From Haloferax gibbonsii ATCC 33959 (GTDB lineage Archaea; Halobacteriota; Halobacteria; Halobacteriales; Haloferacaceae), in the NCBI RefSeq assembly GCF_000336775.1, contig NZ_AOLJ01000011.1, positions 624,938 to 688,937 of the forward strand: 64,000 nucleotides of DNA, given 5' to 3'. The notes beneath the pieces were generated by a model. The model had not been told where the DNA came from and did not search any database. It saw only the letters and a list, made by a program, of their open reading frames with translations. Below, piece after piece: positions 1 through 64,000 of the stretch; the first letter of the stretch is position 1, and every line of letters begins with the position of its first letter. Both the position numbers and the translations under genes were made by a program.

Positions 1-50
1 CCGTAGCGTAACGTATTTTAGTCGTAGCGGATTAGGAGGGATTGCAGCGT

Positions 51-124
51 GTCCGGGTTGGGGTAGTGGACTATCCTTCAGCCTTGTGGAGGCTGAGACG
101 CGGGTTCAATTCTCGCACCTGGAC
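51..124 (+). tRNA. tRNA-His (anticodon GTG)
   Basis: A cloverleaf folds with acceptor stem 52-58/117-123, T8 and G9, a 4-bp D stem, the anticodon stem-loop CAGCC-TTGTGGA-GGCTG reading GTG (His), and T loop TTCAATT. Base 51 is G and base 124 is C, so the extra G-1 opposite C73 that is the identity element of histidine tRNA is encoded in the DNA. CCA is not encoded. The 3' half and its flank are copied again at 292-358. Confidence 0.95.
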
Positions 125-132
125 CTCTTCTC

Positions 133-186
133 TAAATTTCGACGGGTGAGCACCGCGTCGCGTGTACGAGCCCGTCTCGAAATTTA
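133..186. repeat. Inverted repeat just downstream of tRNA-His
   Basis: TAAATTTCGACGGG near 133-146 is mirrored by CCCGTCTCGAAATTTA at 171-186, so the transcript can fold into a long hairpin directly after the tRNA. It could help terminate or process the tRNA precursor, or be part of an old integration scar; the sequence does not decide. Confidence 0.6.
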
Positions 187-291
187 CGGTGAGGTATGGC
201 TGCGAGATTGAACCGGGGAGCGACTGAAGGGAGCGACCGGGGTTCACGCGAGTGGAAACGAGCGTGAGTACGTGAGGTGGAACCTCACGAC

Positions 292-358
292 GTTCAATTC
301 TCGCACCGGGACCGCTTCTCTACATTTCGACCGGTGAGCGCCGCGTCGCGTGTACGAG
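292..358 (+). repeat. Direct copy of the tRNA-His 3' end and flank (att-like)
   Basis: Bases 292-358 repeat 104-170 (T arm, 3' acceptor strand and about 45 bases of flank) at an offset of 188 with a few mismatches. The 5' half of the tRNA is not copied. Such 3'-end duplications are typical of attL/attR left by tyrosine-recombinase elements, but only 188 bases and no integrase lie between the copies, so this would be a decayed footprint. The interval also holds an inverted T-arm copy at 201-214, TGAACC/GGTTCA arms (209-214/239-244) and a CGTGAGGT/ACCTCACG hairpin (271-289). Confidence 0.65.
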
Positions 359-413
359 TCCGCAGAACCACCCACCAGACCCAAGTGTGTCATGAACAAA
401 CATACCACGCGGG

Positions 414-533
414 ATGAGAACCCAACTCCGCGCGGACAACTCGGTGTTCGACCGCATCCGCGACGCGATACTCAACCGCGGCGACCCGGAGGACAACGAA
501 GCGCCCGTCGGCCCAACGGTACCGACGGGCTGA
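414..533 (+). CDS. Possible 39-residue protein or gene remnant
   Basis: An ATG frame encodes 39 residues (begins MRTQLRADNSVFDRIRD) with clearly G/C-biased third positions, unlike the random frames around it. I recognise no family. It sits in the otherwise gene-free 360-690 stretch between the tRNA-His repeat region and the CinA-like gene. It may be a tiny native gene or the stump of a gene carried by the element that duplicated the tRNA end. The rest of 360-690 shows nothing I can name. Confidence 0.3.
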   Translation: MRTQLRADNSVFDRIRDAILNRGDPEDNEAPVGPTVPTG

Positions 534-695
534 CCGGTCGGTTCCGCAGGTCGCCGCCGGTCCACCTCGCTTTTCCGCGCTCGAACTACCGAGCGCGAGC
601 CGCCCCGAACCGTCGATAGCGCGGCCGTCGCCGACAACCCGAAGGGAACGCCGGAAACGAGCACGTCTTTCTATCGGGCGTCCTACGACCCGGCC

Positions 696-1478
696 ATGCA
701 GGTCGCCATCCTCACCGTCGGCAACGAACTGCTCGCGGGGGACATCGAGAACACGAACGCGACGTGGTTGGCCCGGCGACTCACCGAGGGCGGGGCGACG
801 GTGGCGCGGATTCAGACGGTCCCCGACGACCACGGGGTCATCGCCGAGACGGTCGCCGACTGGGCGGCCGCCTTCGACGCGGTCCTCGTAACCGGCGGCC
901 TCGGCGGGACGCCGGACGACATCACGATGGAAGCCGTCGCGGCCGGCCTCGACCGGGCGTTCGTCGTCAACGACGAGGCCGAAACGCAGGTCGAAGCGAC
1001 CATCGCGGCGATTCTCGAACGCCGGCCGGACATCGACTTCGACCTCGAACCGGAGTGGTACGCGTCGATGCCCGCCGACGCCGAGGTGCTCCCGAACGAG
1101 GAGGGCCTCGCACCCGGCTGTCGGGCGGGAAACGTCTACGTCCTGCCGGGCATCCCCTCGGAGATGAAGCCGATGTTCGAGGGCATCGCCGAGCGGTTCG
1201 CGGGTGACGTGGAGTCGCGGGAGTGCTACGCCGACGCACCGGAGGGTGCCGTCGCCCGCGAACTCGGGATGGTCGCCGAGCGATTCGGTGTGGGGGTCGG
1301 GAGCTACCCGAACAGCGGCGGGCCGACCCGAATCAAACTCACCGGCGGCGACTCGGCGGTGCTCGACGAGGCGGTGGCGTGGTTCCGGGCGAACGCGACG
1401 GTCGACCTCTACGACAGCGAGGCGGCTGTGGCGGCGGCGCGCGAGGAGAGAACGGGGAGCGACGCTCCCGAGAACTGA
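696..1478 (+). CDS. CinA N-terminal-type MoCF-domain protein
   Basis: 260 residues matching the molybdopterin-binding (MoCF/CinA N-terminal) fold. The start MQVAILTVGNELLAGD followed by NTNATWLARRL is the family hallmark, and TGGLGGTPDDITMEAVA (about residues 67-83) is the second conserved loop. The C-terminal NMN amidohydrolase domain of full-length bacterial CinA is absent; after the MoCF fold there is only a short alpha/beta extension. The N-terminal domain in CinA is linked to ADP-ribose/NAD metabolite hydrolysis, but function in haloarchaea is unproven. It converges on the S2P gene with a 15-base gap, so it is probably monocistronic. Confidence 0.9.
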   Translation: MQVAILTVGNELLAGDIENTNATWLARRLTEGGATVARIQTVPDDHGVIAETVADWAAAFDAVLVTGGLGGTPDDITMEAVAAGLDRAFVVNDEAETQVEATIAAILERRPDIDFDLEPEWYASMPADAEVLPNEEGLAPGCRAGNVYVLPGIPSEMKPMFEGIAERFAGDVESRECYADAPEGAVARELGMVAERFGVGVGSYPNSGGPTRIKLTGGDSAVLDEAVAWFRANATVDLYDSEAAVAAAREERTGSDAPEN

Positions 1479-1493
1479 GAGCCGGTCGGCGAA

Positions 1494-2666
1494 TCAGCGG
1501 AGTTGGGCGAGTCCAGCGTCGGACCGGGGCATGGCGTCGAGCGACCCGCGGCTGCGGATGATGTTGAAGGCGGTGACGAGGTCCGACCGGGAGACGAGGC
1601 CGACGAGGTCACCCGTCTCGTCGACGACCGGGAGACGACCCACGCCGCGTTCCTGCATGAGCGCGATGGCGTCCATCGCGTCGGCGTCGGGGGAGATGGT
1701 CGCCAGTTCGTCGCTCATGATGTCGTCGACGCGGAAGGCGTCGCGTTCGACCTCCTTGACGCCGCGGGCGTCGTCGAGGGTGACCATGCCGACGAGGTTG
1801 CCGTTTCTGAGGACCGGGTAGCCCGTGTGGCGCTCGACGAACATGCGTTCGAGGAGTTCCGCGACTGAGGTCCGCTCGTCGACCACGTCGAGGTTCTCGC
1901 GGCCGGTCATGATGTCGCGGACGACCACGTCCTGGAACGTCGCCTTGAGGACGGTCTGTTGGGCCTCGCCGGACGCCCCCATGTAGATGAAGAAGGCGAG
2001 CGCGACGAGAAACAGGTTGAAAAAGAGGCCGAACAGGCCGAGCAGGAACGCGAACACCTTGCCGACCTCGGCGGCCATCTGCGTCGCTTTCGCGTGCGGG
2101 CGGTTGCGCGCGAGAAGCGCCCGGAGGACGCGGCCGCCGTCCATCGGGAAGCCGGGGAGCATGTTGAACACGGCGAGCGAGACGTTCACCAGCGCGAGGT
2201 AGCCGAGGACGAACTGCGCGGGAGCCTGCGACTCGGGGAGCAAGACGAAGCCGGCGTAGGAGACGACGCCGATGGCGACCGAGACGAGCGGGCCGGCGAC
2301 GGCGATGGTGAACTCCTGTTTCCAGTCCTCGGGAATCTCCTTGAACCGGGCGACGCCGCCGAAGAGCCAGAGCGTGATGGACTCGATTTCGTAGCCGTAG
2401 CGCATGGCGACGAGCGAGTGGCCGAACTCGTGCAGCAGGACGCCGGCGAACAGCCCGATGGCGGCCGCGCTTCCGAGTATCCACTGCATCGACCCCGCGG
2501 AGATGGCCGCGCCGTCGATGTTCGCGCCGAAGAGGTCGTTGACCACGAGCGCGAGATTCGTCACGTCCGAGCCGATGAGCCACGCGAAAAGCGGGAGAAC
2601 GATGAGGAACGTGAGGTCCAACTTTATCGGGATGCCGAAGGCGCTACCGATGCGGATTCCTCGCAT
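1494..2666 (-). CDS. Site-2 protease (M50) with two CBS domains
   Basis: 390-residue integral membrane metalloprotease. HEFGH (H79, E80, H83) supplies two zinc ligands and the general base; NMLPGFPMDGGR (D176) supplies the third ligand. About six membrane segments fill residues 15-240. Two CBS domains follow (about 250-300 and 315-370), which in this subfamily probably bind adenine nucleotides and gate the protease. It would cut membrane-embedded substrates; no partner anti-sigma-like protein is encoded nearby. It is transcribed alone, facing the CinA-like gene. Confidence 0.93.
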   Translation of the reverse strand: MRGIRIGSAFGIPIKLDLTFLIVLPLFAWLIGSDVTNLALVVNDLFGANIDGAAISAGSMQWILGSAAAIGLFAGVLLHEFGHSLVAMRYGYEIESITLWLFGGVARFKEIPEDWKQEFTIAVAGPLVSVAIGVVSYAGFVLLPESQAPAQFVLGYLALVNVSLAVFNMLPGFPMDGGRVLRALLARNRPHAKATQMAAEVGKVFAFLLGLFGLFFNLFLVALAFFIYMGASGEAQQTVLKATFQDVVVRDIMTGRENLDVVDERTSVAELLERMFVERHTGYPVLRNGNLVGMVTLDDARGVKEVERDAFRVDDIMSDELATISPDADAMDAIALMQERGVGRLPVVDETGDLVGLVSRSDLVTAFNIIRSRGSLDAMPRSDAGLAQLR

Positions 2667-2752
2667 ACCCGTAGTAACCCCGGAGGGGCCTTAAGCAGTC
2701 AGGGCGAAGAGACGGGGAAATGCTTACGCGGGCGGGCAATCGACGGGGAGAT

Positions 2753-3142
2753 ATGAGCGATTCCCGACCGGAGCCGGTGGTCAAGCGGAGCGCGGACATC
2801 GAGTACGAGCGGGTCGGCGCGGCCGACGGGATGTCGAAGGGCGTCCTCGTCTCCGAGGCCGACGGCGCGCCGAACTTCGCCATCCGGCGGTTCGTCCTCG
2901 ACCCCGGCGCGACGGTGCCGAAACACACCAACGAGGTCGAACACGAGCAGTACGTCCTCTCGGGGCGGTACGTCGTCGGCATCGGCGACGAGGAGTACGA
3001 GGTCGAAGCCGGCGACTCGCTTTTGATTCCCGCCGGCGTCGTCCACTGGTACCGAAACGAGTCCGACGGGGAGGGGTCGTTCCTCTGTGCGGTCCCCAAC
3101 GGCGACGACGCCATCGAGCTCGTCGACGACGCCGACGCCTGA
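2753..3142 (+). CDS. Cupin-domain protein
   Basis: 129 residues forming a single small cupin barrel. Motif 1 (HTNEVEHEQYVLSGR) gives the H-x-n-H-E metal set and motif 2 (AGDSLLIPAGVVHWYRN) gives the last histidine. I chose the ATG at 2753, preceded by GGGGAG, over an upstream in-frame ATG at 2720 that would add a non-conserved stretch. The substrate is unknown; small cupins of this sort include isomerases, dioxygenases and sugar-binding proteins. Confidence 0.88.
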   Translation: MSDSRPEPVVKRSADIEYERVGAADGMSKGVLVSEADGAPNFAIRRFVLDPGATVPKHTNEVEHEQYVLSGRYVVGIGDEEYEVEAGDSLLIPAGVVHWYRNESDGEGSFLCAVPNGDDAIELVDDADA

Positions 3143-3260
3143 GCGTGGCCGGGGACGCGGCGGCCGCGGCGGCCAGCGTACGAAGCCGCGTGTGGGTCGC
3201 TATCGAGCCTGAGCGTTCGCAGGCGAATCGCTGAAATACCACGTCGCCGTAGCAGGCACC

Positions 3261-5315
3261 GTGTCTAAACAGGTCACCCGCGTCGACACGCTCTTTCTCC
3301 ACCAGACGGGAGACGACTACCTCGTCGTCGCCCGCCGGGACGGAAAGCGGGTGCTCCGCGGCAAGCTCGAACTCAAAGAGACGAACGCGGGGCCTCGACC
3401 CCTGCGCTTTCTGGTGACTCGGAAGGGAGACGACTCGCCGCGCGACCCGAGTCAGTTCGTCGAACTCGCCCGGTCGGCCGCCCGCATCCGCATCTCACAA
3501 CAGACGCCGAAGGACGGCCGCGACGAGCTGAAAGAGATGCTCGACGGCTACCAGTTGGAGGCGCTGACGGTGCGGACCTGCCGCCGCTGCGCCGTCAACG
3601 GCCGGTACTCGCCCATCACCGACGACACGGCCATCAAGGCCGAACACGAGCACATCTGTCGCGACTGCGCCGTCCAAGAACTGGAGGGCGAACTCTCCTT
3701 CGCGGGCGGGCTCACGCAGGCCGCCCAAGAGCGCCTGGAGGAACTGCTCTACGAGACGGGCGACCTGACCCGCATCACGAACTTACTGCAGGGCGAGTTG
3801 GACCCCGACCTGACGAAGTTCGACACCATCAGCGCGACGACGGAGGACGTGGAGCTGGTCGAGACGAGCACGCTCGACCTCCACCCGAACCTGAAGTCGA
3901 TGCTGACCGAGCGCTTCGACACCCTGCTTCCCGTCCAGAGCCTCGCCATCGACAACGGGCTGCTCGACGGCGACGACCAGCTCGTCGTGAGCGCGACGGC
4001 GACCGGGAAGACGCTCGTCGGCGAGCTCGCCGGCATCAACCGGATGCTGAACGACGACGGGAAGATGCTGTTTCTCGTCCCGCTGGTCGCGCTCGCGAAC
4101 CAGAAGCACGAGGACTTCAAGGAGCGCTACGGCCACCTCGGCAAGGTGACCATCCGCGTCGGCGCGAGCCGAATCAACGACGACGGCAACCGATTCGACC
4201 CGAACGCCGACGTCATCGTCGGCACCTACGAGGGCATCGACCACGCGCTCCGGACGGGCAAGGACCTCGGCGACATCGGCACGGTCGTCATCGACGAGGT
4301 CCACACCCTGAAAGAAGAAGAGCGCGGCCACCGCCTCGACGGGATGATAGCCCGCCTGAAACACTACTGCGAGGCCCGCGCGAAGCGCCGCGAGAGCTAC
4401 GGCGGCGCGCAGTGGATTTACCTCTCTGCGACCGTCGGCAACCCGAAGTGGCTCGCACAGAACCTCCGGGCGAACCTCGTCGAGTACGAGGACCGCCCCG
4501 TCCCCATCGAGCGCCACGTCACCTTCGCCGACGGGCAGGAGAAGCCGCGAATCGAAAACCGCCTCGTTCGGCAGGCGTTCGACTCGAAGTCCTCGAAGGG
4601 CTACCGCGGTCAGACCATCATCTTCACCAACTCGCGGCGACGGTGTCACGAAATCGCCCGGAAGATGGACTACAACGCCGCGGCGTACCACGCCGGCCTC
4701 GACTACGGCCAGCGAAAGCGGGTGGAGCGACAGTTCGCCAATCAGGACCTCGCGGCCGTCGTGACGACCGCCGCGCTCGCCGCCGGGGTCGACTTCCCGG
4801 CGTCGCAGGTCATCTTCGACACGCTGGCGATGGGCATCGAGTGGCTCTCCGTCCAGGAGTTCAGCCAGATGCTCGGCCGCGCCGGCCGCCCCGACTACCA
4901 CGACAAGGGCGTCGTCTACCTGCTCGTCGAACCCGACGCGAGCTATCACAACACGATGGAGATGACCGAAGACGAGGTCGCGTTCAAGCTCCTCAAAGGC
5001 GAGATGGAGGAGGTCCGGACGGTGTACGACCAGTCCTCGGCGGTCGAAGAGACGCTGGCGAACATCGTCGTCGCCGGCAAGAAGGCGAAGGCGCTCAACA
5101 GCCGGATGCTCGGCGAGGTGCCGACGACCCACGCGGTGGGAAAGCTCCTTGAGTGGGGCTTCATCGACGGCCTCGACCCGACGCCGCTCGGACTCGCCGT
5201 GACGCGGCAGTTCCTCTCGCCGAGGGAGGCGTTCGCCATCCTCGACGGTATCCGGAAGGGGTCGTCGCCGTACGAAATCGTCGCCGACCTCGAACTCGAC
5301 GAGGAAGGCCGGTAG
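3261..5315 (+). CDS. Ski2-like DEAD/DEAH superfamily 2 helicase with N-terminal zinc site
   Basis: 684 residues. The N-terminal 140 residues contain a beta-rich segment and four cysteines in CxxC pairs (C107/C110, C133/C136), a probable zinc ribbon. Motif I is ATATGKT (K250), motif II DEVH (345-348), motif III LSATVG, and motif VI QMLGRAGRPD, all typical of Ski2/Hel308-type enzymes, though the Hel308 C-terminal ratchet domains are not obvious. It should move along DNA or RNA using ATP; the substrate is unknown. Translation starts at GTG with a TGAAATACC box about 30 bases upstream. Haloarchaea carry this family widely in addition to true Hel308. Confidence 0.9.
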   Translation: MSKQVTRVDTLFLHQTGDDYLVVARRDGKRVLRGKLELKETNAGPRPLRFLVTRKGDDSPRDPSQFVELARSAARIRISQQTPKDGRDELKEMLDGYQLEALTVRTCRRCAVNGRYSPITDDTAIKAEHEHICRDCAVQELEGELSFAGGLTQAAQERLEELLYETGDLTRITNLLQGELDPDLTKFDTISATTEDVELVETSTLDLHPNLKSMLTERFDTLLPVQSLAIDNGLLDGDDQLVVSATATGKTLVGELAGINRMLNDDGKMLFLVPLVALANQKHEDFKERYGHLGKVTIRVGASRINDDGNRFDPNADVIVGTYEGIDHALRTGKDLGDIGTVVIDEVHTLKEEERGHRLDGMIARLKHYCEARAKRRESYGGAQWIYLSATVGNPKWLAQNLRANLVEYEDRPVPIERHVTFADGQEKPRIENRLVRQAFDSKSSKGYRGQTIIFTNSRRRCHEIARKMDYNAAAYHAGLDYGQRKRVERQFANQDLAAVVTTAALAAGVDFPASQVIFDTLAMGIEWLSVQEFSQMLGRAGRPDYHDKGVVYLLVEPDASYHNTMEMTEDEVAFKLLKGEMEEVRTVYDQSSAVEETLANIVVAGKKAKALNSRMLGEVPTTHAVGKLLEWGFIDGLDPTPLGLAVTRQFLSPREAFAILDGIRKGSSPYEIVADLELDEEGR

Positions 5316-5391
5316 CGTCTGGACGCCCTCAGCGGGGGGCGGATATTCCGAATCCCGCACGCTTTTTGGCCGCCGACGCGTCGGTGACCGC

Positions 5392-7248
5392 GTGGTAGCG
5401 ATAACGCCGGACATCCTCGTCGTCTTCGCGGTCATCCTCGTCGCGCTGGCGTTTTTCGCGACCGAACCCGTGCCGGTCGACGTGACGGCAATCGGCGTGA
5501 TGGTGTCGTTGATGCTGATTCAACCCGCCTCGGAGGCGCTCGCCTCGGCGGGGATGCTCGGCGCGCCCATCGTTCTCTTCGAGTCCTACCCCGGCGACGC
5601 CCTCTCGGGGTTCGCCAACACGGCGACGCTGACCGTCCTCGCGATGTTCATCCTCAGCGAGGGCGTCCAGCGGACCGGCATCATCCAGCTCCTGGGCGCG
5701 AAGATATCGACGTTCACCGGCGACAGCGAACTCCGACAACTCGGTGCTACCGTCGGCGTCGTCGGCCCCATCTCCGGGTTCATCAACAACACCGCCGCGG
5801 TCGCCATCCTGTTGCCGATGGTGACCGACCTCGCAGAGCGCGGGCGGACCTCGCCCTCGAAGCTCCTCTTACCGCTGTCGTACGCGTCGATGTTCGGCGG
5901 CATGCTGACGCTCATCGGGACCTCGACCAACATCCTCGCCAGCGACGTCTACTCGCGCATCACGGGCGAAGCGCCCTTCACGATGTTCGAGTTCACCGCG
6001 CTCGGCGCGGTGGTCATGGTCGTCGGCGTCATCTACCTCATGACAATCGGCCGGCGGCTCACGCCGGCGCGAATCGAGCCCCGACGCGACCTGACAGAGG
6101 AGTTCGAGATGGCGGAGTACCTGACCGAGGTCGTCGTCCGCGAGGACTCCCCGCTCGTCGGCCAGCAGGTCCAGCGGGCGCTCGTCGAGACCGAGTTCGA
6201 CGTGGACCTCCTCCAGCTCATCCGCGGCGAGAGCGTCTTCCTCGAACCGCTCGGCCCGAAGGAGATTCAACCGGGCGACGTGTTCACCCTCCGGACCGAC
6301 CGCAACACGCTCGTCGAACTGCTCGACGTGGAGGGACTCGACCTCGTGCCGGCGACCGTCACCGAAGACGAGCTCGAACTCGCCGACCGCGGCCAGAACC
6401 TCGTCGAGGTCGTCGTCGCACCGGGGTCGGCCCTGGTCGGCGAGTCGCTCGCCTCGGCGAGTTTCAGACAGCGGTACGACGCGACCGTACTCGCGCTCCG
6501 CCGCGGCGGCGAACTCATCCGCCGGCGGATGGACAACCTCCCGCTCCGCGTCGGCGACACGCTACTCGTGCAGGCGACCGTCGAGAGCATCGAGCGCCTC
6601 GACAACAACCGCAACTTCATCGTCGCCCAGGAGATCGAGCGCCACGACTACCGCGAATCGAAGATTCCGGTCGCCGTCGGCATCGTCGCCGGCGTCGTCG
6701 CGCTCGCGGCGCTCGACTTTCTCCCCATCGTCGTCGCCGCGCTCCTCGGCGCGCTCGCCATGGTCGCCACGAAGTGTCTCCGGCCGACCGAGTTGTACGA
6801 CGCCGTTCAGTGGGACGTCATCTTCCTCCTCGCGGGCGTCATCCCGCTCGGCATCGCGATGGAGAACTCCGGGGCCGCCGAACTCCTCGCCGAACTGGTC
6901 GTGATGACCGGCGACTACCTCCCCCTTATCGCGGTCCTCGGCGTGTTCTACTTCGTGACGGCGCTCCTGACGAACGTCATCTCGAACAACGCGAGCGTCG
7001 TGCTCATGATTCCGGTCGCCATCGAGGCCGCGACGACCCTCGGAGCCGACCCGTTCTCGTTCGTCCTCGCGGTCATGTTCGCGGCGTCGACGGCCTTCAT
7101 GACTCCCGTCGGCTACCAGACGAACCTGTTCGTCTACGGCCCCGGCGGCTACAAGTTCACGGACTACATCCGCGTCGGCGGCCCGCTACAGTTGCTTCTC
7201 GGGGTCGTGACGACGCTCGGCGTCGCGTACTTCTTCCCCCTGACCTGA
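5392..7248 (+). CDS. SLC13/ArsB-type permease with two central TrkA-C domains
   Basis: 618 residues. Two blocks of membrane helices (about 5-220 and 420-615) flank a cytoplasmic insert with two RCK/TrkA-C domains (about 235-315 and 325-405). The conserved loop pair TLIGTSTNI and FMTPVGYQTN is diagnostic of the DASS/ArsB ion-transporter superfamily, as is NNTAAVAILLP. Members move sulfate, dicarboxylates or other anions with sodium or protons; TrkA-C domains usually bind a regulatory ligand. The start is GTG at 5392 and the gene precedes tRNA-Pro. Confidence 0.92.
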   Translation: MVAITPDILVVFAVILVALAFFATEPVPVDVTAIGVMVSLMLIQPASEALASAGMLGAPIVLFESYPGDALSGFANTATLTVLAMFILSEGVQRTGIIQLLGAKISTFTGDSELRQLGATVGVVGPISGFINNTAAVAILLPMVTDLAERGRTSPSKLLLPLSYASMFGGMLTLIGTSTNILASDVYSRITGEAPFTMFEFTALGAVVMVVGVIYLMTIGRRLTPARIEPRRDLTEEFEMAEYLTEVVVREDSPLVGQQVQRALVETEFDVDLLQLIRGESVFLEPLGPKEIQPGDVFTLRTDRNTLVELLDVEGLDLVPATVTEDELELADRGQNLVEVVVAPGSALVGESLASASFRQRYDATVLALRRGGELIRRRMDNLPLRVGDTLLVQATVESIERLDNNRNFIVAQEIERHDYRESKIPVAVGIVAGVVALAALDFLPIVVAALLGALAMVATKCLRPTELYDAVQWDVIFLLAGVIPLGIAMENSGAAELLAELVVMTGDYLPLIAVLGVFYFVTALLTNVISNNASVVLMIPVAIEAATTLGADPFSFVLAVMFAASTAFMTPVGYQTNLFVYGPGGYKFTDYIRVGGPLQLLLGVVTTLGVAYFFPLT

Positions 7249-7297
7249 CGGGGCGGAACGAAACCCTTTACTCCGCGACGGGGAGAGTCGTATGTGC

Positions 7298-7370
7298 GGG
7301 ACCGTGGGTTAGCCTGGTATACTTCGGGCCTTGGGTGCCCGTGACCCCGGTTCAAATCCGGGCGGTCCCA
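7298..7370 (+). tRNA. tRNA-Pro (anticodon TGG)
   Basis: 73 bases fold as a cloverleaf: acceptor GGGACCG/CGGTCCC with A73, anticodon arm CGGGC-CTTGGGT-GCCCG giving TGG (Pro), and T arm CCCGG-TTCAAAT-CCGGG. There is no intron and no encoded CCA. ACTCTTTG right after the gene pairs with CAAAGAGT about 30 bases later, a likely termination or processing hairpin. Confidence 0.95.
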
Positions 7371-7416
7371 CTCTTTGTGCGAAGAACAACGTGATGAGCC
7401 AAAGAGTGACAACCCT

Positions 7417-7477
7417 CGGATTTGAACCCGACGAGACCGAACGGAGTGAGGTCTCGGCACGGTTCAAATCCGGGCGG
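7417..7477 (+). repeat. Nested hairpin built from tRNA-Pro T-arm copies
   Basis: CGGATTTGAACC (7417-7428) is an inverted copy of the T arm of the upstream tRNA-Pro, and the 18 bases 7460-7477 are an exact direct copy of tRNA bases 7348-7365. The two copies pair perfectly over 12 bp. Inside them CGAGACC (7432-7438) pairs with GGTCTCG (7450-7456). The result is a 60-base nested hairpin. The same inverted-then-direct arrangement follows tRNA-His. Confidence 0.75.
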
Positions 7478-7536
7478 AGAACCGCGGGACGACGGCGAGA
7501 AGACTTTTGAGACGAGCGAGGAATCTCTCGACAGAG

Positions 7537-7728
7537 ATGTCAATCCAGCCGCTCGATGTCCTCGGCGGGGTCATGTTCCTCGCCGGTCTCGCGGTCGTGA
7601 CCGGCGTGGTCGCGTCCGCGGTCGCCCCGGGGCAGCGCCTCGGCGTCGGTGCCTCGCTCATGGTGCTCGGAACGGCCGCCGTCGCCGGCCCGCGTATGTA
7701 TCAAAAAGCCCTCGAAACGACGAACTAA
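7537..7728 (+). CDS. Small two-helix membrane protein
   Basis: 63 residues starting MSIQPLDVLGGVMF, with two hydrophobic helices (about 6-26 and 32-50) and a short charged tail. The family is not one I can assign a role to. The ATG at 7537 is preferred to one 30 bases upstream because the hydrophobic protein begins there. It lies just past the tRNA-Pro hairpin. Confidence 0.7.
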   Translation: MSIQPLDVLGGVMFLAGLAVVTGVVASAVAPGQRLGVGASLMVLGTAAVAGPRMYQKALETTN

Positions 7729-7795
7729 CCGGCATCGACCCCCGGCCGACCCGTTTTCGGGTCGTCGGGTCGAGTTTGCGGTCGCGCTCGCGGAG

Positions 7796-8056
7796 TCACC
7801 GCCGCTTCTTTCGGTACCAGAACCGACAGCCGACGGGCGACTCGCCGGCGTCGATGTCGAGCCGGCTGAGAAACAGGTCGCGGACCGCGAGAGTGACGAC
7901 CAGTTCGACTGAATCGTCTCCCTCGCGTCCGTTCTCGGCCGGGCGCGCGCGGACCACCCAGTGACCGTCGCGTTCGGCGACCGACTCGACGACGCCCTCG
8001 GTCCAGCGGTCGCGGTCGTGGGTCGGTTCCCTCGCGTGGATTCTGTCGTGAACCAT
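7796..8056 (-). CDS. Conserved-looking hypothetical protein, 86 residues
   Basis: A charged soluble protein with a central beta-like segment (VVRARPAENG, VELVVTLAVRDLF) and a basic C-terminus ending WYRKKRR. It begins 3 bases after the stop of the membrane spermidine-synthase-like gene and is surely co-transcribed with it. I recognise no domain. Confidence 0.7.
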   Translation of the reverse strand: MVHDRIHAREPTHDRDRWTEGVVESVAERDGHWVVRARPAENGREGDDSVELVVTLAVRDLFLSRLDIDAGESPVGCRFWYRKKRR

Positions 8057-8059
8057 CGG

Positions 8060-9673
8060 CTACGCCGCCCTCACGGCCGCACCGGTGACCGCGCTCCGAG
8101 TGGTTGCGTTCCTGTCGGCCTCGCGTTGTTCGGTCTCGTTCGTCCGCTGGACGACGTAGCGTTGGCCGACCATCGGGTCCAAGAGGCTGTCGACGGGCGC
8201 GCGGTCGTCGGTGAGAAGCGGCACGTCGCCGGTTGGTTCGTCGTTCCGGTAGGACGTGAGTTCGGCCGCGAGGTCGATGCCGATGTCGCGGCGCTGGTTG
8301 CGCGCCTGTAGCTCCTCGGCCGTCACGAGCGTCCCGTCTTTCGTCGCCACGACCTCGATGTTCTGGACGACGACGCTCCCCGCGGTGGGGAAGCTGTACA
8401 CCCGCGGGTAGACCGACCGCATCGTCTTGTACTCCGCGCGGTAGAACTGCGAAGCCGGGCCGCTCGGCGCGGAGATGACGTTGGCGAACAGGACGCCGTC
8501 CTCGTCGAGGCGGTCCGCGGTGAGCTGCATGAACTCCCGGGTCGTCAGCTGGAACGGGACCTTGTCCTTCCGGTAGGCGTCGAGGACGATGAGGTCGTAC
8601 GTCCGGTTCGTCTCCCGGAGGTACTGCCGGCCGTCCATCGTGTGGACGTTGAGCCGCGGCGACTCCTCGACGCCGAAGTACTCCTCGGCGACGGAGACGA
8701 CCTCGGGGTCGAGTTCGACCACGTCGACCGTCACGTTCGGGTACTGCTCCAAGAACACGCGCGGGCCGGTGAACCCGCCGCCGCCGACGAACAACACGCG
8801 GTCGATGTCGTCCGAGAGGAGGAAGGGGACGTGGAAGTACGAGGTGTAGTCGAAGACGTGCCGCGTCGGGTCGTCGAGGTCCATCGCGCTGTGGGGCTGG
8901 CCGTCGAGGTAGAGCGTCCGCGTCCCGCCCGAATCAGCGACGCGGAGCTCCTGATAGGCGGTCTGGGTGTGGTAGACGGTCGTGCCGCGGGAGTCGAGGC
9001 CGATGCCGCCGGTCAGCGACGCGAGGACGAGGACGGCGGCGATACCGACGCTCCAGACCGCCTCGTCGCGGCCGATGTTTGGCCGGGCGAGCGCGAGCGC
9101 CGTCACGACCGAGACGAGTCCGAAAACGAGCCCGATGTTGGTGACGCTCAGAGAGGGGATGAGGAAGTACGTGGTGGCGAACGCGCCGATGATGCTGCCG
9201 ACGGTGCCGACGGCGTAGACGTGGCCCGACGCCGCGCCCACGTCGGACCGCCCCGAGAGTTCGGCCGCGTAAGGGCTGATGAAGCCGAGGAAGTAGGTCG
9301 GCGGCCCGAACAGGAGCGTAATCGCCGGGAGCGACGCGAATCGGCTCGGGAGGGGGAGGCTCGTCGTCGACTGGATGAACAGGTCGCCGAGGAGGATGAC
9401 GCCCGCGATGTAGGCCGCGGTACCGATGAAGACGCGGACGAGCGCGCCGTTCGAGGCCTCCGCGGCCCGCTGCCCGCCGCGGTGATAGCCGAGACTCAGC
9501 GCCGCGAGGAAGACGCCGATGATGCTCCCCCACGTGTAGATGCTGCTGCCGAACTCGGGGGCGACCATCCGACCGGCGAGAATCTCCAAGCCCATGCTCG
9601 TGACCCCGGAGACGAACACGGCGAGTTCGGGACGCGTCATCCGGAGCCACGAGCCGGCGGCGGTCGATGCCAT
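8060..9673 (-). CDS. Membrane-fused spermidine-synthase-like protein
   Basis: 537 residues. About seven membrane helices fill residues 12-235, followed by a Rossmann methyltransferase-like domain of the spermidine synthase family: VLFVGGGGFTGPR (about 285), VELDPEV, and DLIVLDAY. Many archaea and bacteria carry such fusions whose substrate is unknown; haloarchaea are not rich in polyamines, so the name gives a fold rather than a function. The only obvious partner is the 86-residue protein directly downstream. Confidence 0.88.
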   Translation of the reverse strand: MASTAAGSWLRMTRPELAVFVSGVTSMGLEILAGRMVAPEFGSSIYTWGSIIGVFLAALSLGYHRGGQRAAEASNGALVRVFIGTAAYIAGVILLGDLFIQSTTSLPLPSRFASLPAITLLFGPPTYFLGFISPYAAELSGRSDVGAASGHVYAVGTVGSIIGAFATTYFLIPSLSVTNIGLVFGLVSVVTALALARPNIGRDEAVWSVGIAAVLVLASLTGGIGLDSRGTTVYHTQTAYQELRVADSGGTRTLYLDGQPHSAMDLDDPTRHVFDYTSYFHVPFLLSDDIDRVLFVGGGGFTGPRVFLEQYPNVTVDVVELDPEVVSVAEEYFGVEESPRLNVHTMDGRQYLRETNRTYDLIVLDAYRKDKVPFQLTTREFMQLTADRLDEDGVLFANVISAPSGPASQFYRAEYKTMRSVYPRVYSFPTAGSVVVQNIEVVATKDGTLVTAEELQARNQRRDIGIDLAAELTSYRNDEPTGDVPLLTDDRAPVDSLLDPMVGQRYVVQRTNETEQREADRNATTRSAVTGAAVRAA

Positions 9674-9811
9674 GTCAGTATGCCAAGGGGCGCGGCCGTA
9701 TTAATTCACGCACGGCGGCGAGCCGGACGACGCGTGCGGGTGTTCGACCCCGCCGCCGCTGCGACGCGCTCGCGCGAACCTTCTTATCTGATAACGGAGC
9801 CAGCCCGACCC

Positions 9812-10498
9812 GTGTCCTCCCTCGTCGCCGCGTCCGACCTCGCCCGCGCCGCGTACTGTCCGCGACAGCTCTACTACGCCCGCCGCGACGACGACCGAGC
9901 GCCGCCGCCCGCGGTCCGCGAAGTTCGCGCGCTCGCCTTCGCGTACCCCGACCTGCTCGACGCTCCCGACGACGAACTCGCGGCGCGCCCGATTTCGGTG
10001 TCGCCGGCGGCGTACCGCGAGAACCTCGCTCGACTCCGCGAGCGCGACGACTGGGGCGCGCTCACCGACCCCGTCGCCCGCGACGCGCTCCTCGCGGGGA
10101 AGGACTGCCGCGGCGTCGCGCACAAACTCGTTCGGTCGCCCGGCGACGGCGACCACGACCAACCGACGGTTCCATCGCTCGTCTCGCCGGGCGAACCGCC
10201 CGAGCGCGGCGTCTGGGAACCCCAGCGCGTCCGGGCCGTCGCGCTGGCGAAGGCGCTCGCGTGGGAGCGCGAGGCGTCGATACCGCGGGCGCTGGTCGAG
10301 TATCCGGCGGTCGGCGTCGTGCGAACGGTCAGACTCACCACGGGGAACAAGGCGGCCTACCGCCGGGCGCTCCGCGTCGCCCGCGACCTCGACTTCGTCC
10401 CGTCGCGGTTGCGGGACTCCGCGAAGTGCGAGTCGTGCGCCTACCGGGAGCGGTGCGGCGTGAAAACGTGGTCGTTGGCGTCGCTGCTCGGTCGGTGA
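9812..10498 (+). CDS. Cas4-like Fe-S protein, nuclease residues apparently lost
   Basis: 228 residues from GTG. The architecture follows Cas4: an N-terminal cysteine in AAYCPRQLYYARR (C16) and a C-terminal CESCAYRERC (C206, C209, C215) that together would hold a 4Fe-4S cluster. Between them GVAHKLVRS (101-109) aligns to the Cas4 GxxGKxDxx motif without the aspartate, and PTVPSLVS (118-125) aligns to the ExK motif without E or K; a Q remains in WEPQRVRAVA. By my alignment it binds a cluster but cannot cut DNA. There are no cas genes or CRISPR array nearby. Confidence 0.75.
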   Translation: MSSLVAASDLARAAYCPRQLYYARRDDDRAPPPAVREVRALAFAYPDLLDAPDDELAARPISVSPAAYRENLARLRERDDWGALTDPVARDALLAGKDCRGVAHKLVRSPGDGDHDQPTVPSLVSPGEPPERGVWEPQRVRAVALAKALAWEREASIPRALVEYPAVGVVRTVRLTTGNKAAYRRALRVARDLDFVPSRLRDSAKCESCAYRERCGVKTWSLASLLGR

Positions 10499-10544
10499 GG
10501 GGGGGCCACGTCGCCGGCGGCGGGACGGCGACCGACGCCGCCCG

Positions 10545-11147
10545 CTACGCGTCGCTGTCGTGCTCGTCGAGCCACGCCTCGATGTCGTCGGCCATCGCGC
10601 CGCGGCGGTGGACGACGCCGCGGCCGGGGTCGACGACGGTGCTCTCGGTGCCGGGCGTCGTCCCGCCGTCGAGGACGACGGCGACCGCCTCCCGAATCTC
10701 GTCGGAGAGCTGCGAGGGGTGCGTGATGCTCCCGGTTCCGGAGCGGTTGGCGCTGGTCGCCGTGACGGGCGTCCCGGCCGCGCGGAAGAGGTCCAAGGCG
10801 AGTTCGTGGTCGGGAACGCGGACGCCGACGCGCTCTTTCCCGGCGACGAGCGCGTCCGGCAGACTGTCGCGTCGCTCCACGACGACCGTCACCGGCCCGG
10901 GGAGGAACCGGCGCATGAACGCCTCCTCGCGCTCGTCGGCGACGACGTGCTCCAGCGCGGCGTCCACGTCGGGGAAGCCGGCGGAAAGCGGTTTGTCTCG
11001 GTCGCGGCCCTTGATGTCGAAGACGCGTTCGACCGCGTCGGCGTTCGTCGCGTCCGCGCCCATGCCGTAGACTGTCTCGGTCGGATAGACGACCGCCTCG
11101 CCGCGGCGGATGGCGTCGGCGGCACGCTGTACGTCGTCGTCGCTCAT
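10545..11147 (-). CDS. L-threonylcarbamoyladenylate synthase (TsaC/YrdC)
   Basis: 200 residues, a single YrdC domain without the extra Sua5 domain. PTETVYGMGADA and IKGRDRDKPLS are the family's ATP/threonine-binding elements, and ATSANRSGTGS lies in the conserved C-terminal loop. It makes threonylcarbamoyl-AMP from threonine, bicarbonate and ATP for the KEOPS complex, which forms t6A37 in ANN-decoding tRNAs. I took MSDDDVQRAAD (ATG at 11147) as the start rather than one six codons upstream. Confidence 0.93.
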   Translation of the reverse strand: MSDDDVQRAADAIRRGEAVVYPTETVYGMGADATNADAVERVFDIKGRDRDKPLSAGFPDVDAALEHVVADEREEAFMRRFLPGPVTVVVERRDSLPDALVAGKERVGVRVPDHELALDLFRAAGTPVTATSANRSGTGSITHPSQLSDEIREAVAVVLDGGTTPGTESTVVDPGRGVVHRRGAMADDIEAWLDEHDSDA

Positions 11148-11277
11148 GGACGAACGGACGCGCAACGGGCGAAAAAGCGTGACGAAACGGCGATTCCGTG
11201 CGGGGCGGAGACGCGGGTCGGCACGGACGGAGCCGAGGGCTCGGCCCGCGTGCGTCGCTCCGAGCGGCGGGGGCGAC

Positions 11278-11784
11278 TTACAGGCCGGCGAGCGCGTCAG
11301 CGAGTTCCTCGTAGTCCGGGAAGTCCGGCCACTCGTCGGCGACCCAGCGGTACTGGACCGTCCGCTCCTCGTCGAGGAGGAACACGGCGGGGCGGTGTTC
11401 GGTGACGCCGGCCATCCCGTCGAGGTCGTGTTCGAGGTCGTAGTCGGCCGCGACGTCGGCCGCGGGGTCAGAGAACAGTCGGGCGTCCACGTCGCGTTCT
11501 TCGAGGAACGCCTTGTGCTCGTAGGGCGACGAGATTGAGACGCCGACCGCCTGCACGTCCGCCGGGACGCCGCGGTCGCGGAGTTCGTTCCAGACGTACG
11601 TCGCCGGGAACGCGCCCGCCATCGTGTGGAACACGAGGAGGACGGGGCCGTCGTCGGTGAGGTCCGAGAGGGACGCGTCCGCCCAGAACTCGTCGTTGAC
11701 GAGCGGACGGGTGAAGTCCGGAGCGGTGTCGCCCGTCGCCGGCGCGTCGTGGTCGGGGAGGTCGACGACGTCGAAGTCGACCAT
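11278..11784 (-). CDS. Peroxiredoxin-like thioredoxin-fold protein without cysteine
   Basis: 168 residues of the AhpC/TSA family: GDTAPDFTRPLVND at the start, VLLVFHTMAGAFPATYVWNE where the peroxidatic loop belongs, then AVGVSISSPYEHKAFLEE and LFSDP. The protein contains no cysteine at all, and the peroxidatic position lies in ATYVW, so it cannot act as a classic peroxiredoxin. Its ATG overlaps the stop of the glutaredoxin gene by one base, so the two are translated together. It may be a redox-dead binding partner or have a new activity. Confidence 0.88.
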   Translation of the reverse strand: MVDFDVVDLPDHDAPATGDTAPDFTRPLVNDEFWADASLSDLTDDGPVLLVFHTMAGAFPATYVWNELRDRGVPADVQAVGVSISSPYEHKAFLEERDVDARLFSDPAADVAADYDLEHDLDGMAGVTEHRPAVFLLDEERTVQYRWVADEWPDFPDYEELADALAGL

Positions 11785-12047
11785 CAGGCTCCCTCCCCGT
11801 AGGTGTTTTCGAGGTACTCGACGATGTTCGCCGACTCGGACATCGTGACGCCGGTGTTGTCGTCCACGATGGCCGGAACCGAGCGCTTGCCCGAGACGCG
11901 CTTGACGACGTTCCGGTCGGAGTGCATCGGCTCGACGAACCGCGACTGGTAGGCGAGGCCCTGGTCGTCGAGCGTGCGGACGACCCGCTCGCAGTACGGG
12001 CACGCCTGCAGTCGGTACAGCGTAATCGCCGGTTGCTCGTCTGCCAT
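11784..12047 (-). CDS. Glutaredoxin-like protein
   Basis: 87 residues with ITLYRLQACPYCERV, a dithiol CPYC active site (C16, C19), the cis-proline motif SVPAIVD, and the GSH-site-like region TMSESANIVEYL. Haloarchaea lack glutathione and use gamma-glutamylcysteine, so the physiological thiol is probably that. It is the first gene of a two-gene operon with the cysteine-free peroxiredoxin-like protein. Confidence 0.9.
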   Translation of the reverse strand: MADEQPAITLYRLQACPYCERVVRTLDDQGLAYQSRFVEPMHSDRNVVKRVSGKRSVPAIVDDNTGVTMSESANIVEYLENTYGEGA

Positions 12048-12219
12048 GGGCGGCTGTTGGGAAGAGCGTCGCCTAAGCCCTTCGCTCGCGGGCATCCGCG
12101 CCGCAATATCGGTTCGGCGTCGGTTCGCCGACCGGACCAGCGAGGGCGGACGAGACGCCGACCGAGAGGGGTTCGAGGGCAACTCTTAATTCCGGTCCCG
12201 CGCAAGACAGTGTAGTTAC

Positions 12220-13626
12220 ATGGGTTTGCCGCCGCTACAGTTACCACCAGCCACGACACTCGCGGCCGCACAGGTCTCGAACATTCCGCTGGACGACACG
12301 ACGATAACGGTCCTCGGTGTGATCGGAATCATCGTCCTGATCGGCCTCTCGGCGTTCTTCTCCTCGTCCGAGATCGCGATGTTCTCGCTCGCAAAACACC
12401 GCGTCGACTCGATGGTCGAAGACGGTGTGCCGGGCGCAGAGCGGGTGAAAGCGCTCAAGGAAGACCCGCACCGGCTTCTCGTGACCATTCTGGTCGGAAA
12501 CAACATCGCGAACATCGCGATGTCCTCGATATCGACCGGGCTGCTCGTCTTCGTCGGCTTCCAACAGGGAGAGGCGGTCGCAATCGCGACGTTCGGGATT
12601 ACGGCGATCGTCCTGCTGTTCGGCGAGAGCGCGCCGAAGTCCTACGCGGTCGAAAACACCGAGTCGTGGTCCCTCCGCATCGCGCGGCCCCTGAAATACG
12701 CCGAGCTGCTGTTGCTCCCGCTCGTCGTCTTCTTCGACTACCTGACCCGCGTCATCAACAAGGTCACCGGCGGTCAGACCGCCATCGAGACGACCTACGT
12801 CACCCGCGACGAGATTCAGAACCTCATCGAGACGGGCGAGCGCGAGGGCGTCATCGAGGAGGAAGAACGCGAGATGCTCGACCGCATCTTCCGGTTCAAT
12901 TCGACTATCGCGAAGGAGGTCATGACCCCGCGCCTCGACATGACCGCCGTCCCCAAGGACGCGACCATCGACGAGGCCATCGAGACGTGCGTGCAGGCCG
13001 ACCACGAGCGAGTCCCCGTGTACGACGGTAACCTCGACAACATCATCGGCATCGTCAACATCCGGAACCTCGTCCGCGAGAAGTACTACGGCGAACGCGG
13101 CGTCGGCATCGCCGACATCGTCTCGCCGACGCTCCACGTCCCCGAGTCGAAGAACGTCGACGAACTCATGGCCGAGATGCAGGACACCCGGATGCAGATG
13201 GTCGTCGTCATCGACGAGTTCGGGACCACGGAGGGGCTCATCACCCTCGAAGACATGGTCGAGGAAATCGTCGGCGACATCCTCGAAGGCGACGAGGAAG
13301 AGCCCTTCGAGGCGGTCGACGAGAACACCTACCTCGTCCGCGGCGAGGTCAACATCGACGAGGTCAACGAGATGCTCGACATCGAACTCCCCGAGGGCGA
13401 GGAGTTCGAGACGCTCGCCGGCTTCATCTTCAACCGCGCCGGTCGTCTCGTCGAGGAAGGCGAGGAAATCAGCTACAACGACATCGTCATCCGCATCGAG
13501 CAGGTCGACAACACGCGCATCATGAAAGCGCGCATCCGGACCAACTCAGGCATCGAAGCCGCCGACGGCAACGGCGACGACGAGAACGGCGGCGACGAGG
13601 AAGCGGAAGTCGAGCCCGACACCTGA
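12220..13626 (+). CDS. CNNM/HlyC-CorC family membrane protein
   Basis: 468 residues: an N-terminal hydrophobic stretch, a DUF21 transmembrane domain (about 25-195), a CBS pair (about 205-330), a CorC_HlyC domain (about 345-430) and an acidic Asp/Glu-rich tail. This is the architecture of magnesium/cobalt efflux or regulation proteins related to CNNM and MpfA. AACTCTTAATTCC about 35 bases before the ATG is a plausible TATA box. It converges on a small membrane gene; the 96-base gap holds three loose copies of a GAACCCGNTTCGTC unit (13643, 13665, 13691). Confidence 0.92.
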   Translation: MGLPPLQLPPATTLAAAQVSNIPLDDTTITVLGVIGIIVLIGLSAFFSSSEIAMFSLAKHRVDSMVEDGVPGAERVKALKEDPHRLLVTILVGNNIANIAMSSISTGLLVFVGFQQGEAVAIATFGITAIVLLFGESAPKSYAVENTESWSLRIARPLKYAELLLLPLVVFFDYLTRVINKVTGGQTAIETTYVTRDEIQNLIETGEREGVIEEEEREMLDRIFRFNSTIAKEVMTPRLDMTAVPKDATIDEAIETCVQADHERVPVYDGNLDNIIGIVNIRNLVREKYYGERGVGIADIVSPTLHVPESKNVDELMAEMQDTRMQMVVVIDEFGTTEGLITLEDMVEEIVGDILEGDEEEPFEAVDENTYLVRGEVNIDEVNEMLDIELPEGEEFETLAGFIFNRAGRLVEEGEEISYNDIVIRIEQVDNTRIMKARIRTNSGIEAADGNGDDENGGDEEAEVEPDT

Positions 13627-13722
13627 CCGGTCCGACCCGACAGAACCCGTTCGTCTCGACATCTGAACCCGATTCGTCCCCGCTCCGACTGAACTCGTTT
13701 TCGAACCGTCGTCCGCCGTGAC

Positions 13723-13998
13723 TCACCCGAGGAGCGTAAACGAGAGAACCACGAGCGCCAGCGACGCCAGCGCGAGGAACGCCAATCCGGTCGCGTCGGC
13801 GGTGCCGTCGCCGAGGCGTCGCGCTCGCCCGCGGAAGCGAATCGCCAGCGCGAACGCGCCGAGTCCGACGGCTCCGAAGGCGAACCCGCGAAGCGAGATG
13901 CCGGTCACGACCGCCATCGCGACGTGGTAGACGCCGAAGACGGCCCAGAGGGCAGAAACGAGGGTGGCGAGCGCGACGCGGAGTCCACGAACGTTCAC
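13723..13998 (-). CDS. Small three-helix membrane protein
   Basis: 91 residues starting at a GTG whose last bases overlap the stop of the PiT-like gene (GTGA), so the two are translationally coupled. Three hydrophobic stretches (about 5-30, 32-52, 68-90) are separated by a basic loop (RFRGRARRLG). Unknown function; coupling to the phosphate-type permease suggests an accessory role, which is inference. Confidence 0.8.
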   Translation of the reverse strand: MNVRGLRVALATLVSALWAVFGVYHVAMAVVTGISLRGFAFGAVGLGAFALAIRFRGRARRLGDGTADATGLAFLALASLALVVLSFTLLG

Positions 13999-15194
13999 AG
14001 ACCGAGTACGCTCGACACGAGCGTAAAGACGCCGTAGCCCAGCCCGAACGCGAGCGCGAGCGAGCCGACCCACGCGAGCACCGTGTACAGCATCTTCCGC
14101 CGGGAGACGCCCGACCCGCCGGCGGCGTAGCCGGAGCCAATGATGGCGCTGACGATGATCTCGTTGAACGACACGGGAACGCCGAGGGCGACGGCGGTCT
14201 GGGCGATGGCGAACGAGGGAATCATCGCCGCGATGGAGCGCCGCGGCCCGAGCGAGGAGTAGTCCTGCGCGAGCGCCTTAATCATGCGCGGCGCGCCGGT
14301 CCACGACCCGGCGAGGAGGCCCACTCCGCCGCCGACGAGGAGCGCCGGGAGCGGGACCGCGACCACGTCCAGCAGGGGAACGAGCGGCCCGATAGCGAGA
14401 CCGACCTGACTGCCGCCCGCCGAGAAGGCGACGAGGCCGCCGAGGACGAGCAGGAATCGCCGCTGACCGCGGGTCTTGTCGGTCGTCACCCAGCGACCGA
14501 CGACCGCGGCCGCGACGAGCGCGACGAAGAGGGAGGCGGCGACGAACCAGACCGTCTCGCCGAGGCCGACGAGGCCGGTCGCCTCGACTGCAGCGGCCCG
14601 GGCGACCGAGGCCGAGCCCGCCGCGCCGCCCAGCCCCGCGAACTCCATGTTGGCGACGAGCAGGCCGACGATTCCGGCGAGCGCGGGGACGGTCCACTGC
14701 TCGGAGACGCCGTCGGCGCGGAGGAGCCGGGCGGTCGCGTACGACGCCCCGCCGCCGACGAAGGGGGTGAGCACCCACAGCGAGACGATTTGCTGGTACT
14801 TCGCCCACGCGGGGTCGCCGCCCATGGCGAGGCCGACGCCGACGACCGCGCCGGTGACGGTGAAAGCGGTGGCGATTGGGTAGCCGGCGAAGACGCCGAG
14901 CGCGACGAGCACCGCCGCGGTGATGAGCGCGACGACCGCGGCCCCCGCGGTCAGCGTGACGCCGCCGATGAGTTCGGTGCCGACGGCGTTGGTGACGTTC
15001 GCGCCCTGGAGGAACGCCCCGGCGAACCCGAGCAGGCCGACGATGAAGCCCGCGCGCATCACCGAGATGGCGTTGGCTCCGACCGCGGGCGCAAAGGGCG
15101 TCGAACCCGACGACCCCGCGCCGATGGCCCACGCCATGAACAGGCTGGCAAGGGCGGCGACGACGAACGTGGCGAGCGTCGCGGCGGCTACCAC
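13995..15194 (-). CDS. PiT-family inorganic phosphate permease
   Basis: 399 residues with about 10-11 membrane helices and the two inverted repeats of the PiT family: APAVGANAISVMRAG in the first half and VPVSFNEIIVSAIIGSG in the second. Members bring in phosphate (or sulfate) with sodium or protons. No PhoU-like protein is adjacent, unlike in many PiT operons. A 55-residue one-helix protein ends 46 bases upstream and a three-helix protein overlaps downstream, so the locus may form a small membrane operon. Confidence 0.9.
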   Translation of the reverse strand: MVAAATLATFVVAALASLFMAWAIGAGSSGSTPFAPAVGANAISVMRAGFIVGLLGFAGAFLQGANVTNAVGTELIGGVTLTAGAAVVALITAAVLVALGVFAGYPIATAFTVTGAVVGVGLAMGGDPAWAKYQQIVSLWVLTPFVGGGASYATARLLRADGVSEQWTVPALAGIVGLLVANMEFAGLGGAAGSASVARAAAVEATGLVGLGETVWFVAASLFVALVAAAVVGRWVTTDKTRGQRRFLLVLGGLVAFSAGGSQVGLAIGPLVPLLDVVAVPLPALLVGGGVGLLAGSWTGAPRMIKALAQDYSSLGPRRSIAAMIPSFAIAQTAVALGVPVSFNEIIVSAIIGSGYAAGGSGVSRRKMLYTVLAWVGSLALAFGLGYGVFTLVSSVLGL

Positions 15195-15240
15195 GGGGCG
15201 ACACCTCGGCGGTCGTCGGCGTCGGCTGTTGTCCCGTCCA

Positions 15241-15408
15241 TCAGCGGCGGCGCGCCTCGTCGTACCCCTCGCTCAGGCCGAGGAGCGTCCGACGGACGAG
15301 GAGATACCCGAAGAAGACGAAGAGCAACAACGCGACGAGCAGCCCGACGAACACGGGATTCCCCGCGAGAAAGTCGACGAGGCCGTCTACGACCAAAGGG
15401 TCGGTCAT
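15241..15408 (-). CDS. Single-helix membrane microprotein
   Basis: 55 residues from the ATG at 15408: a short hydrophobic lead, one strong transmembrane helix (VFVGLLVALLLFVFFGYLLV), then a basic/acidic tail ending EARRR. Codon bias is typical for the genome. It lies upstream of, and on the same strand as, the PiT permease; probably part of that transcript. Confidence 0.7.
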   Translation of the reverse strand: MTDPLVVDGLVDFLAGNPVFVGLLVALLLFVFFGYLLVRRTLLGLSEGYDEARRR

Positions 15409-15504
15409 GTGGATGGGTTCGGCGGGCACGAGGTATAGCAATTTCGGCGACGGGTCGTGAAAGAATACGAACACTCATGGGAAAACGCGAGTAACGCCGA
15501 TTTG

Positions 15505-16485
15505 ATGGCCGACCTCATCCCCTCCAGCCCGGGCGACCCGGACGACAACCGGGACGACCGAGACCCCAAGGTTATCGGCCTCGACAGCGACGAGGCGGAC
15601 GACCTCCTCGGAGCCATCTCCTCGTCGACCGCCCGGTCGGTCCTCGCGTCGCTCCACGAGTCGCCGGCGACGCCCTCCGACCTCGCCACCGAGGTCGACA
15701 CGTCCCTCCAGAACGTCCAGTACCACCTCGGGAACCTCTCGGAAGCGGGGCTCATCGAGGTCGCGGACACGAGGTACTCCGAGAAGGGACGCGAGATGAA
15801 CGTGTACACCCCCGCGGACCGGGCGCTCGTCGTCGTCGCCGGGCGCGAGGACGAGACGAAGGGGCTGAAAGGCGCGCTCACGCGCCTCATCGGCGGCGTC
15901 GGCGTCCTCGGCATCGGCGCGGCCGTGGTAAATCGGCTCGCTCGAACCGAATCGGTGCTCCCGTTCGGCTTCGGTACCTCGGCCGGCGGTGCGGACGGCG
16001 CTGGCGGTTCGAGCGACGCTGGCGGTTCCGAAGCCGGCCAAAGCGGCGGGTCGGGCGGCGACCTCAACGCGACCTATCAGTCCGAGTCGGCCGACGCGAC
16101 GACCGCGGCGGACTCGACGACGCAGACGACGACAGAGACCGCGACGACGACTGACGGCGGCGGCGGGTTCAGCATCGCCGAGGCGACCACGACGGCGGAT
16201 TCGACGACGCAGACCGCGGAGGCGACCCGGACCGCAGCCGAGACGACGCGGACGGTGACGGAAGCCACGCAGACCGCCGCTGAGACCGCGACCGCGACGC
16301 CGACGCCGACGGTGGTTCCGGACACGACGGCCGCACAGACGGCCACGGAGACCGCGGTGCAACTCACGAGCGGGTCGGGCGGACTCGCCGAGACTATCGG
16401 GTCGCTCTCGCCGGGGACGCTGTTCTTCCTCGGGGGGCTGACCGTGCTTCTCGCGTGGGTCGCGGTGGGCGTGCTGCGTGACTAA
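15505..16485 (+). CDS. Membrane-anchored winged-helix transcription regulator
   Basis: 326 residues. An acidic lead is followed by an ArsR-like winged helix (about residues 25-110; SSTARSVLASLHE, DLATEVDTSLQNVQYHLGNLSEAGLIEV). Then comes a probable membrane helix (about 128-146), a Ser/Gly- then Thr-rich stretch of about 130 residues with repeated T-T-A-D-S-T-T-Q-T-like units, and a C-terminal membrane helix (LFFLGGLTVLLAWVAVGVL). This suggests a DNA-binding domain inside, a glycosylatable Thr-rich loop outside, and two membrane anchors. I chose ATG 15505; a GTG at 15457 is possible. Confidence 0.8.
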   Translation: MADLIPSSPGDPDDNRDDRDPKVIGLDSDEADDLLGAISSSTARSVLASLHESPATPSDLATEVDTSLQNVQYHLGNLSEAGLIEVADTRYSEKGREMNVYTPADRALVVVAGREDETKGLKGALTRLIGGVGVLGIGAAVVNRLARTESVLPFGFGTSAGGADGAGGSSDAGGSEAGQSGGSGGDLNATYQSESADATTAADSTTQTTTETATTTDGGGGFSIAEATTTADSTTQTAEATRTAAETTRTVTEATQTAAETATATPTPTVVPDTTAAQTATETAVQLTSGSGGLAETIGSLSPGTLFFLGGLTVLLAWVAVGVLRD

Positions 16486-16692
16486 AACGGTTGTTTGAGC
16501 TTACGGTGCGTATTTGATACCGTCACCCGTAGGAGTGAGTACGAGGTCGCGCGTGGCCCCCCAACGGCGACGGGACTGCCATCCGTGCCCCTGCCCCTCA
16601 CCCCGTCGTCTCGCGTGGCCTCGGACTGTCCCCAACAGGCTTCCCGGCCTGTTCCCGCTGATTCTTCCGGCCCTCCGCCGGACCCCACTGCA

Positions 16693-17211
16693 TTACTCGT
16701 CAGGGACGATACGGAACGTCTCGAAGGTGTCGCCGTCGACGGTGACGAGTCGCCCGCGGAGCCCGCCGTCCGGCAGTTCCTCCAGTTCCGCGTGCGCCTT
16801 GCGGTTGCCCCGCGGTTGCGCGTGACTCCCCGGGTTGAGGAGCGGAATCGGCCCGGTGCCGTCGAAGCCCGGCCGGTGGCTGTGGCCGAAGATGACCACG
16901 TCGGCCCCGCGCTCGCGGCCGAACATCGAAAGCGCGGTGTTCCCGCCGCGTCGGGTGTGCGTCACCGCGAACTCGACGCCGCCGTAGGTGACGTTTCGCG
17001 CGACCGGAATCCGGTCGCGAATCTCGGGGCCGTCGTTGTTGCCGTAGACCGCGAGGAAGGTGTCGGCCTCGTCGATGAACGCGTCGAGGACGGACTCGCG
17101 CATGAAGTCGCCCGCGTGGACGACGAGGTCTGCCTCGCGGACCGCGTCGAGGGTTCGGTTCGTCAGTCGATGGCCGTCCGTGCTGTGGGTGTCGGAGACG
17201 ACAACGAGCAT
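16693..17211 (-). CDS. YfcE/MJ0936-type metallophosphoesterase
   Basis: 172 residues with all calcineurin-like motifs of the small archaeal phosphodiesterase family: SDTHS (D7, H9), HAGDF, YGNNDGPE, VTHTR and FGHSHRP. The enzyme uses two metal ions to cleave phosphodiesters; the natural substrate is unknown. The gene stands alone. About 200 bases between it and the upstream HTH gene show no further coding potential. Confidence 0.92.
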   Translation of the reverse strand: MLVVVSDTHSTDGHRLTNRTLDAVREADLVVHAGDFMRESVLDAFIDEADTFLAVYGNNDGPEIRDRIPVARNVTYGGVEFAVTHTRRGGNTALSMFGRERGADVVIFGHSHRPGFDGTGPIPLLNPGSHAQPRGNRKAHAELEELPDGGLRGRLVTVDGDTFETFRIVPDE

Positions 17212-17345
17212 GCGCCGGGGTAAGCGCCGGAGGGATTGAAACCTACCGGCTGCGGCGTCGGTCCGGTCGGAGCCGCCGCGGTCGGCGAGCGGTGTCCCGG
17301 TTCCTCGTCGGTAGGTCTATCCGAGCGCGGGGAGTGGCCCACGAT

Positions 17346-18290
17346 ATGGCAGGCAGTACGTCCGTCGTCGTCGCCGCGCTCTTCGCGAACGGGGCGATTG
17401 CGATTCTCAAGTTCCTCGGCTATCTCGCGACCGGGAGTCCCTCCATGCTCTCCGAAACGTATCACTCCATCTCCGACACCGGCAATCAGGTGTTCCTCCT
17501 CATCGGCATCCGCGACAGCAAACGCGGCGAGACCCAGTCACACCCCTTCGGCCACGGGAAATCGCAGTTCTTCTACTCGTTTCTCGTCTCCGTGATGCTG
17601 TTCGGTATCGCCGGTTGGGAGTCGGCCAAGCACGGCTACGATGCCCTGATGCACCCCGGCCACGGCGGGGGCGGAGAGGCGCTCGTCCTAGCCGGTTTCG
17701 AAATCGAGCCCGTGTTGGTCAACGTCGCCATCCTCCTCGGCGCAATCGCCTTCGAGAGCTACGCGTTCCTGAAGGCGAACGCCGAACTCCGCCGGCAGAT
17801 GGAGGAGTACCAGTGGAGCGGTCTCGTGGAGGCGTTCCGGGAGACGAGCGACGTGACGACGCTCACGGCGTTCACGGAGGACACCGTCGCCCTCGTCGGC
17901 GCGATGCTCGCGCTCGTCGGCATCGGCCTCACCGAACTCACGGGTAACGAGCTGTTCGACGCCGGTGCGGCGCTCCTCATCGGGATACTGCTCATGGGCT
18001 TCGCAATCGCGCTCGCGTGGGAGAACAAGCGCCTCCTCATCGGCGAGAGCGTCCCCATGGACGAAGAACAGACCCTTCGCAACATCGTCAAAAACGACCC
18101 GCGGGTCGTCCACATCGACCGCTTCCGCGCGAGCTACGTCGGCCCCGAGAAACTCCTCGTCGCCCTCGACGTGAGCTTCGACCCCGAACTCGACACCGAG
18201 GAGATAGACGACCACATCAGCGAAATCGAGGCCGAACTCAAGGCGGCCGACGAACGGGTCCACTTCGTCTACATCGAACCCGAGTTGTAG
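17346..18290 (+). CDS. Cation diffusion facilitator (CDF) metal transporter
   Basis: 314 residues; six membrane helices and a cytoplasmic C-terminal ferredoxin-like domain (about 225-310; VVHIDRFRASYVG, VALDVSFDPE). HSISDTGNQ (H40, D44) is the first half of the transport metal site, with TEDTVALVG as the partner helix. HPFGHGKSQFFYS is the conserved loop of the ZitB/CzrB-like CDF group. It exports zinc, iron or manganese in exchange for protons. Start ATG 17346 is immediately in front of the first helix. Confidence 0.93.
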   Translation: MAGSTSVVVAALFANGAIAILKFLGYLATGSPSMLSETYHSISDTGNQVFLLIGIRDSKRGETQSHPFGHGKSQFFYSFLVSVMLFGIAGWESAKHGYDALMHPGHGGGGEALVLAGFEIEPVLVNVAILLGAIAFESYAFLKANAELRRQMEEYQWSGLVEAFRETSDVTTLTAFTEDTVALVGAMLALVGIGLTELTGNELFDAGAALLIGILLMGFAIALAWENKRLLIGESVPMDEEQTLRNIVKNDPRVVHIDRFRASYVGPEKLLVALDVSFDPELDTEEIDDHISEIEAELKAADERVHFVYIEPEL

Positions 18291-18296
18291 CCCGGA

Positions 18297-19337
18297 CTAG
18301 CTCTCGGCGACCTCCCGCGACTCGACCGCGTCGGCGACGAGTTCGACCGCCGTCTCCGCGTCCTCCCGCGAGACGTTCAGGTTCGTCGTAAAGCGGGTGT
18401 GATACTCGCCGAACGTCCCGCCGAGGACATCCACGCCCTCGCACAGTTCGACGAACTCCTCGGCCGTCAGCCCCGCGTCTTCGGAGTCGACGACGACGAT
18501 GTTCGTATCGGGCGTCGGCACCGACAGCCCGGCGACGGCGTCGAGACCCTCGGCGAGGACGCGGGCGTTCTCGTGGTCGTCGGCGAGGCGGTCGATATTG
18601 TCGAGCGCGACGAGTCCCGGCGCGGCGATGAGCCCGGCCTGTCGCATGCCGCCGCCGAACTGCTTTCTGACGCGGAGGGCCTCTTCGATGAACGACTCCG
18701 GACCGGCGAGCACCGAGCCGACGGGCGCGCCGAGCCCCTTCGAGAGACAGAACATCACCGTGTCCAGGCGCTCGACCATCGCCGTCGGGTCCTCGTCGAG
18801 GGCGACGCAGGCGTTGAACACGCGGGCACCGTCGAGGTGAACGGGGATTCCGAGGTCGTGTGCCGCCTCGGCCGCGGCGTCGACGTCGGCTTTCGGAACC
18901 GCGACGCCGCCGCGGGCGTTGTGGGTGTTTTCGAGGCACAGAACGCCCGTGCCGGCGACGTGCAGCGACTCCTCGCGGGCGTGCTCGCGGACCTGCTCGG
19001 GGGTCGGCGCGGCGCGCTCGCCGGCGTCGTAGGCGCGGACCTGCAGCCCCGACAGTTGGGCGAAGCCGCCAACCTCCCACTTGTAGACGTGCGCCTTCGC
19101 GTCCACGAGCGCCTCCTGACCGGGGTCGGCGTGGACGCGGGCGGCGATTTGGTTGCCCATCGTCCCCGAGGGCACGAACAGCGCGGCCTCCTTGCCGACC
19201 AACTCGGCGGCGCGCGCTTCGAGTTCGTTCACGGTCGGGTCGTCGCCGTACACGTCGTCGCCGACGTCGGCGTCGCGGGCGGCGTCGCGCATCTCGTCGG
19301 ACGGGAGCGTGACGGTGTCGCTTCGGAGGTCTATCAT
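18297..19337 (-). CDS. Low-specificity threonine aldolase (PLP, beta-eliminating lyase family)
   Basis: 346 residues. [16 protein letters not shown] and [16 protein letters not shown] are the family's N-terminal signature; LDGARVFNA (D169, R172) and [12 protein letters not shown] (K200, the Schiff-base lysine) complete the PLP site. It splits L-threonine or allo-threonine to glycine and acetaldehyde. It is divergent from the M29 aminopeptidase gene; GAAATAAACG at about 19361-19370 read on the minus strand gives a CGTTTATTTC TATA box. Confidence 0.94.
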
Positions 19338-19454
19338 GCGCGGAGAGACCGCGCCGACGGAGAAATAAACGGTGGTCCGCGTGGCGTTCCCCGTCCGCGG
19401 TCGCAATATTTGCGCTTCGAAAGGTGTTTGCCCCGGGGACACACACGACGCGGT

Positions 19455-20537
19455 ATGGACCCGCGCATCCGCGAGCACGCACAGACCATCGTCGACCACT
19501 CCACGAGCGTCGAGGCCGGCGACAACGTCGTCGTCTCCGCGCCCTCGGTGGCCGAGGACCTCGTCACGGCCGTCCACGAACTGCTCGGCGACCGCGGCGC
19601 GAACGTCGTCGCGATGGACGCGAACCCCCGCTTTACCCGCGCGTTCCTCCGCGCCGGCGACGACGACTACGAGACGCCCGAGCACGTGCTGGCGCTCTAC
19701 GAGGAGACGGACGTCATCATCCGCGTCCGCGGCGAGACGAACGCCACCGAGCAGAGCGACGTGCCGCCGGAGACGAACGCCGCGTACAAGCGGGCGTACA
19801 AGCCCGTGCAGGGCGAGATGCTCTCGAAGCGCTGGTGTCTCACTCAGTACCCCGCGAAGGGGAGCGCCCAGCTCGCGGGCATGAGCACAGAGGCCTACGA
19901 GAACTTCGTCTACGACGCCGTCACCCTCGACTGGGACGCGCAGGGCGAACTCCAACAGCAGTTGGTCGACATCCTCAACGACGGCGACGAGGTCCGCATC
20001 AAGTCGGGCGACGAGACCGACGTGACGATGAGCATCGCCGGCAACACGGCCATCAACGACACGGCCGAACACAACCTCCCCGGCGGCGAGGTGTTCACCG
20101 CGCCCGTGAAGGACTCCGTGAACGGTGAGGTCTACTTCGACCTGCCGCTGTACCGACAGGGCCGCGAGGTCTCCGGCGTCCGCGTCCGCTTCGAGGACGG
20201 CGAGGTCGTCGACTACTCCGCCGAGGGGAACGAGGAGGTCTTAGACGGCGTGTTCGACACCGACGAGGGCGCGCGCTACCTCGGCGAACTCGGCATCGGC
20301 ATGAACCGCAGCATCGACCAGTTCACCTACAACATGCTGTTCGACGAGAAGATGGGCGACACCGTCCACATGGCCGTCGGCTCGGCGTACCCCGAGACGG
20401 TCGGCGCGGACAACGAACTCAACGAGAGCGCCGAGCACGTCGACATGATCGTCGACATGTCCGAGGAGTCGGTCATCGAGGTCGACGGCGAGGTCGTCCA
20501 GCGGAACGGCACGTTCGTCTTCGAAGACGAGTTCTGA
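19455..20537 (+). CDS. M29-family metallo-aminopeptidase
   Basis: 360 residues matching the thermophilic aminopeptidase (AmpS/AmpT) family: an N-terminal Rossmann-like domain and a C-terminal metal-binding domain with EVFTAPVKDSVNGEV, LGIGMNRSI, MLFDEKMGDTVHMAVGSAYPE and HVDMIVDM, the usual Glu/His/Asp ligands. It removes N-terminal residues from peptides in the cytoplasm. A short palindrome-like GCAATATTTGC at about 19402-19412 lies 40-50 bases before the ATG and may be the promoter element. Confidence 0.93.
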   Translation: MDPRIREHAQTIVDHSTSVEAGDNVVVSAPSVAEDLVTAVHELLGDRGANVVAMDANPRFTRAFLRAGDDDYETPEHVLALYEETDVIIRVRGETNATEQSDVPPETNAAYKRAYKPVQGEMLSKRWCLTQYPAKGSAQLAGMSTEAYENFVYDAVTLDWDAQGELQQQLVDILNDGDEVRIKSGDETDVTMSIAGNTAINDTAEHNLPGGEVFTAPVKDSVNGEVYFDLPLYRQGREVSGVRVRFEDGEVVDYSAEGNEEVLDGVFDTDEGARYLGELGIGMNRSIDQFTYNMLFDEKMGDTVHMAVGSAYPETVGADNELNESAEHVDMIVDMSEESVIEVDGEVVQRNGTFVFEDEF

Positions 20538-20821
20538 CCGGGGCGGCCGCGCGCCTTCCTGCTCGCGGACAACTCGCAACATTTCGTCTCCGGTTTATCG
20601 ACCGGAAAATCGCTCGTCGTCGTCGGGTTTTCCAGTCGAAACAGTAGCCTTCGAACAGTCGCCGAAATCAGCACCGAGACGCGGGGACGGGTCCGGTCTG
20701 TCTCGGCCGGAGTCAGCGGAGTCTCCAGTCGAAGCGGTGCCCTTCGGTCTATAGACAGACGTGTGACAACAATACACAGACCCCAGTAGGTTTATTTCGA
20801 ATAGTCGACGAACACGAACCG

Positions 20822-20974
20822 ATGCCAGCGGTTCAGTGCCGGGAGTGTGGACGAGACGTGGCGGTCCACGAGATAGAGACCACGACGAAGACGACGCCCG
20901 ACGGCTTCGACACGAGGTATCGGTGTCCCTACTGTAAGTCGGAGATGCGAGACGTGAAAACGCGAATCGTCTGA
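20822..20974 (+). CDS. 50-residue zinc-ribbon microprotein
   Basis: A 50-residue protein with two knuckles, C6-RE-C9 and C35-PY-C38, a treble-clef or ribbon-like zinc site. The rest is charged. A clear TATA-like TTTATTTC at about 20790-20797 stands roughly 27 bases upstream, so the message is nearly leaderless and the gene is very likely expressed. It converges on the lrp gene with only 5 bases between stops. The role is unknown; similar haloarchaeal microproteins are thought to be regulators. Confidence 0.8.
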   Translation: MPAVQCRECGRDVAVHEIETTTKTTPDGFDTRYRCPYCKSEMRDVKTRIV

Positions 20975-20979
20975 CGGCG

Positions 20980-21438
20980 TTACTGGTCGAGGTCGAGTTC
21001 GAACTGCTCGTTTTCGGTGACCGAGTTGAGCACGACCGAGGTGTTGGACTCGCGGATGTCCGCGTCGGTGAGCAGTTTCTTGATCTGCGTGTTCATGCCG
21101 TCGGTGTCGCGGAACTTGCCGATGGCGATGATGTCGTAGTCGCCGGTGACCTCGTACACCGAAATCATCTGTTTCTCGGCGCGGAGGCGCTCGGTGATGT
21201 CGGGGAGCGCGGAGCCCTCGACTTTGAGCTGAATGACGGCGGTTACGTCGTAGCCGAGCGCGTCGTAGTTGACGCGGGGCGTGTACCCCTCGATGACGCC
21301 TTCGTCTTCGAGATCTCGCAGGTGATTCGAGACGGTCGTGACCGACACGTCGAGTTCTTCGGCGAGGCTTCGCAGGCTCGCTCGGCCGTCGCCGAGGAGT
21401 GCGTTGATGAGCTTCGCGTCGAGGTTTTCGTACGTCAT
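20980..21438 (-). CDS. Lrp/AsnC family transcription regulator
   Basis: 152 residues: an N-terminal winged HTH ([42 protein letters not shown]) and a C-terminal RAM ligand-binding domain (about 66-140; [25 protein letters not shown]). It is divergent from glnA with a shared 126-base intergenic region containing a palindrome, which makes glnA and its own gene the obvious targets. Lrp proteins next to glnA in haloarchaea are linked to glutamine/nitrogen control. Confidence 0.93.
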
Positions 21439-21465
21439 TACATCTACACACCGTCCCGGGGCATT

Positions 21466-21489
21466 AGAATTTTACGAATATCCAATTCT
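21466..21489. promoter_or_regulatory. Palindrome between lrp and glnA, candidate Lrp operator
   Basis: AGAATT at 21466-21471 and AATTCT at 21484-21489 form an inverted repeat with an AT-rich 12-base spacer, standing out in GC-rich surroundings. It overlaps where a minus-strand TATA box for lrp would lie (TAAAATTC, about 21467-21474). A further GGAATTGCATTA at about 21513-21524 repeats half of it upstream of the glnA TATA box. Confidence 0.5.
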
Positions 21490-21527
21490 GTGGCGAGGTG
21501 CGGGGAATTGCATTAAGCGGAAAGGTC

Positions 21528-21533
21528 TTTATA
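21528..21533 (+). promoter_or_regulatory. TATA box of glnA
   Basis: TTTATA preceded by GGAAAGGTC (BRE-like purines) lies about 32 bases before the chosen ATG at 21565, placing transcription start within about 10 bases of the start codon. Confidence 0.6.
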
Positions 21534-21564
21534 GTGCGGGTGTTCGAATCGCGTGTTCAGGAAA

Positions 21565-22935
21565 ATGACGGAAGACAACGCACTCACCGACGGCGGCCTG
21601 AGCGACGAGGCACAGGCAGTCATCGACGAGATCGAAGAGAAGAATGTCGACTTCCTCCGACTCCAGTTCACCGACATTCTCGGAACGGTCAAAAACGTCT
21701 CCATCCCGGCCTCGCAGGCCGAAAAGGCGTTCACTGAGGGCATCTACTTCGACGGTTCCTCCATCGACGGCTTCGTGCGCATCCAGGAGTCCGACATGCG
21801 CCTCGAGCCCGACCCGTCGACGTTCGCCGTCCTCCCGTGGCGGAAGAAGGAAAACAGCGCCGCAGGTCGCCTCATCTGCGACGTGTTCAACACGTCCACC
21901 GGCGAGCCCTTCAGCGGCGACCCGCGTGGCGTCCTCAAGCGCGCCATCGCCCGCGCCGAGGAGCTCGGCTATGACGTGAACGTCGCACCCGAACCGGAGT
22001 TCTTCCTGTTCGAAGAAGACGAGAACGGCCGCGCGACGACCGTCACGAACGACGCCGGCGGCTACTTCGACCTCGCGCCGAAGGACCTCGCGTCCGACGT
22101 GCGCCGCGACATCATCTACGGCCTCGAGAGCATGGGCTTCGACATCGAAGCCTCGCACCACGAGGTCGCCGAGGGCCAGCACGAGATTAACTTCACGTAC
22201 GACGACGCCCTCTCGACGGCCGACAACGTCGCCACGTTCCGGTCCGTCGTTCGCGCCATCGCGTCCGAACACGACCTCCACGCGACGTTCATGCCCAAGC
22301 CCATCCCGCGCATCAACGGCTCCGGCATGCACACCCACATCTCGCTGTTCCAGGACGGCGAGAACGCGTTCCACGACGGCGACGACGAGTTCGACCTGAG
22401 CGACACGGCCAAGAGCTTCGTCGCGGGCATCCTCGACCACGCGCCCGCCATCACGGCTGTCGCCGACCCGACGGTCAACTCCTACAAGCGCCTCGTCCCC
22501 GGCTACGAAGCGCCGGTCTACATCGCGTGGTCCGACCGTAACCGCTCGGCGCTCATCCGCAAGCCGGCCGCCCGCACGCCGGCCGCCTCGCGCATCGAGG
22601 CCCGCTTCCCCGACCCGTCCTGTAACCCGTACCTCGCGTTCGCCGCGCTCATCCACGCCGGTCTCGACGGCGTCGAGAAGGACCTCGACTGCCCCGACCC
22701 GGTCCGCGAGAACATCTACGAGTTCGACGAGGAGAAGCGCGAAGAGTACGGTATCGAGACGCTCCCGAAGGACCTCGGCGGCGCCGTCGACGCCCTCGAA
22801 GAGGACGAAGTCATCCAGGACGCCCTGGGCGACCACGTCTACGAGAAGTTCGTCGAAGCCAAGCGCTCCGAGTTCAAGGACTACCTCGTCGACGTCTCCC
22901 AGTGGGAACTCGACCGGTACCTCGAGACGTTCTAA
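21565..22935 (+). CDS. glnA: Glutamine synthetase type I
   Basis: 456 residues. [45 protein letters not shown] and NRSALIRKP are the metal, glutamate and ATP sites of GSI. It condenses ammonia with glutamate using ATP, the main ammonium assimilation step. The tyrosine-adenylylation loop of GSI-beta is not evident near residues 395-405, fitting the archaeal/Gram-positive alpha type, regulated by feedback and proteins such as GlnK. ATG 21565 is preferred over a GTG four codons upstream because of the promoter spacing. Confidence 0.97.
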
Positions 22936-23157
22936 CCGTCGCGCACGCCTAACACCGATTTTTCTTTCGCGACCGCTCGCCGGAGAGCGACGGCCAGAGC
23001 GCCGCGCGGAGACCGAGCGCGAGCCGTCGTCGCCGCGGTAGCCGAGCCGCGACCGACTCGCGAAGCTCGCTGGGTTTGAGCGGTCGCGGAACCGGTGCAG
23101 TGGTGCAGTCCGAAAAGAGAAGCGCCAGCCTCGCGTCAGGCGTCGGCGTCGCCCGAG

Positions 23158-24129
23158 TCAGTCGGCGCGCTGGGTCGCCCCGTCGCCGAGTCCGATTCGG
23201 CCCTGTAACTTCGGCGCGACGAGGATGAACGCGACCACCGCCCCGGTGGCGAGCACCGTCACCGTCACCGGGACCGGGGCGTCGACCACGTCGACGCCGA
23301 CCCAGAGGCCGCCCGCGCCGAGGAACGCGACGAGCGCCACCGGCGGCGACAGCGTCGGCAGCGACTCGTGGTCGGCGAGTCGCGTCCAGCCGACGAGGCC
23401 GCCGAGCGACCCGCCGAGGGCCGCCGCGGCGTTTTCCGTGTGTCCGGGGACGCCCGTGGTGAACACCACCGCGAGCGCGAGGACACTCAGGCCGGCCGCG
23501 ATGGCGAACAGCCGCGCCGGGTCGAGGTGGCCGGCCGCGTCGGGGTCGTCCGCGGCGGCGACCGAAAAGACCGCCTTCAGAAAGACCAGGCCGAGGAGGA
23601 CGCCGACGACGATGTCGACGCCGTAGTGGACGCCGAGGAAAATCCGCGAGAGCGAGACGGTGCCGACGACGGCCGCCGCGGCGACGAGTCGGCGGCGGCG
23701 GTCCCACACGTCGAGAAGCGAGACCGCGGCCCCGTAGACGACGGTCGTCCCGAGGGCGTGGCCGCTCGGGAAGCCGAAGCCGTCGTCGGTGGTAAACGAC
23801 ACGAACAGGTCCGAGAGCGGCGACGGCCACGCGGGGGCGTCGGCGACGGTCGCGGTCGGCGGTCGCGGCAGGGCGAAACCGACTTTCAGCGCGGTGACGA
23901 GCGCCAGCGACCCGAGCGCGAGGCCGACGAAGGCGGCCGCGGTCCGCCGGGGGCGGGCCGTGATTCGGGGGCGACAGAGCCAGTACAGCGACGTGAACGC
24001 GACGAAGAAGAACCACTGGTCGCCGAGCTGGGTGACGAGACCGAACAGGAAGACGAGCGCGTCCGGCGCGTCGGCGAGGGCTAACTCACCCAACCCGCGG
24101 GTCTGAAGCGGGAGTGCGAACCGGGACAT
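23158..24129 (-). CDS. PAP2-family membrane phosphatase
   Basis: 323 residues with about eight or more membrane helices. The three phosphatase motifs are present: KVGFALPRP (K-x6-RP), PSGHA, and SRIFLGVHYGVDIVVG (SR-x5-H-x3-D). It should dephosphorylate a lipid phosphate or pyrophosphate on the outer face of the membrane. Its start lies one base past the stop of the BrkB gene, so the two form an operon with BrkB first. The 220 bases between its end and glnA show no gene. Confidence 0.92.
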   Translation of the reverse strand: MSRFALPLQTRGLGELALADAPDALVFLFGLVTQLGDQWFFFVAFTSLYWLCRPRITARPRRTAAAFVGLALGSLALVTALKVGFALPRPPTATVADAPAWPSPLSDLFVSFTTDDGFGFPSGHALGTTVVYGAAVSLLDVWDRRRRLVAAAAVVGTVSLSRIFLGVHYGVDIVVGVLLGLVFLKAVFSVAAADDPDAAGHLDPARLFAIAAGLSVLALAVVFTTGVPGHTENAAAALGGSLGGLVGWTRLADHESLPTLSPPVALVAFLGAGGLWVGVDVVDAPVPVTVTVLATGAVVAFILVAPKLQGRIGLGDGATQRAD

Positions 24130-24130
24130 C

Positions 24131-25468
24131 TCAGCCGCGGCGTTCGCGGACCGCGTCGACGGCGCGGCCGGGGAGGCCGAGCGCGTTCAGGCCGATGCCG
24201 AACATGACGAACAGGACGTAGAGCCCGAGCGTCGACAGGAAGATGATGAGCATGGCGACGACCGCGATGAGGTCCGACTGGAGGTAGTAGAACGCGCCGA
24301 GCGTGAGGACGACGCCGTAGCCGAGCACGAGATAGGGCCCCCAACCGCGAGCCTTGCCGCGGCGCATCCGACGGCGGACGTAGCGCTTCAACTCGGCTTC
24401 GAGCTTGGGCTTTTCGACCGTCCGGTCCGTCACGTCGTCCTCGAACGCGTCGAGGTCGGCGCGGAGTTCCTCGACCTGCGATTCCAGCTCCTCGATGTCG
24501 GGAGCGCCGCGCGGGGAGACGGACGCGCCGGTCTCCGCGTCGCCGGCGTCCGCCGTCCGCGGCCCATCGGTGTCACCTCGGTCGTCGCTCATATCCGTAC
24601 GAGCGTCATGTCGGCCTCCCGTATGTTGTACCTGCCGGTCCACACCGGGCGGTCCCCCCGGCGGGTCACGCGGTTCCGCGGGCAGGGCGTCGCCGCCGAC
24701 CCCCGCGAGGACCGCGTTGATGACCGCGCCCGAAAGCAGGATGAGCCCCGAGAAGTAGAACCACGTCACGAGCAGCAGGAGCGTCCCGAGCGCGCCCGCG
24801 ACCGACGCGCCGGCCACCGACGCGTACACCCCGAATCCGATTCCGAGGACGGTCCAGCCGACGGCCGCGAAGACGGTTCCGGGGACGACCTGCCGCGGCG
24901 AGAGGTCGGCGTCGGGGAAGACGTAGTACAGCGGGAAGAACGCCGCACAGAGCGTGAGCAGCAACAGGAGCGGCGAGAGCAGTTGGAGGAACGGCACGTC
25001 GAGGAGACCGAGGAGCGCAGTCACCACCGCGACGCCGATGGTGCCGACGCCGATGCTGGCGAGAGCGATGGTGCCGTCTCGAAGCTGGTCGAGGAGGCCG
25101 CCGGCCTCGGAACCGTAGATGCGCGAGAAGGCGATGTCGAGGCCGCGAAAGAGCTTCAGCGCGCCCCAGACCGTCAACGCGAGGCTCACCGCTCCGACGC
25201 TGCCCTGTCCGGTCCGGTCCGTGAGGGCCTCCTCGACGAGGTCCTGTCCGGTCGGGACGAGGTACTGTTCGACGAGCGTCTGGAGCTGCGCCTTCAACTC
25301 CGCGCCGCCGACCGCGGTGGCGACGACGACGCCGAGCACGAGAAGCGGAATCAGCGAGACGAGCGCGTAGTACGAGATGCTGGCCGCGAGAAACGAGATT
25401 TCCTTCTCCCGAATCGTGTCGACGACGGTCCGCGCGACGGGAACGACGGTTCGAATCTTGGCGCTCAC
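24131..25468 (-). CDS. YihY/BrkB-family membrane protein with C-terminal extension
   Basis: 445 residues. The first 270 are a BrkB domain with six membrane helices (FLAASISYYALVSLIPLL, VWGALKLFRGLDIAFSRIY, GAVINAVL). A hydrophilic stretch (about 275-345) follows, then a coiled-coil-like segment (IEELESQVEELRADLDAFEDDV), a basic patch (RRRMRRGKARG) and two more membrane helices (about 375-430). The extra C-terminal module is not in bacterial YihY. Substrate unknown; BrkB relatives are proposed exporters. It is co-transcribed with the PAP2 gene. Confidence 0.88.
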   Translation of the reverse strand: MSAKIRTVVPVARTVVDTIREKEISFLAASISYYALVSLIPLLVLGVVVATAVGGAELKAQLQTLVEQYLVPTGQDLVEEALTDRTGQGSVGAVSLALTVWGALKLFRGLDIAFSRIYGSEAGGLLDQLRDGTIALASIGVGTIGVAVVTALLGLLDVPFLQLLSPLLLLLTLCAAFFPLYYVFPDADLSPRQVVPGTVFAAVGWTVLGIGFGVYASVAGASVAGALGTLLLLVTWFYFSGLILLSGAVINAVLAGVGGDALPAEPRDPPGGPPGVDRQVQHTGGRHDARTDMSDDRGDTDGPRTADAGDAETGASVSPRGAPDIEELESQVEELRADLDAFEDDVTDRTVEKPKLEAELKRYVRRRMRRGKARGWGPYLVLGYGVVLTLGAFYYLQSDLIAVVAMLIIFLSTLGLYVLFVMFGIGLNALGLPGRAVDAVRERRG

Positions 25469-25558
25469 GTATCACCAAAACGACACGGGAGACAAAGAAG
25501 CTACCCGCCGACGCGGCGGCGTGAGCCGGTTACGGGCACGGCCGCTCGGGCCGCGGAG

Positions 25559-26689
25559 TCAGGCTTCGGGGTCGAGCGCGGCGGTCGCCTCGCGTATCTC
25601 CGCGACCGTCGCGTCGGTCTTGAACGCGGTGCCGTGGTAGTGCGCGGGAGTGGCGTCGTAGCCGGCGTCCCGGAGCGTTTCGAGGAACGTCTCCATCTTC
25701 GAGGCCGAGCGCCCCCAGAGCTTACAGAGGCGGTGCTGGTCGAAGTGGGTCGGCGTGTCGAGTTCGACCGCGAGCGTGTCGAGGAGTTTGCGGGCGCGTT
25801 TCGCGGTGCCGAAGTCCTCCGTCACCTCGTCGCGGACGGCCTCGGCGAACGCCGGTTCGGAGACGGGGCCGAGCCAGATGGGGCCGGCTTCGAGAATGCG
25901 GGTGGAACCGCAGTTGCCGCACGCTTCGGGCGGGTGGGCGATGAGCGAGTGCTCGGCCTCGCGGTGGAGGCAGTCCTCGCAGTGGTAGACGAAGCCGGTC
26001 GATTCGAGGAGTTCGTCGGCCTTCGTCGCCCGCTCGTCGAGTTCGAGGTACGCCCGCGCGTAGTGGCGCGTCGCGTGCGAGAGAATCGGGACGGCGGCCT
26101 TGTCGTAGCGGGCGGCGGTGCGGACCATCGCGCCGAGGAGCGTCCGAAGGCCCATCTCGGGGTGGTAGTCGGTGTTCTGCGGGAGACAGCCGTACTTCCG
26201 GATGCCGCTTTTCTGGTGTGCGCCGCACAGCGGGGCGGTGTCCGTGGCGGTGACGCAGACGAGGTCGCGGGTGTTGGCGAAGGCGGGGTCGGCGAAGGGC
26301 ATCGGCGTGCCGAAGGGGTCGAGGTCGACCACGTCGAAGACGGAGTCGTACATGAGGGCGTTGGCGTTGCGGTGGACCGCCTCGCCGCCGTTGCCGGCGC
26401 GGTCGAGGTTCGACTGGGCGAGTTCGACGGCGTCGGTGTCGAGGTCGGCGCAGGTCACGTCGTAGCCCTCGGCGGCGGCGCGGACGCCCCGGATTCCCGA
26501 GGCGGCCATCGCGTCGAGGTAGCTCTCGGCGCGGGGTTCGCGCTCGCGGAAGGCCCGGAGGACGGCCGCGGTGATGTCCCGGTTCAACTCCTGTGTGGGG
26601 TTGTAGAAGACATCGTCGCCGGTCCCCGCTGACGCCCCGTCGCGGGCGTCGGGAACCTCGATTTCGACGCCTCCCTCGCTCACGTGCAT
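25559..26689 (-). CDS. trm1: tRNA (guanine26-N2)-dimethyltransferase Trm1
   Basis: 376 residues. [12 protein letters not shown] begins the domain; [15 protein letters not shown] and [10 protein letters not shown] are the SAM-binding and catalytic motifs (DPFG), and CEDC/CGNC (about residues 237-256) form the C-terminal zinc site. The enzyme dimethylates G26 at the D/anticodon stem junction of many tRNAs. ATG 26689 yields [12 protein letters not shown], a usual Trm1 start. It is divergent from the SWIM gene; the two starts are 36 bases apart, so the promoters must overlap. Confidence 0.95.
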
Positions 26690-26725
26690 ACCCGCAGTCG
26701 CCCGCGCGGGCGGAAACCGGTTGCG

Positions 26726-27154
26726 ATGCGATTGTGCGACGCGGTTGCGGCGGGCGTCCTCCCCCGCGGCATCGAATGCGTTTTCACCGCCACCGACGAA
26801 ATCGAGGGCGTGGATTCGGCCGACGACTGGCGAGCGGCCCTCGAAGCGGCCGGGCGGCTCTCGCCGCAGATCGTGCAGGCCATCGTCGACGCCCACGGCG
26901 ACCGGGGCGTCACGGCCATCGAGGCCGTCTCCGAGCGACGGGTGAAGCGCTACCGCGACTTCGACGTGGTCGTCGGCTACGACGACGAGTACGTGGTCGA
27001 AGACCGCGGCTGTACCTGCAAGGACTCGCAGTACAACCTCGACCCCGACGAGGGCGAGCGCTGTTGGCACGTCCTCGCGGTCGACGTGGCCGAGGCGCTC
27101 GGCGAACTCGACCACCACGACATGTGGTACTCCGACGTGCGGGAATTTCTGTAA
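26726..27154 (+). CDS. SWIM-type zinc finger protein
   Basis: 142 residues. CTCKDSQ...GERCWH gives C96-x-C98-x14-C113-x-H115, the CxCxnCxH SWIM signature. The N-terminal 70 residues are alpha-helical and unassigned. SWIM domains bind DNA or proteins, and in archaea SWIM proteins act with recombination factors; its role here is unproven. An in-frame ATG at 26684 exists but would overlap the trm1 start; 26726 looks better. Confidence 0.8.
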
Positions 27155-27250
27155 TCACACGTCTCGGCCCCGCGCCCGTTCGGTCCGTCGCCGCGCCGCG
27201 GGAACGACCACAATCCTTTCCGAACCCCGCCGCGAACCTCGGGCCAACGG

Positions 27251-28078
27251 ATGGCTGATTTCGACCTCTCTATCGACGAAAAGCGGGTGTACGCGGACAA
27301 GTCCGGCAAGCAGACGGTGTACGTCGCCGCGGGCGTCGGGGTCGTGACCGTCGACGTGTCCGACGACCTCGTCGGCGGCTTCCGCGTCGACCGCCGGTGC
27401 GCCGCGCGGGACGCCGCCGGGTCGCCCGGGGAAGTCGCCGTCGCCACCGACGAGGACGTACTGCTCGTCCAGGGCGACGACTACCACGAACTCGACTTCG
27501 GGCCCGCGAGGGCCGTCGGCTTCCACCGGAATCGCGTCGTCGCCGCCGCCGACTCGGGGCGCGTCGCCCGCCTCGACGAGTCCGGGTGGACCGACCTCGG
27601 CGAGGTCGATTCGGTCCGCGCCCTCGACGGGAGCCTCGTCGCGGCCGAAGACGGCGTCTACCGCATCGGCGACGACGGTCTCTCGCACGTCGGCCTCGAC
27701 GACGTAAACGACGTGTCCGACCCCGCGGGCCGTCTCGGCGGCGATTCGGGAACCCCGCTCGCCGCGACCGACTCGGGGCTGTACGCGCTCGGCAACGGCT
27801 GGATGGACGCGCTCGACGGGGCGTTTTCGGCGGTCGCGTCGATGCCGGACGGCCGCGCCCACGCGGTCGGACCGGACGGCGTCGTCGCGCGCGACGACGA
27901 GTCGGACGCGTGGAACGCCGCCCCGATTCCGCTGGACGAGACGGTCGTCGCGCTCGCCCACGACGCCCGCGCCGCCTACGCCGTCACCGACGCGGGGAGC
28001 TTCTGCGTTCGGCTGACCGGGGGCGACTGGCGGACGCAGGTGCTCGGATTGGACACCGTCGGCGTCGCGGTTCGCTGA
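27251..28078 (+). CDS. Beta-propeller-like protein (HVO_0234-type family)
   Basis: 275 residues with repeating beta-strand patterns roughly every 40 residues (VYVAAGVGVVTVD, VAVATDEDVLLVQ, VVAAADSGRVARLD, LVAAEDGVYRIG, LAATDSGLYALG, HAVGPDGVVARDD), as in a 6-7 bladed propeller. No catalytic residues are evident. I recall a haloarchaeal family named for H. volcanii HVO_0234 that fits. It precedes prs with a 60-base gap and might be co-transcribed. Confidence 0.75.
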   Translation: MADFDLSIDEKRVYADKSGKQTVYVAAGVGVVTVDVSDDLVGGFRVDRRCAARDAAGSPGEVAVATDEDVLLVQGDDYHELDFGPARAVGFHRNRVVAAADSGRVARLDESGWTDLGEVDSVRALDGSLVAAEDGVYRIGDDGLSHVGLDDVNDVSDPAGRLGGDSGTPLAATDSGLYALGNGWMDALDGAFSAVASMPDGRAHAVGPDGVVARDDESDAWNAAPIPLDETVVALAHDARAAYAVTDAGSFCVRLTGGDWRTQVLGLDTVGVAVR

Positions 28079-28138
28079 CACGCGACGCGGCTGTACGCAA
28101 CGAAAAGCGGTTTTACCCCCCACGAGAGACGAACGGGT

Positions 28139-28990
28139 ATGCTCGTACCCGGCGCATCCTCCCAGGCACTCGCGGCCGCGCTCGCCGCCGAACTCGGCGA
28201 GTCGCTCGCGGCCGTCGAGTACGACCGCTTCCCCGACGGCGAGACGCTGGCCGCCGTTCCCGGCTTCGACGCCGACGCCGCCACCATCGTCGCCAGCACC
28301 GCCAGCAACGACGCCTACGTCGAACTCCTCCAACTGCAGGACGCGGTCCGCGAGGCCGGCGCGTCCGAGGTCACGACGGTCATCCCGTACATGGGCTACG
28401 CCCGACAGGACAAGGCGTTCGAGGCCGGCCACCCGATTTCGGCCCGCGCGGTCGCCCGCGCCGTCAGCACGACGACCGACCGCGTCGTGCTCGTCAACCC
28501 CCACGAGGACGCCGTCTCGGAGTTCTTCGACGTGCCCGTCGACATCGTCGACGCCGCCGGGCGACTCGCCGAACCGCTCCCCGCGCTCGACGACCCGCTG
28601 TTTCTGTCGCCCGACTCGGGGGCCATCGGCATCGCCGAGACCGTCCGCGACGCCTACGGTGAGGGCGAGACCGACTACTTCGAGAAGGTGCGCCACTCCG
28701 GGACCGACGTCGAAATCACGCCGAGCGACGCCGACTTCGAGGGCCGCGACGTGGTCATCACCGACGACATCATCGCCACCGGGTCGACCATGAGCGAGGC
28801 CGTCGCCGTCCTCGCAGACGGCGGCGCGAAGCGCGTCTTCTGTGCGACCGTCCACCCGCTTCTCGCCCGCAACGCCCGCACGAAACTCGCGCGCGCCGGT
28901 ATCGAGCGCGTCGTCGGCACCGACACCATCGAGCGCGACGTGAGCGAGGTGTCCGTGGCCCCCGTTCTCGCCGACGAGCTCGAACGGTAA
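28139..28990 (+). CDS. prs: Ribose-phosphate pyrophosphokinase
   Basis: 283 residues, the short archaeal form. It starts at the phosphate-binding MLVPGASSQ, has YDRFPDGE (about 28-35), YMGYARQDKAF, and the PRPP loop VITDDIIATGSTM. It makes PRPP from ribose-5-phosphate and ATP for nucleotide, histidine and tryptophan synthesis. An upstream GCGGTTTTACCCC sequence about 30 bases before ATG could be the TATA box. Confidence 0.95.
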   Translation: MLVPGASSQALAAALAAELGESLAAVEYDRFPDGETLAAVPGFDADAATIVASTASNDAYVELLQLQDAVREAGASEVTTVIPYMGYARQDKAFEAGHPISARAVARAVSTTTDRVVLVNPHEDAVSEFFDVPVDIVDAAGRLAEPLPALDDPLFLSPDSGAIGIAETVRDAYGEGETDYFEKVRHSGTDVEITPSDADFEGRDVVITDDIIATGSTMSEAVAVLADGGAKRVFCATVHPLLARNARTKLARAGIERVVGTDTIERDVSEVSVAPVLADELER

Positions 28991-29044
28991 CATACCACAC
29001 AGTCTCTCGAAACGGTTTTCCCAGTCCCCGTATCTCGGAGTAAC

Positions 29045-29275
29045 ATGGGACGCTACGGAGACATCGACTACCCGCGGATGACCAAGACCGGCCTCGGACT
29101 GGGGCTCGCGCTGTTCCTGTTCGGCGCTGTCGGCGCGAAAGTCGCGCTCGCGATGAACGGCGGCGCACTTCCGGGCTGGGAGCGCACGCTGTTTTTCGAC
29201 GCCGAGTGGCTCGGCATCGCGCTGGTCCTGTTCTCGCCGATTATCTTCGGCATCGTGCTCCCCCTGACGGAGTAG
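29045..29275 (+). CDS. Small two-helix membrane protein
   Basis: 76 residues: a short polar start (MGRYGDIDYPRM), a first helix (about 15-36), a loop, and a second helix (about 52-74). Its stop (TAG) directly abuts the ATG of the UDG gene, so both are on one message. No family that I can give a function. Confidence 0.75.
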   Translation: MGRYGDIDYPRMTKTGLGLGLALFLFGAVGAKVALAMNGGALPGWERTLFFDAEWLGIALVLFSPIIFGIVLPLTE

Positions 29276-29905
29276 ATGGCCGACGCCGACCCGCGGTTCC
29301 CCGACGACGACGAGACGCTCGTCCTCGAACCCGACTGCGACCGCTGTCCGGCGCTCGTCGAGTGCCGCAACCGCATCTCGTGGGGCGTCGGCCCCGACGA
29401 CGCGACCGTGATGGTCGTCGGCGAAGCGCCGGGTGCGGGCAACCCCGACGCCGACCGCTGGCGGGGCGGCAACTGGACCGGGATGTCCTACACGGCCCGG
29501 CACTCGGGCCGCCGCATCCGCGAGACGATGGCCGCCGTCGGCTACGAGTCGGGCGTCTTCTACACGAACGCGGTCAAGTGCTTCCCCTCGGACGGCGAGG
29601 GGTCGAACCGCGCGCCCACGGCCGCCGAAAAGGAACACTGCCGCGACCACCTCGTTTCCGAGCTCGAAGTCGTCGACCCCGACGTGGTGGTTCCGACCGG
29701 CCGCCACGCGACCGAAACCGTCCTCGCGCTCGACGACACCTCGCTGGACGGCTTTCTCGATACTGTCCTCGAACCCGTCGAGAGCGAGCGGTTCGGCTAC
29801 ACCGTACTCCCGCTTTTGCACCCCTCGTACCGCGACGTGTGGCTCTCCCGACTCGGCTACGAGTTAGACGAGTACCTGGCCGACTTGGAATCGCGTCTCC
29901 CCTGA
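29276..29905 (+). CDS. Fe-S uracil-DNA glycosylase (family 4/5 type)
   Basis: 209 residues. C21-x2-C24, C102 and C122 form the 4Fe-4S site; GEAPGAGN (about 49-56) is motif A and LLHPSYR is motif B with its catalytic-loop histidine. It removes uracil, and possibly other deaminated bases, from DNA. The insert around ADRWRGGNWTGMSYTARH is longer than in minimal family 4 enzymes. Starts immediately after the stop of the upstream membrane microprotein. Confidence 0.92.
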   Translation: MADADPRFPDDDETLVLEPDCDRCPALVECRNRISWGVGPDDATVMVVGEAPGAGNPDADRWRGGNWTGMSYTARHSGRRIRETMAAVGYESGVFYTNAVKCFPSDGEGSNRAPTAAEKEHCRDHLVSELEVVDPDVVVPTGRHATETVLALDDTSLDGFLDTVLEPVESERFGYTVLPLLHPSYRDVWLSRLGYELDEYLADLESRLP

Positions 29906-30013
29906 GGCCACCACGTCGCCGACGCGGACCGCGACGACCGCCGACTGCACCGACCGTGCCGCTCGATACCCCGCATATTCATGGCTGAGGGTTGACATTA
30001 TTCGGTCACACCG

Positions 30014-30250
30014 ATGCTCGGCGACCTCATCGCGGACCTGATTATCGACGTCGTTCTCCACCCGTTCGTGAAAGCGATGGACCCGTTCGTCGCCGGCGTC
30101 AAGAAGCGACTGGCGCGGATTCGGGCGCGGTTCGGCGGTGACGGAGGTGACAGAGGTGACGATGTCGGCGCGGCCGCCGACAGCGGGAACGCCGGAGTCG
30201 GCCGCGGATACGACGCCGCCGACCGCGAACGGTCCACCGAGCGGAACTGA
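30014..30250 (+). CDS. Hypothetical small protein, amphipathic N-terminus
   Basis: 78 residues: an N-terminal hydrophobic/amphipathic helix (MLGDLIADLIIDVVLHPF), a basic stretch (VKKRLARIRARF) and a Gly/Asp-rich disordered tail. Codon use is good over the first 45 residues. It could be a peripheral membrane protein. No similarity that I recognise. Confidence 0.5.
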   Translation: MLGDLIADLIIDVVLHPFVKAMDPFVAGVKKRLARIRARFGGDGGDRGDDVGAAADSGNAGVGRGYDAADRERSTERN

Positions 30251-30310
30251 CGCGACCCGGACGCCGAACCGGTGCGAACTTTCTTTTTCCCGCCAATCGA
30301 CGTGCCACGT

Positions 30311-30727
30311 ATGTCCGACTGCATCTTCTGCGCCATCGTCGACGGCGACATCCCCGGCCGAATCGTCCACGAGACGGAACACTCGCTGGCGTTCCTCGAC
30401 GCCAACCCGCTCGCGCCCGGCCACACGCTCGTCGTCCCGAAGGAGCATCACGCCCGCCTCGACGAGGTGCCGGCCGACGCGGCCGCCGACCTCTTCGCCG
30501 CCGTGAACGACCTCGTCCCGCGCGTCGAGGCGGCGGTCGACGCCGACGCGACGAACGTCGGCATCAACAACGGCCCCGCCGCCGGCCAGGAAGTCGACCA
30601 CGTCCACGTCCACATCGTCCCGCGGTTCGAGGGCGACGGCGGCAGCCCCATCCACGCCGTCGCGGGCGAGCGACCCGACCTCTCCGACGAGGAACTCGCC
30701 GACATCGAGGCGGCCATCTCGGGCTGA
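30311..30727 (+). CDS. HIT-family nucleotide hydrolase
   Basis: 138 residues. CIFCAIVDG (C4, C7) with later histidines forms the zinc site of HINT-like HIT proteins; HVHVHIVPR (H97, H99, H101) is the histidine triad. It hydrolyses nucleoside phosphoramidates or dinucleotides such as Ap4A. Start ATG 30311 directly precedes the conserved DCIFC motif, with TTTCTTTTTCC about 25 bases upstream. Confidence 0.94.
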   Translation: MSDCIFCAIVDGDIPGRIVHETEHSLAFLDANPLAPGHTLVVPKEHHARLDEVPADAAADLFAAVNDLVPRVEAAVDADATNVGINNGPAAGQEVDHVHVHIVPRFEGDGGSPIHAVAGERPDLSDEELADIEAAISG

Positions 30728-30815
30728 CGGAGCCGACCTCTCCTGCCGGCGCCGCGCTCACCAGCAAATCGTGTCGATGTAAAAACACATACGGCCGCCG
30801 CGAGTACCGGCTGTC

Positions 30816-31631
30816 GTGACAGTCGTCCAATCGTTTCGAACGGCCCTCCGAATCGTCACCGAGACGCCGGTGCTCGTCGCGTTCGCCCTCGCGTTCGGGC
30901 TCATCGGCGCGTTGAACAGCGCCTCCGGTCCGACCGGTGCCGTTGGCTCGCTCCTCCAACTCCTCGCTGTGCCGGCGCTCATCGGCGCGTTCTACACTGT
31001 CGCCGACGGCGCGCGACCCGGTTCCGACACCGACCTGCGCGCGACTACCGCGGCACAGCGCTACTACGTCAGCCTGTTCGGCGCGACGCTCCTCGCCGGC
31101 CTCGTCGTGGTCGTCGTCGCAATGGTCGTCGGCGGCAGCGTCCTCGGCTACATCGGGTTCGACCGATTCAACGCGGTGCTGAACGGCTCCGCGAGCCTCA
31201 CGCTCGTCGAACTCGGGGCGCTCGGCGTGGCCGGCGTCGCCCTGATGGCCATCGTCTACGTCTTCACCTTCTTCGACACCGCCGTCGTCCTCGACGGGAA
31301 GACCGCGGGCGGGTCGCTCAGCCGCAGCGTCGACTTCGTCTTCGGCAACCTCCGGCACGTCGTCGGCTACGCGGTCGTCGCGACCGCCGTGACCTCGGTC
31401 GTCGACCTGCCGGTCCTCTGGCTCGTCACCCTCGACGGGGCGACCACCGTCACCGGCGCGGTGACGGCGTTCCAAGCGCCGATGCCGGCGGTCGATATCG
31501 CCGTCGTGGCCGTCGGCTCGACGGTCACCACGCTCGTCGGGCGAACTTACAAGGTCTGTTTCTACCGGGCCTGCACGGACGAGACGCCGGGTTCAGACCC
31601 CGAAGCGGCCGACGACGAGTGGTCGGTCTAG
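30816..31631 (+). CDS. Multi-pass membrane protein, unknown function
   Basis: 271 residues from GTG with six or so membrane helices (about 18-40, 45-65, 85-112, 128-150, 180-205, 225-245) and a cytoplasmic acidic C-terminus. The helical pattern (glycine-rich, with KTAGGSLSRSVDFVFGN loop) resembles haloarchaeal integral membrane families annotated only as DUFs. AAAAACACATACG about 35 bases upstream may hold the promoter. Confidence 0.8.
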   Translation: MTVVQSFRTALRIVTETPVLVAFALAFGLIGALNSASGPTGAVGSLLQLLAVPALIGAFYTVADGARPGSDTDLRATTAAQRYYVSLFGATLLAGLVVVVVAMVVGGSVLGYIGFDRFNAVLNGSASLTLVELGALGVAGVALMAIVYVFTFFDTAVVLDGKTAGGSLSRSVDFVFGNLRHVVGYAVVATAVTSVVDLPVLWLVTLDGATTVTGAVTAFQAPMPAVDIAVVAVGSTVTTLVGRTYKVCFYRACTDETPGSDPEAADDEWSV

Positions 31632-31739
31632 CCCCACCGCCGGCCGTCGAAATCACCTCTGCGAGCTGAATAGTGTCGTCCGGCGACACCAATACCGGCC
31701 GACCGAAGCTATTAATTCGAGAACCCGACCAGTCGCGGT

Positions 31740-32486
31740 ATGCCGATTCCCCCCAGAACCACCGCGCTCGTCGGCGTTGCCGGCGGCGCGGGGACGACCC
31801 GACTGACGCTCGAACTCGCCGCGGCGCTCGCGACCGACGGTCGCGACGTGGCGGTCCTCGACGCGGCGTTCGCCACGCAGGGGCTCTCGGACTACGTCTC
31901 GGGAGCGCTCGACCCCGACGCGACGTCGCTCGTCACCGACGCGGCGGACGTGCCGCTGGAGTCGGGGCTGGTAGACTTCGAGACCGACGCCGAGGGACGC
32001 GTCGCCGTCTGCCCCGCCGCGGCCCCGTTCGAGCGACTCGCGCGGGCGATGACCCCCGATGCCGCACGGGCGTTCGAGGGTCGCATCGCCGAAGCCGCAG
32101 ACAGCTTCGACCACGTGCTCGTCGACGCGCCGCTCCTCGCGTCGAATCAGACTGTCGCCGCCGCCGCGGCCTGCGACAGCGTCGCGCTCGTCGCGCCCGC
32201 CACGGACCGCGGTGCCGACGCCGTCGGTCGTCTCAGCGCCCGGGCCGCCGACATCGGCGCTGATATCGACGCGGTCGTCTCCACGCTCGGCGCGCTCGGC
32301 GACGCGGACGTGATTGTTCCCGAGACCGAGGCGAACGACATCGCCGACGCGCCGGCGTGCCGCGACGACGCCGACCTCGCGGCGGGCGTCGCCGCGGTCG
32401 CGGAGGTCCTCCTCGACGTGGAACTCGATTCGGTGACGGCCGCCGGCGGCGTGCTCACCTCGGTCGGCGAGTACGTCCGTCGCTGA
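31740..32486 (+). CDS. MinD/ParA-like protein with degenerate P-loop
   Basis: 248 residues folded like a MinD/ParA ATPase: GVAGGAGTTRLTLELAAAL (about 12-30), VAVLDAAFATQGLS at the switch I region, HVLVDAPLLASNQTV at Walker B, and DSVALVAPATDRGAD. The deviant Walker A KGGxGKT is changed to AGGAGTT: both the signature lysine and the P-loop lysine are gone, so normal ATP hydrolysis is doubtful. An intact MinD-type gene lies 1.8 kb away on the other strand. TATTAATTCG about 30 bases before the ATG is the likely TATA box. Confidence 0.8.
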   Translation: MPIPPRTTALVGVAGGAGTTRLTLELAAALATDGRDVAVLDAAFATQGLSDYVSGALDPDATSLVTDAADVPLESGLVDFETDAEGRVAVCPAAAPFERLARAMTPDAARAFEGRIAEAADSFDHVLVDAPLLASNQTVAAAAACDSVALVAPATDRGADAVGRLSARAADIGADIDAVVSTLGALGDADVIVPETEANDIADAPACRDDADLAAGVAAVAEVLLDVELDSVTAAGGVLTSVGEYVRR

Positions 32487-32588
32487 ATCGCGCGACGCGC
32501 CGAGCGAGTTTCGAGAGAGCAGACGGACGGCTGGTGAGCGCCGCCGCTCGCGAGCGTGAAAACGGGAGGTGGGGAGGCGTGTCCCGCG

Positions 32589-33110
32589 TCAGAACTGCAT
32601 GTCGGTGACCGAGCTCATGGTCTCGGCCAGCGAGTCGCGCTTCGCGACGGCCGCGTCGGTGCGGTCGGTCAGCGCGCCCTCGACGGCTTCGACGAGGGGG
32701 TCGATGGGGTCGTGCGTCTCGACGTACGTCGCGAGTGCGAACTCCGACGGCTCGGCGCCGGTGAGCGCGAGCGCGTCGGCGCGCGAGATTCGTCCGTCGA
32801 TCCAATCGCGGACGATGCGTCGCGCCTCGGGTGCGAGGGGAGTCACGCCCGCTTCGCCGCAACGGTGCAAGACTTTCGCCGCCGTGACCGGAGCGACGCC
32901 TGCGTCGCTCGCGCTCTCGCCGACTGACGTGCCCGACCCGTGTGCTTCGACAACCCGCTCCGCGGCCGCAGGCGCACAGGGGAGCGCGTCTGCGTGCGCC
33001 TCGAAGCGCTCGCGGAGGGAAACACCGGTGTCGTCGACAGTCGGAACGCAGCGCGAGCGCTGTTCAGTCGTCGTCGTCTCTAACGCGGCGGCGATATCCG
33101 ACAGTCCCAT
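32589..33110 (-). CDS. Conserved-looking helical protein, unknown
   Basis: 173 residues, mostly helical. A middle segment (TSVGESASDAGVAPVTAAKVLHRCG) looks like an HTH, followed by VRDWIDGRISRADALALTGAEPSEFALATYVETHDPI. Probably a haloarchaea-specific DNA- or RNA-associated protein. Start taken at MGLSDIAAAL (33110). It is divergent from the TFB gene, and its tail converges on the degenerate MinD-like gene. Confidence 0.75.
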   Translation of the reverse strand: MGLSDIAAALETTTTEQRSRCVPTVDDTGVSLRERFEAHADALPCAPAAAERVVEAHGSGTSVGESASDAGVAPVTAAKVLHRCGEAGVTPLAPEARRIVRDWIDGRISRADALALTGAEPSEFALATYVETHDPIDPLVEAVEGALTDRTDAAVAKRDSLAETMSSVTDMQF

Positions 33111-33236
33111 CGCTCGGTGGTCCGCACCTATCAAGTAAAAGCGTTCCTAATCAGTATCAAAATTGAGTCTGAAACCCACCGGTTACCGGTAGGCTCTAGC
33201 GGCAGTAATCGGGGTTCTACCCCCGTTTCAACCCGT

Positions 33237-33246
33237 GTTTAAATAC
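33237..33246 (+). promoter_or_regulatory. TATA box of the TFB gene
   Basis: GTTTAAATAC is a near-consensus archaeal TATA element, 27-36 bases before the ATG at 33273, giving a nearly leaderless transcript. About 160 AT-richer bases between the divergent genes (33111-33272) hold this and presumably the divergent promoter (TTTTACTTGATAGG read on the minus strand near 33130). Confidence 0.7.
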
Positions 33247-33272
33247 CCGTTCGAGACCGATTTTCAATTGTG

Positions 33273-34139
33273 ATGAGCGAAGCACGTTCCCCCCAGGGTT
33301 GCCCCGAATGCGACGGACACCTCGGTTTCGAAGCCGGCGAGACGGTCTGTACCGACTGCGGCCTCGTCGTCTCGGAGTACCGCATCGACCACGGGCCCGA
33401 GTGGCGCTCGTTCGCCGACGACGACCGCAATCCCGCCCGCACCGGCGCGCCGCTCACCCGCTCGCGCCACGACCGCGGGCTGTCGACCGAAATCGGCCGC
33501 TCGACGCGTATCAAGGGCCGCAAGCGTCGGCAGTTCGCCCGCATGCGCCGCCAGCACAACCGCGCTCGCATCTCGACCAAGCGCGAGCGCAATCAGGTGT
33601 ACGCCTTCACCGAGATTCGCCGCGTGACGAGCGCGCTGTCGCTGCCGAACCACATCCGCGACCAGGCGTGTTCGCTGTTCGAGTCCGCCCAGAACGAGGA
33701 CCTCCTGCGCGGGCGCTCGCTCGAAGGGTTCGCCGCGGCCTGCGTCTACGCCGCCTGCCGCGTCGCCGGCGTCTCCCGGAGCGTCGAGGAAGTCTGCGAC
33801 GTGTCGAAGGCCACCGAGGCGGAACACCAAGCGGCCTACGGCGCGCTCAACCGCGACCTCGGTCTCCCCGTCGCGCCCGCCGACCCGACCGAGTACCTGC
33901 CGCGGTTCGCGACCAAGCTCGACCTCGACAGCGACACCGAGCGCCGGGCGCGCGAGTACGTCGCCGAAGCCCGCGAGGAGGGCGTCGTTGGCGGCAAGAA
34001 CCCCTGCGGCGTCGCCGCGGCGTGTCTCTACACCGCGGCTCGCGACCGCGGCGAGGACTGCACGCAGGCCGAGGCCGCCGACGTGGCCGACGTGACGCCC
34101 GTGACGCTCCGCAAGACGTACGTGGCGCTCCGCGAGTGA
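33273..34139 (+). CDS. Transcription initiation factor TFB
   Basis: 288 residues. The N-terminal zinc ribbon is C11-PE-C14 ... C28-TD-C31; a B-finger/linker follows (GPEWRSFADDD, TRSRHDRGLSTEIGR), then two cyclin-like repeats (about 105-185 and 200-288). It bridges TBP-bound promoters and RNA polymerase. Haloarchaea encode many TFBs; this one is somewhat short (usual 310-330). GTGATG at 33270 offers two adjacent starts. Confidence 0.95.
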   Translation: MSEARSPQGCPECDGHLGFEAGETVCTDCGLVVSEYRIDHGPEWRSFADDDRNPARTGAPLTRSRHDRGLSTEIGRSTRIKGRKRRQFARMRRQHNRARISTKRERNQVYAFTEIRRVTSALSLPNHIRDQACSLFESAQNEDLLRGRSLEGFAAACVYAACRVAGVSRSVEEVCDVSKATEAEHQAAYGALNRDLGLPVAPADPTEYLPRFATKLDLDSDTERRAREYVAEAREEGVVGGKNPCGVAAACLYTAARDRGEDCTQAEAADVADVTPVTLRKTYVALRE

Positions 34140-34243
34140 GCCGACGCCGACAGGCGACGGGACTCGCTAACTGAGACGACGGCGAGGAAGACGCGAGAAT
34201 CGAACTGCGTCCGCACGAACGGACCGAAGACGAGACGACGTTT

Positions 34244-34906
34244 CTACCGACCGCTTACGCGAACCGCGTCCGCGAGTTCTCGAACGCGACTACTGGGAAG
34301 GCTCTTCGGCGACGACGCGACGACCGGCTCGAACCGCTCGACCGCCTCGGCCAGTCGAGAGTCCGCGGGGACCGCCGTCGCCGGCGCGCCGAGCACGTCG
34401 GCGAAGGCGTCGAGCGGCACCTCGTCGACGACGCGGTTGACCGCGACGGCGGCGAGCCCGCAGTCGAGTTCGCGCGCGAGTTCGCGGGTCCGCACCGCGT
34501 CGGCCAGCGCGTACCCCTTCGGGGACGCGACCACGAGGCAGGCGTCGGCGACGGTGAGCGGAACGCCGGCGTCGGCGCGCATCCCCGCGGGGCAGTCCAC
34601 GACCACGTCGCCGTAGGCCGCTTCGACCGCGTGAAGCGCGTCGGCGAGGAGACGCACGTCGGCCGCCCGCGCGCCGGCGAGCGTCCGACCGCACGGCAGA
34701 ATCGAGACCGGGCCGCCCGAGCGGACGGCTTCGAGCGGGTCCGCGCGCCCCGCGAGCACGTCGTGGAGGTCTGGGCCGGGCGCGTACGGGAGGTTCGCCA
34801 TCCCGAGGTCGGCGTCGACGACGACCGCGCCCAGTTCCGCCGCGAGTTCGAACGACAGCGTCGACTTCCCGACGCCGCCCTTCCCGGAGACGACCGCGAG
34901 AATCAC
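34244..34906 (-). CDS. MinD-type ATPase (MinD1-like)
   Basis: 220 residues. SGKGGVGKSTLSFELA (8-23) is an intact deviant Walker A with the signature lysine; VVVDADLGMANL is switch I and VVVDCPAGMRADA is Walker B. It dimerises on ATP. An amphipathic membrane-targeting tail like that of bacterial MinD is not clear. GTG start overlaps the upstream stop (GTGA). From memory H. volcanii MinD1 lies at this place on the chromosome; MinD paralogues there position polar complexes rather than FtsZ. Confidence 0.9.
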   Translation of the reverse strand: MILAVVSGKGGVGKSTLSFELAAELGAVVVDADLGMANLPYAPGPDLHDVLAGRADPLEAVRSGGPVSILPCGRTLAGARAADVRLLADALHAVEAAYGDVVVDCPAGMRADAGVPLTVADACLVVASPKGYALADAVRTRELARELDCGLAAVAVNRVVDEVPLDAFADVLGAPATAVPADSRLAEAVERFEPVVASSPKSLPSSRVRELADAVRVSGR

Positions 34907-35811
34907 GCGAGCCTCCGAAGCGCGTCCACGTCGGGGTCGGCGTCGGCGGCGCGGTCCGCGAGCGCCGTCGCGCGCGCCGCGAGTCGGCGAAGACGCTCCC
35001 GGTCCGCGTCGAGCGAGTCGAGCGCGTCGATGCAGACATCGGCCTCCGAGAGCGTCGCCGCGGCGTCGGCGACCGACGCGCCGTCCAGTCGCTCGGCGAG
35101 GTCGATGCGACGCTCGAACGCCGCGAGCGACTCCAGCGACTCCGGCGGCTCCAGCGACTCCGGCGGCTCCGGCGGCTCCGACCCGAGCGACTGGTCAGTC
35201 CCGCGGCCGCGTTCCTCGGAAGTCCCGACCGCCGCCGACACGTCCGCGTCCGTGGGCTGTTCGGACGGTTTGGGACGTTCGGAGCGGGTCTGTGGTTCGG
35301 GGCTCGGAAGCGGCTCGCGGCGCTCGCCATCTGACGCGTCGCTCGTCGTGCTGGGCGTCGGTTCGGGCGTCTCCGACTCCCGCGTCGTCGGCGGCAGGTC
35401 AGAAGAGACGGGGACTGCATCGGCCGGCGGCCGCGCCGAACCGAGCGTTCGAACCGCATCGTCGGGCGTCGAATCGCTGGCTCGCTCCGCCTCGTCGGCG
35501 CGACCGAGCACGTCGATGCCGACCGCGTGTTCGGGGCGGGCGTCGAGGTCGGCGGTCGCGGTGTCGCGGGTGGCCGTCGACGACGGGGAGACGGCGTAGC
35601 CGAGCGCGACCGTCGAGCCCGCGGGGACGACGCCTTCGAACCCCTCGTCGTCCCAACCGGCTTCGGGAACGCCGGCGCGACGCGGCGGGAGCACCGACCC
35701 GTCGAGTCGGTTGCGAAGCCTGACGCGCCGGTCGACCGGCGCGTCGTTGTGGACTCGGACCGAGACGAGGGCGACGCCGTCGTCCACGGTCACGTCGATA
35801 TCGGAGTGCAT
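34903..35811 (-). CDS. Unknown protein, beta-domain plus acidic linker plus helical end
   Basis: 302 residues in three parts. Residues 1-85 look like an Ig/CARDB-like beta domain (VTVDDGVALVSVRVHNDAPVD, VPAGSTVALGYAV). Residues 95-220 are a Ser/Thr/Pro/Glu-rich linker including a repeat of PESLEPPESLESL units, encoded by imperfect 18-base tandem repeats near 35140-35180. Residues 222-302 are helical. Its end is coupled to minD by overlap, suggesting a direct partner. No known family. Confidence 0.8.
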   Translation of the reverse strand: MHSDIDVTVDDGVALVSVRVHNDAPVDRRVRLRNRLDGSVLPPRRAGVPEAGWDDEGFEGVVPAGSTVALGYAVSPSSTATRDTATADLDARPEHAVGIDVLGRADEAERASDSTPDDAVRTLGSARPPADAVPVSSDLPPTTRESETPEPTPSTTSDASDGERREPLPSPEPQTRSERPKPSEQPTDADVSAAVGTSEERGRGTDQSLGSEPPEPPESLEPPESLESLAAFERRIDLAERLDGASVADAAATLSEADVCIDALDSLDADRERLRRLAARATALADRAADADPDVDALRRLA

Positions 35812-35862
35812 GGCGGGGCTGGCCGCCGCTTCGTATATAAATCAACGCCCGGTGTGGCTCGC

Positions 35863-36828
35863 TCACCCGTCGTTCGGCCGGCATCTGACGACCGGCGCGT
35901 CGAGCCAGTTCGCCGCGGCGTCGGCGTCCGAAACCCGGCCGCCCGAGATGACGACCGGGGCGGACAGGTCGGCGAGGCGGGCGGCGGCGAGCGCGCGTGC
36001 GACGGGGTCCGATTCGAAGTCGGCCACCGACGCGGGCGACTCCGCAGTCGCCATCAGCGATGGGGCCGCCGCGAGGCTCCGGAGCGCCGCCTCGAACGCA
36101 TCGCCGAGTTCGGCCGCGAAGTACGCCCGCGCCTCTCGACGGCGGTTCTCGACCGCGTCTTCGAGTTTGAGTCGCGCCTCGCGGCTGTCTCGCTCGGTTC
36201 GGGCCGCCCGTTCGAGCGCCGAAAGCCGCTGTTCGGCCGCGACGCGTTCGGTTTCGACCTCGGAGAGTTCGGTCGCGACCGCCACGAGTTCCGATTGCGC
36301 CGTCTCGGTCGCCTCGTCGTCGCCGGCGTCTCGGTGAGCGTTCACCCGACCGCGAAGGGTTGCGACGCGCTCTCTGAGTCGGGACTCGTCCTCGCCGGCG
36401 GCGGCGACGCGGCGGCGGGCCTCGCGGAGCGCGGCCGCGGACGTGTCGACGGGTTCGCGCTCGTCCGCCTCCACATCCACCCCGTCGTCGCGGCGCTCGG
36501 CGAGTTTCGCTTCGAGTCGGTCGAGGTCGTCGGCGACGGGAGAGCGAAGCCCGCGGGACCGACCGACCGCCGCGAGGAGCCAGCCGCGGGACGGTGTCTG
36601 CTTCGAGACGGGAATCCGACCGAGGCGGTCGTACCCGGAACCCGGCGGCGGACAGTCGATTCGGAGCGCGCCGGTCCCGTCGTCCCCGTCATTCCCGTCG
36701 TCCCCGTCGCCCCCATCGTCCACCCGTATGGCAGCGACGACCTCGTCGGCACCGACGTCGAACGGTCCGTCGGCGAGGTCGATAGCCGGTCCTTCGCGGA
36801 CGGTCCCGTCGAGGAGTCGAAGCCTCAT
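35863..36828 (-). CDS. Unknown coiled-coil protein of the MinD operon
   Basis: 321 residues: an N-terminal beta-rich part (MRLRLLDGTVREGPAIDL) interrupted by an Asp/Gly run (DGGDGDDGNDGDDGTG, from 9-base DNA repeats near 36680-36715). A long predicted coiled coil follows (about 125-245, LREARRRVAAAGEDESRLRE ... LERAARTERDSREARLKLEDA), then a C-terminal alpha/beta end. ATGA overlap with the preceding 112-residue gene shows coupled translation. Confidence 0.8.
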   Translation of the reverse strand: MRLRLLDGTVREGPAIDLADGPFDVGADEVVAAIRVDDGGDGDDGNDGDDGTGALRIDCPPPGSGYDRLGRIPVSKQTPSRGWLLAAVGRSRGLRSPVADDLDRLEAKLAERRDDGVDVEADEREPVDTSAAALREARRRVAAAGEDESRLRERVATLRGRVNAHRDAGDDEATETAQSELVAVATELSEVETERVAAEQRLSALERAARTERDSREARLKLEDAVENRRREARAYFAAELGDAFEAALRSLAAAPSLMATAESPASVADFESDPVARALAAARLADLSAPVVISGGRVSDADAAANWLDAPVVRCRPNDG

Positions 36829-37163
36829 AGCTCGCGGCGCTGCATCTCCGCGGCCGACGGGTGGTCGGTGCCCGAGGCGAACTTGCTGTACGGCGTCGCC
36901 GGGGACTCGCGGTCCTCGTAGGCGGCCGCGGCCTCGCGGACCGCGTCCGGGACCGCCGCGAACTCGTTGAACGGTTCGGTTCGCTCGATCTGCACGGCCT
37001 CGTCGTGTTTCTCCCGAAGCCGAAGCGCGAGGAAGGCGGCCAACTCCGTCTCGTCGAAGAGCGCGGCGCGACCCAGTCGACGGACCACGACCTCGTCGTG
37101 GGTCCGACAGATGTTCCGAAGCGTCGTCCGCGCCGCCTGCGAGTAAGTCACGACCAACAGCAC
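36825..37163 (-). CDS. Unknown small protein of the MinD operon
   Basis: 112 residues, starting MLLVVTYSQAARTTLRNICR, with basic helices and a tail ending SAAEMQRREL. The conserved-looking segment EVVVRRLGRAALFDETELAAFLALRLREKH suggests a winged-helix-like or nucleic-acid binding fold, but I cannot confirm that. Overlaps the coiled-coil gene by 4 bases. Confidence 0.75.
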   Translation of the reverse strand: MLLVVTYSQAARTTLRNICRTHDEVVVRRLGRAALFDETELAAFLALRLREKHDEAVQIERTEPFNEFAAVPDAVREAAAAYEDRESPATPYSKFASGTDHPSAAEMQRREL

Positions 37164-37290
37164 GCACGCTCGGTCACGGAGTCGGGAGAAAAATCGTTCG
37201 ACAGCGGCGCTCTCGCGTCAGTCGACTGTCACAGACAGGGAGACTACGGCGTCTCACCCGAGTTCGAATCTCCGCGCGACTCGTCTCGCC

Positions 37291-37593
37291 TCAGACGCGC
37301 TCGACCGAGAACGTCACGTCGTCGGCGTCGCCGGCCGCCTCGTCAAGGAGGTCTCTGACCCGCGTCCGCGCGTCGGCCTCGTCGGCGGCGAGGACGACGA
37401 GACCCTCCGCGCGGTCGTCGCCGACGGCCGTCCACGCGTCGAGCGTTCCGTCACCGGCGTCGTCTTCGAACTCCGTCGCGAACGTCCGGAGGACGGTCAC
37501 GACGCGCCGCTCGGTGCTGGCGAGGTCCGCGTCGCCCGATTCGAGGTCGCGGATGGCGTCTTCGATGTTGCGGATGGCGGAGATTCGGTCCAT
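37291..37593 (-). CDS. Unknown 100-residue protein heading the MinD cluster
   Basis: From MDRISAIRNIEDAIRDLESGDADL: a helical N-terminal half and an alpha/beta C-terminal half (GLVVLAADEADARTRVRDLL). It lies 127 bases upstream of the 112-residue gene on the same strand; it could be the first gene of the operon or separately transcribed. No recognised domain. Confidence 0.7.
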   Translation of the reverse strand: MDRISAIRNIEDAIRDLESGDADLASTERRVVTVLRTFATEFEDDAGDGTLDAWTAVGDDRAEGLVVLAADEADARTRVRDLLDEAAGDADDVTFSVERV

Positions 37594-37681
37594 CGGTCGT
37601 CTGTCCCGTCGCCGCACGCTCCACTAAGTTCGTCGGTTCCGCGCGGGTCGGTCGCAGACGGTCGCGAGTCGAACGGCCGTC

Positions 37682-38788
37682 TCAGGAGCGTTCGTCCGGT
37701 AGGTCCTCGAAGAAGTCGGCGACGAACGTGAAGTGCTCCGCCACGAGGTCGCAGTCCGCGAAGGCCTCTCGCGCCTCGCTTTCGAGGGCGGTCTGCTTTT
37801 CGGGGATGTCGTTGTCGCCCGCGGTCGCCGCCTCGTCGAGCACCTCGCTGGCCCGCGCCATCGCGTCGGTGAGGCAGGCGAACTCCTCGGAGCGGGAGGC
37901 GATTGCCGCCACGGGGTCGCGTTCCGAGACCCGCGCGTTCACGTCCTCGAATGCGCTCATCGCCCGGAAGAACGACCCGGTGGCGTCGCCGTAGCTCTCG
38001 CCGAGGTACTCGTCGAACCCGTCCTGTAATCGTCGAATCGCGTCGCGGAACGAGACGATGTCGTCGGCGAAGGCCTCGAACTGACCGATCTCCCGCTCGA
38101 AAAAGTCGACCTTCCGCCCGTAGTCCGCCGGTTCGAGGGCGGTGAGTTCGTCGAGGGCGTCGGCCTCCGACTCCTTCCGTAAGCTATTGAGCGTGTCTCG
38201 CGTCGGTTCGAGCGCCTCCGCTATCTGTTGGACCTGCGTGTCGATGCGGTTGAACTCCTCGCCGTACAGCCTGGAGACCGCGTTGTTGGTGCGGTAGAAC
38301 GCCTGATTTGCGTTCTCGTGGGTCTTACCCGTCCACCAGAGGAACCAGAAGGCGCGTCGGAGACGCCCGAGACGCGCTCGCTGGGCGTCGGTCTTGTCGA
38401 GTTGGTCGAGCGTGTTGAAGTGGCCGCGCGCGAGGTATAGCGAGTCGGCGTCGTCCTCGAACGAGAACTGCGTCGTGGCGTTCAGGTCGTGGAAGCCGCC
38501 GTCTTCGCCCGCCACGGACGCGAAGTCATCGACCGCAGCGTCGAGGTCTTCCACGGCGAGGCCGAGGATTCGGTCCACTCTGTCCGGCTCTTCCGTGGTC
38601 GTCTCGGTCGTCGGCTCCTCCGTCGTCGTCGTCGGCTCCTCAGTCGTGGTCGTAGTCGGAGTTTCCGTCGCCGTCGGCGTGGCAGTCGTCGTCGTCGGCT
38701 CCTCCGTCGTCGTCTCCCCACCGTCCGCTGACGAACATCCCGCGAGGAAGAGTGCACCCGCGGTCGCCAGATACGCTCGACGATTCAT
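37682..38788 (-). CDS. Tat-exported lipoprotein, unknown function
   Basis: 368 residues. MNRRAYLATAGALFLAGCSS has twin arginines and a lipobox (LAGC, C18), so the protein is probably exported by Tat and anchored by lipid. Residues 20-68 are a Thr/Glu-rich spacer (EEPTTTT repeats) typical of haloarchaeal surface lipoproteins. The remaining 300 residues are helical and acidic, without a motif I know. It lies between the MinD cluster and mcm on the same strand but with separate gaps. Confidence 0.85.
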   Translation of the reverse strand: MNRRAYLATAGALFLAGCSSADGGETTTEEPTTTTATPTATETPTTTTTEEPTTTTEEPTTETTTEEPDRVDRILGLAVEDLDAAVDDFASVAGEDGGFHDLNATTQFSFEDDADSLYLARGHFNTLDQLDKTDAQRARLGRLRRAFWFLWWTGKTHENANQAFYRTNNAVSRLYGEEFNRIDTQVQQIAEALEPTRDTLNSLRKESEADALDELTALEPADYGRKVDFFEREIGQFEAFADDIVSFRDAIRRLQDGFDEYLGESYGDATGSFFRAMSAFEDVNARVSERDPVAAIASRSEEFACLTDAMARASEVLDEAATAGDNDIPEKQTALESEAREAFADCDLVAEHFTFVADFFEDLPDERS

Positions 38789-38928
38789 ACGTACTACATG
38801 ACTTTCAGATTACATAGGAGTGTTGGTGCAAATAAACGACACGCGCTCGAGACTGTCCGCTCGCTAAGATAGTGTGGAAGTCGGTACAGTGCGGAGTTCG
38901 TGACAGTCGAGAAATCGAAGGCGGCCGC

Positions 38929-41037
38929 TCAGGTCGCGCGGTAGACGTCGCCGCGGGGCTCGTAGATGTCGCCTTTCATCTTGAGCTTGTCCAGCTGGTC
39001 GTTGACCGTCTTCTCGTCCATGTTCAGCTCGCTGTTGGCGCGTTCGAGGACCTCCTCGTGGGGCGCGCCCTCCTCGTACTCCTCCTGCATGGTGCGGATG
39101 AGTTCGAGCAGGTTCTTGATGCGGTCGCGCTGGGTCTTCGAGCGGCCGGTCTCGACGATGTCGGCGTCGAACTCGCCGGTTTCCGGGTCCATGCCGATGT
39201 CGCGCAGGCAGGACTCGACGATGCCCGTGACGCGCTCTGCGTCCTCGCGGGTCACCTTGTCCGAGAGGCGGACGCGAGCGGACGCCTCGCCGAGCCGGAC
39301 GAGCGCTTCGAGCTTCCGGGCGGTCACGGGGACGGGCGCGTCCTCGTCGGCGCCGCGGGCGCGGAAGTCCACGTAGAAGTCGCGGATGACCTGCTTCGCC
39401 TCGTCGGTCATCGTCGGGTAGCAGGTGCGCTTCGAGTAGGCGATGTACTTGCGGAGGAGCTCCGCGTCGATGGTGGGCGCGACCTCGTCGGTGACGGCGT
39501 CGACCTGCTGTTCCGTGAACTCGGAGTTGGCGACGTTCGTCCGCTGGGTGTTCAGCTCGCCCGCGTAGTTGGTCTTGAGGATGTGGTCCGCGAGCTTGGA
39601 GTCCTCGTCGGGGTCGGGGTCGTCGGTGACCGTGAAGATGAGGTCGAACCGGGAGATGAGCGCGGGTTCGAGGTCGATCTGCTCGCCGATTGGCTCGTAC
39701 TGGTCGAAGCGGCCGTACTTCGGGTTCGCCGCGCCGAGGAGCGAACACCGCGACTTCAGCGTCGCGTTGATGCCGGCCTTGGAGACCGAAATCTGCTGTT
39801 GTTCGAGCCCCTCGTGCATCGCGGAGCGGTCCTCGGGCCGCATCTTGTCCAGCTCGTCGACCGCCGCGATACCCTTGTCCGCGAGGACGAGCGCGCCGGC
39901 TTCGAGCGTCCACTGCTGGCCGTCGCCGAAGTCGTCGCGGACGGCGGCGGCGGTGAGACCCGCCGAGGACGAACCCTTGCCGGAGGTGTAGACCGACCGG
40001 GGAGCAATATGTCTAATGTATGACAACATCTGCGATTTGCCAGTTCCGGGGTCCCCTATCAGCAGCATGTGCAGGTCGCCGCGAATCCGCGACCCGTCGG
40101 GCAGGTGTTTCGTGACGCCCGAGAACAGTTGGAGAATCATGGCCATCTTCTCCTGCTCGTAGCCGTAGATGGCGGGCGCGACGGACTCGACCATCTTCTC
40201 GTAGATGGCCGGGTCGTTCGAGAGTTCGACGATTTCGGCCACGTCCTCGTCGGATATCTCCATGTCCTCGAACTCCTCGTCCTCGATGGTGAGCGAGATG
40301 CCCTCCATGTAGTAGTCGAAGACGGGCGTCTTCTCGTTGCCCGAGGTCTGCTGTTCGATGTGGAGGATGCCGACCGCGGTGACGTGGTCGCCGGCGGTGA
40401 CTTTGCCGGTCACGTCGTCCGAGAGGTTGATGTCGATGCTCTGCGGCGTCTCGCCCCCGCGCAGGCCCTCGGGGGACTCCTGGACGCGCAGCTTCTGGGA
40501 GTCGATGAAGTTCGACTGGTCGAAGTCGATGCGGAACGGCCCCTGACGCTCGCATCCCTGACACTCGTGTGGTTCCTGAAAGCCGCCGTCGCCCTGCGGG
40601 ATGTAGCTCATCGTCCCGCAGCGCTGGCACTCGAAGGCGGCCTCCGTGATTTTCGGGCGCACGTCGGTCGCCTTGCGGACGATTCCCTGCACCGAGATGA
40701 GCGTCCCGATGTGGTCGTCGTTGACCCGGATGTTCCGGATATCGACCGTCTCGGGGAGGTTGCGCATCCGGACGTGCGCCTGACCGAGCTTCACGTCCGC
40801 GGGGAGGTCGAACAGGCGCAGGGCCTCCTCGGCGTACTCCTGGAACTGGCCGGGCTTCGTGATGTAGTCGTCGGCGAGCTCCGCGTCGAACCGATAGAGG
40901 TCGTCGTAATCGATGTACAGCGACCGCTTTTCCTTCGGATACTGCTGTGCGAGTTTTCCGATCTCCTCTCGATAGTAGTTGCGGTAGAACTCGATGAACC
41001 GCTCCGTCAGGTCTCGGTTCTGGGGGGCCTGCGCCAT
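38929..41037 (-). CDS. mcm: Replicative MCM helicase
   Basis: 702 residues. N-terminal OB/zinc domain with C137, C140, C159, C162; Walker A GDPGTGKS (328-335); Walker B AVDELDK (D394, E395); sensor 1 GAANP; arginine finger SRFDL (R463); a winged helix lies at the C-terminus (NSELNMDEKTVNDQLDKLKMKGDIY). It unwinds DNA ahead of the replication fork as a hexamer. Many haloarchaeal mcm genes hold inteins at these motifs; none is present here. MAQAPQNRDLTERF (41037) is the start; TTCTTAACC about 30 bases upstream is the TATA-like element. Confidence 0.97.
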   Translation of the reverse strand: MAQAPQNRDLTERFIEFYRNYYREEIGKLAQQYPKEKRSLYIDYDDLYRFDAELADDYITKPGQFQEYAEEALRLFDLPADVKLGQAHVRMRNLPETVDIRNIRVNDDHIGTLISVQGIVRKATDVRPKITEAAFECQRCGTMSYIPQGDGGFQEPHECQGCERQGPFRIDFDQSNFIDSQKLRVQESPEGLRGGETPQSIDINLSDDVTGKVTAGDHVTAVGILHIEQQTSGNEKTPVFDYYMEGISLTIEDEEFEDMEISDEDVAEIVELSNDPAIYEKMVESVAPAIYGYEQEKMAMILQLFSGVTKHLPDGSRIRGDLHMLLIGDPGTGKSQMLSYIRHIAPRSVYTSGKGSSSAGLTAAAVRDDFGDGQQWTLEAGALVLADKGIAAVDELDKMRPEDRSAMHEGLEQQQISVSKAGINATLKSRCSLLGAANPKYGRFDQYEPIGEQIDLEPALISRFDLIFTVTDDPDPDEDSKLADHILKTNYAGELNTQRTNVANSEFTEQQVDAVTDEVAPTIDAELLRKYIAYSKRTCYPTMTDEAKQVIRDFYVDFRARGADEDAPVPVTARKLEALVRLGEASARVRLSDKVTREDAERVTGIVESCLRDIGMDPETGEFDADIVETGRSKTQRDRIKNLLELIRTMQEEYEEGAPHEEVLERANSELNMDEKTVNDQLDKLKMKGDIYEPRGDVYRAT

Positions 41038-41157
41038 CGCACAAGGGTATGTCCCCAATCGGTTAAGAACCTTCGTCGTTCGGCCGACCCTCCGTCGTCC
41101 CGACGGGTCGGCCGTGCACCGAGACTCGCGCGGCCCGAGGGGTCACAGCGGCCGCCG

Positions 41158-41763
41158 CTACAGCGACACGTCGGTCTCGATGTCCTCGGTCGCCTCGCGG
41201 AGTCCGTCGCGGCGGGCGTCCTCGGCCATCCGGTTCGAGAGGTCGTCGTCGGTCAACAGCTCCGCGAAGTCGTCGCGGAAGCGGTAGTTGGCCCGGCTCG
41301 AGCGGATGTCGGCCTCGGCGGCGGGGCGGCACTCGGCGACGACTTCGACGGGCACGTCGAGCGTCTCGGCGATGGTCTCGTCGTCCGCGCCGTCGACGAG
41401 CAGGTTGTCGAAGCGGTCGGCGTCGAACGGGAACTCGCGGTCGGCGTCGCGGACGAGGTGGAGGTCGAACCGGGCGGTGCGAATCGCCTCGGGCGACGCG
41501 TCGAGTTCGACCGCGAGGTCGGCGTCCGCGTCGCCGTCGAAGTAGCCGACGACGAGCGCGACGAGCGCGTCGTCGTCGAAGTCGGTGTCGAACGCGTAGC
41601 GCTCGCGCATCGTCGCCACGGTGTCGCGGACGCGCTCGCGGACCGCTTCGGGGTCGTCCACGTCGGCGAGCGACCCGCGCGACTCGGACTGCTGTTCGGT
41701 CACGGTGTCCGACCCAGTCGCCTCGATGAAGATGTCGCGAAGCTCGGCGGTCTTTTCGTCCAT
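41158..41763 (-). CDS. Conserved-looking haloarchaeal protein with HTH-like repeats
   Basis: 201 residues, acidic and helical. Two similar segments look like helix-turn-helix units: DLAVELDASPEAIRTARFDLHLV and ETIAETLDVPVEVVAECRPAAEAD, followed by RSSRANYRFRDDFAELLTDDDLSNRM. It is probably a DNA-associated protein. I have a faint memory of neighbours of mcm annotated as conditioned-medium-induced protein 4, but I am not sure this is it. Confidence 0.75.
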   Translation of the reverse strand: MDEKTAELRDIFIEATGSDTVTEQQSESRGSLADVDDPEAVRERVRDTVATMRERYAFDTDFDDDALVALVVGYFDGDADADLAVELDASPEAIRTARFDLHLVRDADREFPFDADRFDNLLVDGADDETIAETLDVPVEVVAECRPAAEADIRSSRANYRFRDDFAELLTDDDLSNRMAEDARRDGLREATEDIETDVSL

Positions 41764-41879
41764 ACCCGGAGAATGGCACGCCCAGCGTCTTTAATGATGC
41801 TGACCCGGGAGCCGCCGAGCGCCGGGAGGCGACTCGAATCGGCCGACGAGACCGAGGGCCGACCCCGTCCACGCACTCT

Positions 41880-41907
41880 GTAAACCGATAAGTTAAACAG
41901 GGTTTAC
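41880..41907 (+). promoter_or_regulatory. BirA-type biotin operator upstream of bioY
   Basis: GTAAACC (41880-41886), 14 bases, then GGTTTAC (41901-41907). With the flanking T at 41879 this matches the known BirA site TTGTAAACC-N14-16-GGTTTACAA. AGTTAAAC inside the spacer is the probable TATA box of bioY, whose ATG is at 41917, so BirA binding would block TBP/TFB. Confidence 0.8.
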
Positions 41908-41916
41908 GAGACAGCG

Positions 41917-42501
41917 ATGGACATGGCAACCGAACACGAGTCAGTCGAACTCGTCGGCGACGAACTCGTCGGCAACATCGCCCGCGCCGCCCTGTTCGCG
42001 GCGCTCATGGGCGCGGGCAGTTACGTCTCGTTCCCGAACCCCGTCTCGCCGATTCCGGTGACGATGCAGGTGCTCGTCGTCTTCCTCGCGGGCATCTTCC
42101 TCGGCCCCATCTGGGGCGGCGGCTCCATCGCGCTCTACCTCGCGGCCGGCGGCCTCGGCGCGCCGGTGTTCGCCGGCGGCTCGGCCGGGCTCGCGCCGCT
42201 CGTCGGCCCGACCGCGGGCTACCTCTGGGCGTACCCGGTCGCCGCGGTCATCGTCGGCCTCGTCGTCCACGGCGGCGTCGACATCGGCGACTACCGCGTG
42301 AGCACCGCCCGGCTCGTCGGCGCGATGGTCGCGGGCACCGTCGTCGTCTACGCCTTCGGGACGCTCGGCTTCGCGTACGTCCAGAGCGTCGGCCTCGAAT
42401 CCGCCTTCTGGACGGCCTCCGCCGCGTTCATCCCCGCCGAGGCGTTCAAAATCGCCGCCGCGGTCGGCATCGTCCGCTCCGACGCCATCGCCGCCCAGTA
42501 G
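41917..42501 (+). CDS. bioY: Biotin ECF transporter S component BioY
   Basis: 194 residues with about six membrane helices. FPNPVSPIPVTMQVLVVFLAG and the GGLGAPVFAGGSAGLAPLVGPTAGYL block are BioY signatures. It binds biotin and delivers it through the ECF module encoded by the next two genes. ATG at 41917 or 41923 is equally plausible. The stop abuts the bioM start (TAGATG). Confidence 0.95.
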   Translation: MDMATEHESVELVGDELVGNIARAALFAALMGAGSYVSFPNPVSPIPVTMQVLVVFLAGIFLGPIWGGGSIALYLAAGGLGAPVFAGGSAGLAPLVGPTAGYLWAYPVAAVIVGLVVHGGVDIGDYRVSTARLVGAMVAGTVVVYAFGTLGFAYVQSVGLESAFWTASAAFIPAEAFKIAAAVGIVRSDAIAAQ

Positions 42502-43203
42502 ATGATTCGCGTCGAGGGCCTCGTCCACCGGTACGGCGACACGGTCGCGGTCGACGGGGTCGACCTCGCCATCGACGACGGCGAGTGCGTCATCGTCGCG
42601 GGCGCGAACGGCTCCGGCAAGACCACGCTCGTCCGGCACTTCAACGGCCTGCTCGACCCCGACGAGGGCTCGGTCTCGGTCAACGGCCGCTCCGTCTCGG
42701 ACCACCTCGTCGCCGCCCGAACCGCGGTGGCGATGGTGTTCCAGCACCCCGAGGACCAGCTCGTCGCGGCGACTATCGGCGCTGACGTGGCGTTCGGCCC
42801 GGAGAACCTCGGGCTCGACCGCGACGAAATCGACCGCCGCGTCCGCGAATCGCTCGCCGCGGTCAACCTCGACGGCCGGGAAGACGAGCGCGTCGACGCC
42901 CTCTCCGGCGGCGAGGTCGAACGCCTCGCCATCGCCGGCGCGCTGGCGATGCGACCCGACCACCTCGTCTTGGACGAACCGTTCACCGGCCTCGACGAAC
43001 CCGCCCGTCGCTCCGTGCTCGCGCGCCTCCGCGACCTCCGCGCCGAGGGGACGAGCCTCGTCGTCGTCACGCACGACCTGCGCGACGTGGCCGAACTGGC
43101 CGACCGCGTGGTCGTCCTCGCCGACGGCGACGTCGCCCTCGACGCCGCGCCCGACGAGGCCGCAGACCGCCTCCCCGACCTCGACGTCCGCCCGCCGTGT
43201 TGA
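42502..43203 (+). CDS. bioM: Biotin ECF transporter ATPase BioM
   Basis: 233 residues, an ABC ATPase: Walker A GANGSGKTTL, Q loop FQHPEDQ, signature LSGGEVERLAIAGAL (Glu instead of the usual Gln-Lys/Gln), Walker B LVLDEPFTGLD and H loop VVTHD. It powers biotin uptake with BioY and BioN. Adjacent to bioY without a gap and overlapping bioN by 7 bases. Confidence 0.94.
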   Translation: MIRVEGLVHRYGDTVAVDGVDLAIDDGECVIVAGANGSGKTTLVRHFNGLLDPDEGSVSVNGRSVSDHLVAARTAVAMVFQHPEDQLVAATIGADVAFGPENLGLDRDEIDRRVRESLAAVNLDGREDERVDALSGGEVERLAIAGALAMRPDHLVLDEPFTGLDEPARRSVLARLRDLRAEGTSLVVVTHDLRDVAELADRVVVLADGDVALDAAPDEAADRLPDLDVRPPC

Positions 43204-43901
43204 CCTACGAACCGGGCGACAGCCTCGCCCACCGACTCGACCCGCGGACCAAGCTCGGGGTGCAGGTCGCCTTCGCGGCGGCCGGCTTCGCGCATACCAC
43301 ACCCACCGGGCTCGTCGCCCTCGGCGTCGTCGCCGCGGGCTGTCTCCGCGCCGCCGACACGTCACCCGTTTCGGCCCTCAGCGACCTCCGCTACGCGGTT
43401 CCGTTCCTCGCGCTCGGTCCGGTCGTCGAGGCCGCCCGCCTCGGCGCGCCGTGGTTCGACCCCGAGGCGGCCGTGGACCCGGCGCTCGCCAGCGTCCGCG
43501 TGCTGCTCGTCTTCTTCGTCGCGGCGGCGTACGTCAGGACGACGCCCGTGCGCGAGTCCCGCGCGGCGATTCAGCGGCTCGTCCCGGGTCGCGTCGGCGT
43601 CGCGCTCGGCGTCGGCGTCGCCCTCGTCTTCCGGTTTCTTCCCTTGGTCCGCCGCGACCTGCTCCGCGTCCGCGAGGCGCAGGCCGCCCGCCTCGGGAGC
43701 GAGCGACGGCTGGACGAGCGGCTCTCGCTCGTCGCCGCCGGCGGCCTCCGGCGGTCGTTCGCGCGGGCCGACGCGCTCGCGCTCGCCCTCCGCGCGCGGT
43801 GTTTCGCCTGGAACCCGACGCTCCCGGAGATTCGGTTCGGCCGGCGCGACGCGCCCGGGCTCGTCCTCGCCGTCGCGCTCCTCGCCAGCCTCGCGCTCTG
43901 A
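43197..43901 (+). CDS. bioN: Biotin ECF transporter transmembrane component BioN
   Basis: 234 residues, EcfT family: four or five membrane helices and the coupling segment FLPLVRRDLLRVREAQAARLG, with a second RADALALALRARCF helix; the classic A-R-G/S motifs are degenerate. Starts at GTG 43197 inside the end of bioM. Completes a self-sufficient biotin transporter with bioY and bioM. Confidence 0.92.
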   Translation: MLTYEPGDSLAHRLDPRTKLGVQVAFAAAGFAHTTPTGLVALGVVAAGCLRAADTSPVSALSDLRYAVPFLALGPVVEAARLGAPWFDPEAAVDPALASVRVLLVFFVAAAYVRTTPVRESRAAIQRLVPGRVGVALGVGVALVFRFLPLVRRDLLRVREAQAARLGSERRLDERLSLVAAGGLRRSFARADALALALRARCFAWNPTLPEIRFGRRDAPGLVLAVALLASLAL

Positions 43902-43981
43902 GGTCGCCGGGGCGCTCGTAATCCGCCGACCGACACGCCTCGGGTGGCAAGATTTAACCCTCCGTTCTCCGGTGATTGATT

Positions 43982-46099
43982 ATGGACTTTGCGGCACAGG
44001 CGGATGTTACGCGAGAGACGTTCTGGACGATTAGTCCGGTCGGCGAGGCGCTCTTCTACGGCCTCGCCGCCATCGCGTCGCTCGTCTTCCTCTACGGGGT
44101 GTACGAGCGGTTCGCTCGATACGCGCGGGGTGGTGAAGACCCGTTCGACCGGCTGTCGGACCTGCCGGGACGGACGGTCCGGGCGGCGAAAGTGGTGTTC
44201 TCCAACGAAAAGCAGTTCAAGCGCGACCGGTTCGCCGGCGTGATGCACGCCTTCATCATGTGGGGCTTCCTGACGCTCCTCATCGGGACGACCATCCTCG
44301 CCATCGACATCGACGTGTGGCGGCGGGTGACTGGCAGTTCCTTCTTCGTCGGCGACTTCTACCTCTCGTACTCGTTCGTCATGGACCTCATGGGCCTGTT
44401 GTTCGTCGTCGGCGTGGGGATGGCGCTGTGGCGGCGCTACGGGGTCCGACACCCGCGGCTGTGGGGCAAACACACCGGCTTCGAGGACGCCGCGTTCGTC
44501 TGGACGCTGTTTCTCCTCGGCGTCGGCGGCTACGTCCTCGAAGGCATCCGCATCGTCGGCACGGAGTTCCCCGAGTTCGAGACGGTGAGCTTCGTCGGCT
44601 ACTTCGTCGCCCTCGTGTTCGACGCCGGGGGCATGAGCCAGGGTCTCGCACAGACGCTCTACTGGTTCGGCTGGTGGTCCCACGCGCTCCTCGCCTTGGC
44701 GTTCGTCGCCGCCGTCCCCTACGCCAAGCCCCTGCACATGCTCACCTCCTTCGCCAACATCGTCACCGCCGACGAGAAGGCGGGCACGCGCCTCCCGAAA
44801 GTGCCGGCCGACACGCCGCCGGACGAAATCGGCTACGTCTCCGAGGACGACTTCTCGTGGAAGGCGATGCTCGACATGGACGCCTGCACGAAGTGCGGCC
44901 GCTGTACCGACGCCTGCCCGGCGAAGGCCTCCGGCCGCAACCTCGACCCGCGGGACGTGATTCTCGACCTGAAGACCTACCGCGAGTCGGTCGACGCCGG
45001 CGGCGACTCCATCGACATCGTCGCGGACGGCGGCACTTCCGTCGTCGACGCCGAATCGATGGAGTCCTGCATGGCCTGTATGGCCTGCATGGACGCCTGT
45101 CCGGTCGATATCGAGCACCTGACGCACTTCACCGAGATGAACCGCCGGCTCACCGAGACGGGCCAACAGCAAGAGCCGGTACAGGAGGCGATGATGAACA
45201 TCTTCCAGAACGGCAACGCCTTCGGCGACCCTCAGCGCAAGCGGCCCGACTGGACCGACGACCTCGACTTCGAGGTGCCCGACGCCCGCGACGAATCGGT
45301 CGAGTTCCTCTGGTACGTCGGCGACTACCCCTCCTACGACGAGCGCAACCGCGCCGTCGCCCGCTCGCTGGCCCGCATCTTCGAGGAGGCGGGCGTTTCC
45401 TACGGCATCCTCTACGAGGACGAACAGCACGACGGCAACGACGTGCGCCGCGTCGGCGAGGAGGGCCTCTACGAGATGCTCGTCGAGGACAACGTCGCCG
45501 CGATGGCCGACTGCGACTTCGACAAAATCGTCTGCACCGACCCGCACTCGTACAACACGTTCAAAAACGAGTACCCGGAGATGGACGACTCGTTCGACTA
45601 CCCGGTGTACCACTACACCCAACTGGTCGAGCGCCTCGTCGGCGACGACCGCCTCGGCCTCGCGGGCGACGAACTCGCCGCCCAGACGGTGACGTACCAC
45701 GACCCGTGTCACCTCGGACGCTACAACGGCGAGTACGAAGCGCCCCGCGAGGTCATCCGCGCGACCGGCGTCGAACTCGCCGAGATGCCGCGCAACCGCG
45801 ACCAGTCGTTCTGCTGCGGCGGCGGCGGCGGCGGTCTCTGGATGGACCACGAAGAGGAGTCGAAGCCGTCCGAAGAGCGCCTGCGCGAGGCGCTCGACGA
45901 CACGACCGGCGGCGTCGAACGCTTCGTCGTCGCCTGCCCGATGTGCGCGACGATGTACGAAGACGGCCGCAAGACCGGGAGCTACGAGGACGATATCGAC
46001 ATCGTTGATATCTCCGAACTCGTCGTGGAGGCGCTCGACGCGAAGGCCGCCGCGACGGCGGACGCGGGCGCGGATACGACCCCCGCGTCGGCCGACTGA
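43982..46099 (+). CDS. Fused cytochrome-b-like / HdrD-type iron-sulfur oxidoreductase
   Basis: 705 residues. N-terminal five membrane helices resemble NarI/DsrM cytochrome b (with several membrane histidines, e.g. in FAGVMHAFIMWGF). Then two 4Fe-4S motifs (C302, C305, C308, C312 and C363, C366, C369, C373), and two C-terminal CCG domains (CHLGRYNGEY ... CCGGGGGGLWMD, CPMCATMYEDG) as in HdrD, GlpC and LldE. It probably carries electrons between the quinone pool and a soluble partner. Haloarchaea do not make methane, so the CCG substrate is not CoM-CoB. GATTTAACCC about 30 bases upstream is the promoter. Confidence 0.9.
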   Translation: MDFAAQADVTRETFWTISPVGEALFYGLAAIASLVFLYGVYERFARYARGGEDPFDRLSDLPGRTVRAAKVVFSNEKQFKRDRFAGVMHAFIMWGFLTLLIGTTILAIDIDVWRRVTGSSFFVGDFYLSYSFVMDLMGLLFVVGVGMALWRRYGVRHPRLWGKHTGFEDAAFVWTLFLLGVGGYVLEGIRIVGTEFPEFETVSFVGYFVALVFDAGGMSQGLAQTLYWFGWWSHALLALAFVAAVPYAKPLHMLTSFANIVTADEKAGTRLPKVPADTPPDEIGYVSEDDFSWKAMLDMDACTKCGRCTDACPAKASGRNLDPRDVILDLKTYRESVDAGGDSIDIVADGGTSVVDAESMESCMACMACMDACPVDIEHLTHFTEMNRRLTETGQQQEPVQEAMMNIFQNGNAFGDPQRKRPDWTDDLDFEVPDARDESVEFLWYVGDYPSYDERNRAVARSLARIFEEAGVSYGILYEDEQHDGNDVRRVGEEGLYEMLVEDNVAAMADCDFDKIVCTDPHSYNTFKNEYPEMDDSFDYPVYHYTQLVERLVGDDRLGLAGDELAAQTVTYHDPCHLGRYNGEYEAPREVIRATGVELAEMPRNRDQSFCCGGGGGGLWMDHEEESKPSEERLREALDDTTGGVERFVVACPMCATMYEDGRKTGSYEDDIDIVDISELVVEALDAKAAATADAGADTTPASAD

Positions 46100-46115
46100 G
46101 TCGGCGGCGCGGCTG

Positions 46116-46140
46116 TTCTGTCCTGTCCTGTCCTGTCCTG
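46116..46140 (+). repeat. Five-base tandem repeat (TCCTG, about 5 units)
   Basis: TTCTG followed by four exact TCCTG copies, then TTTTCC, in the 53-base gap between the converging oxidoreductase and lactate dehydrogenase genes. Simple repeats are rare in this window. The T-run directly after may act as terminator. Confidence 0.85.
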
Positions 46141-46152
46141 TTTTCCGCTCTT

Positions 46153-47115
46153 CTATGCTACGTCCAAGCGGTCGATGGACTCGCGGATGACGTCGGCCGA
46201 CTCGCGGAGCGCCGCCGTCTCGTCCGCCGAGAGGTCGAACTCGTGAACGTCGCGGACGCCGGTTTCGTTGACGGTGCACGGGAGGCTCATGTAGACGCCG
46301 TCGATGTCGTGTTCGCCCGAGACGAGCGTCGAGACGGTGAGAATGGAGTTGTCGCCGCCGAGGATGCGCTCGGTGGTCGCGGCCACCGAGCGCGCGACGC
46401 CGTAGTTCGTCCGCTCCTTGCGGTCGATAATCTCGTAGGCGGCCTCGCGGACCTCCGTCTCGACGCCGGCTTTGAGTGCGTCGACGTCGTCGACGCCGTG
46501 GCTGGTGGCGTACGACTCGAACGGGATGCCGCCGAGATTCGCCGAACTCCAGACGAGAACCTCGCTGTCGCCGTGCTCGCCGACGACGTAGGCGTGGACG
46601 TTCGCCGGGTCGAGGTCGAACTCGCGGCTGAGCGAGTGGCGGAACCGCGACGTGTCGAGGACGGTTCCCGAGCCGATGACGCGCTCGGCCGGCAGGTCCG
46701 ACACCTTCCACGTGACGTACGAGAGCACGTCCACGGGGTTGGTGACGATGAGCATCACGGCGTCGTCGTTCAGCCCCTCGGTAATCTGCGGAATCATGTC
46801 GGCGAAGATGTCGGCGTTTCGCTCCATCAGGTCGAGGCGGGTCTCGTCCGGTTTCTGGCTGGCACCGGCGGTGACGATGACCACGTCGGCGTCCCAGCAG
46901 TCCTCGTAGTCGCCCGTCCGGACGCGGACCGGCGACGTGAAGTACGAGCCGTGGTTGAGGTCCATCGCCTCGCCCTCGACGCGCTCTTTGGCGACGTCGA
47001 CGAGGACGATTTCGCCGACGAGACTGCTCTCCATCAGCGCGAACGCCGTGCTCGACCCGACTGCGCCGGCACCCCCGACGATTGCGACCGTACCCTTGCC
47101 GCGTTCAGTGCTCAT
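46153..47115 (-). CDS. L-lactate dehydrogenase (LDH/MDH superfamily)
   Basis: 320 residues. VGGAGAVGSS (13-22) binds NAD, D40 favours NAD over NADP. The substrate-specificity loop is AGASQKPDETRLDL: residue 87 is Gln, as at position 102 of lactate dehydrogenases, where malate dehydrogenases have Arg. R93, R157 and the catalytic H181 (GEHGDSE) are present. It therefore most likely interconverts pyruvate and L-lactate, although automatic naming as malate dehydrogenase would be easy. It converges on the oxidoreductase gene. Confidence 0.88.
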   Translation of the reverse strand: MSTERGKGTVAIVGGAGAVGSSTAFALMESSLVGEIVLVDVAKERVEGEAMDLNHGSYFTSPVRVRTGDYEDCWDADVVIVTAGASQKPDETRLDLMERNADIFADMIPQITEGLNDDAVMLIVTNPVDVLSYVTWKVSDLPAERVIGSGTVLDTSRFRHSLSREFDLDPANVHAYVVGEHGDSEVLVWSSANLGGIPFESYATSHGVDDVDALKAGVETEVREAAYEIIDRKERTNYGVARSVAATTERILGGDNSILTVSTLVSGEHDIDGVYMSLPCTVNETGVRDVHEFDLSADETAALRESADVIRESIDRLDVA

Positions 47116-47132
47116 ACCCGTCGTTCGAGCGA

Positions 47133-47142
47133 CCGGTGGATA
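47133..47142 (-). promoter_or_regulatory. TATA box of the lactate dehydrogenase gene
   Basis: Read on the minus strand TTTTTATCC lies about 20-27 bases before the ATG at 47115, so the message is probably leaderless. The rest of 47116-47311 is AT-rich for this genome, with GAAAT/ATTTC and AACAGAC/GTTTGTT inverted repeats (about 47235-47249 and 47187-47204), and shows no gene. Confidence 0.5.
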
Positions 47143-47311
47143 AAAACAAAGCCCCGTTTCGAAGAACTGGGAGTACTACTTTTGTAACAGACGATTGTTT
47201 GTTAGATATCTCTCCGCTCCGGCGCGTTTTTTGAAATGAAGAATTTCGGAGTCGTAGGTTCCGCAGGCACTACACGAACGTCGCGAGCGCGGCCGGCCGC
47301 CGCGTGCGGGG

Positions 47312-47764
47312 TTACTCGCGGTCGTACTCTTTCTTGAAGCCGCGGAACTCGGTCCGGTGGGCCTCCTCGTCGGCGAGGATGGTCACGGCGAGGTCCTCGG
47401 TGACGGGGTCGTTGGCCTCCTCCGCGGCGTCGATGAGCGCGCGGTAGGTCTCGATGGCGTCCTCCTCGGCGGTGAGGACGCCGTTGATGACCGCGAGCAC
47501 GTCCGTACTGTCCTCCGGCGGCTGGAGGTCGTGCTGGCGCGCCTCGAAGGTCGCCGAGCCCGGCGGCTGCTCGTCGAGCTGCTTCAGCCGGTTCCCGAGC
47601 TGCTCCGCGTGGGTGAGTTCCTCCTGAATGTCGGTCTGGAGGGACTCCTTTATCTCCTCCGCCCGGACGCCGTCGAGGACGATGGAGTTCGTCATGTAGT
47701 TCATCACGGTCTCGATCTCGTCCTGATAGGCGCGCTTCAACAGCGCGGTTACGTCCTCAGACAT
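47312..47764 (-). CDS. Ferritin-like four-helix protein
   Basis: 150 residues with two E-x-x-H-type helices: AYQDEIETVMNYM, IQEELTHAEQL, EEDAIETYRALID, and ILADEEAHRTEF. These supply the carboxylate-histidine ligands of a di-iron or ferritin-like site. It may store iron or protect from oxidants; it is not a canonical Dps. Start at MSEDVTALLKRAY (47764). Confidence 0.88.
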   Translation of the reverse strand: MSEDVTALLKRAYQDEIETVMNYMTNSIVLDGVRAEEIKESLQTDIQEELTHAEQLGNRLKQLDEQPPGSATFEARQHDLQPPEDSTDVLAVINGVLTAEEDAIETYRALIDAAEEANDPVTEDLAVTILADEEAHRTEFRGFKKEYDRE

Positions 47765-47886
47765 AGCGACTTCGTATTGACGCTCTGGCAACAAATACCT
47801 GTTCGCCGCGGCGAGCCCGTCGGGTGGGTGAAGCGTCGGCGTCGGCGAAAATCAGCGGTCGAGGCGAGTCGGTACCGCGGGTGAGT

Positions 47887-48261
47887 TCAGTCTTCGATGG
47901 AGACGATTTCGACGACGTAGCCGTCGGGGTCCTTCACGAACGCCGCGCGGGCGTTCACCGGGTCGATGTCCACCGGCGGCTTCACGATATCGGGCGACTG
48001 CGCCTCGACGATGTCCTCGAAGGCGCGGTCGGCGTCCGCGACCTCGACGGCGACGTGGTCGATGCCGGCGGGTTCGACGCGCGCCGACGAGGTCGGGTCG
48101 TACTTGAACTGCAGTTCCATGTCGGTGTCGTCGCTGCCGACGTAGACGTTCCGGACGCCGTCGAGTTCGAACTCGTTGGTCTGTTCGAGACCGAGGTCGG
48201 CGTAGAAGTCGAGCGTGGCGTCGATGTCCGAGACGACGAGGGCGGTGTGGATGAGTCCCAT
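47887..48261 (-). CDS. VOC-family (glyoxalase I-like) protein
   Basis: 124 residues with the two beta-alpha-beta-beta-beta repeats of the vicinal oxygen chelate fold: IHTALVVSDIDATLDFYADLGL (metal His5) and GIDHVAVEVADADRAFEDI, ending KDPDGYVVEIVS with the last Glu ligand. It could be a lactoylglutathione-lyase-like or methylmalonyl-CoA epimerase-like enzyme; the length fits glyoxalase I. Confidence 0.88.
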   Translation of the reverse strand: MGLIHTALVVSDIDATLDFYADLGLEQTNEFELDGVRNVYVGSDDTDMELQFKYDPTSSARVEPAGIDHVAVEVADADRAFEDIVEAQSPDIVKPPVDIDPVNARAAFVKDPDGYVVEIVSIED

Positions 48262-48305
48262 GGCGGACGCGACGCGGCGGGGAGAGATAACGTCTGGTCT
48301 TCGTG

Positions 48306-48629
48306 TCAGGCCTGCCGCGAGGCGTCCACGTCGATGGCGTCGACGGGACAGATGTCGACGCAGAGCATGCAGTCGATGCACTGGTCTTCGTTCGTCGGTT
48401 CGACCTTCTGCTCGCTCACCGGGTGGTCGGGCGTGTCGACCCACGTGAACACGTCCACGGGGCAGTTTTCGAGGCACGCGCCGTCCGCGAGACAGATGTC
48501 GTAGTCGACGGCGACGTGGGTGCCGTGGATGCCGAGTTTCTCCGGCGGGTCGACGGGGCCCCAGACGGCGACGCCGTTTTCCTCGCCCGCTCGCTCCCGG
48601 TTCTGGTCGAAGTTCGAGTCGATAGCCAT
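48306..48629 (-). CDS. Dicluster ferredoxin, Sulfolobus-type
   Basis: 107 residues. CLADGACLENCP has the Cys/Asp pattern of a 3Fe-4S site (Asp in the second place), and CIDCMLCVDICP is a 4Fe-4S site. The N-terminal extension with KLGIHGTHVAVD and the Asp in the C-terminal part recall the zinc-binding extension of Sulfolobus and Thermoplasma ferredoxins. It differs from the plant-type 2Fe-2S ferredoxin that dominates in haloarchaea, and would carry low-potential electrons for another oxidoreductase. Confidence 0.9.
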   Translation of the reverse strand: MAIDSNFDQNRERAGEENGVAVWGPVDPPEKLGIHGTHVAVDYDICLADGACLENCPVDVFTWVDTPDHPVSEQKVEPTNEDQCIDCMLCVDICPVDAIDVDASRQA

Positions 48630-48746
48630 TGCCGGGCGTTGGCCGTACCCGGTACTAAAACGTCCGCATCGGCGACGAGATAAATCGGGGACGGAGTCGT
48701 GATTGCGGGTGGTTTCGGAGTCGGTTCCGACCGACGAACCGGGGCG

Positions 48747-49454
48747 CTATCGGCGGACCGCGAGGAACGCGGCCGCGAGGAGCGCCACCACGGCGAGCAC
48801 CGCGCTGAAGCCGGGGATACCGGTGTCGCTGGTGCCGGTCGCGGTGGTCGCGTCGGTCGTCGCCGACGCGTTTGCGGTCGTCGTCTCGGTCGTCTCGCCC
48901 GCCGTCGTGGTCGTCTCGGTGTCGGTCGATTCAGTCGTCGTCTCGGTCGTCTCGGTCGTCTCCACCGCTTGGAGCGAGAGCGTCGCCGTGTCGGTCGAGT
49001 TGTTCGCCGGGCCGAGCGCGAGCGAGTAGTCGCCCGCGTCGAGCGTCGCCGGGAGCGTCTCGGTCGTCTGCGTCGCGTTCACCGAGTCCTCGCCGGCGGC
49101 GGTGAGGTACGACGAGGCGTTCGCCTGTCCCGCCGTCGAGGTGTTCAGTTCGAGGGTGACGTTGCCGTCGCGGTCCTCGTCGACCACCGTCGCGTTGACG
49201 GCGAAGTTCACGTCCTCGCCGCCGATGCGGAGCGGGACGGTGTTGTTCTCGCCGGCCAGCGCCGCGGACGTGTTGTTCGCGTCCGCCGCGCCGGAGAGCG
49301 TGATGGAGACCACCTCGCCCTGTTCGGCCGTGTACGCGTCGTCTGTGAACTCGTAGTGGCCCGAGGCGGCCGCCGCGGGCATCACCGCCGCCGCGAGCAC
49401 GGCGGCGACGAGGAGGGTCGTCGTCAGTAGCGCGGATCGGTTGGAGGGTCGCAT
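48747..49454 (-). CDS. PGF-CTERM surface protein
   Basis: 235 residues: a Sec signal peptide (about 1-30, LLVAAVLAAAVMPAAAA), an Asn-X-Thr/Ser-rich beta domain (many N-glycosylation sites), a Thr/Glu-rich spacer (TTETTETTTE-like), and the C-terminal tripartite tag GIPGFSAVLAVVALLAAAFLAVRR. PGF-CTERM tags are cut by archaeosortase A and replaced with an archaetidyl lipid, so it ends at the cell surface. Function otherwise unknown. Confidence 0.9.
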   Translation of the reverse strand: MRPSNRSALLTTTLLVAAVLAAAVMPAAAASGHYEFTDDAYTAEQGEVVSITLSGAADANNTSAALAGENNTVPLRIGGEDVNFAVNATVVDEDRDGNVTLELNTSTAGQANASSYLTAAGEDSVNATQTTETLPATLDAGDYSLALGPANNSTDTATLSLQAVETTETTETTTESTDTETTTTAGETTETTTANASATTDATTATGTSDTGIPGFSAVLAVVALLAAAFLAVRR

Positions 49455-49614
49455 CGACCACCTCTTTTCAGAGGGAAGGTAAGTTACTTTCCATGTCTTA
49501 ATGTCAAACGATAATCGGTATCGGGTGGGCGGGAGGACGGCGAGACGCGAGCGCGGCCGCTCGGGGCTCGGTGGAATCGAAAGGAAGTCAGCGGGCCGGA
49601 CGTCCGTCGGGCGA

Positions 49615-49905
49615 CTACGCCCGCGCGGCCTCGATGTGCTCGAGAACGCGCGAGATGTGGTGGTCGTCCCGAGCGGGCGCCTGTTTCCGATAGGTTCGGA
49701 GGGCGTCTACGAGATAGTCGAGTTCGGCGCTGTCGAAATCTTCGTCGCCGGCCTCGACCCGCGCGAGCAGGCCTGGGGCCGGCGTCGGCTCTTCGTCTGC
49801 ATCGACCGCCCGCTCGATGGCGTCGAGCAAGGCGGCGTGGACGACCCACGTCTCTTCGCGAGAGAGGTCGAGCGCCGTCGGACGGTCCTGGGCCGATGTG
49901 GTCAT
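49615..49905 (-). CDS. Conserved-looking small haloarchaeal protein
   Basis: 96 residues, all helical and acidic: LDLSREETWVVHAALLDAIERAVD ... LDYLVDALRTYRKQAP ... ISRVLEHIEAARA. No known domain; such proteins are common in haloarchaea. A clean promoter (49941-49947) drives it. Confidence 0.75.
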   Translation of the reverse strand: MTTSAQDRPTALDLSREETWVVHAALLDAIERAVDADEEPTPAPGLLARVEAGDEDFDSAELDYLVDALRTYRKQAPARDDHHISRVLEHIEAARA

Positions 49906-49940
49906 TGTGGGGCCTCTATCGTAACCTATGGGCGGGGAGA

Positions 49941-49947
49941 TATAAAT
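49941..49947 (-). promoter_or_regulatory. TATA box of the 96-residue gene
   Basis: TATAAAT on the plus strand reads ATTTATA on the minus strand, 36 bases before the ATG at 49905. This is one of the clearest TATA boxes in the window; the plus strand has no gene it could serve. Confidence 0.65.
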
Positions 49948-50013
49948 GTATGTGTACTGTTGTCATGCGTCACGCACAACAGCGAAAGCCACGGGGGCGT
50001 CCGCTCCCGAGCC

Positions 50014-51177
50014 CTAGTGGAATGCTTCGATTCCCGTCAGGTCCGCGCCGAGGACGAGCGTGTGGATGTCGTCGGTCCCCTCGTAGGTGTAGACGGTCTC
50101 GATGTTCTCCATGTGGCGCATCGGCGAGTAGTCGGTCGTGATGCCGTTGCCGCCGAGCATCTCGCGGGCGGTTCGGGTCACCTCGCGGGCGACGCGGACG
50201 TTGTGGCGCTTCGCCATCGACACCTGCTGGTGTCGCAGGTCGCCGCGCTCTTTGAGGTCGGCGAGGCGGTGGGCCATCAACTGCGCGTTCGTTATCTGGG
50301 TCGCCATCTCGGCGAGTTTGCCCTGCTGGAGTTGGAACCGCGCGATCGGCCCGCCGAACTGGTCGCGGTCCTTCGCGTACTGGCGGGCGTCCTCGAAGGC
50401 GTCGCGGGCCGCGCCGACGACGCCCCACGCGATGCCGAACCGCGCCTGCGTGAGACACGAAAGCGGCCCCTTCATCCCCTCGACGCCGGGGAGTACGTCC
50501 TCCTCGGGAACGCGCACGTCGTCGAGGCCGATTTCGCCCGTGACCGACGCGCGCATCGAGAGTTTCCCCTCGATTTTGTTCGTCGTCACGCCGTCGCGGT
50601 CGGTCTCGACGAGGAACCCGCGGACCGGCGACCCCTCGGCCGACACGTCGCGCGCCCAGACGACCGCCACGTCCGCGATGGGCGAGTTCGTAATCCACGT
50701 CTTCGAGCCGTTGAGGACGTAGCCGTCGGCGTCGCGCTCGGCGCGGGTCTCCATCCCCGACGGATCCGAGCCGTGTTGCGGTTCGGTCAGGCCGAAACAG
50801 CCGACCGCCTCGCCCGACCCGAGTTTCGGAAGCCACCGCTGTTTCTGCTCGTCGGAGCCGTAGGCGTGGATGGGGTAGATGACGAGCGACCCCTGCACGC
50901 TCGCCATCGACCGGAGGCCGGAGTCGCCGGCTTCGAGTTCCTGCATCAGGAGGCCGTAGGCGCGCTCGCCGAGGCCGGGGAGGCCGTAGCCGTCGAGGTT
51001 GGGCGCGTAGAAGCCGAGTTCGCCCATCTTCGGGATGAGTTCGGTCGGAAACGTCCCGGCCTCGTAGTGCTCGCCGATGTCGGGTTTGACCTGCTCGTCG
51101 ACGAAGCGGCGGGCCTCGTCGCGGACGAGTTTCTCTTCGCCGGTCAGGTCGCCCTCCAATCCCAGATAATCGAGCAT
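50014..51177 (-). CDS. Acyl-CoA dehydrogenase (glutaryl-CoA dehydrogenase-like)
   Basis: 387 residues, all three acyl-CoA dehydrogenase domains. GCFGLTEPQHGSDPSGMETRA and KTWITNSPIADVAVVWAR bind FAD and substrate. The catalytic base is the Glu of VYTYEGTDDIHTLVLG, and the glutaryl-CoA/isobutyryl class hallmark RMASVQ-like LRSMASVQGSLVIYPI is present. It oxidises an acyl-CoA, passing electrons to ETF. No beta-oxidation partner is adjacent. Confidence 0.92.
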   Translation of the reverse strand: MLDYLGLEGDLTGEEKLVRDEARRFVDEQVKPDIGEHYEAGTFPTELIPKMGELGFYAPNLDGYGLPGLGERAYGLLMQELEAGDSGLRSMASVQGSLVIYPIHAYGSDEQKQRWLPKLGSGEAVGCFGLTEPQHGSDPSGMETRAERDADGYVLNGSKTWITNSPIADVAVVWARDVSAEGSPVRGFLVETDRDGVTTNKIEGKLSMRASVTGEIGLDDVRVPEEDVLPGVEGMKGPLSCLTQARFGIAWGVVGAARDAFEDARQYAKDRDQFGGPIARFQLQQGKLAEMATQITNAQLMAHRLADLKERGDLRHQQVSMAKRHNVRVAREVTRTAREMLGGNGITTDYSPMRHMENIETVYTYEGTDDIHTLVLGADLTGIEAFH

Positions 51178-51369
51178 GATAGACCCTGCGACCGGCGCGG
51201 TGAAAAGCGATTCGCTCGGTCGATATTCGGGGGAGACGGACGACCGAAAAGTCGGTGACGAAAGCGGGTCGGGCGCGGCTCGGCGGCGGGACGGGCGCGG
51301 CTCGGCGGCGGCTCGGATGCGGCTCGGGTACGACTCGAAAACAGCTCGCGACCGCGACTGTCGGAACGT

Positions 51370-52083
51370 TCAGGCCGCCGATTCGACCGACCCCGCGTTC
51401 GTCCGGTTGACGTAGGTGACGAAGTTGTCGAACAGGCGCTTGGCCTCGCAGGCGGCGGCGTGGTTCTCCGGCGTGATGCCGTCGATGACCGACCGAAGCC
51501 GCTCGTCGGGGAGGAAGTCCTTCTGCCTCGCGATGGCCTCGGCGGTGTCGGTGTCGTACTCGGGGTGGAACTGGACGCCGAAGGCGTGGCTCCGGCGGAA
51601 CGCGTGGACGCCGAACTCGTTTTGGGCGAGGAGTTCCGCGCCCGGCGGGAGTTCGCTCACCCGGTCGCCGTGGGAGGTGAAGACGGTGAAGCGCTCGCCG
51701 ATACCGGCGAGGATGTCGTCCTCGTCGTCGGCGCGGGTGCGCTCGATTTCGTTGTAGCCGAGTTCGAACTCGCCCATGTCCTCGACGGTGCCGCCGAGGG
51801 CCGCCGCGACGACCTGGTGGCCGAAACAGACGCCCAAGAGGGGGAGGCCGCGCTCGTCGGCGTCGGCGACCCACGACACGAGGTTCCGAATCCACGCCTC
51901 GTCCCAGTAGACCGACGACGACGAGCCGGTGATGACGACGCCGTCGTAGTCGAAGTGGTCGGGGAGGCGGCCGTCGGTCACGTCGAACTCGACGAGGTCG
52001 GCGTCGAGTTCGCGCCTGAAGTTTCGGAACGTGCTCGAATCGCCGTGGGAGGCGTCCAAGAACGCGAGTCGCGGGCGGGTCAT
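51370..52083 (-). CDS. Class I glutamine amidotransferase-like protein
   Basis: 237 residues. LLGVCFGHQVVAAALGG holds the nucleophile C86 and GVQFHPEYD the His-Glu pair, a complete GATase1 triad. It is a stand-alone amidotransferase related to GMP synthase subunit A and the yeast YLR126C-like group, perhaps a gamma-glutamyl hydrolase. Not a clear biosynthetic partner nearby. About 190 bases upstream of it toward the acyl-CoA dehydrogenase hold only short GC-rich direct repeats (GGGCGCGGCTCGGCGGCGG twice, 51270-51310). Confidence 0.9.
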   Translation of the reverse strand: MTRPRLAFLDASHGDSSTFRNFRRELDADLVEFDVTDGRLPDHFDYDGVVITGSSSSVYWDEAWIRNLVSWVADADERGLPLLGVCFGHQVVAAALGGTVEDMGEFELGYNEIERTRADDEDDILAGIGERFTVFTSHGDRVSELPPGAELLAQNEFGVHAFRRSHAFGVQFHPEYDTDTAEAIARQKDFLPDERLRSVIDGITPENHAAACEAKRLFDNFVTYVNRTNAGSVESAA

Positions 52084-52197
52084 CGTGGAGAGACAGTCGG
52101 TGCGGCTCTAAAGAAGTTGCGCCCGGAACGCTCTCTGCCGGCACCTGGGACGGGGGGCGTCGGCGACGAACCCGGAGCGAACGCGACGGAGCGCCGC

Positions 52198-52974
52198 TCA
52201 GTCGTCGTCGAGCGATTCGAGAAAGGAGACGAGCGCGTCGTTGACGAGCCGCGACCGCTCGACGGTGACGAGGTGTCGCGCGCCCGCGAACGACTCGAAC
52301 TCGCCGCGCGGGAGTCCCTCGGCCAGCGCGCGTCCCCCCTCGACCGGCCAGACCGGGTCGTCGCCGCCGTGGAGAACGAGCGTCGGAACCGTCACCTCGT
52401 AGAGCGGACCGGCGTCGTAGTCGGCGACGGCGGCGGCCTGCGCCGCCCACGCCTCGGGGTCGGCGTCTTCCCGTTCGCGCCACGAGACGAGTTGCTCGAC
52501 CACGTCCGGCTGTTCCGCCCGAAACTCCTCGGAGAGCGCCGGCGCGAGCGACTCGCGGAGCGCGGCCGGGTCGTCGGGCGCGGCGGAGAGCGGTTCGGGG
52601 TCGATTTCCGCGCCCGAGGCGGCGGTGCCGACGAGGACGAGGCTCCGAACGCGGTTCGTCGTCCGCGCGGCCTCCAGCGCGACCAGCCCGCCGAGGCCGA
52701 ACCCGACGAGGTGGGCCTTCCTGACGTTCGCGTCCGCGAGGACGGCAACGAGGTCGGAGACGAGCGTCTCGACCGAGTACGGCCCCGCGGGGGCGTCGGA
52801 GCGGCCGGCCCCGCGGAGGTCGGTCACGAGGCTCTCGTAGGGGCCGGCGACGGCGGCGTGCTGCCAGCCCCACTGCCACGCGCCGTAGCCCGCGTCGCCG
52901 ACGAAGGCGACCGTCTCGCCGTCGCCCTCGCTGTCGTAGTACAGTTCGACCCCGTCCGCGACTGCCGTGGGCAT
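52198..52974 (-). CDS. Alpha/beta hydrolase-fold protein without nucleophile serine
   Basis: 258 residues with the full alpha/beta hydrolase layout: TDLRGAGRSD (oxyanion/lid side), the nucleophile elbow at 91-95, LHGGDDPVWP (acid, D205/D206) and AGARHLVTVE (H234). The elbow reads G-F-G-L-G, so residue 93 is Gly where Ser (or Cys/Asp) is required. The codon is GGC and could come from a Ser AGC by one base. It may be an inactive binding protein or have lost function. Confidence 0.87.
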   Translation of the reverse strand: MPTAVADGVELYYDSEGDGETVAFVGDAGYGAWQWGWQHAAVAGPYESLVTDLRGAGRSDAPAGPYSVETLVSDLVAVLADANVRKAHLVGFGLGGLVALEAARTTNRVRSLVLVGTAASGAEIDPEPLSAAPDDPAALRESLAPALSEEFRAEQPDVVEQLVSWREREDADPEAWAAQAAAVADYDAGPLYEVTVPTLVLHGGDDPVWPVEGGRALAEGLPRGEFESFAGARHLVTVERSRLVNDALVSFLESLDDD

Positions 52975-53076
52975 ACCGGGGGCTCGGCGGGCGAGCGACT
53001 TAGGGCGTCCGTCTCGCGGACGCGGGGAACGCGGAAGCGAAATCGAAAGCGAACTCGGGGAGGTCGCGTGACCGAC

Positions 53077-55845
53077 TCAGGCGTTCAGGACCGCGCGAAG
53101 CACGTCGGGCGCCTCGTCGAGCGCGTCGTCGAGCGCGTCGACGTCGGGGCCGCCGCCCTGCGCGAAGTCCGCGGGGCCGCCGCCGCCGCCGCCGACCTTC
53201 CCGGCGAGTTGGCCGACGACCTGCCCGGCGTTGACGCCGACGCCGTCGGGAACGCCGACGACGAACTGGGCGCTCCCGCCCGCGGCGGAGCCGAGGACGG
53301 CGACTTTGCCCTCCTCGACCAGCGCGTTGGCGGTCGCGCGGAGTTCGTCCGCGTCGCCGTCGAGGCGCTGGACGACGGCGGGCGTCCCGTCGATGTCGAT
53401 TTCGTCGGCCCCCGCCGCGGCGCGCGCCTCGGCGAGTTCCGTCTTCAGGCGGTCGATGGTCTTGCCGCGCTCTTTCCACTCAGTGAAGAAGCGCTCCGCC
53501 GTCTCGGGCACGTCCGCGGGGTTCACGTCGAGCACGTCGGCCGCGCCGTACAACGCGTCCTCGGTGCGCTGGGTGGCCTCGATGGCCGCGTCGCCCGCCG
53601 CGAAGACGACGCGCTCGACGCCGTCCTGAACGGGCTCCGTCGTCAGCACCTTGATGACCCCGATGTCGCCGGTGCGCTTGACGTGGGTGCCGCCACAGGC
53701 CTGCACGTCGGTACCGACGTGGATGAGGCGAATCTGCTCGCCCGGCGGGATACCGCCCTGATAGAGGTCGAAACCGTACTTCTTCTCGGCGTCGCGGCGG
53801 TCCGGCCACTCCTGTTTGACCGGGATGTTCCGCATCACGAGTTCGTTGGCGACGCGCTCTATCTGCTTGACCTCCTCGCGGGTGATGCGCTCGTAGTGGG
53901 TCACGTCGAGCCGCGAGCGGTCGACGCCCTTCGACGCGCCGGCCTGCCGGATGTGGTCGCCGAGGACCGTCCGGATGGCGTGGCCGATGACGTGGGTCGC
54001 CGTGTGGTGGCGCATGAGCCGACGGCGGCGTTCGGCGTCGAGCTGGCCGCGGACGAACTCGCCCTTGCCGGGGTCGTCGTCGGTGCGGTGGAGCACCACG
54101 TCGCCCGCTATCTGCACGTCGGTCACCTCGACCGTCGCGTCGTCGGTGGCGAGCGAGCCGTGGTCGGCGGGCTGGCCGCCGCCTTCGGGGTAGAACATCG
54201 TCTGGTCGAGGACCACGTCGTAGCCCTCCTCGCGCTCGAACACGTCGAGGACGACGGCCTCGAACTCGGTGCGCTCCTGGTCGTCGTAGTAGAGCTTGTC
54301 CGTCGCCGGCAGGTCGCCGAGGCGGTCGTCGCGCTCCGCGGCCTCGTCCTCGCCGTCGACCTGCTCGTGGCGGTCGGCGACGAGCGAGTAGAAGTCGTCG
54401 GGGATGTCGACGGTCGCGCCGCGCTCCTCGGCGATTTCCTGCACCATGTCGGGCTGGATGCCGTGGGAGTCGTACAGCTCGATGAGCTCGTCGAGCGGTA
54501 TCGGCTCGTCCTTGTCGGCGTACTCGTCGGCGAGCTGCTGGACCTTCCGGGAGCCGCGTTCGAGCGTCTTTCTGTACTTGCGCTCCTCGCTGCGGACGAT
54601 GTCGCGGATGGTGTCGCGGTTCTGGTAGTCGAGGCGCTCGGCCTGCATGTCCACGAGCTCGTCGAGCGGGGCGTCCACGCCGAGGTTGTCCACGAGACGC
54701 TTGGTGCGCCGGAGGACCATGCGGGCGAGGTAGCCCGTCCCGACGTTCGAGGGGACGATGCCGTCGCCGAACATGTACGCGAGGGTGCGGCAGTGGTCCG
54801 CGATGGCGTAGATGTCTTCGAGCGGGCGGAGCAGGGCCGTGAGTTCGGCCTCGTCGACGCCGAGTTCGCCCGCGACACCGGCGCGCGCGGTTGCGAGGTC
54901 GTCGATTTCGTCGATGTCGAGGTGGCCCGAGAGCTTCGCCGCGCGGTGGATGAGTTCCTCCTCCTCGTCGGTGTGTTCGATGCCGACGTTGTCCTTCAGG
55001 AACTCTATCATGTCGGGGTAGACGGCCTCGTACACCGTCGGCGTCCCCTGGGACACCCACGTCCACCGTTCGAGCCCGTAGCCGGTGTCGACGATGTAGG
55101 TGTCCATCGGCGAGTAGGTGTTGCCGTCCTTGAGTTCGTACTCGCCGTCCGGGTCCTGCTTCATCGACATGAAGACGAGGGTGGCGAGTTCGGCGCCGCG
55201 GTAGAGGACTTCGAAGGCCGGTCCGGCGTTGCCGCCGCCGACCCACGGGTCCTCGATGTAGGTGATTTCGGAGATGTCCGCGCCGAGCGACTCGAAGAAC
55301 TCGTCGCAGAGGCGGACCGTCTCGTCCTTCCAGTAGACCTCGCCCTCGTAGGCGTACTTGTCACCGGCCTCCTCGCGGGCGTTGAACGCGTGGTGGGCCA
55401 TCATCTCGAACGCCATCGTGTGGCGGCCGGTCTTGCCCACGTTGTCGATGTCCTGCATCCGGATGCAGGGCTGGGAGACGGTCAGCGGGTTGGCCGGCGG
55501 CGGCGTCTCGCCGGACGTGACGAGCGGCTGGAAGTCGTAGATAGATGCCTGCGTCAAGAGCACGTCGTCGCGCCAGCGGTTCGCGGCGACCGGGTAGGGG
55601 TCGATGCGCTCGTGGTCGTGTTCCTCGAAGAAAGAGAGGAACTTCTCGCGCATCTCTTCGAGAGTGTACTCCTCGTCGAAGCCGGGGTTGTCGATGAAGG
55701 TGTAGTCGTCGGCGGGCGGTTCACCGCAGGTCTCGCGGTCGGGGTCTCGTGTCCAGAAGTGGACGCCCGTCACGGGGCACTGCTTCCGGTAGAAGCCCTC
55801 CTCCTCGAAGTAGTCGAGGCGGTACTCCGCTTCGAGTTCGCTCAT
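53077..55845 (-). CDS. alaS: Alanyl-tRNA synthetase
   Basis: 922 residues, archaeal type. N-terminal class II core ([41 protein letters not shown]), editing domain with [13 protein letters not shown] and [13 protein letters not shown] (zinc and hydrolytic site for mischarged Ser/Gly), and a C-terminal glycine-rich C-Ala domain ([28 protein letters not shown]). It charges tRNA-Ala. ATG at 55845 ([13 protein letters not shown]) is preferred over a TTG two codons earlier. The minus-strand sequence TGTTTTACCC 28-37 bases upstream is the likely TATA box. Confidence 0.96.
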
Positions 55846-55967
55846 TGCCAAACTCTGGTCTACCGTCGGGTAAAACAGTTCCGGGAAATGGGCGCAGACG
55901 CCCGATTCCCCTCAATTTCGCCCGCACGGGCCGTGTCGTTCTTTTCCCTCCCGAGCCAACGAGGAGT

Positions 55968-56453
55968 ATGGAACTCGCCTCGCTCCGTCGGCGACCGGCG
56001 GTCGAACTGCTCGCGTGGGTCGTCCTCGCGCAACTCGCGGGCGCCGTGGGGAGCGTCTTCACCGTGACCGCCATCGGGTCGTGGTACGCGACGCTCGCCC
56101 GCCCGTGGTTCGCCCCGCCGAACTGGGTGTTCGGCCCGGTCTGGGTGACGCTGTTCGCCCTGATGGGCGTCGCCGCGTGGCTCGTCTCCCGGAGCGACCA
56201 CCCCCGCCGCGAGCGGGCGCTCGCCGTCTTCGTCGGTCACCTCGTCGTCAACGTCGCGTGGTCGGCGGCGTTCTTCGGACTGCAGTCGCCCGCGCTCGGC
56301 CTCGCGGTCATCGCGGTCCTCATCCTCGCGATTCTGGCGACGATGCGCGAGTTCGACGCCGTCGACCGACGCGCCGCCGCGCTCTTGGTCCCCTACCTCC
56401 TGTGGACGTGTTTCGCCACCGCGCTCAACTACGGCTTCTGGTCGCTAAACTGA
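55968..56453 (+). CDS. TspO/MBR-family membrane protein
   Basis: 161 residues with five membrane helices. WYATLARPWFAPPNWVFGPVW is the TspO signature, with WSAAFFGLQSPALGL and ATALNYGFWSLN in later helices. It binds tetrapyrroles or carotenoid-like ligands and is linked to oxidative and light responses. GAGGAG 7 bases before the ATG is one of the few clear Shine-Dalgarno sequences in the window. It is divergent from alaS. Confidence 0.93.
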   Translation: MELASLRRRPAVELLAWVVLAQLAGAVGSVFTVTAIGSWYATLARPWFAPPNWVFGPVWVTLFALMGVAAWLVSRSDHPRRERALAVFVGHLVVNVAWSAAFFGLQSPALGLAVIAVLILAILATMREFDAVDRRAAALLVPYLLWTCFATALNYGFWSLN

Positions 56454-56532
56454 GTAATCCGGGACGGCGTTCCGGCCACGGCCCCGACGCGAACGACGCA
56501 CGGCGCGTTCTTGGTGATTGGAAACATGCCGC

Positions 56533-56557
56533 AACGATTATAGTTCTCGTTATCGTT
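56533..56557 (+). promoter_or_regulatory. Promoter of the histidine kinase with an overlapping inverted repeat
   Basis: AACGAT (56533-56538) and ATCGTT (56552-56557) flank ATTATAG (56537-56543), a TATA-like box about 31 bases before the GTG start at 56574. A repressor bound here would cover the TATA box. Confidence 0.45.
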
Positions 56558-56573
56558 CGATAGGGAGACTGCC

Positions 56574-58850
56574 GTGCACGCGACGGAACCAACGGTTTTC
56601 GTGGACGACGACTTCGACGATATCGACCTCGGCGACGGGGTCACGGTGGCGTCAACGAGTGACGAGAACGACCCGTCCGACGCCGCCTGCGTCGTCGTCA
56701 CGGACCCCGACGCGCCGGTCCCCGACGACGTGCCGACCATTCTGTACACCGACGTCCCGCCAGCGACTGTCGAGCGGCCCGAGCGGTTCGACGCCTACGT
56801 CAGCCGCGGCGACCGCTCCGGGCTCGAATCGCAGGTTCGATGGGTGCTCGCGTCGACCGCCGACAGAGACGCCGAAGCGGTGGCGACGGCCCGAAACGAC
56901 GCCGAGTGGGACCGGCTCAAGCGGCTCTACGAGGGGACGACGGACCTCATCACGGCCGAGACGGTCGACGAACTCTACGAGCGCGCCATCGGCCTCACGG
57001 AGCACATCCTCGAGTTCGACAACACCTCGTTTTTCGTCCACGACGGGGACGACTTCTACGTCGCCGCCAACAACGACGACATGGCCGGGACGGGGCCGAT
57101 TCCCTCGGACACGGGCCTGCTCGGGGAGACGCACCGGACCAAACGCTCGTTTCTCGTGGACGACGTTCGCGACCACCCCGAGGCCGACCCCGACGACCCC
57201 GCCTACCGCTCGGCGGTGAGCGTCCCGCTGGGCGACGACGGCGTGTTTCAGGCCATCTCCAACGAGGTCGGCGCGTACGACGAGACCGACCTCACGCTGG
57301 CCGAACTCCTCGTGTCCTACGTCTCCGAGACGCGGAGCCGAATCGAGTCCGAGGCCGCGCTTCGACAGAGCCGCGAGCAGATAGAGCGACTCCACCGGGG
57401 AGCCACCGAACTGGCCGCGGCGACGAGCCTCGACGAACTGTTCGAGCGGACCGTCGAAATCACGGACGACATCCTCGAGTTCGACATCAGCTACGTGGGG
57501 GTCGTCGAGGGCGACTACATCGTTCCGGCGGCCATCTCGTCCGACGCACCGGCCGACGGCGCGGAGCGCGTCCCCCTCGACGACGGGGGCATCGCGGCCG
57601 AGGTGTACCTGTCGGGGGAGACAGACATCACCGACGACGTGCGCGACCACCCCGAGGCGCGGCCGGTCAAGCGGATGTACCGCGCGGTCCTGAGCGTCCC
57701 CATCGGGGACCTCGGCGTCTTTCAGGCGACGACGTTCACGCCCGGCGCGTTCGACGAGCGAGACGCGGAACTGACGGAACTCCTCATGGCGCACGTCGCG
57801 GTCACTGCCGAGCGCATCCGCGCGGAATCGCGGCTCAGGGAGGAACGCGACCGCTCGACCGCGCTGTTCGAACACGTCTCCGACGCCGCCGTCGCCTACG
57901 ACGTCGAGGGCGGCGCGCTCACCGTCCGCGACGTGAATCGGGCGTTCCAGTCGATTTTCGGCTACGACGCCGACGACGTGGTCGGAAGCGACCTGCTCGG
58001 GCGAATCGTCCCGCCGGAGCCCGACCCGGACCCGGTTCCCGAACCGGGCGCGGACGAAACCATCCCCGAACTTCTCGTCGCCGCCGGCGAAAGCTACCGC
58101 GGCGAGGTCCGCCGTCGGACCGACGGCGGCGTCCGCGAGTTCATCCTGAACGTCGTCCCGCTGTCGCCCGGCGAAGAGCGCGGGTCGGGGTACGCCATCT
58201 ACACCGACATCACGGAGCGGAAGACCCGCGAAAGCGAGCTAGAGCGACAGAACGAGCGATTGGAGGAGTTCGCGAACATCGTGAGCCACGACCTGCGGAA
58301 CCCGCTTTCGGTCGCCCGCGGGAACCTCGACCTCGCCCGCGAGACCGGCGAGGAGTCGCGGTTCGATACGGCCAAGCGGGCGCTCGAACAGATGGAAGAG
58401 CTCATCGACGACCTCCTGTCGCTCGCGCGCCGCGGCCAACTGGTCGACGAGACCGAACGCGTGGACCTCGCGAGCGTCGCCCGGCAGGCGTGGGCGACGA
58501 CCGAGACCGCGGACGCCGAGTTAGTCACCTGCCAGTCGGTCGTCGTCGACGCCGACGAGGACCGCCTCGCCGAACTGCTCGCCAACCTCTTTCGGAACGC
58601 GGTCGAACACGCCGGAAGCGACGTTCGCGTCGACGTCGGCGGCGTCGACGGCGGCTTCTACGTCGAAGACGACGGCCCCGGCATCGACCCCGAGCGCCGC
58701 GACGAGGTGTTCGAGCCCGGCGAGACGACCGGCGACGACGGCATCGGCTACGGGCTCGCAATCGTCGAGTCCATCGCCGAGGCCCACGGCTGGTCGGCTA
58801 TCGTGACCTCGGGGACGGCGGGCGGCGCGCGCTTCGAGTTCCGGGCGTGA
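56574..58850 (+). CDS. GAF-GAF-PAS sensor histidine kinase
   Basis: 758 residues, soluble. Residues 1-95 resemble a shrunken receiver domain (TVFVDDDF, ASTSDENDPSDAACVVVTDPDA). Two GAF domains follow (about 125-270 and 285-410; WDRLKRLYEGTTDLITAETV and IERLHRGATELAAATSLDEL start them with the same pattern, so they arose by duplication), then PAS (about 425-545), the H box SHDLRNPLSVA (H572) and a HATPase (N box ELLANLFRNAVEHA, G1 DDGPGIDPERR). Haloarchaeal kinases of this bat/HTR-like type sense light, redox or ligands. No response regulator is adjacent. Confidence 0.93.
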   Translation: MHATEPTVFVDDDFDDIDLGDGVTVASTSDENDPSDAACVVVTDPDAPVPDDVPTILYTDVPPATVERPERFDAYVSRGDRSGLESQVRWVLASTADRDAEAVATARNDAEWDRLKRLYEGTTDLITAETVDELYERAIGLTEHILEFDNTSFFVHDGDDFYVAANNDDMAGTGPIPSDTGLLGETHRTKRSFLVDDVRDHPEADPDDPAYRSAVSVPLGDDGVFQAISNEVGAYDETDLTLAELLVSYVSETRSRIESEAALRQSREQIERLHRGATELAAATSLDELFERTVEITDDILEFDISYVGVVEGDYIVPAAISSDAPADGAERVPLDDGGIAAEVYLSGETDITDDVRDHPEARPVKRMYRAVLSVPIGDLGVFQATTFTPGAFDERDAELTELLMAHVAVTAERIRAESRLREERDRSTALFEHVSDAAVAYDVEGGALTVRDVNRAFQSIFGYDADDVVGSDLLGRIVPPEPDPDPVPEPGADETIPELLVAAGESYRGEVRRRTDGGVREFILNVVPLSPGEERGSGYAIYTDITERKTRESELERQNERLEEFANIVSHDLRNPLSVARGNLDLARETGEESRFDTAKRALEQMEELIDDLLSLARRGQLVDETERVDLASVARQAWATTETADAELVTCQSVVVDADEDRLAELLANLFRNAVEHAGSDVRVDVGGVDGGFYVEDDGPGIDPERRDEVFEPGETTGDDGIGYGLAIVESIAEAHGWSAIVTSGTAGGARFEFRA

Positions 58851-58913
58851 GGCGAAAACGAGGAGAGACCGGGGAGCGCGGCGGCCGGCGCGGCCGGTTC
58901 GGTCCAGTTCGGG

Positions 58914-59897
58914 TCAGTTCTGCGAGAGCGCGAGCGACGCGAGGAGCGCTTCGAGTTGGACCTGCTCGTTCGCGCCCTCGGAGATGCGGTAGTCGGCCTC
59001 GCCGATGCGCTCCATGAGGCGGACGGCCTCGCGCTCGTCGAGGTCGAACTCCCAGACGGAGCGGTGAAGCTGGTCGATGATGTCGCCGCCGGCCATCCCG
59101 GTGTCGACGATGAGCGTCTCTAACTGCTTGCGCGCGGTCGTGAACTCGCCGTCGATGGCGGCCCGGACCATCTCCTCGATGTCCTCCGGGCGGGCCGTCG
59201 AGGTGATCATGTAGACGGCCTCCTCGTCGACGACCTCGCCGGTCGTCGCGGCGGCCTGCAGGGAGTTGATGGCGCGGCGCATGTCGCCGCCGGCGGCGTA
59301 GACGAGCGCGTCGAGGCCGTCCTCGGTGACCTCGATGTCCTCGGCCGCGGCGATGTCGCGGACCTGCTCCGCGACGGCGTCGTCACCGAGGGGGGAAAAG
59401 CGGAACACCGCACAGCGCGACTGGATGGGGTCGATAATCTTCGAGGAGTAGTTACACGAGAGGATGAAGCGCGTGTTGTCGGAGAACTGCTCCATCGTCC
59501 GGCGGAGCGCCGACTGGGCGTCGTTCGTCAGCGAGTCCGCCTCGTCGAGGAAGATGACGCGGTAGTCGTGGCCGCCGAACGACGAGCGCGCGAAGTTCTT
59601 GATGCGGTCGCGGACCACGTCGATGCCGCGCTCGTCGGAGGCGTTGAGTTCGAGGAAGTTGCCGCGCCAGTCGTCGCCGTAGATGGCGCGGGCGATGGCG
59701 GTCGCGGAGGTGGTCTTGCCGACGCCCGCCGGTCCCGCGAACAGGAGGTGCGGCAGGTCGTCGCGCTCGATGTAGCTCCGCAGGCGCTCGACGATGTCGT
59801 CCTGTCCGTAGACGTCGTCGAAGGTCTGCGGTCGGTACTTCTCGATCCAGATCTCACGACCCGCCGGGGCGTCGCCCGACTCCGCGGCCTCGCTCAT
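58914..59897 (-). CDS. rfcS: Replication factor C small subunit
   Basis: 327 residues, AAA+ clamp loader subunit: [16 protein letters not shown], Walker A GPAGVGKT (55-62), Walker B LDEADSLT, sensor 1 [11 protein letters not shown] and the SRC arginine finger (DPIQSRC). With the large subunit it loads PCNA. No intein is present, unlike in many haloarchaeal rfc genes. Start at [13 protein letters not shown] (59897); the SAMP2 gene diverges 106 bases upstream. Confidence 0.96.
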
Positions 59898-60003
59898 ATC
59901 CGTTCTACCGACCGCCCCGCACATAAACCGTGCGAGACGGAGAGCGCCCCCCGGGCGACGCCGAGCCGACGGACTGAAACCCGCGCCCGACCCACGAGCG
60001 ACC

Positions 60004-60204
60004 ATGAACGTGACCGTCGAGGTCGTCGGCGAGGAGACCAGCGAGGTCGCCGTCGGCGACGGCGGGACCTACGCGGACCTCGTGCGGGCGGTGGACCTCA
60101 GCCCCCACGAGGTGACCGTCCTCGTCGACGGCCGCCCCGTCCCCGAAGACCAGCCCGTCGAAGTCGACCGCGTGAAGGTGCTCCGCCTCATCAAGGGCGG
60201 GTAG
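60004..60204 (+). CDS. samp2: Ubiquitin-like small archaeal modifier protein SAMP2
   Basis: 66 residues, a beta-grasp fold ending in Gly-Gly ([10 protein letters not shown]). The C-terminus is adenylated by UbaA, then either joined to lysines of proteins as a ubiquitin-like tag or used as sulfur carrier for tRNA wobble-uridine thiolation. The sequence is from memory nearly identical to H. volcanii SAMP2. It is divergent from rfcS and is followed 8 bases later by the GNAT gene. Confidence 0.93.
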
Positions 60205-60212
60205 TCGGCGGC

Positions 60213-60701
60213 ATGGACGACACCGCTAGGGCTGACGACGACACCGCTGGGGCCGACGACGACACCACCCGGAGCGACGACGGAGTCCGCGTCCGCGAGG
60301 GCGACCCCGAGGAACTGGTGGCCGTGATGCGCGTCCTCGACGCCGGACTGCTCGAAGCCGACGCGGGCGACGTCCGCGACCGACTGGCGGCGGGCGACTG
60401 TCTCGTCGCCGAGGCGTCCGGCCGCGTCGTCGGCGCGCTGGCGCTCGACGGCGACTACATCGAGGCCGTGGCAACCTCCCCGAGTCGCCGCGGGCGGGGC
60501 GTCGGGACCGCGCTCGTCCGGGCGGCGTTCGGCCGTCGGGGGCGACTCGTCGCCGACTTCGACGGGGGCGTCCGACCGTTCTACGAGTCGCTCGGGTTCG
60601 ACATCGAGGCGCGGGATGGGGATGGAGGTGAGGACGCGGAAGCGGCCGCAGACACCGGCGTGGGCGACGACCGGTTTCGCGGCGTCCTGCGGGACGAGTA
60701 G
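60213..60701 (+). CDS. GNAT-family acetyltransferase
   Basis: 162 residues. Residues 2-22 are a threefold repeat of a seven-residue unit (DDTARAD, DDTAGAD, DDTTRSD, from 21-base tandem DNA repeats 60216-60278). The GNAT core follows: VAEASGRVVGALALDG, EAVATSPSRRGRGVGTALVRAA (acetyl-CoA loop RRGRGVG) and FYESLGFDIEA. It transfers acetyl to an unknown amine. Only 8 bases separate it from SAMP2, so they are co-transcribed. Confidence 0.88.
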   Translation: MDDTARADDDTAGADDDTTRSDDGVRVREGDPEELVAVMRVLDAGLLEADAGDVRDRLAAGDCLVAEASGRVVGALALDGDYIEAVATSPSRRGRGVGTALVRAAFGRRGRLVADFDGGVRPFYESLGFDIEARDGDGGEDAEAAADTGVGDDRFRGVLRDE

Positions 60702-60777
60702 CAGCCCCATGATTGTTGAGTGTTACCAACCGACACAGATTTAGCCGCCGGTCGTCAAGGGTTAGGGAGTCAAGCCC

Positions 60778-61158
60778 ATGGCAAAGCGTGACCGGAGCGA
60801 CCGTATCCTGACCGACTGGGACCGCGTGTTCGACGCGCTCTCCGACCCGTCGCGCCGCTACGTGTTGGAGTACCTCCACGACCGGGCGGAGCCGACGTCG
60901 GTCTGGGACCTCGCGGTCGCCCTCGCGGTTCGGACGACCGACCTGCCGCCCGACGAGGTGGACGTGCAGGTCGTCCAGCAGGCCGAGGTCGGAATCGTCC
61001 ACGTCCACCTGCCGAAGCTTCAGGCCGCGGACCTCGTCGAGGCCGCGGGAGACGGCGTCTCTCTGACCGAACACGCGGAGACGCTCCCGCTTTTCACGCC
61101 GGCGTACCGCGGGGTCGTCAGACCCGTCGGCGACGAAGAAGAGACGAGAGAGCCCTGA
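60778..61158 (+). CDS. DUF7344-like winged-helix protein
   Basis: 126 residues. VFDALSDPSRRYVLEYLHDRAEPTSVWDLAVALAV is a winged-helix start and VHVHLPKLQAADLVEAAGDGVSLTE the recognition/wing part, the layout of a very common haloarchaeal regulator family. Targets unknown. CACAGATTTAGCC about 35 bases upstream is a TATA-like region. Confidence 0.85.
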   Translation: MAKRDRSDRILTDWDRVFDALSDPSRRYVLEYLHDRAEPTSVWDLAVALAVRTTDLPPDEVDVQVVQQAEVGIVHVHLPKLQAADLVEAAGDGVSLTEHAETLPLFTPAYRGVVRPVGDEEETREP

Positions 61159-61168
61159 AAACGGCCGC

Positions 61169-62542
61169 TCAGACGAGCGGTTCGACGAGTTCGCGGCCGG
61201 CTTCGAGGAGCGACGAGACCGCGTCTTCGCTCCCGGCCTCGGCGTAGACGCGCATCTTCGGTTCCGTTCCCGAGGGGCGGACGAGGAGCCACGAGCCGTC
61301 TTCTAAGAGCAGTTTGAAGCCGTCGAGCGTGACGACCTTGGCGATGTCGCGGCCGGCGACCGTCTCGGGGAGCACGTCCTCGAGGTCGTCGATGACGCGC
61401 GCCTTCTCGGAATCGGGGCAGGCGACGCTTATCTTGTCGGCGACGATTTCGCCGTGTTCGGCCTCGATGCGGTCGAGGCGGGCGTCGAAGTCCTCCTCGG
61501 CGGTCGCGGCCGCCGCGAGCAGGCCCATGAGGACGCCGTCCTTCTCGCGGACGTGCCCGCGGACGGAGAAGCCGCCGGACTCCTCGCCGCCCATGAGCGC
61601 GTCGTGCTCGCGCATGCCGTCGGCGACCCACTTGAAGCCGACCGCGGTCTCGAACACCTCCTCGCCGTGGGCCTCGGCGATGCGGTCGATGAGGAACGTG
61701 GTCGAGACGGTCCGGATGGCCGGCCCGGAGTCGGATTCGAGCAGGTAGTCGTAGACGGCGGCGAAAAAGAGGTTCTCGTCGAGGACGCCGCGGTCGGGCG
61801 TGGCGATGCCGATGCGGTCGGCGTCGCCGTCGTTGGCGACCCCGAGGTCCGCGTCGTGTTCGGCCATCGCCTCGGCGAGGCCTTCGAGGTTCTCCGCGGA
61901 GGGCTCCGGCGAGATGCCGCCGAAGTCGGCGTCGCGCTCGCAGCGCAGGCGGACGACCTCCGCGCCGGCGGCTTCGAGCAGCGCGTCGGTGACGCCGCGG
62001 CCGCTGCCGTGCATGGCGTCGTAGACGACCGTGAGGTCCGAGAGGTCGTCGCCGACGAGGTCCATCGCGTGGTCGGCGTGCGGGGAGACCACGTCCACGC
62101 GCTCGATGGTCCCGCGTTCGGACTCCGGCAGGAGGTCCGGTTCGGCGAGTCGCTCGGCGACCGCGTCGGTCACGTCGGGGAGCGCCGGCGCGCCGTCCGA
62201 GGGGATGAACTTCACGCCGTTGTACTCCGGCGGGTTGTGCGAGGCCGTGACCATGAGCGCCCCCGAGAGGCCGCGCTCGGCGATGGCGTAGGCGACGAGC
62301 GGGGTCGGGCAGTCCCGCTCGGGCAGGAGTACGTCGAAACCGTTGCCGGCGACGACCTCGGCGAGCGACTCCGCGAAGCCGGGCGAGGTCTCGCGGGCGT
62401 CGTAGCCGACGAGCACCGGGGCGGTGAAGCCCTCGTCGGCGAGGTAGTCGGCGACGGCCTGTCCGACGACGCGGACGCGGTCGTCGGTGAAGGTGTCCAG
62501 CGTGGCGCGCCACCCGTCGGTCCCGAATGAGATTTCGTCCAT
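61169..62542 (-). CDS. Phosphohexomutase (phosphoglucomutase/phosphomannomutase family)
   Basis: 457 residues with four domains: the phosphoserine loop VTASHNPPEYNG (S101), the Mg site NDGDADRIG, the sugar loop GGEESGG and the phosphate-binding RPSGTEPKMR. It moves phosphate between C1 and C6 of glucose or mannose phosphates (glucosamine phosphate possible). Feeds glycosylation and sugar storage. Converges on the winged-helix gene. Confidence 0.94.
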   Translation of the reverse strand: MDEISFGTDGWRATLDTFTDDRVRVVGQAVADYLADEGFTAPVLVGYDARETSPGFAESLAEVVAGNGFDVLLPERDCPTPLVAYAIAERGLSGALMVTASHNPPEYNGVKFIPSDGAPALPDVTDAVAERLAEPDLLPESERGTIERVDVVSPHADHAMDLVGDDLSDLTVVYDAMHGSGRGVTDALLEAAGAEVVRLRCERDADFGGISPEPSAENLEGLAEAMAEHDADLGVANDGDADRIGIATPDRGVLDENLFFAAVYDYLLESDSGPAIRTVSTTFLIDRIAEAHGEEVFETAVGFKWVADGMREHDALMGGEESGGFSVRGHVREKDGVLMGLLAAAATAEEDFDARLDRIEAEHGEIVADKISVACPDSEKARVIDDLEDVLPETVAGRDIAKVVTLDGFKLLLEDGSWLLVRPSGTEPKMRVYAEAGSEDAVSSLLEAGRELVEPLV

Positions 62543-62655
62543 ACGCGCACCACTCCGCGGCGGGGCAAAAAACTACGTTACGAGCCGACGGGTGCGAGGG
62601 CGTGCCGTGGCGGTCCGGCGAGGGCACAGCCGACCGCGACGCGGCCCCGGTTCGC

Positions 62656-62895
62656 TCACGACTCGACGAGCCGCTGTTTCTCCCGGCGGCGGAGCTGTTT
62701 TATCTCGTACTCCCGGGACATGGCCGCCGACTTCGAGTCGAACTCCTCGACGTGGACGAGTTCGACCGGCGTCCGGCCGCGGGTGTACTTCGCGCCCTCG
62801 CCAGCGTCGTGTTCCGCGACGCGCCGCTCCACGTCGGTCGTGTACCCGGTGTACAGCGAGCCGTCGCTGCACTCGATGACGTAGACGAAGTGCAC
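62656..62895 (-). CDS. GIY-YIG nuclease-domain protein (UPF0213/YhbQ type)
   Basis: 79 residues: FVYVIECSDGSLYTGYTTDVERRVAEHDAG has the Y-V-I / Y-T-G halves of GIY-YIG and the Arg after it, and RGRTPVELVHVEEFDSKSAAMSREYEIKQL carries the conserved Glu. Stand-alone small nucleases of this type are common; substrate unknown. Confidence 0.9.
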   Translation of the reverse strand: MHFVYVIECSDGSLYTGYTTDVERRVAEHDAGEGAKYTRGRTPVELVHVEEFDSKSAAMSREYEIKQLRRREKQRLVES

Positions 62896-62936
62896 GAGAG
62901 AATGGTTCAGGGGCGCGGGTATGAACCCACCGCCCG

Positions 62937-62952
62937 ACCTCGTGCACGAGGT
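62937..62952. terminator. Perfect 16-base palindrome
   Basis: ACCTCGTGCACGAGGT lies between the zinc ribbon gene and the GIY-YIG gene, both read leftwards. It can be a terminator stem or a binding site. The neighbouring GCGGGTATGAACCC is T-arm-like but breaks the TTC-R-A rule, so I do not call a tRNA. Confidence 0.4.
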
Positions 62953-62989
62953 GTTGGCTTCGCGTGGTGGTCTTTTCTCGCTTCAGTGG

Positions 62990-63139
62990 TCATGCGGTGC
63001 GGGCACGCTGCCGAGCGACCTCCGCGATACCCGCGTTCGCCGAGCAGTTGGGACAGGCGAGAACCTGACCGTCCTTGTCGGCGAACACGCGTGCGAAGCG
63101 CTCGGAGACGTGTGACCCGCAGTGGTCACAGACTGGCAT
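62990..63139 (-). CDS. 49-residue zinc-ribbon microprotein (DUF7563-like)
   Basis: MPVCDHCGSHVSERFARVF ... CPNCSANAGI: two CxxC knuckles (C4, C7, C29, C32) hold a zinc. It ends in a basic tail (RQRARTA). The sequence resembles a widespread haloarchaeal family of zinc finger microproteins without known function. ATG at 63139; a longer frame upstream lacks support. Confidence 0.78.
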   Translation of the reverse strand: MPVCDHCGSHVSERFARVFADKDGQVLACPNCSANAGIAEVARQRARTA

Positions 63140-63205
63140 TGTTGCGGTCCGGCAGCCACCAAGCCGGTGTATGACATACAGTACCCCACCCATATGAGGG
63201 CTTCG

Positions 63206-63225
63206 CGCGTGTGCGTACGCACGCG
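63206..63225. terminator. Near-perfect palindrome downstream of larB
   Basis: CGCGTGTGCGTACGCACGCG, with a perfect 12-base core, lies about 40 bases past the larB stop and about 65 bases before the zinc ribbon start. It is most likely the larB terminator stem, or an operator of the microprotein gene. Confidence 0.45.
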
Positions 63226-63263
63226 AAATCGCGCACGACCACGAGGTGGAGAATAACGTCCAG

Positions 63264-64000
63264 TCAGGCGTCGTCGTCGCGGGCGTCCGAGACCGCGCGG
63301 GCGATGAGTCCGGCCTGCGCGCCGGCGATGTAGCCGGCGTCGACGTTCACCGCGGAGAGCACGGTACAGGACTGGAGCATCCCGAGGACGGCCGCCTCGC
63401 CGTCGCCGCCGTGGCCGTAGCCCGTCGAGACGGGCAGTCCGATGACGGGCGTGTCGACGAGGCCGGCGACGACGGTCGGCAGCGCGCCCTCACGGCCGGC
63501 GGCGACGACGACCACGTCGGCCTCGCGGAGCGTGTCGAGGTTGTCGAGCACGCGACCGAGGTGGGCGACCCCCACGTCCTCGATGCGTTCGACGTCCACG
63601 CCCATCTCGCGGAGGACCGCGGCCGCCTCGCCCGCGGCCTCGGCGTCGGAGGTGCCGCCGGTGGCGATGGCGACGGTCGCGTCGAGGTCGGGGCGCTCGA
63701 AGTCCGGCGCGGCCGCGACGACGGTCTTCGCCCGGGCGTCGCGGTCGATATCGGCGTCCGGGAGGGCGTCGGCGACGGCCTCCGCGTGAGCGGTGTCGGC
63801 CCGGGTGACGAGCGCCCGACCGCTCGTTTCGACCGCCGCGACGGCCAGCGTCGCCGTCTCGTCGGGCGTCTTCCCCTCCGCGAGAATCGCTTCGGGGACG
63901 CCGCGCCGCGTCTCTCGGGCGGCGTCGAACCGTCCCGCGTCGGTCGTCGCGTAGCCGGAGAGTCGTACCTCCGCCTCGGCGGGCGAGAGCGAACCGTCCG
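63264..64000 (-). CDS. larB: LarB-like (PurE-related) protein, 5' end outside window
   Basis: The minus-strand frame stays open from 63264 to the right edge (about 245 codons); an ATG at 63605 is internal. Reading from the edge, ETRRGVPEAILAEGKTPDE is the LarB N-terminal signature, followed by the PurE-like domain (VAIATGGTSDAEAAGEAAAVL, VVVAAGREGALPTVVAGL, PVIGLPVSTGYG). LarB carboxylates and hydrolyses nicotinic acid adenine dinucleotide to begin the nickel-pincer cofactor of lactate racemase. Only the first residues are missing. Confidence 0.9.
   Translation of the reverse strand, partial: DGSLSPAEAEVRLSGYATTDAGRFDAARETRRGVPEAILAEGKTPDETATLAVAAVETSGRALVTRADTAHAEAVADALPDADIDRDARAKTVVAAAPDFERPDLDATVAIATGGTSDAEAAGEAAAVLREMGVDVERIEDVGVAHLGRVLDNLDTLREADVVVVAAGREGALPTVVAGLVDTPVIGLPVSTGYGHGGDGEAAVLGMLQSCTVLSAVNVDAGYIAGAQAGLIARAVSDARDDDA

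Follow-up and report, generated by a model that had tools for sequence, protein, structure and literature searches.

A gene for a MinD-type ATPase closes a row of five genes in the window (the whole stretch of 64,000 nucleotides that was analysed), raising the question of which of its neighbours, if any, belongs functionally with the ATPase. The earlier note had proposed that the ATPase and its four neighbours, which it called unrecognised, form one haloarchaeal positioning system. The arrangement it described was confirmed: the five genes with their sizes, the ATGA and GTGA overlaps and a 127-nt gap between DUF7854 and DUF7855 are all present on the minus strand (Table 1), and a gap of 51 nt lies between DUF7856 and DUF7857. 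However, the label "unrecognised" had to be corrected, since all four neighbours match Pfam models, DUF7854 with 116 bits, DUF7855 with 193 bits, DUF7856 with 292 bits and DUF7857 (PF25256) with 145.8 bits against a curated cut-off of 27. These four families have no assigned function, and a literature search on the names DUF7854-DUF7857 and on HVO_0223 and HVO_0224 found no papers in the collection searched. The coiled-coil protein of the earlier note was identified as DUF7856, which has a helical SMC-like centre with weak NCBIfam SMC matches. No Rfam match was found, and no relatives were found in viral contigs.

Table 1. Coordinates of the features at the MinD1 locus, and of ParA-DUF7125 fusion genes at other loci
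Feature	Position	Strand	Remark
ParA/MinD-like gene	31740-32486	+	Walker A GGAGTTR
DUF7858 gene	32589-33134	-	
MinD1, 220 aa	34244..34906	-	MinD-type P-loop ATPase, start GTG
GTGA stop/start overlap, DUF7857/MinD1	34903..34906	-	4 nt
DUF7857 protein, 302 aa	34903..35811	-	ATG start; candidate MinD1 partner
TTTATATA	35834..35841	-	TATA-like element, 30 nt upstream of DUF7857 ATG
DUF7856 protein, 321 aa	35863..36828	-	coiled coil in centre; unit shared with DUF7855
DUF7855 protein, 112 aa	36825..37163	-	start GTG; ATGA overlap with DUF7856
ATTTTT	37189..37194	-	AT-rich element, ~30 nt upstream of DUF7855 start
DUF7854 protein, 100 aa	37291..37593	-	
Lipoprotein gene	37682-38788	-	between MCM and DUF7854
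MCM gene	38929-41058	-	
ParA-DUF7125 fusions beside relocated pairs	L092:3938-5290, L110:7520-8806, L117:3845-5455, L085:2786-4072, L111:4272-5726		

The 24 MinD sequences from DUF7857 loci, placed in a tree together with further MinD and ParA sequences of haloarchaea, formed one clade (SH-aLRT 99) that is distinct from the other MinDs. The published locus tags of H. volcanii, HVO_0220 for MCM (PMC3972481), HVO_0225 for MinD1 (PMC11621097) and HVO_0226 for TFB (PMC7714728), imply that MCM and MinD1 are separated by four genes, with TFB next after MinD1, which is the order of most loci here, and the DUF7854-DUF7857 families all have matches in H. volcanii. From the flanking gene order, these tags and the four DUF matches, the MinD of the window is apparently the ortholog of H. 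volcanii MinD1, a protein for which the cited papers describe neither function nor partner.

MinD1 carries the deviant Walker A motif GKGGVGKST and the Walker B motif VVVDCPAG, and the residues G8, K9, G10, G11, G13, K14, D31, D33 and D104 were invariant among 45 aligned sequences. Its matches to the Pfam models ParA, AAA_31 and CbiA lie above their cut-offs, placing it in the ParA/MinD superfamily. The profile match to 1hyq covers almost the full length (E 4e-42), and by near-full-length alignment and deviant Walker A motif MinD1 resembles the archaeal MinD structures (1hyq, 1g3q) and bacterial MinD. However, it differs from MinCDE and archaeal MinD in scoring 121.8 bits against the NCBIfam model minD_arch (TIGR01969; cut-off 201.75), in having no C-terminal membrane helix, and in its neighbours; among these Pfam gave only DUF7854-DUF7857, and neither MinE nor MinC. 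A crude motif test found a membrane-helix-like C-terminal tail in 1 of 77 MinD1 sequences, versus 7 of 13 haloarchaeal paralogues. The last 20 residues of MinD1 have a mean charge of +1.0, compared with -0.9 in other segments of the same proteins, and 27% reach +3. The missing helix and weakly basic tail suggest that MinD1 is more likely to be cytoplasmic or on the nucleoid than to be a membrane oscillator of the Min type. With one archaeal MinD family devoid of the membrane helix, archaeal MinDs should not be presumed to be membrane oscillators.

The row of five genes splits into three conserved units, MCM-DUF7854, DUF7855-DUF7856 and DUF7857-MinD1. DUF7854 starts at -1 to +5 nt from the MCM stop codon in 35 of 39 loci, a closeness that makes it a candidate for coupling to MCM. 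MCM and DUF7854 are separated in the window by a lipoprotein gene, an insertion that was seen in only two further fetched loci. The second unit is held together by a 4-nt overlap of DUF7855 and DUF7856 in 46 of 56 loci. A peak in AT content lies 30 nt before DUF7857 (0.82-0.93) and before DUF7855 (0.80-0.96) against a background of ~0.3-0.5, and no such peak was found before MinD1 or DUF7854. A position 30 nt upstream of the start codon is where the TATA box of leaderless transcripts is expected. Conservation of the TATA-like element before DUF7857 therefore predicts that DUF7857 and MinD1 form a transcription unit of their own. The units are also separable in their presence: DUF7854, DUF7855 and DUF7856 each occur in 88-92 of the 145 genomes sampled, 20 genomes with the DUF7857-MinD1 pair lack DUF7856, and DUF7854-DUF7856 remain beside MCM in loci without the pair (L119-L122, L128-L131). 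The separate promoter-like elements and the separable presence of the three units led us to reject a single five-gene operon and leave DUF7857-MinD1 as the only MinD-linked unit.

We then followed this pair through 145 haloarchaeal genomes of 10 families, with DUF7857 detected by Pfam and MinD1 by tblastn. DUF7857 was found in 104 and MinD1 in 101 of these genomes, the weakest MinD1 (133 bits) being separated from the best paralogue (104 bits) in the tblastn search. Both genes are present in 101 genomes, in 100 by Pfam and in one (G128) by a sensitive profile; this genome seemed to contain MinD1 only, and a divergent DUF7857 gene lies directly upstream of its MinD1. No genome has MinD1 alone, four genomes of one genus retain DUF7857 without MinD1, and 40 have neither, so that DUF7857 is missing from 40 of the 44 genomes without MinD1. 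When the sensitive profile was run on the 41 Pfam-negative genomes, no missed case beyond G128 was found; a match in G075 was marginal (E 0.005) and confined to the C-terminal helical part. The co-occurrence of MinD1 and DUF7857 gives a Fisher p of 6e-30, a statistic that, like the counts, ignores shared ancestry. Outside the haloarchaeal class no member of the DUF7857 family was found above the cut-off. A sub-threshold DUF7857 match with an internal stop in another family of the phylum (G199:C9:222130-222318) is probably due to chance.

DUF7857 and MinD1 lie side by side at every locus inspected, and the 4-nt overlap was found in 75 of the 77 loci with an assignable MinD1 start. This adjacency far exceeds chance, as it is kept at each examined locus with both genes across haloarchaeal families. 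The conserved synteny with minD expected by the earlier note therefore holds for DUF7857, which is present in all 101 genomes with MinD1, and fails for DUF7854, DUF7855 and DUF7856, which remain at MCM after relocation or loss of the pair. The pair is unbroken both where it lies away from MCM and where it is duplicated. Two genomes carry two pairs, and both proteins of the extra pair are nearest to the same foreign loci; this sharing of nearest relatives indicates joint transfer. Near relocated pairs, a ParA-DUF7125 fusion gene was found in 15 loci of 8 genera, mostly facing MinD1; in these fusions DUF7125, a RecA/KaiC-like domain, is joined to a ParA-like ATPase. The genome of the window encodes DUF7125 and a ParA-like protein in two adjacent genes on a different contig. 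The matches listed by a scan of genome contigs with the MinD1 alignment were taken up by other ParA/MinD proteins, with no haloarchaeal MinD1 among them. Because MinD1 is always encoded with DUF7857, DUF7857 is the prime candidate for the missing partner of MinD1.

The structure of DUF7857 was predicted with AlphaFold2. It begins with an Ig-like beta-sandwich (pLDDT ~95 over residues 1-75), followed by a disordered linker, acidic and proline-rich, and a confident C-terminal helical segment, which agrees with the beta-domain protein with an acidic linker, overlapping the MinD gene, in the earlier note. Short forms of ~120 aa consist of the beta domain only. A Foldseek search using the DUF7857 model revealed only weak beta-sandwich matches, the VAP-A MSP domain (E 0.0065) among them. 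DUF7855 is predicted to adopt a ferredoxin-like beta-alpha-beta-beta-alpha-beta fold (pLDDT 96), for which Foldseek found nothing below E 0.058, and sequence profiles of the DUF families gave no significant match to solved structures.

These features were compared with known systems. Like the McdA-McdB and ParA-ParB systems, the MinD1 locus combines a ParA/MinD-type ATPase without a membrane helix with an adjoining lineage-specific gene for a putative partner. As expected of a partner, DUF7857 is both encoded beside the ATPase and inherited with it. However, the described partners of ParA/MinD proteins act through an N-terminus that is disordered and positively charged (PMC10241942), whereas DUF7857 begins with a folded beta domain whose first strand starts at residue 2 (pLDDT ~94) within an acidic sequence, MHSDIDVTVDDG. 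If DUF7857 is the partner, its contact with MinD1 should therefore differ from the known ones. The closest parallel among haloarchaea is MinD2-HVO_0596 of H. volcanii, likewise a haloarchaeal MinD whose proposed partner is a small conserved protein from the same apparent operon, but there the partner gene lies downstream of MinD2, and MinD2 affects motility and shape (PMC11588486). Deletion of HVO_0596, the conserved operon neighbour of MinD2, gave no phenotype (PMC11588486), which shows that a conserved minD neighbour need not share the phenotype. No MinE-like partner was found for the MinDs of H. volcanii (PMC11621097).

Considering these results, we suggest a dedicated ATPase/partner system made up of the two genes DUF7857 and MinD1, and we infer from the ATPase family that the two proteins bind each other; we put the probability of this reading at about 0.6. 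Thus the four neighbours as components of one positioning system, as envisaged in the earlier note, give way to MinD1 with one dedicated partner. MinD1 would cycle between an ATP-bound dimer and a monomer, as its conserved ATPase motifs suggest, and DUF7857 would bind the dimer. The beta domain of DUF7857 would be the constant part, and the linker and C-terminal helices, which the short forms lack, may reach towards a cargo or join copies of the protein. By analogy with the ATPase family only, the pair may position a cargo. A tentative extension, which we consider rather doubtful, is a spatial-organisation system of an undescribed kind: a MinD-derived ATPase, without the membrane helix through loss or from the outset, would act on a chromosome-linked cargo together with its Ig-like beta-sandwich partner, and the two would make contact otherwise than through the basic N-terminal peptide of known ParA/MinD partners. 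Positioning of the archaellum was considered as a role and is not supported: 16 genomes with MinD1 have no archaellins and 32 genomes with archaellins have no MinD1 (Fisher p 0.12), with PF01917, which may take in pilin-like proteins, as the archaellin proxy.

Other explanations of the locus have to be weighed against the two-gene system. The pair might be a switch or assembly factor, similar to FleN or BcsQ, that regulates an enzyme or transcription complex via DUF7857, and the MCM, TFB and ParA-DUF7125 neighbourhood would then point to DNA metabolism or transcription. This is consistent with the lack of a membrane helix in MinD1, with MCM, the replicative helicase, and TFB as neighbours in most families and with the recurrence of the ParA-DUF7125 fusion. 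The genetic data fit as well, as the published minD deletions, including the quadruple deletion in H. volcanii, gave no division phenotype (PMC11588486, PMC11621097), and the motility defect of the quadruple deletion is that of minD2/minD4, to which removal of minD1 and minD3 adds nothing (PMC11621097). However, the neighbourhood may simply be inherited gene order, and further relocated pairs, outside both contexts, adjoin unrelated metabolic genes; we regard a switch or assembly factor as unlikely. DUF7857 and MinD1 could also be functionally unrelated and adjacent only through gene order frozen near MCM, given that MCM, TFB, DUF7858, the lysine-less ParA-like gene and HIT likewise keep their order. 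A mirror-tree test (distance correlation) was uninformative, as it did not pick out DUF7857 as the partner of MinD1; TFB, DUF7858 and the ParA-like gene gave correlations as high as that of DUF7857, and MCM distances are a poor control. Yet only the pair stays together, its overlap unchanged, through relocation, duplication and horizontal transfer, and the presence and absence of its two genes are near-perfectly matched, so that a frozen order was already disfavoured and is very improbable.

A positioning system made of all five genes, with DUF7854-DUF7856 as further components, would explain why the genes are consecutive in most genomes and why MinD1 and DUF7856 tend to co-occur (81 genomes with both, 20 with MinD1 only, 7 with DUF7856 only and 37 with neither). 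However, those 20 and 7 genomes contain the pair without DUF7856 and DUF7856 without MinD1, DUF7854-DUF7856 are still found at MCM in loci L119-L122, from which the pair has moved, and promoter-like elements divide the row. In one genome without MinD1, a 527-codon open frame (L112:6206-7786, minus strand) runs from DUF7856 into DUF7857. As a functional link between the two it is weak, because the DUF7857 upstream sequence with its promoter-like element is kept inside the frame and the fusion may therefore be incidental. A five-gene system is thus distinctly unlikely.

For the two-gene system, a named candidate partner gene makes a direct test of MinD1 possible in the genetically tractable H. 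volcanii. Beyond MinD1, the DUF7858 gene keeps its place between TFB and the ParA/MinD-like gene in 40 loci. This ParA/MinD-like gene has no catalytic lysine in its Walker A motif (GGAGTTR), and the lack of this lysine is conserved in the 37 relatives that lie downstream of TFB and DUF7858.
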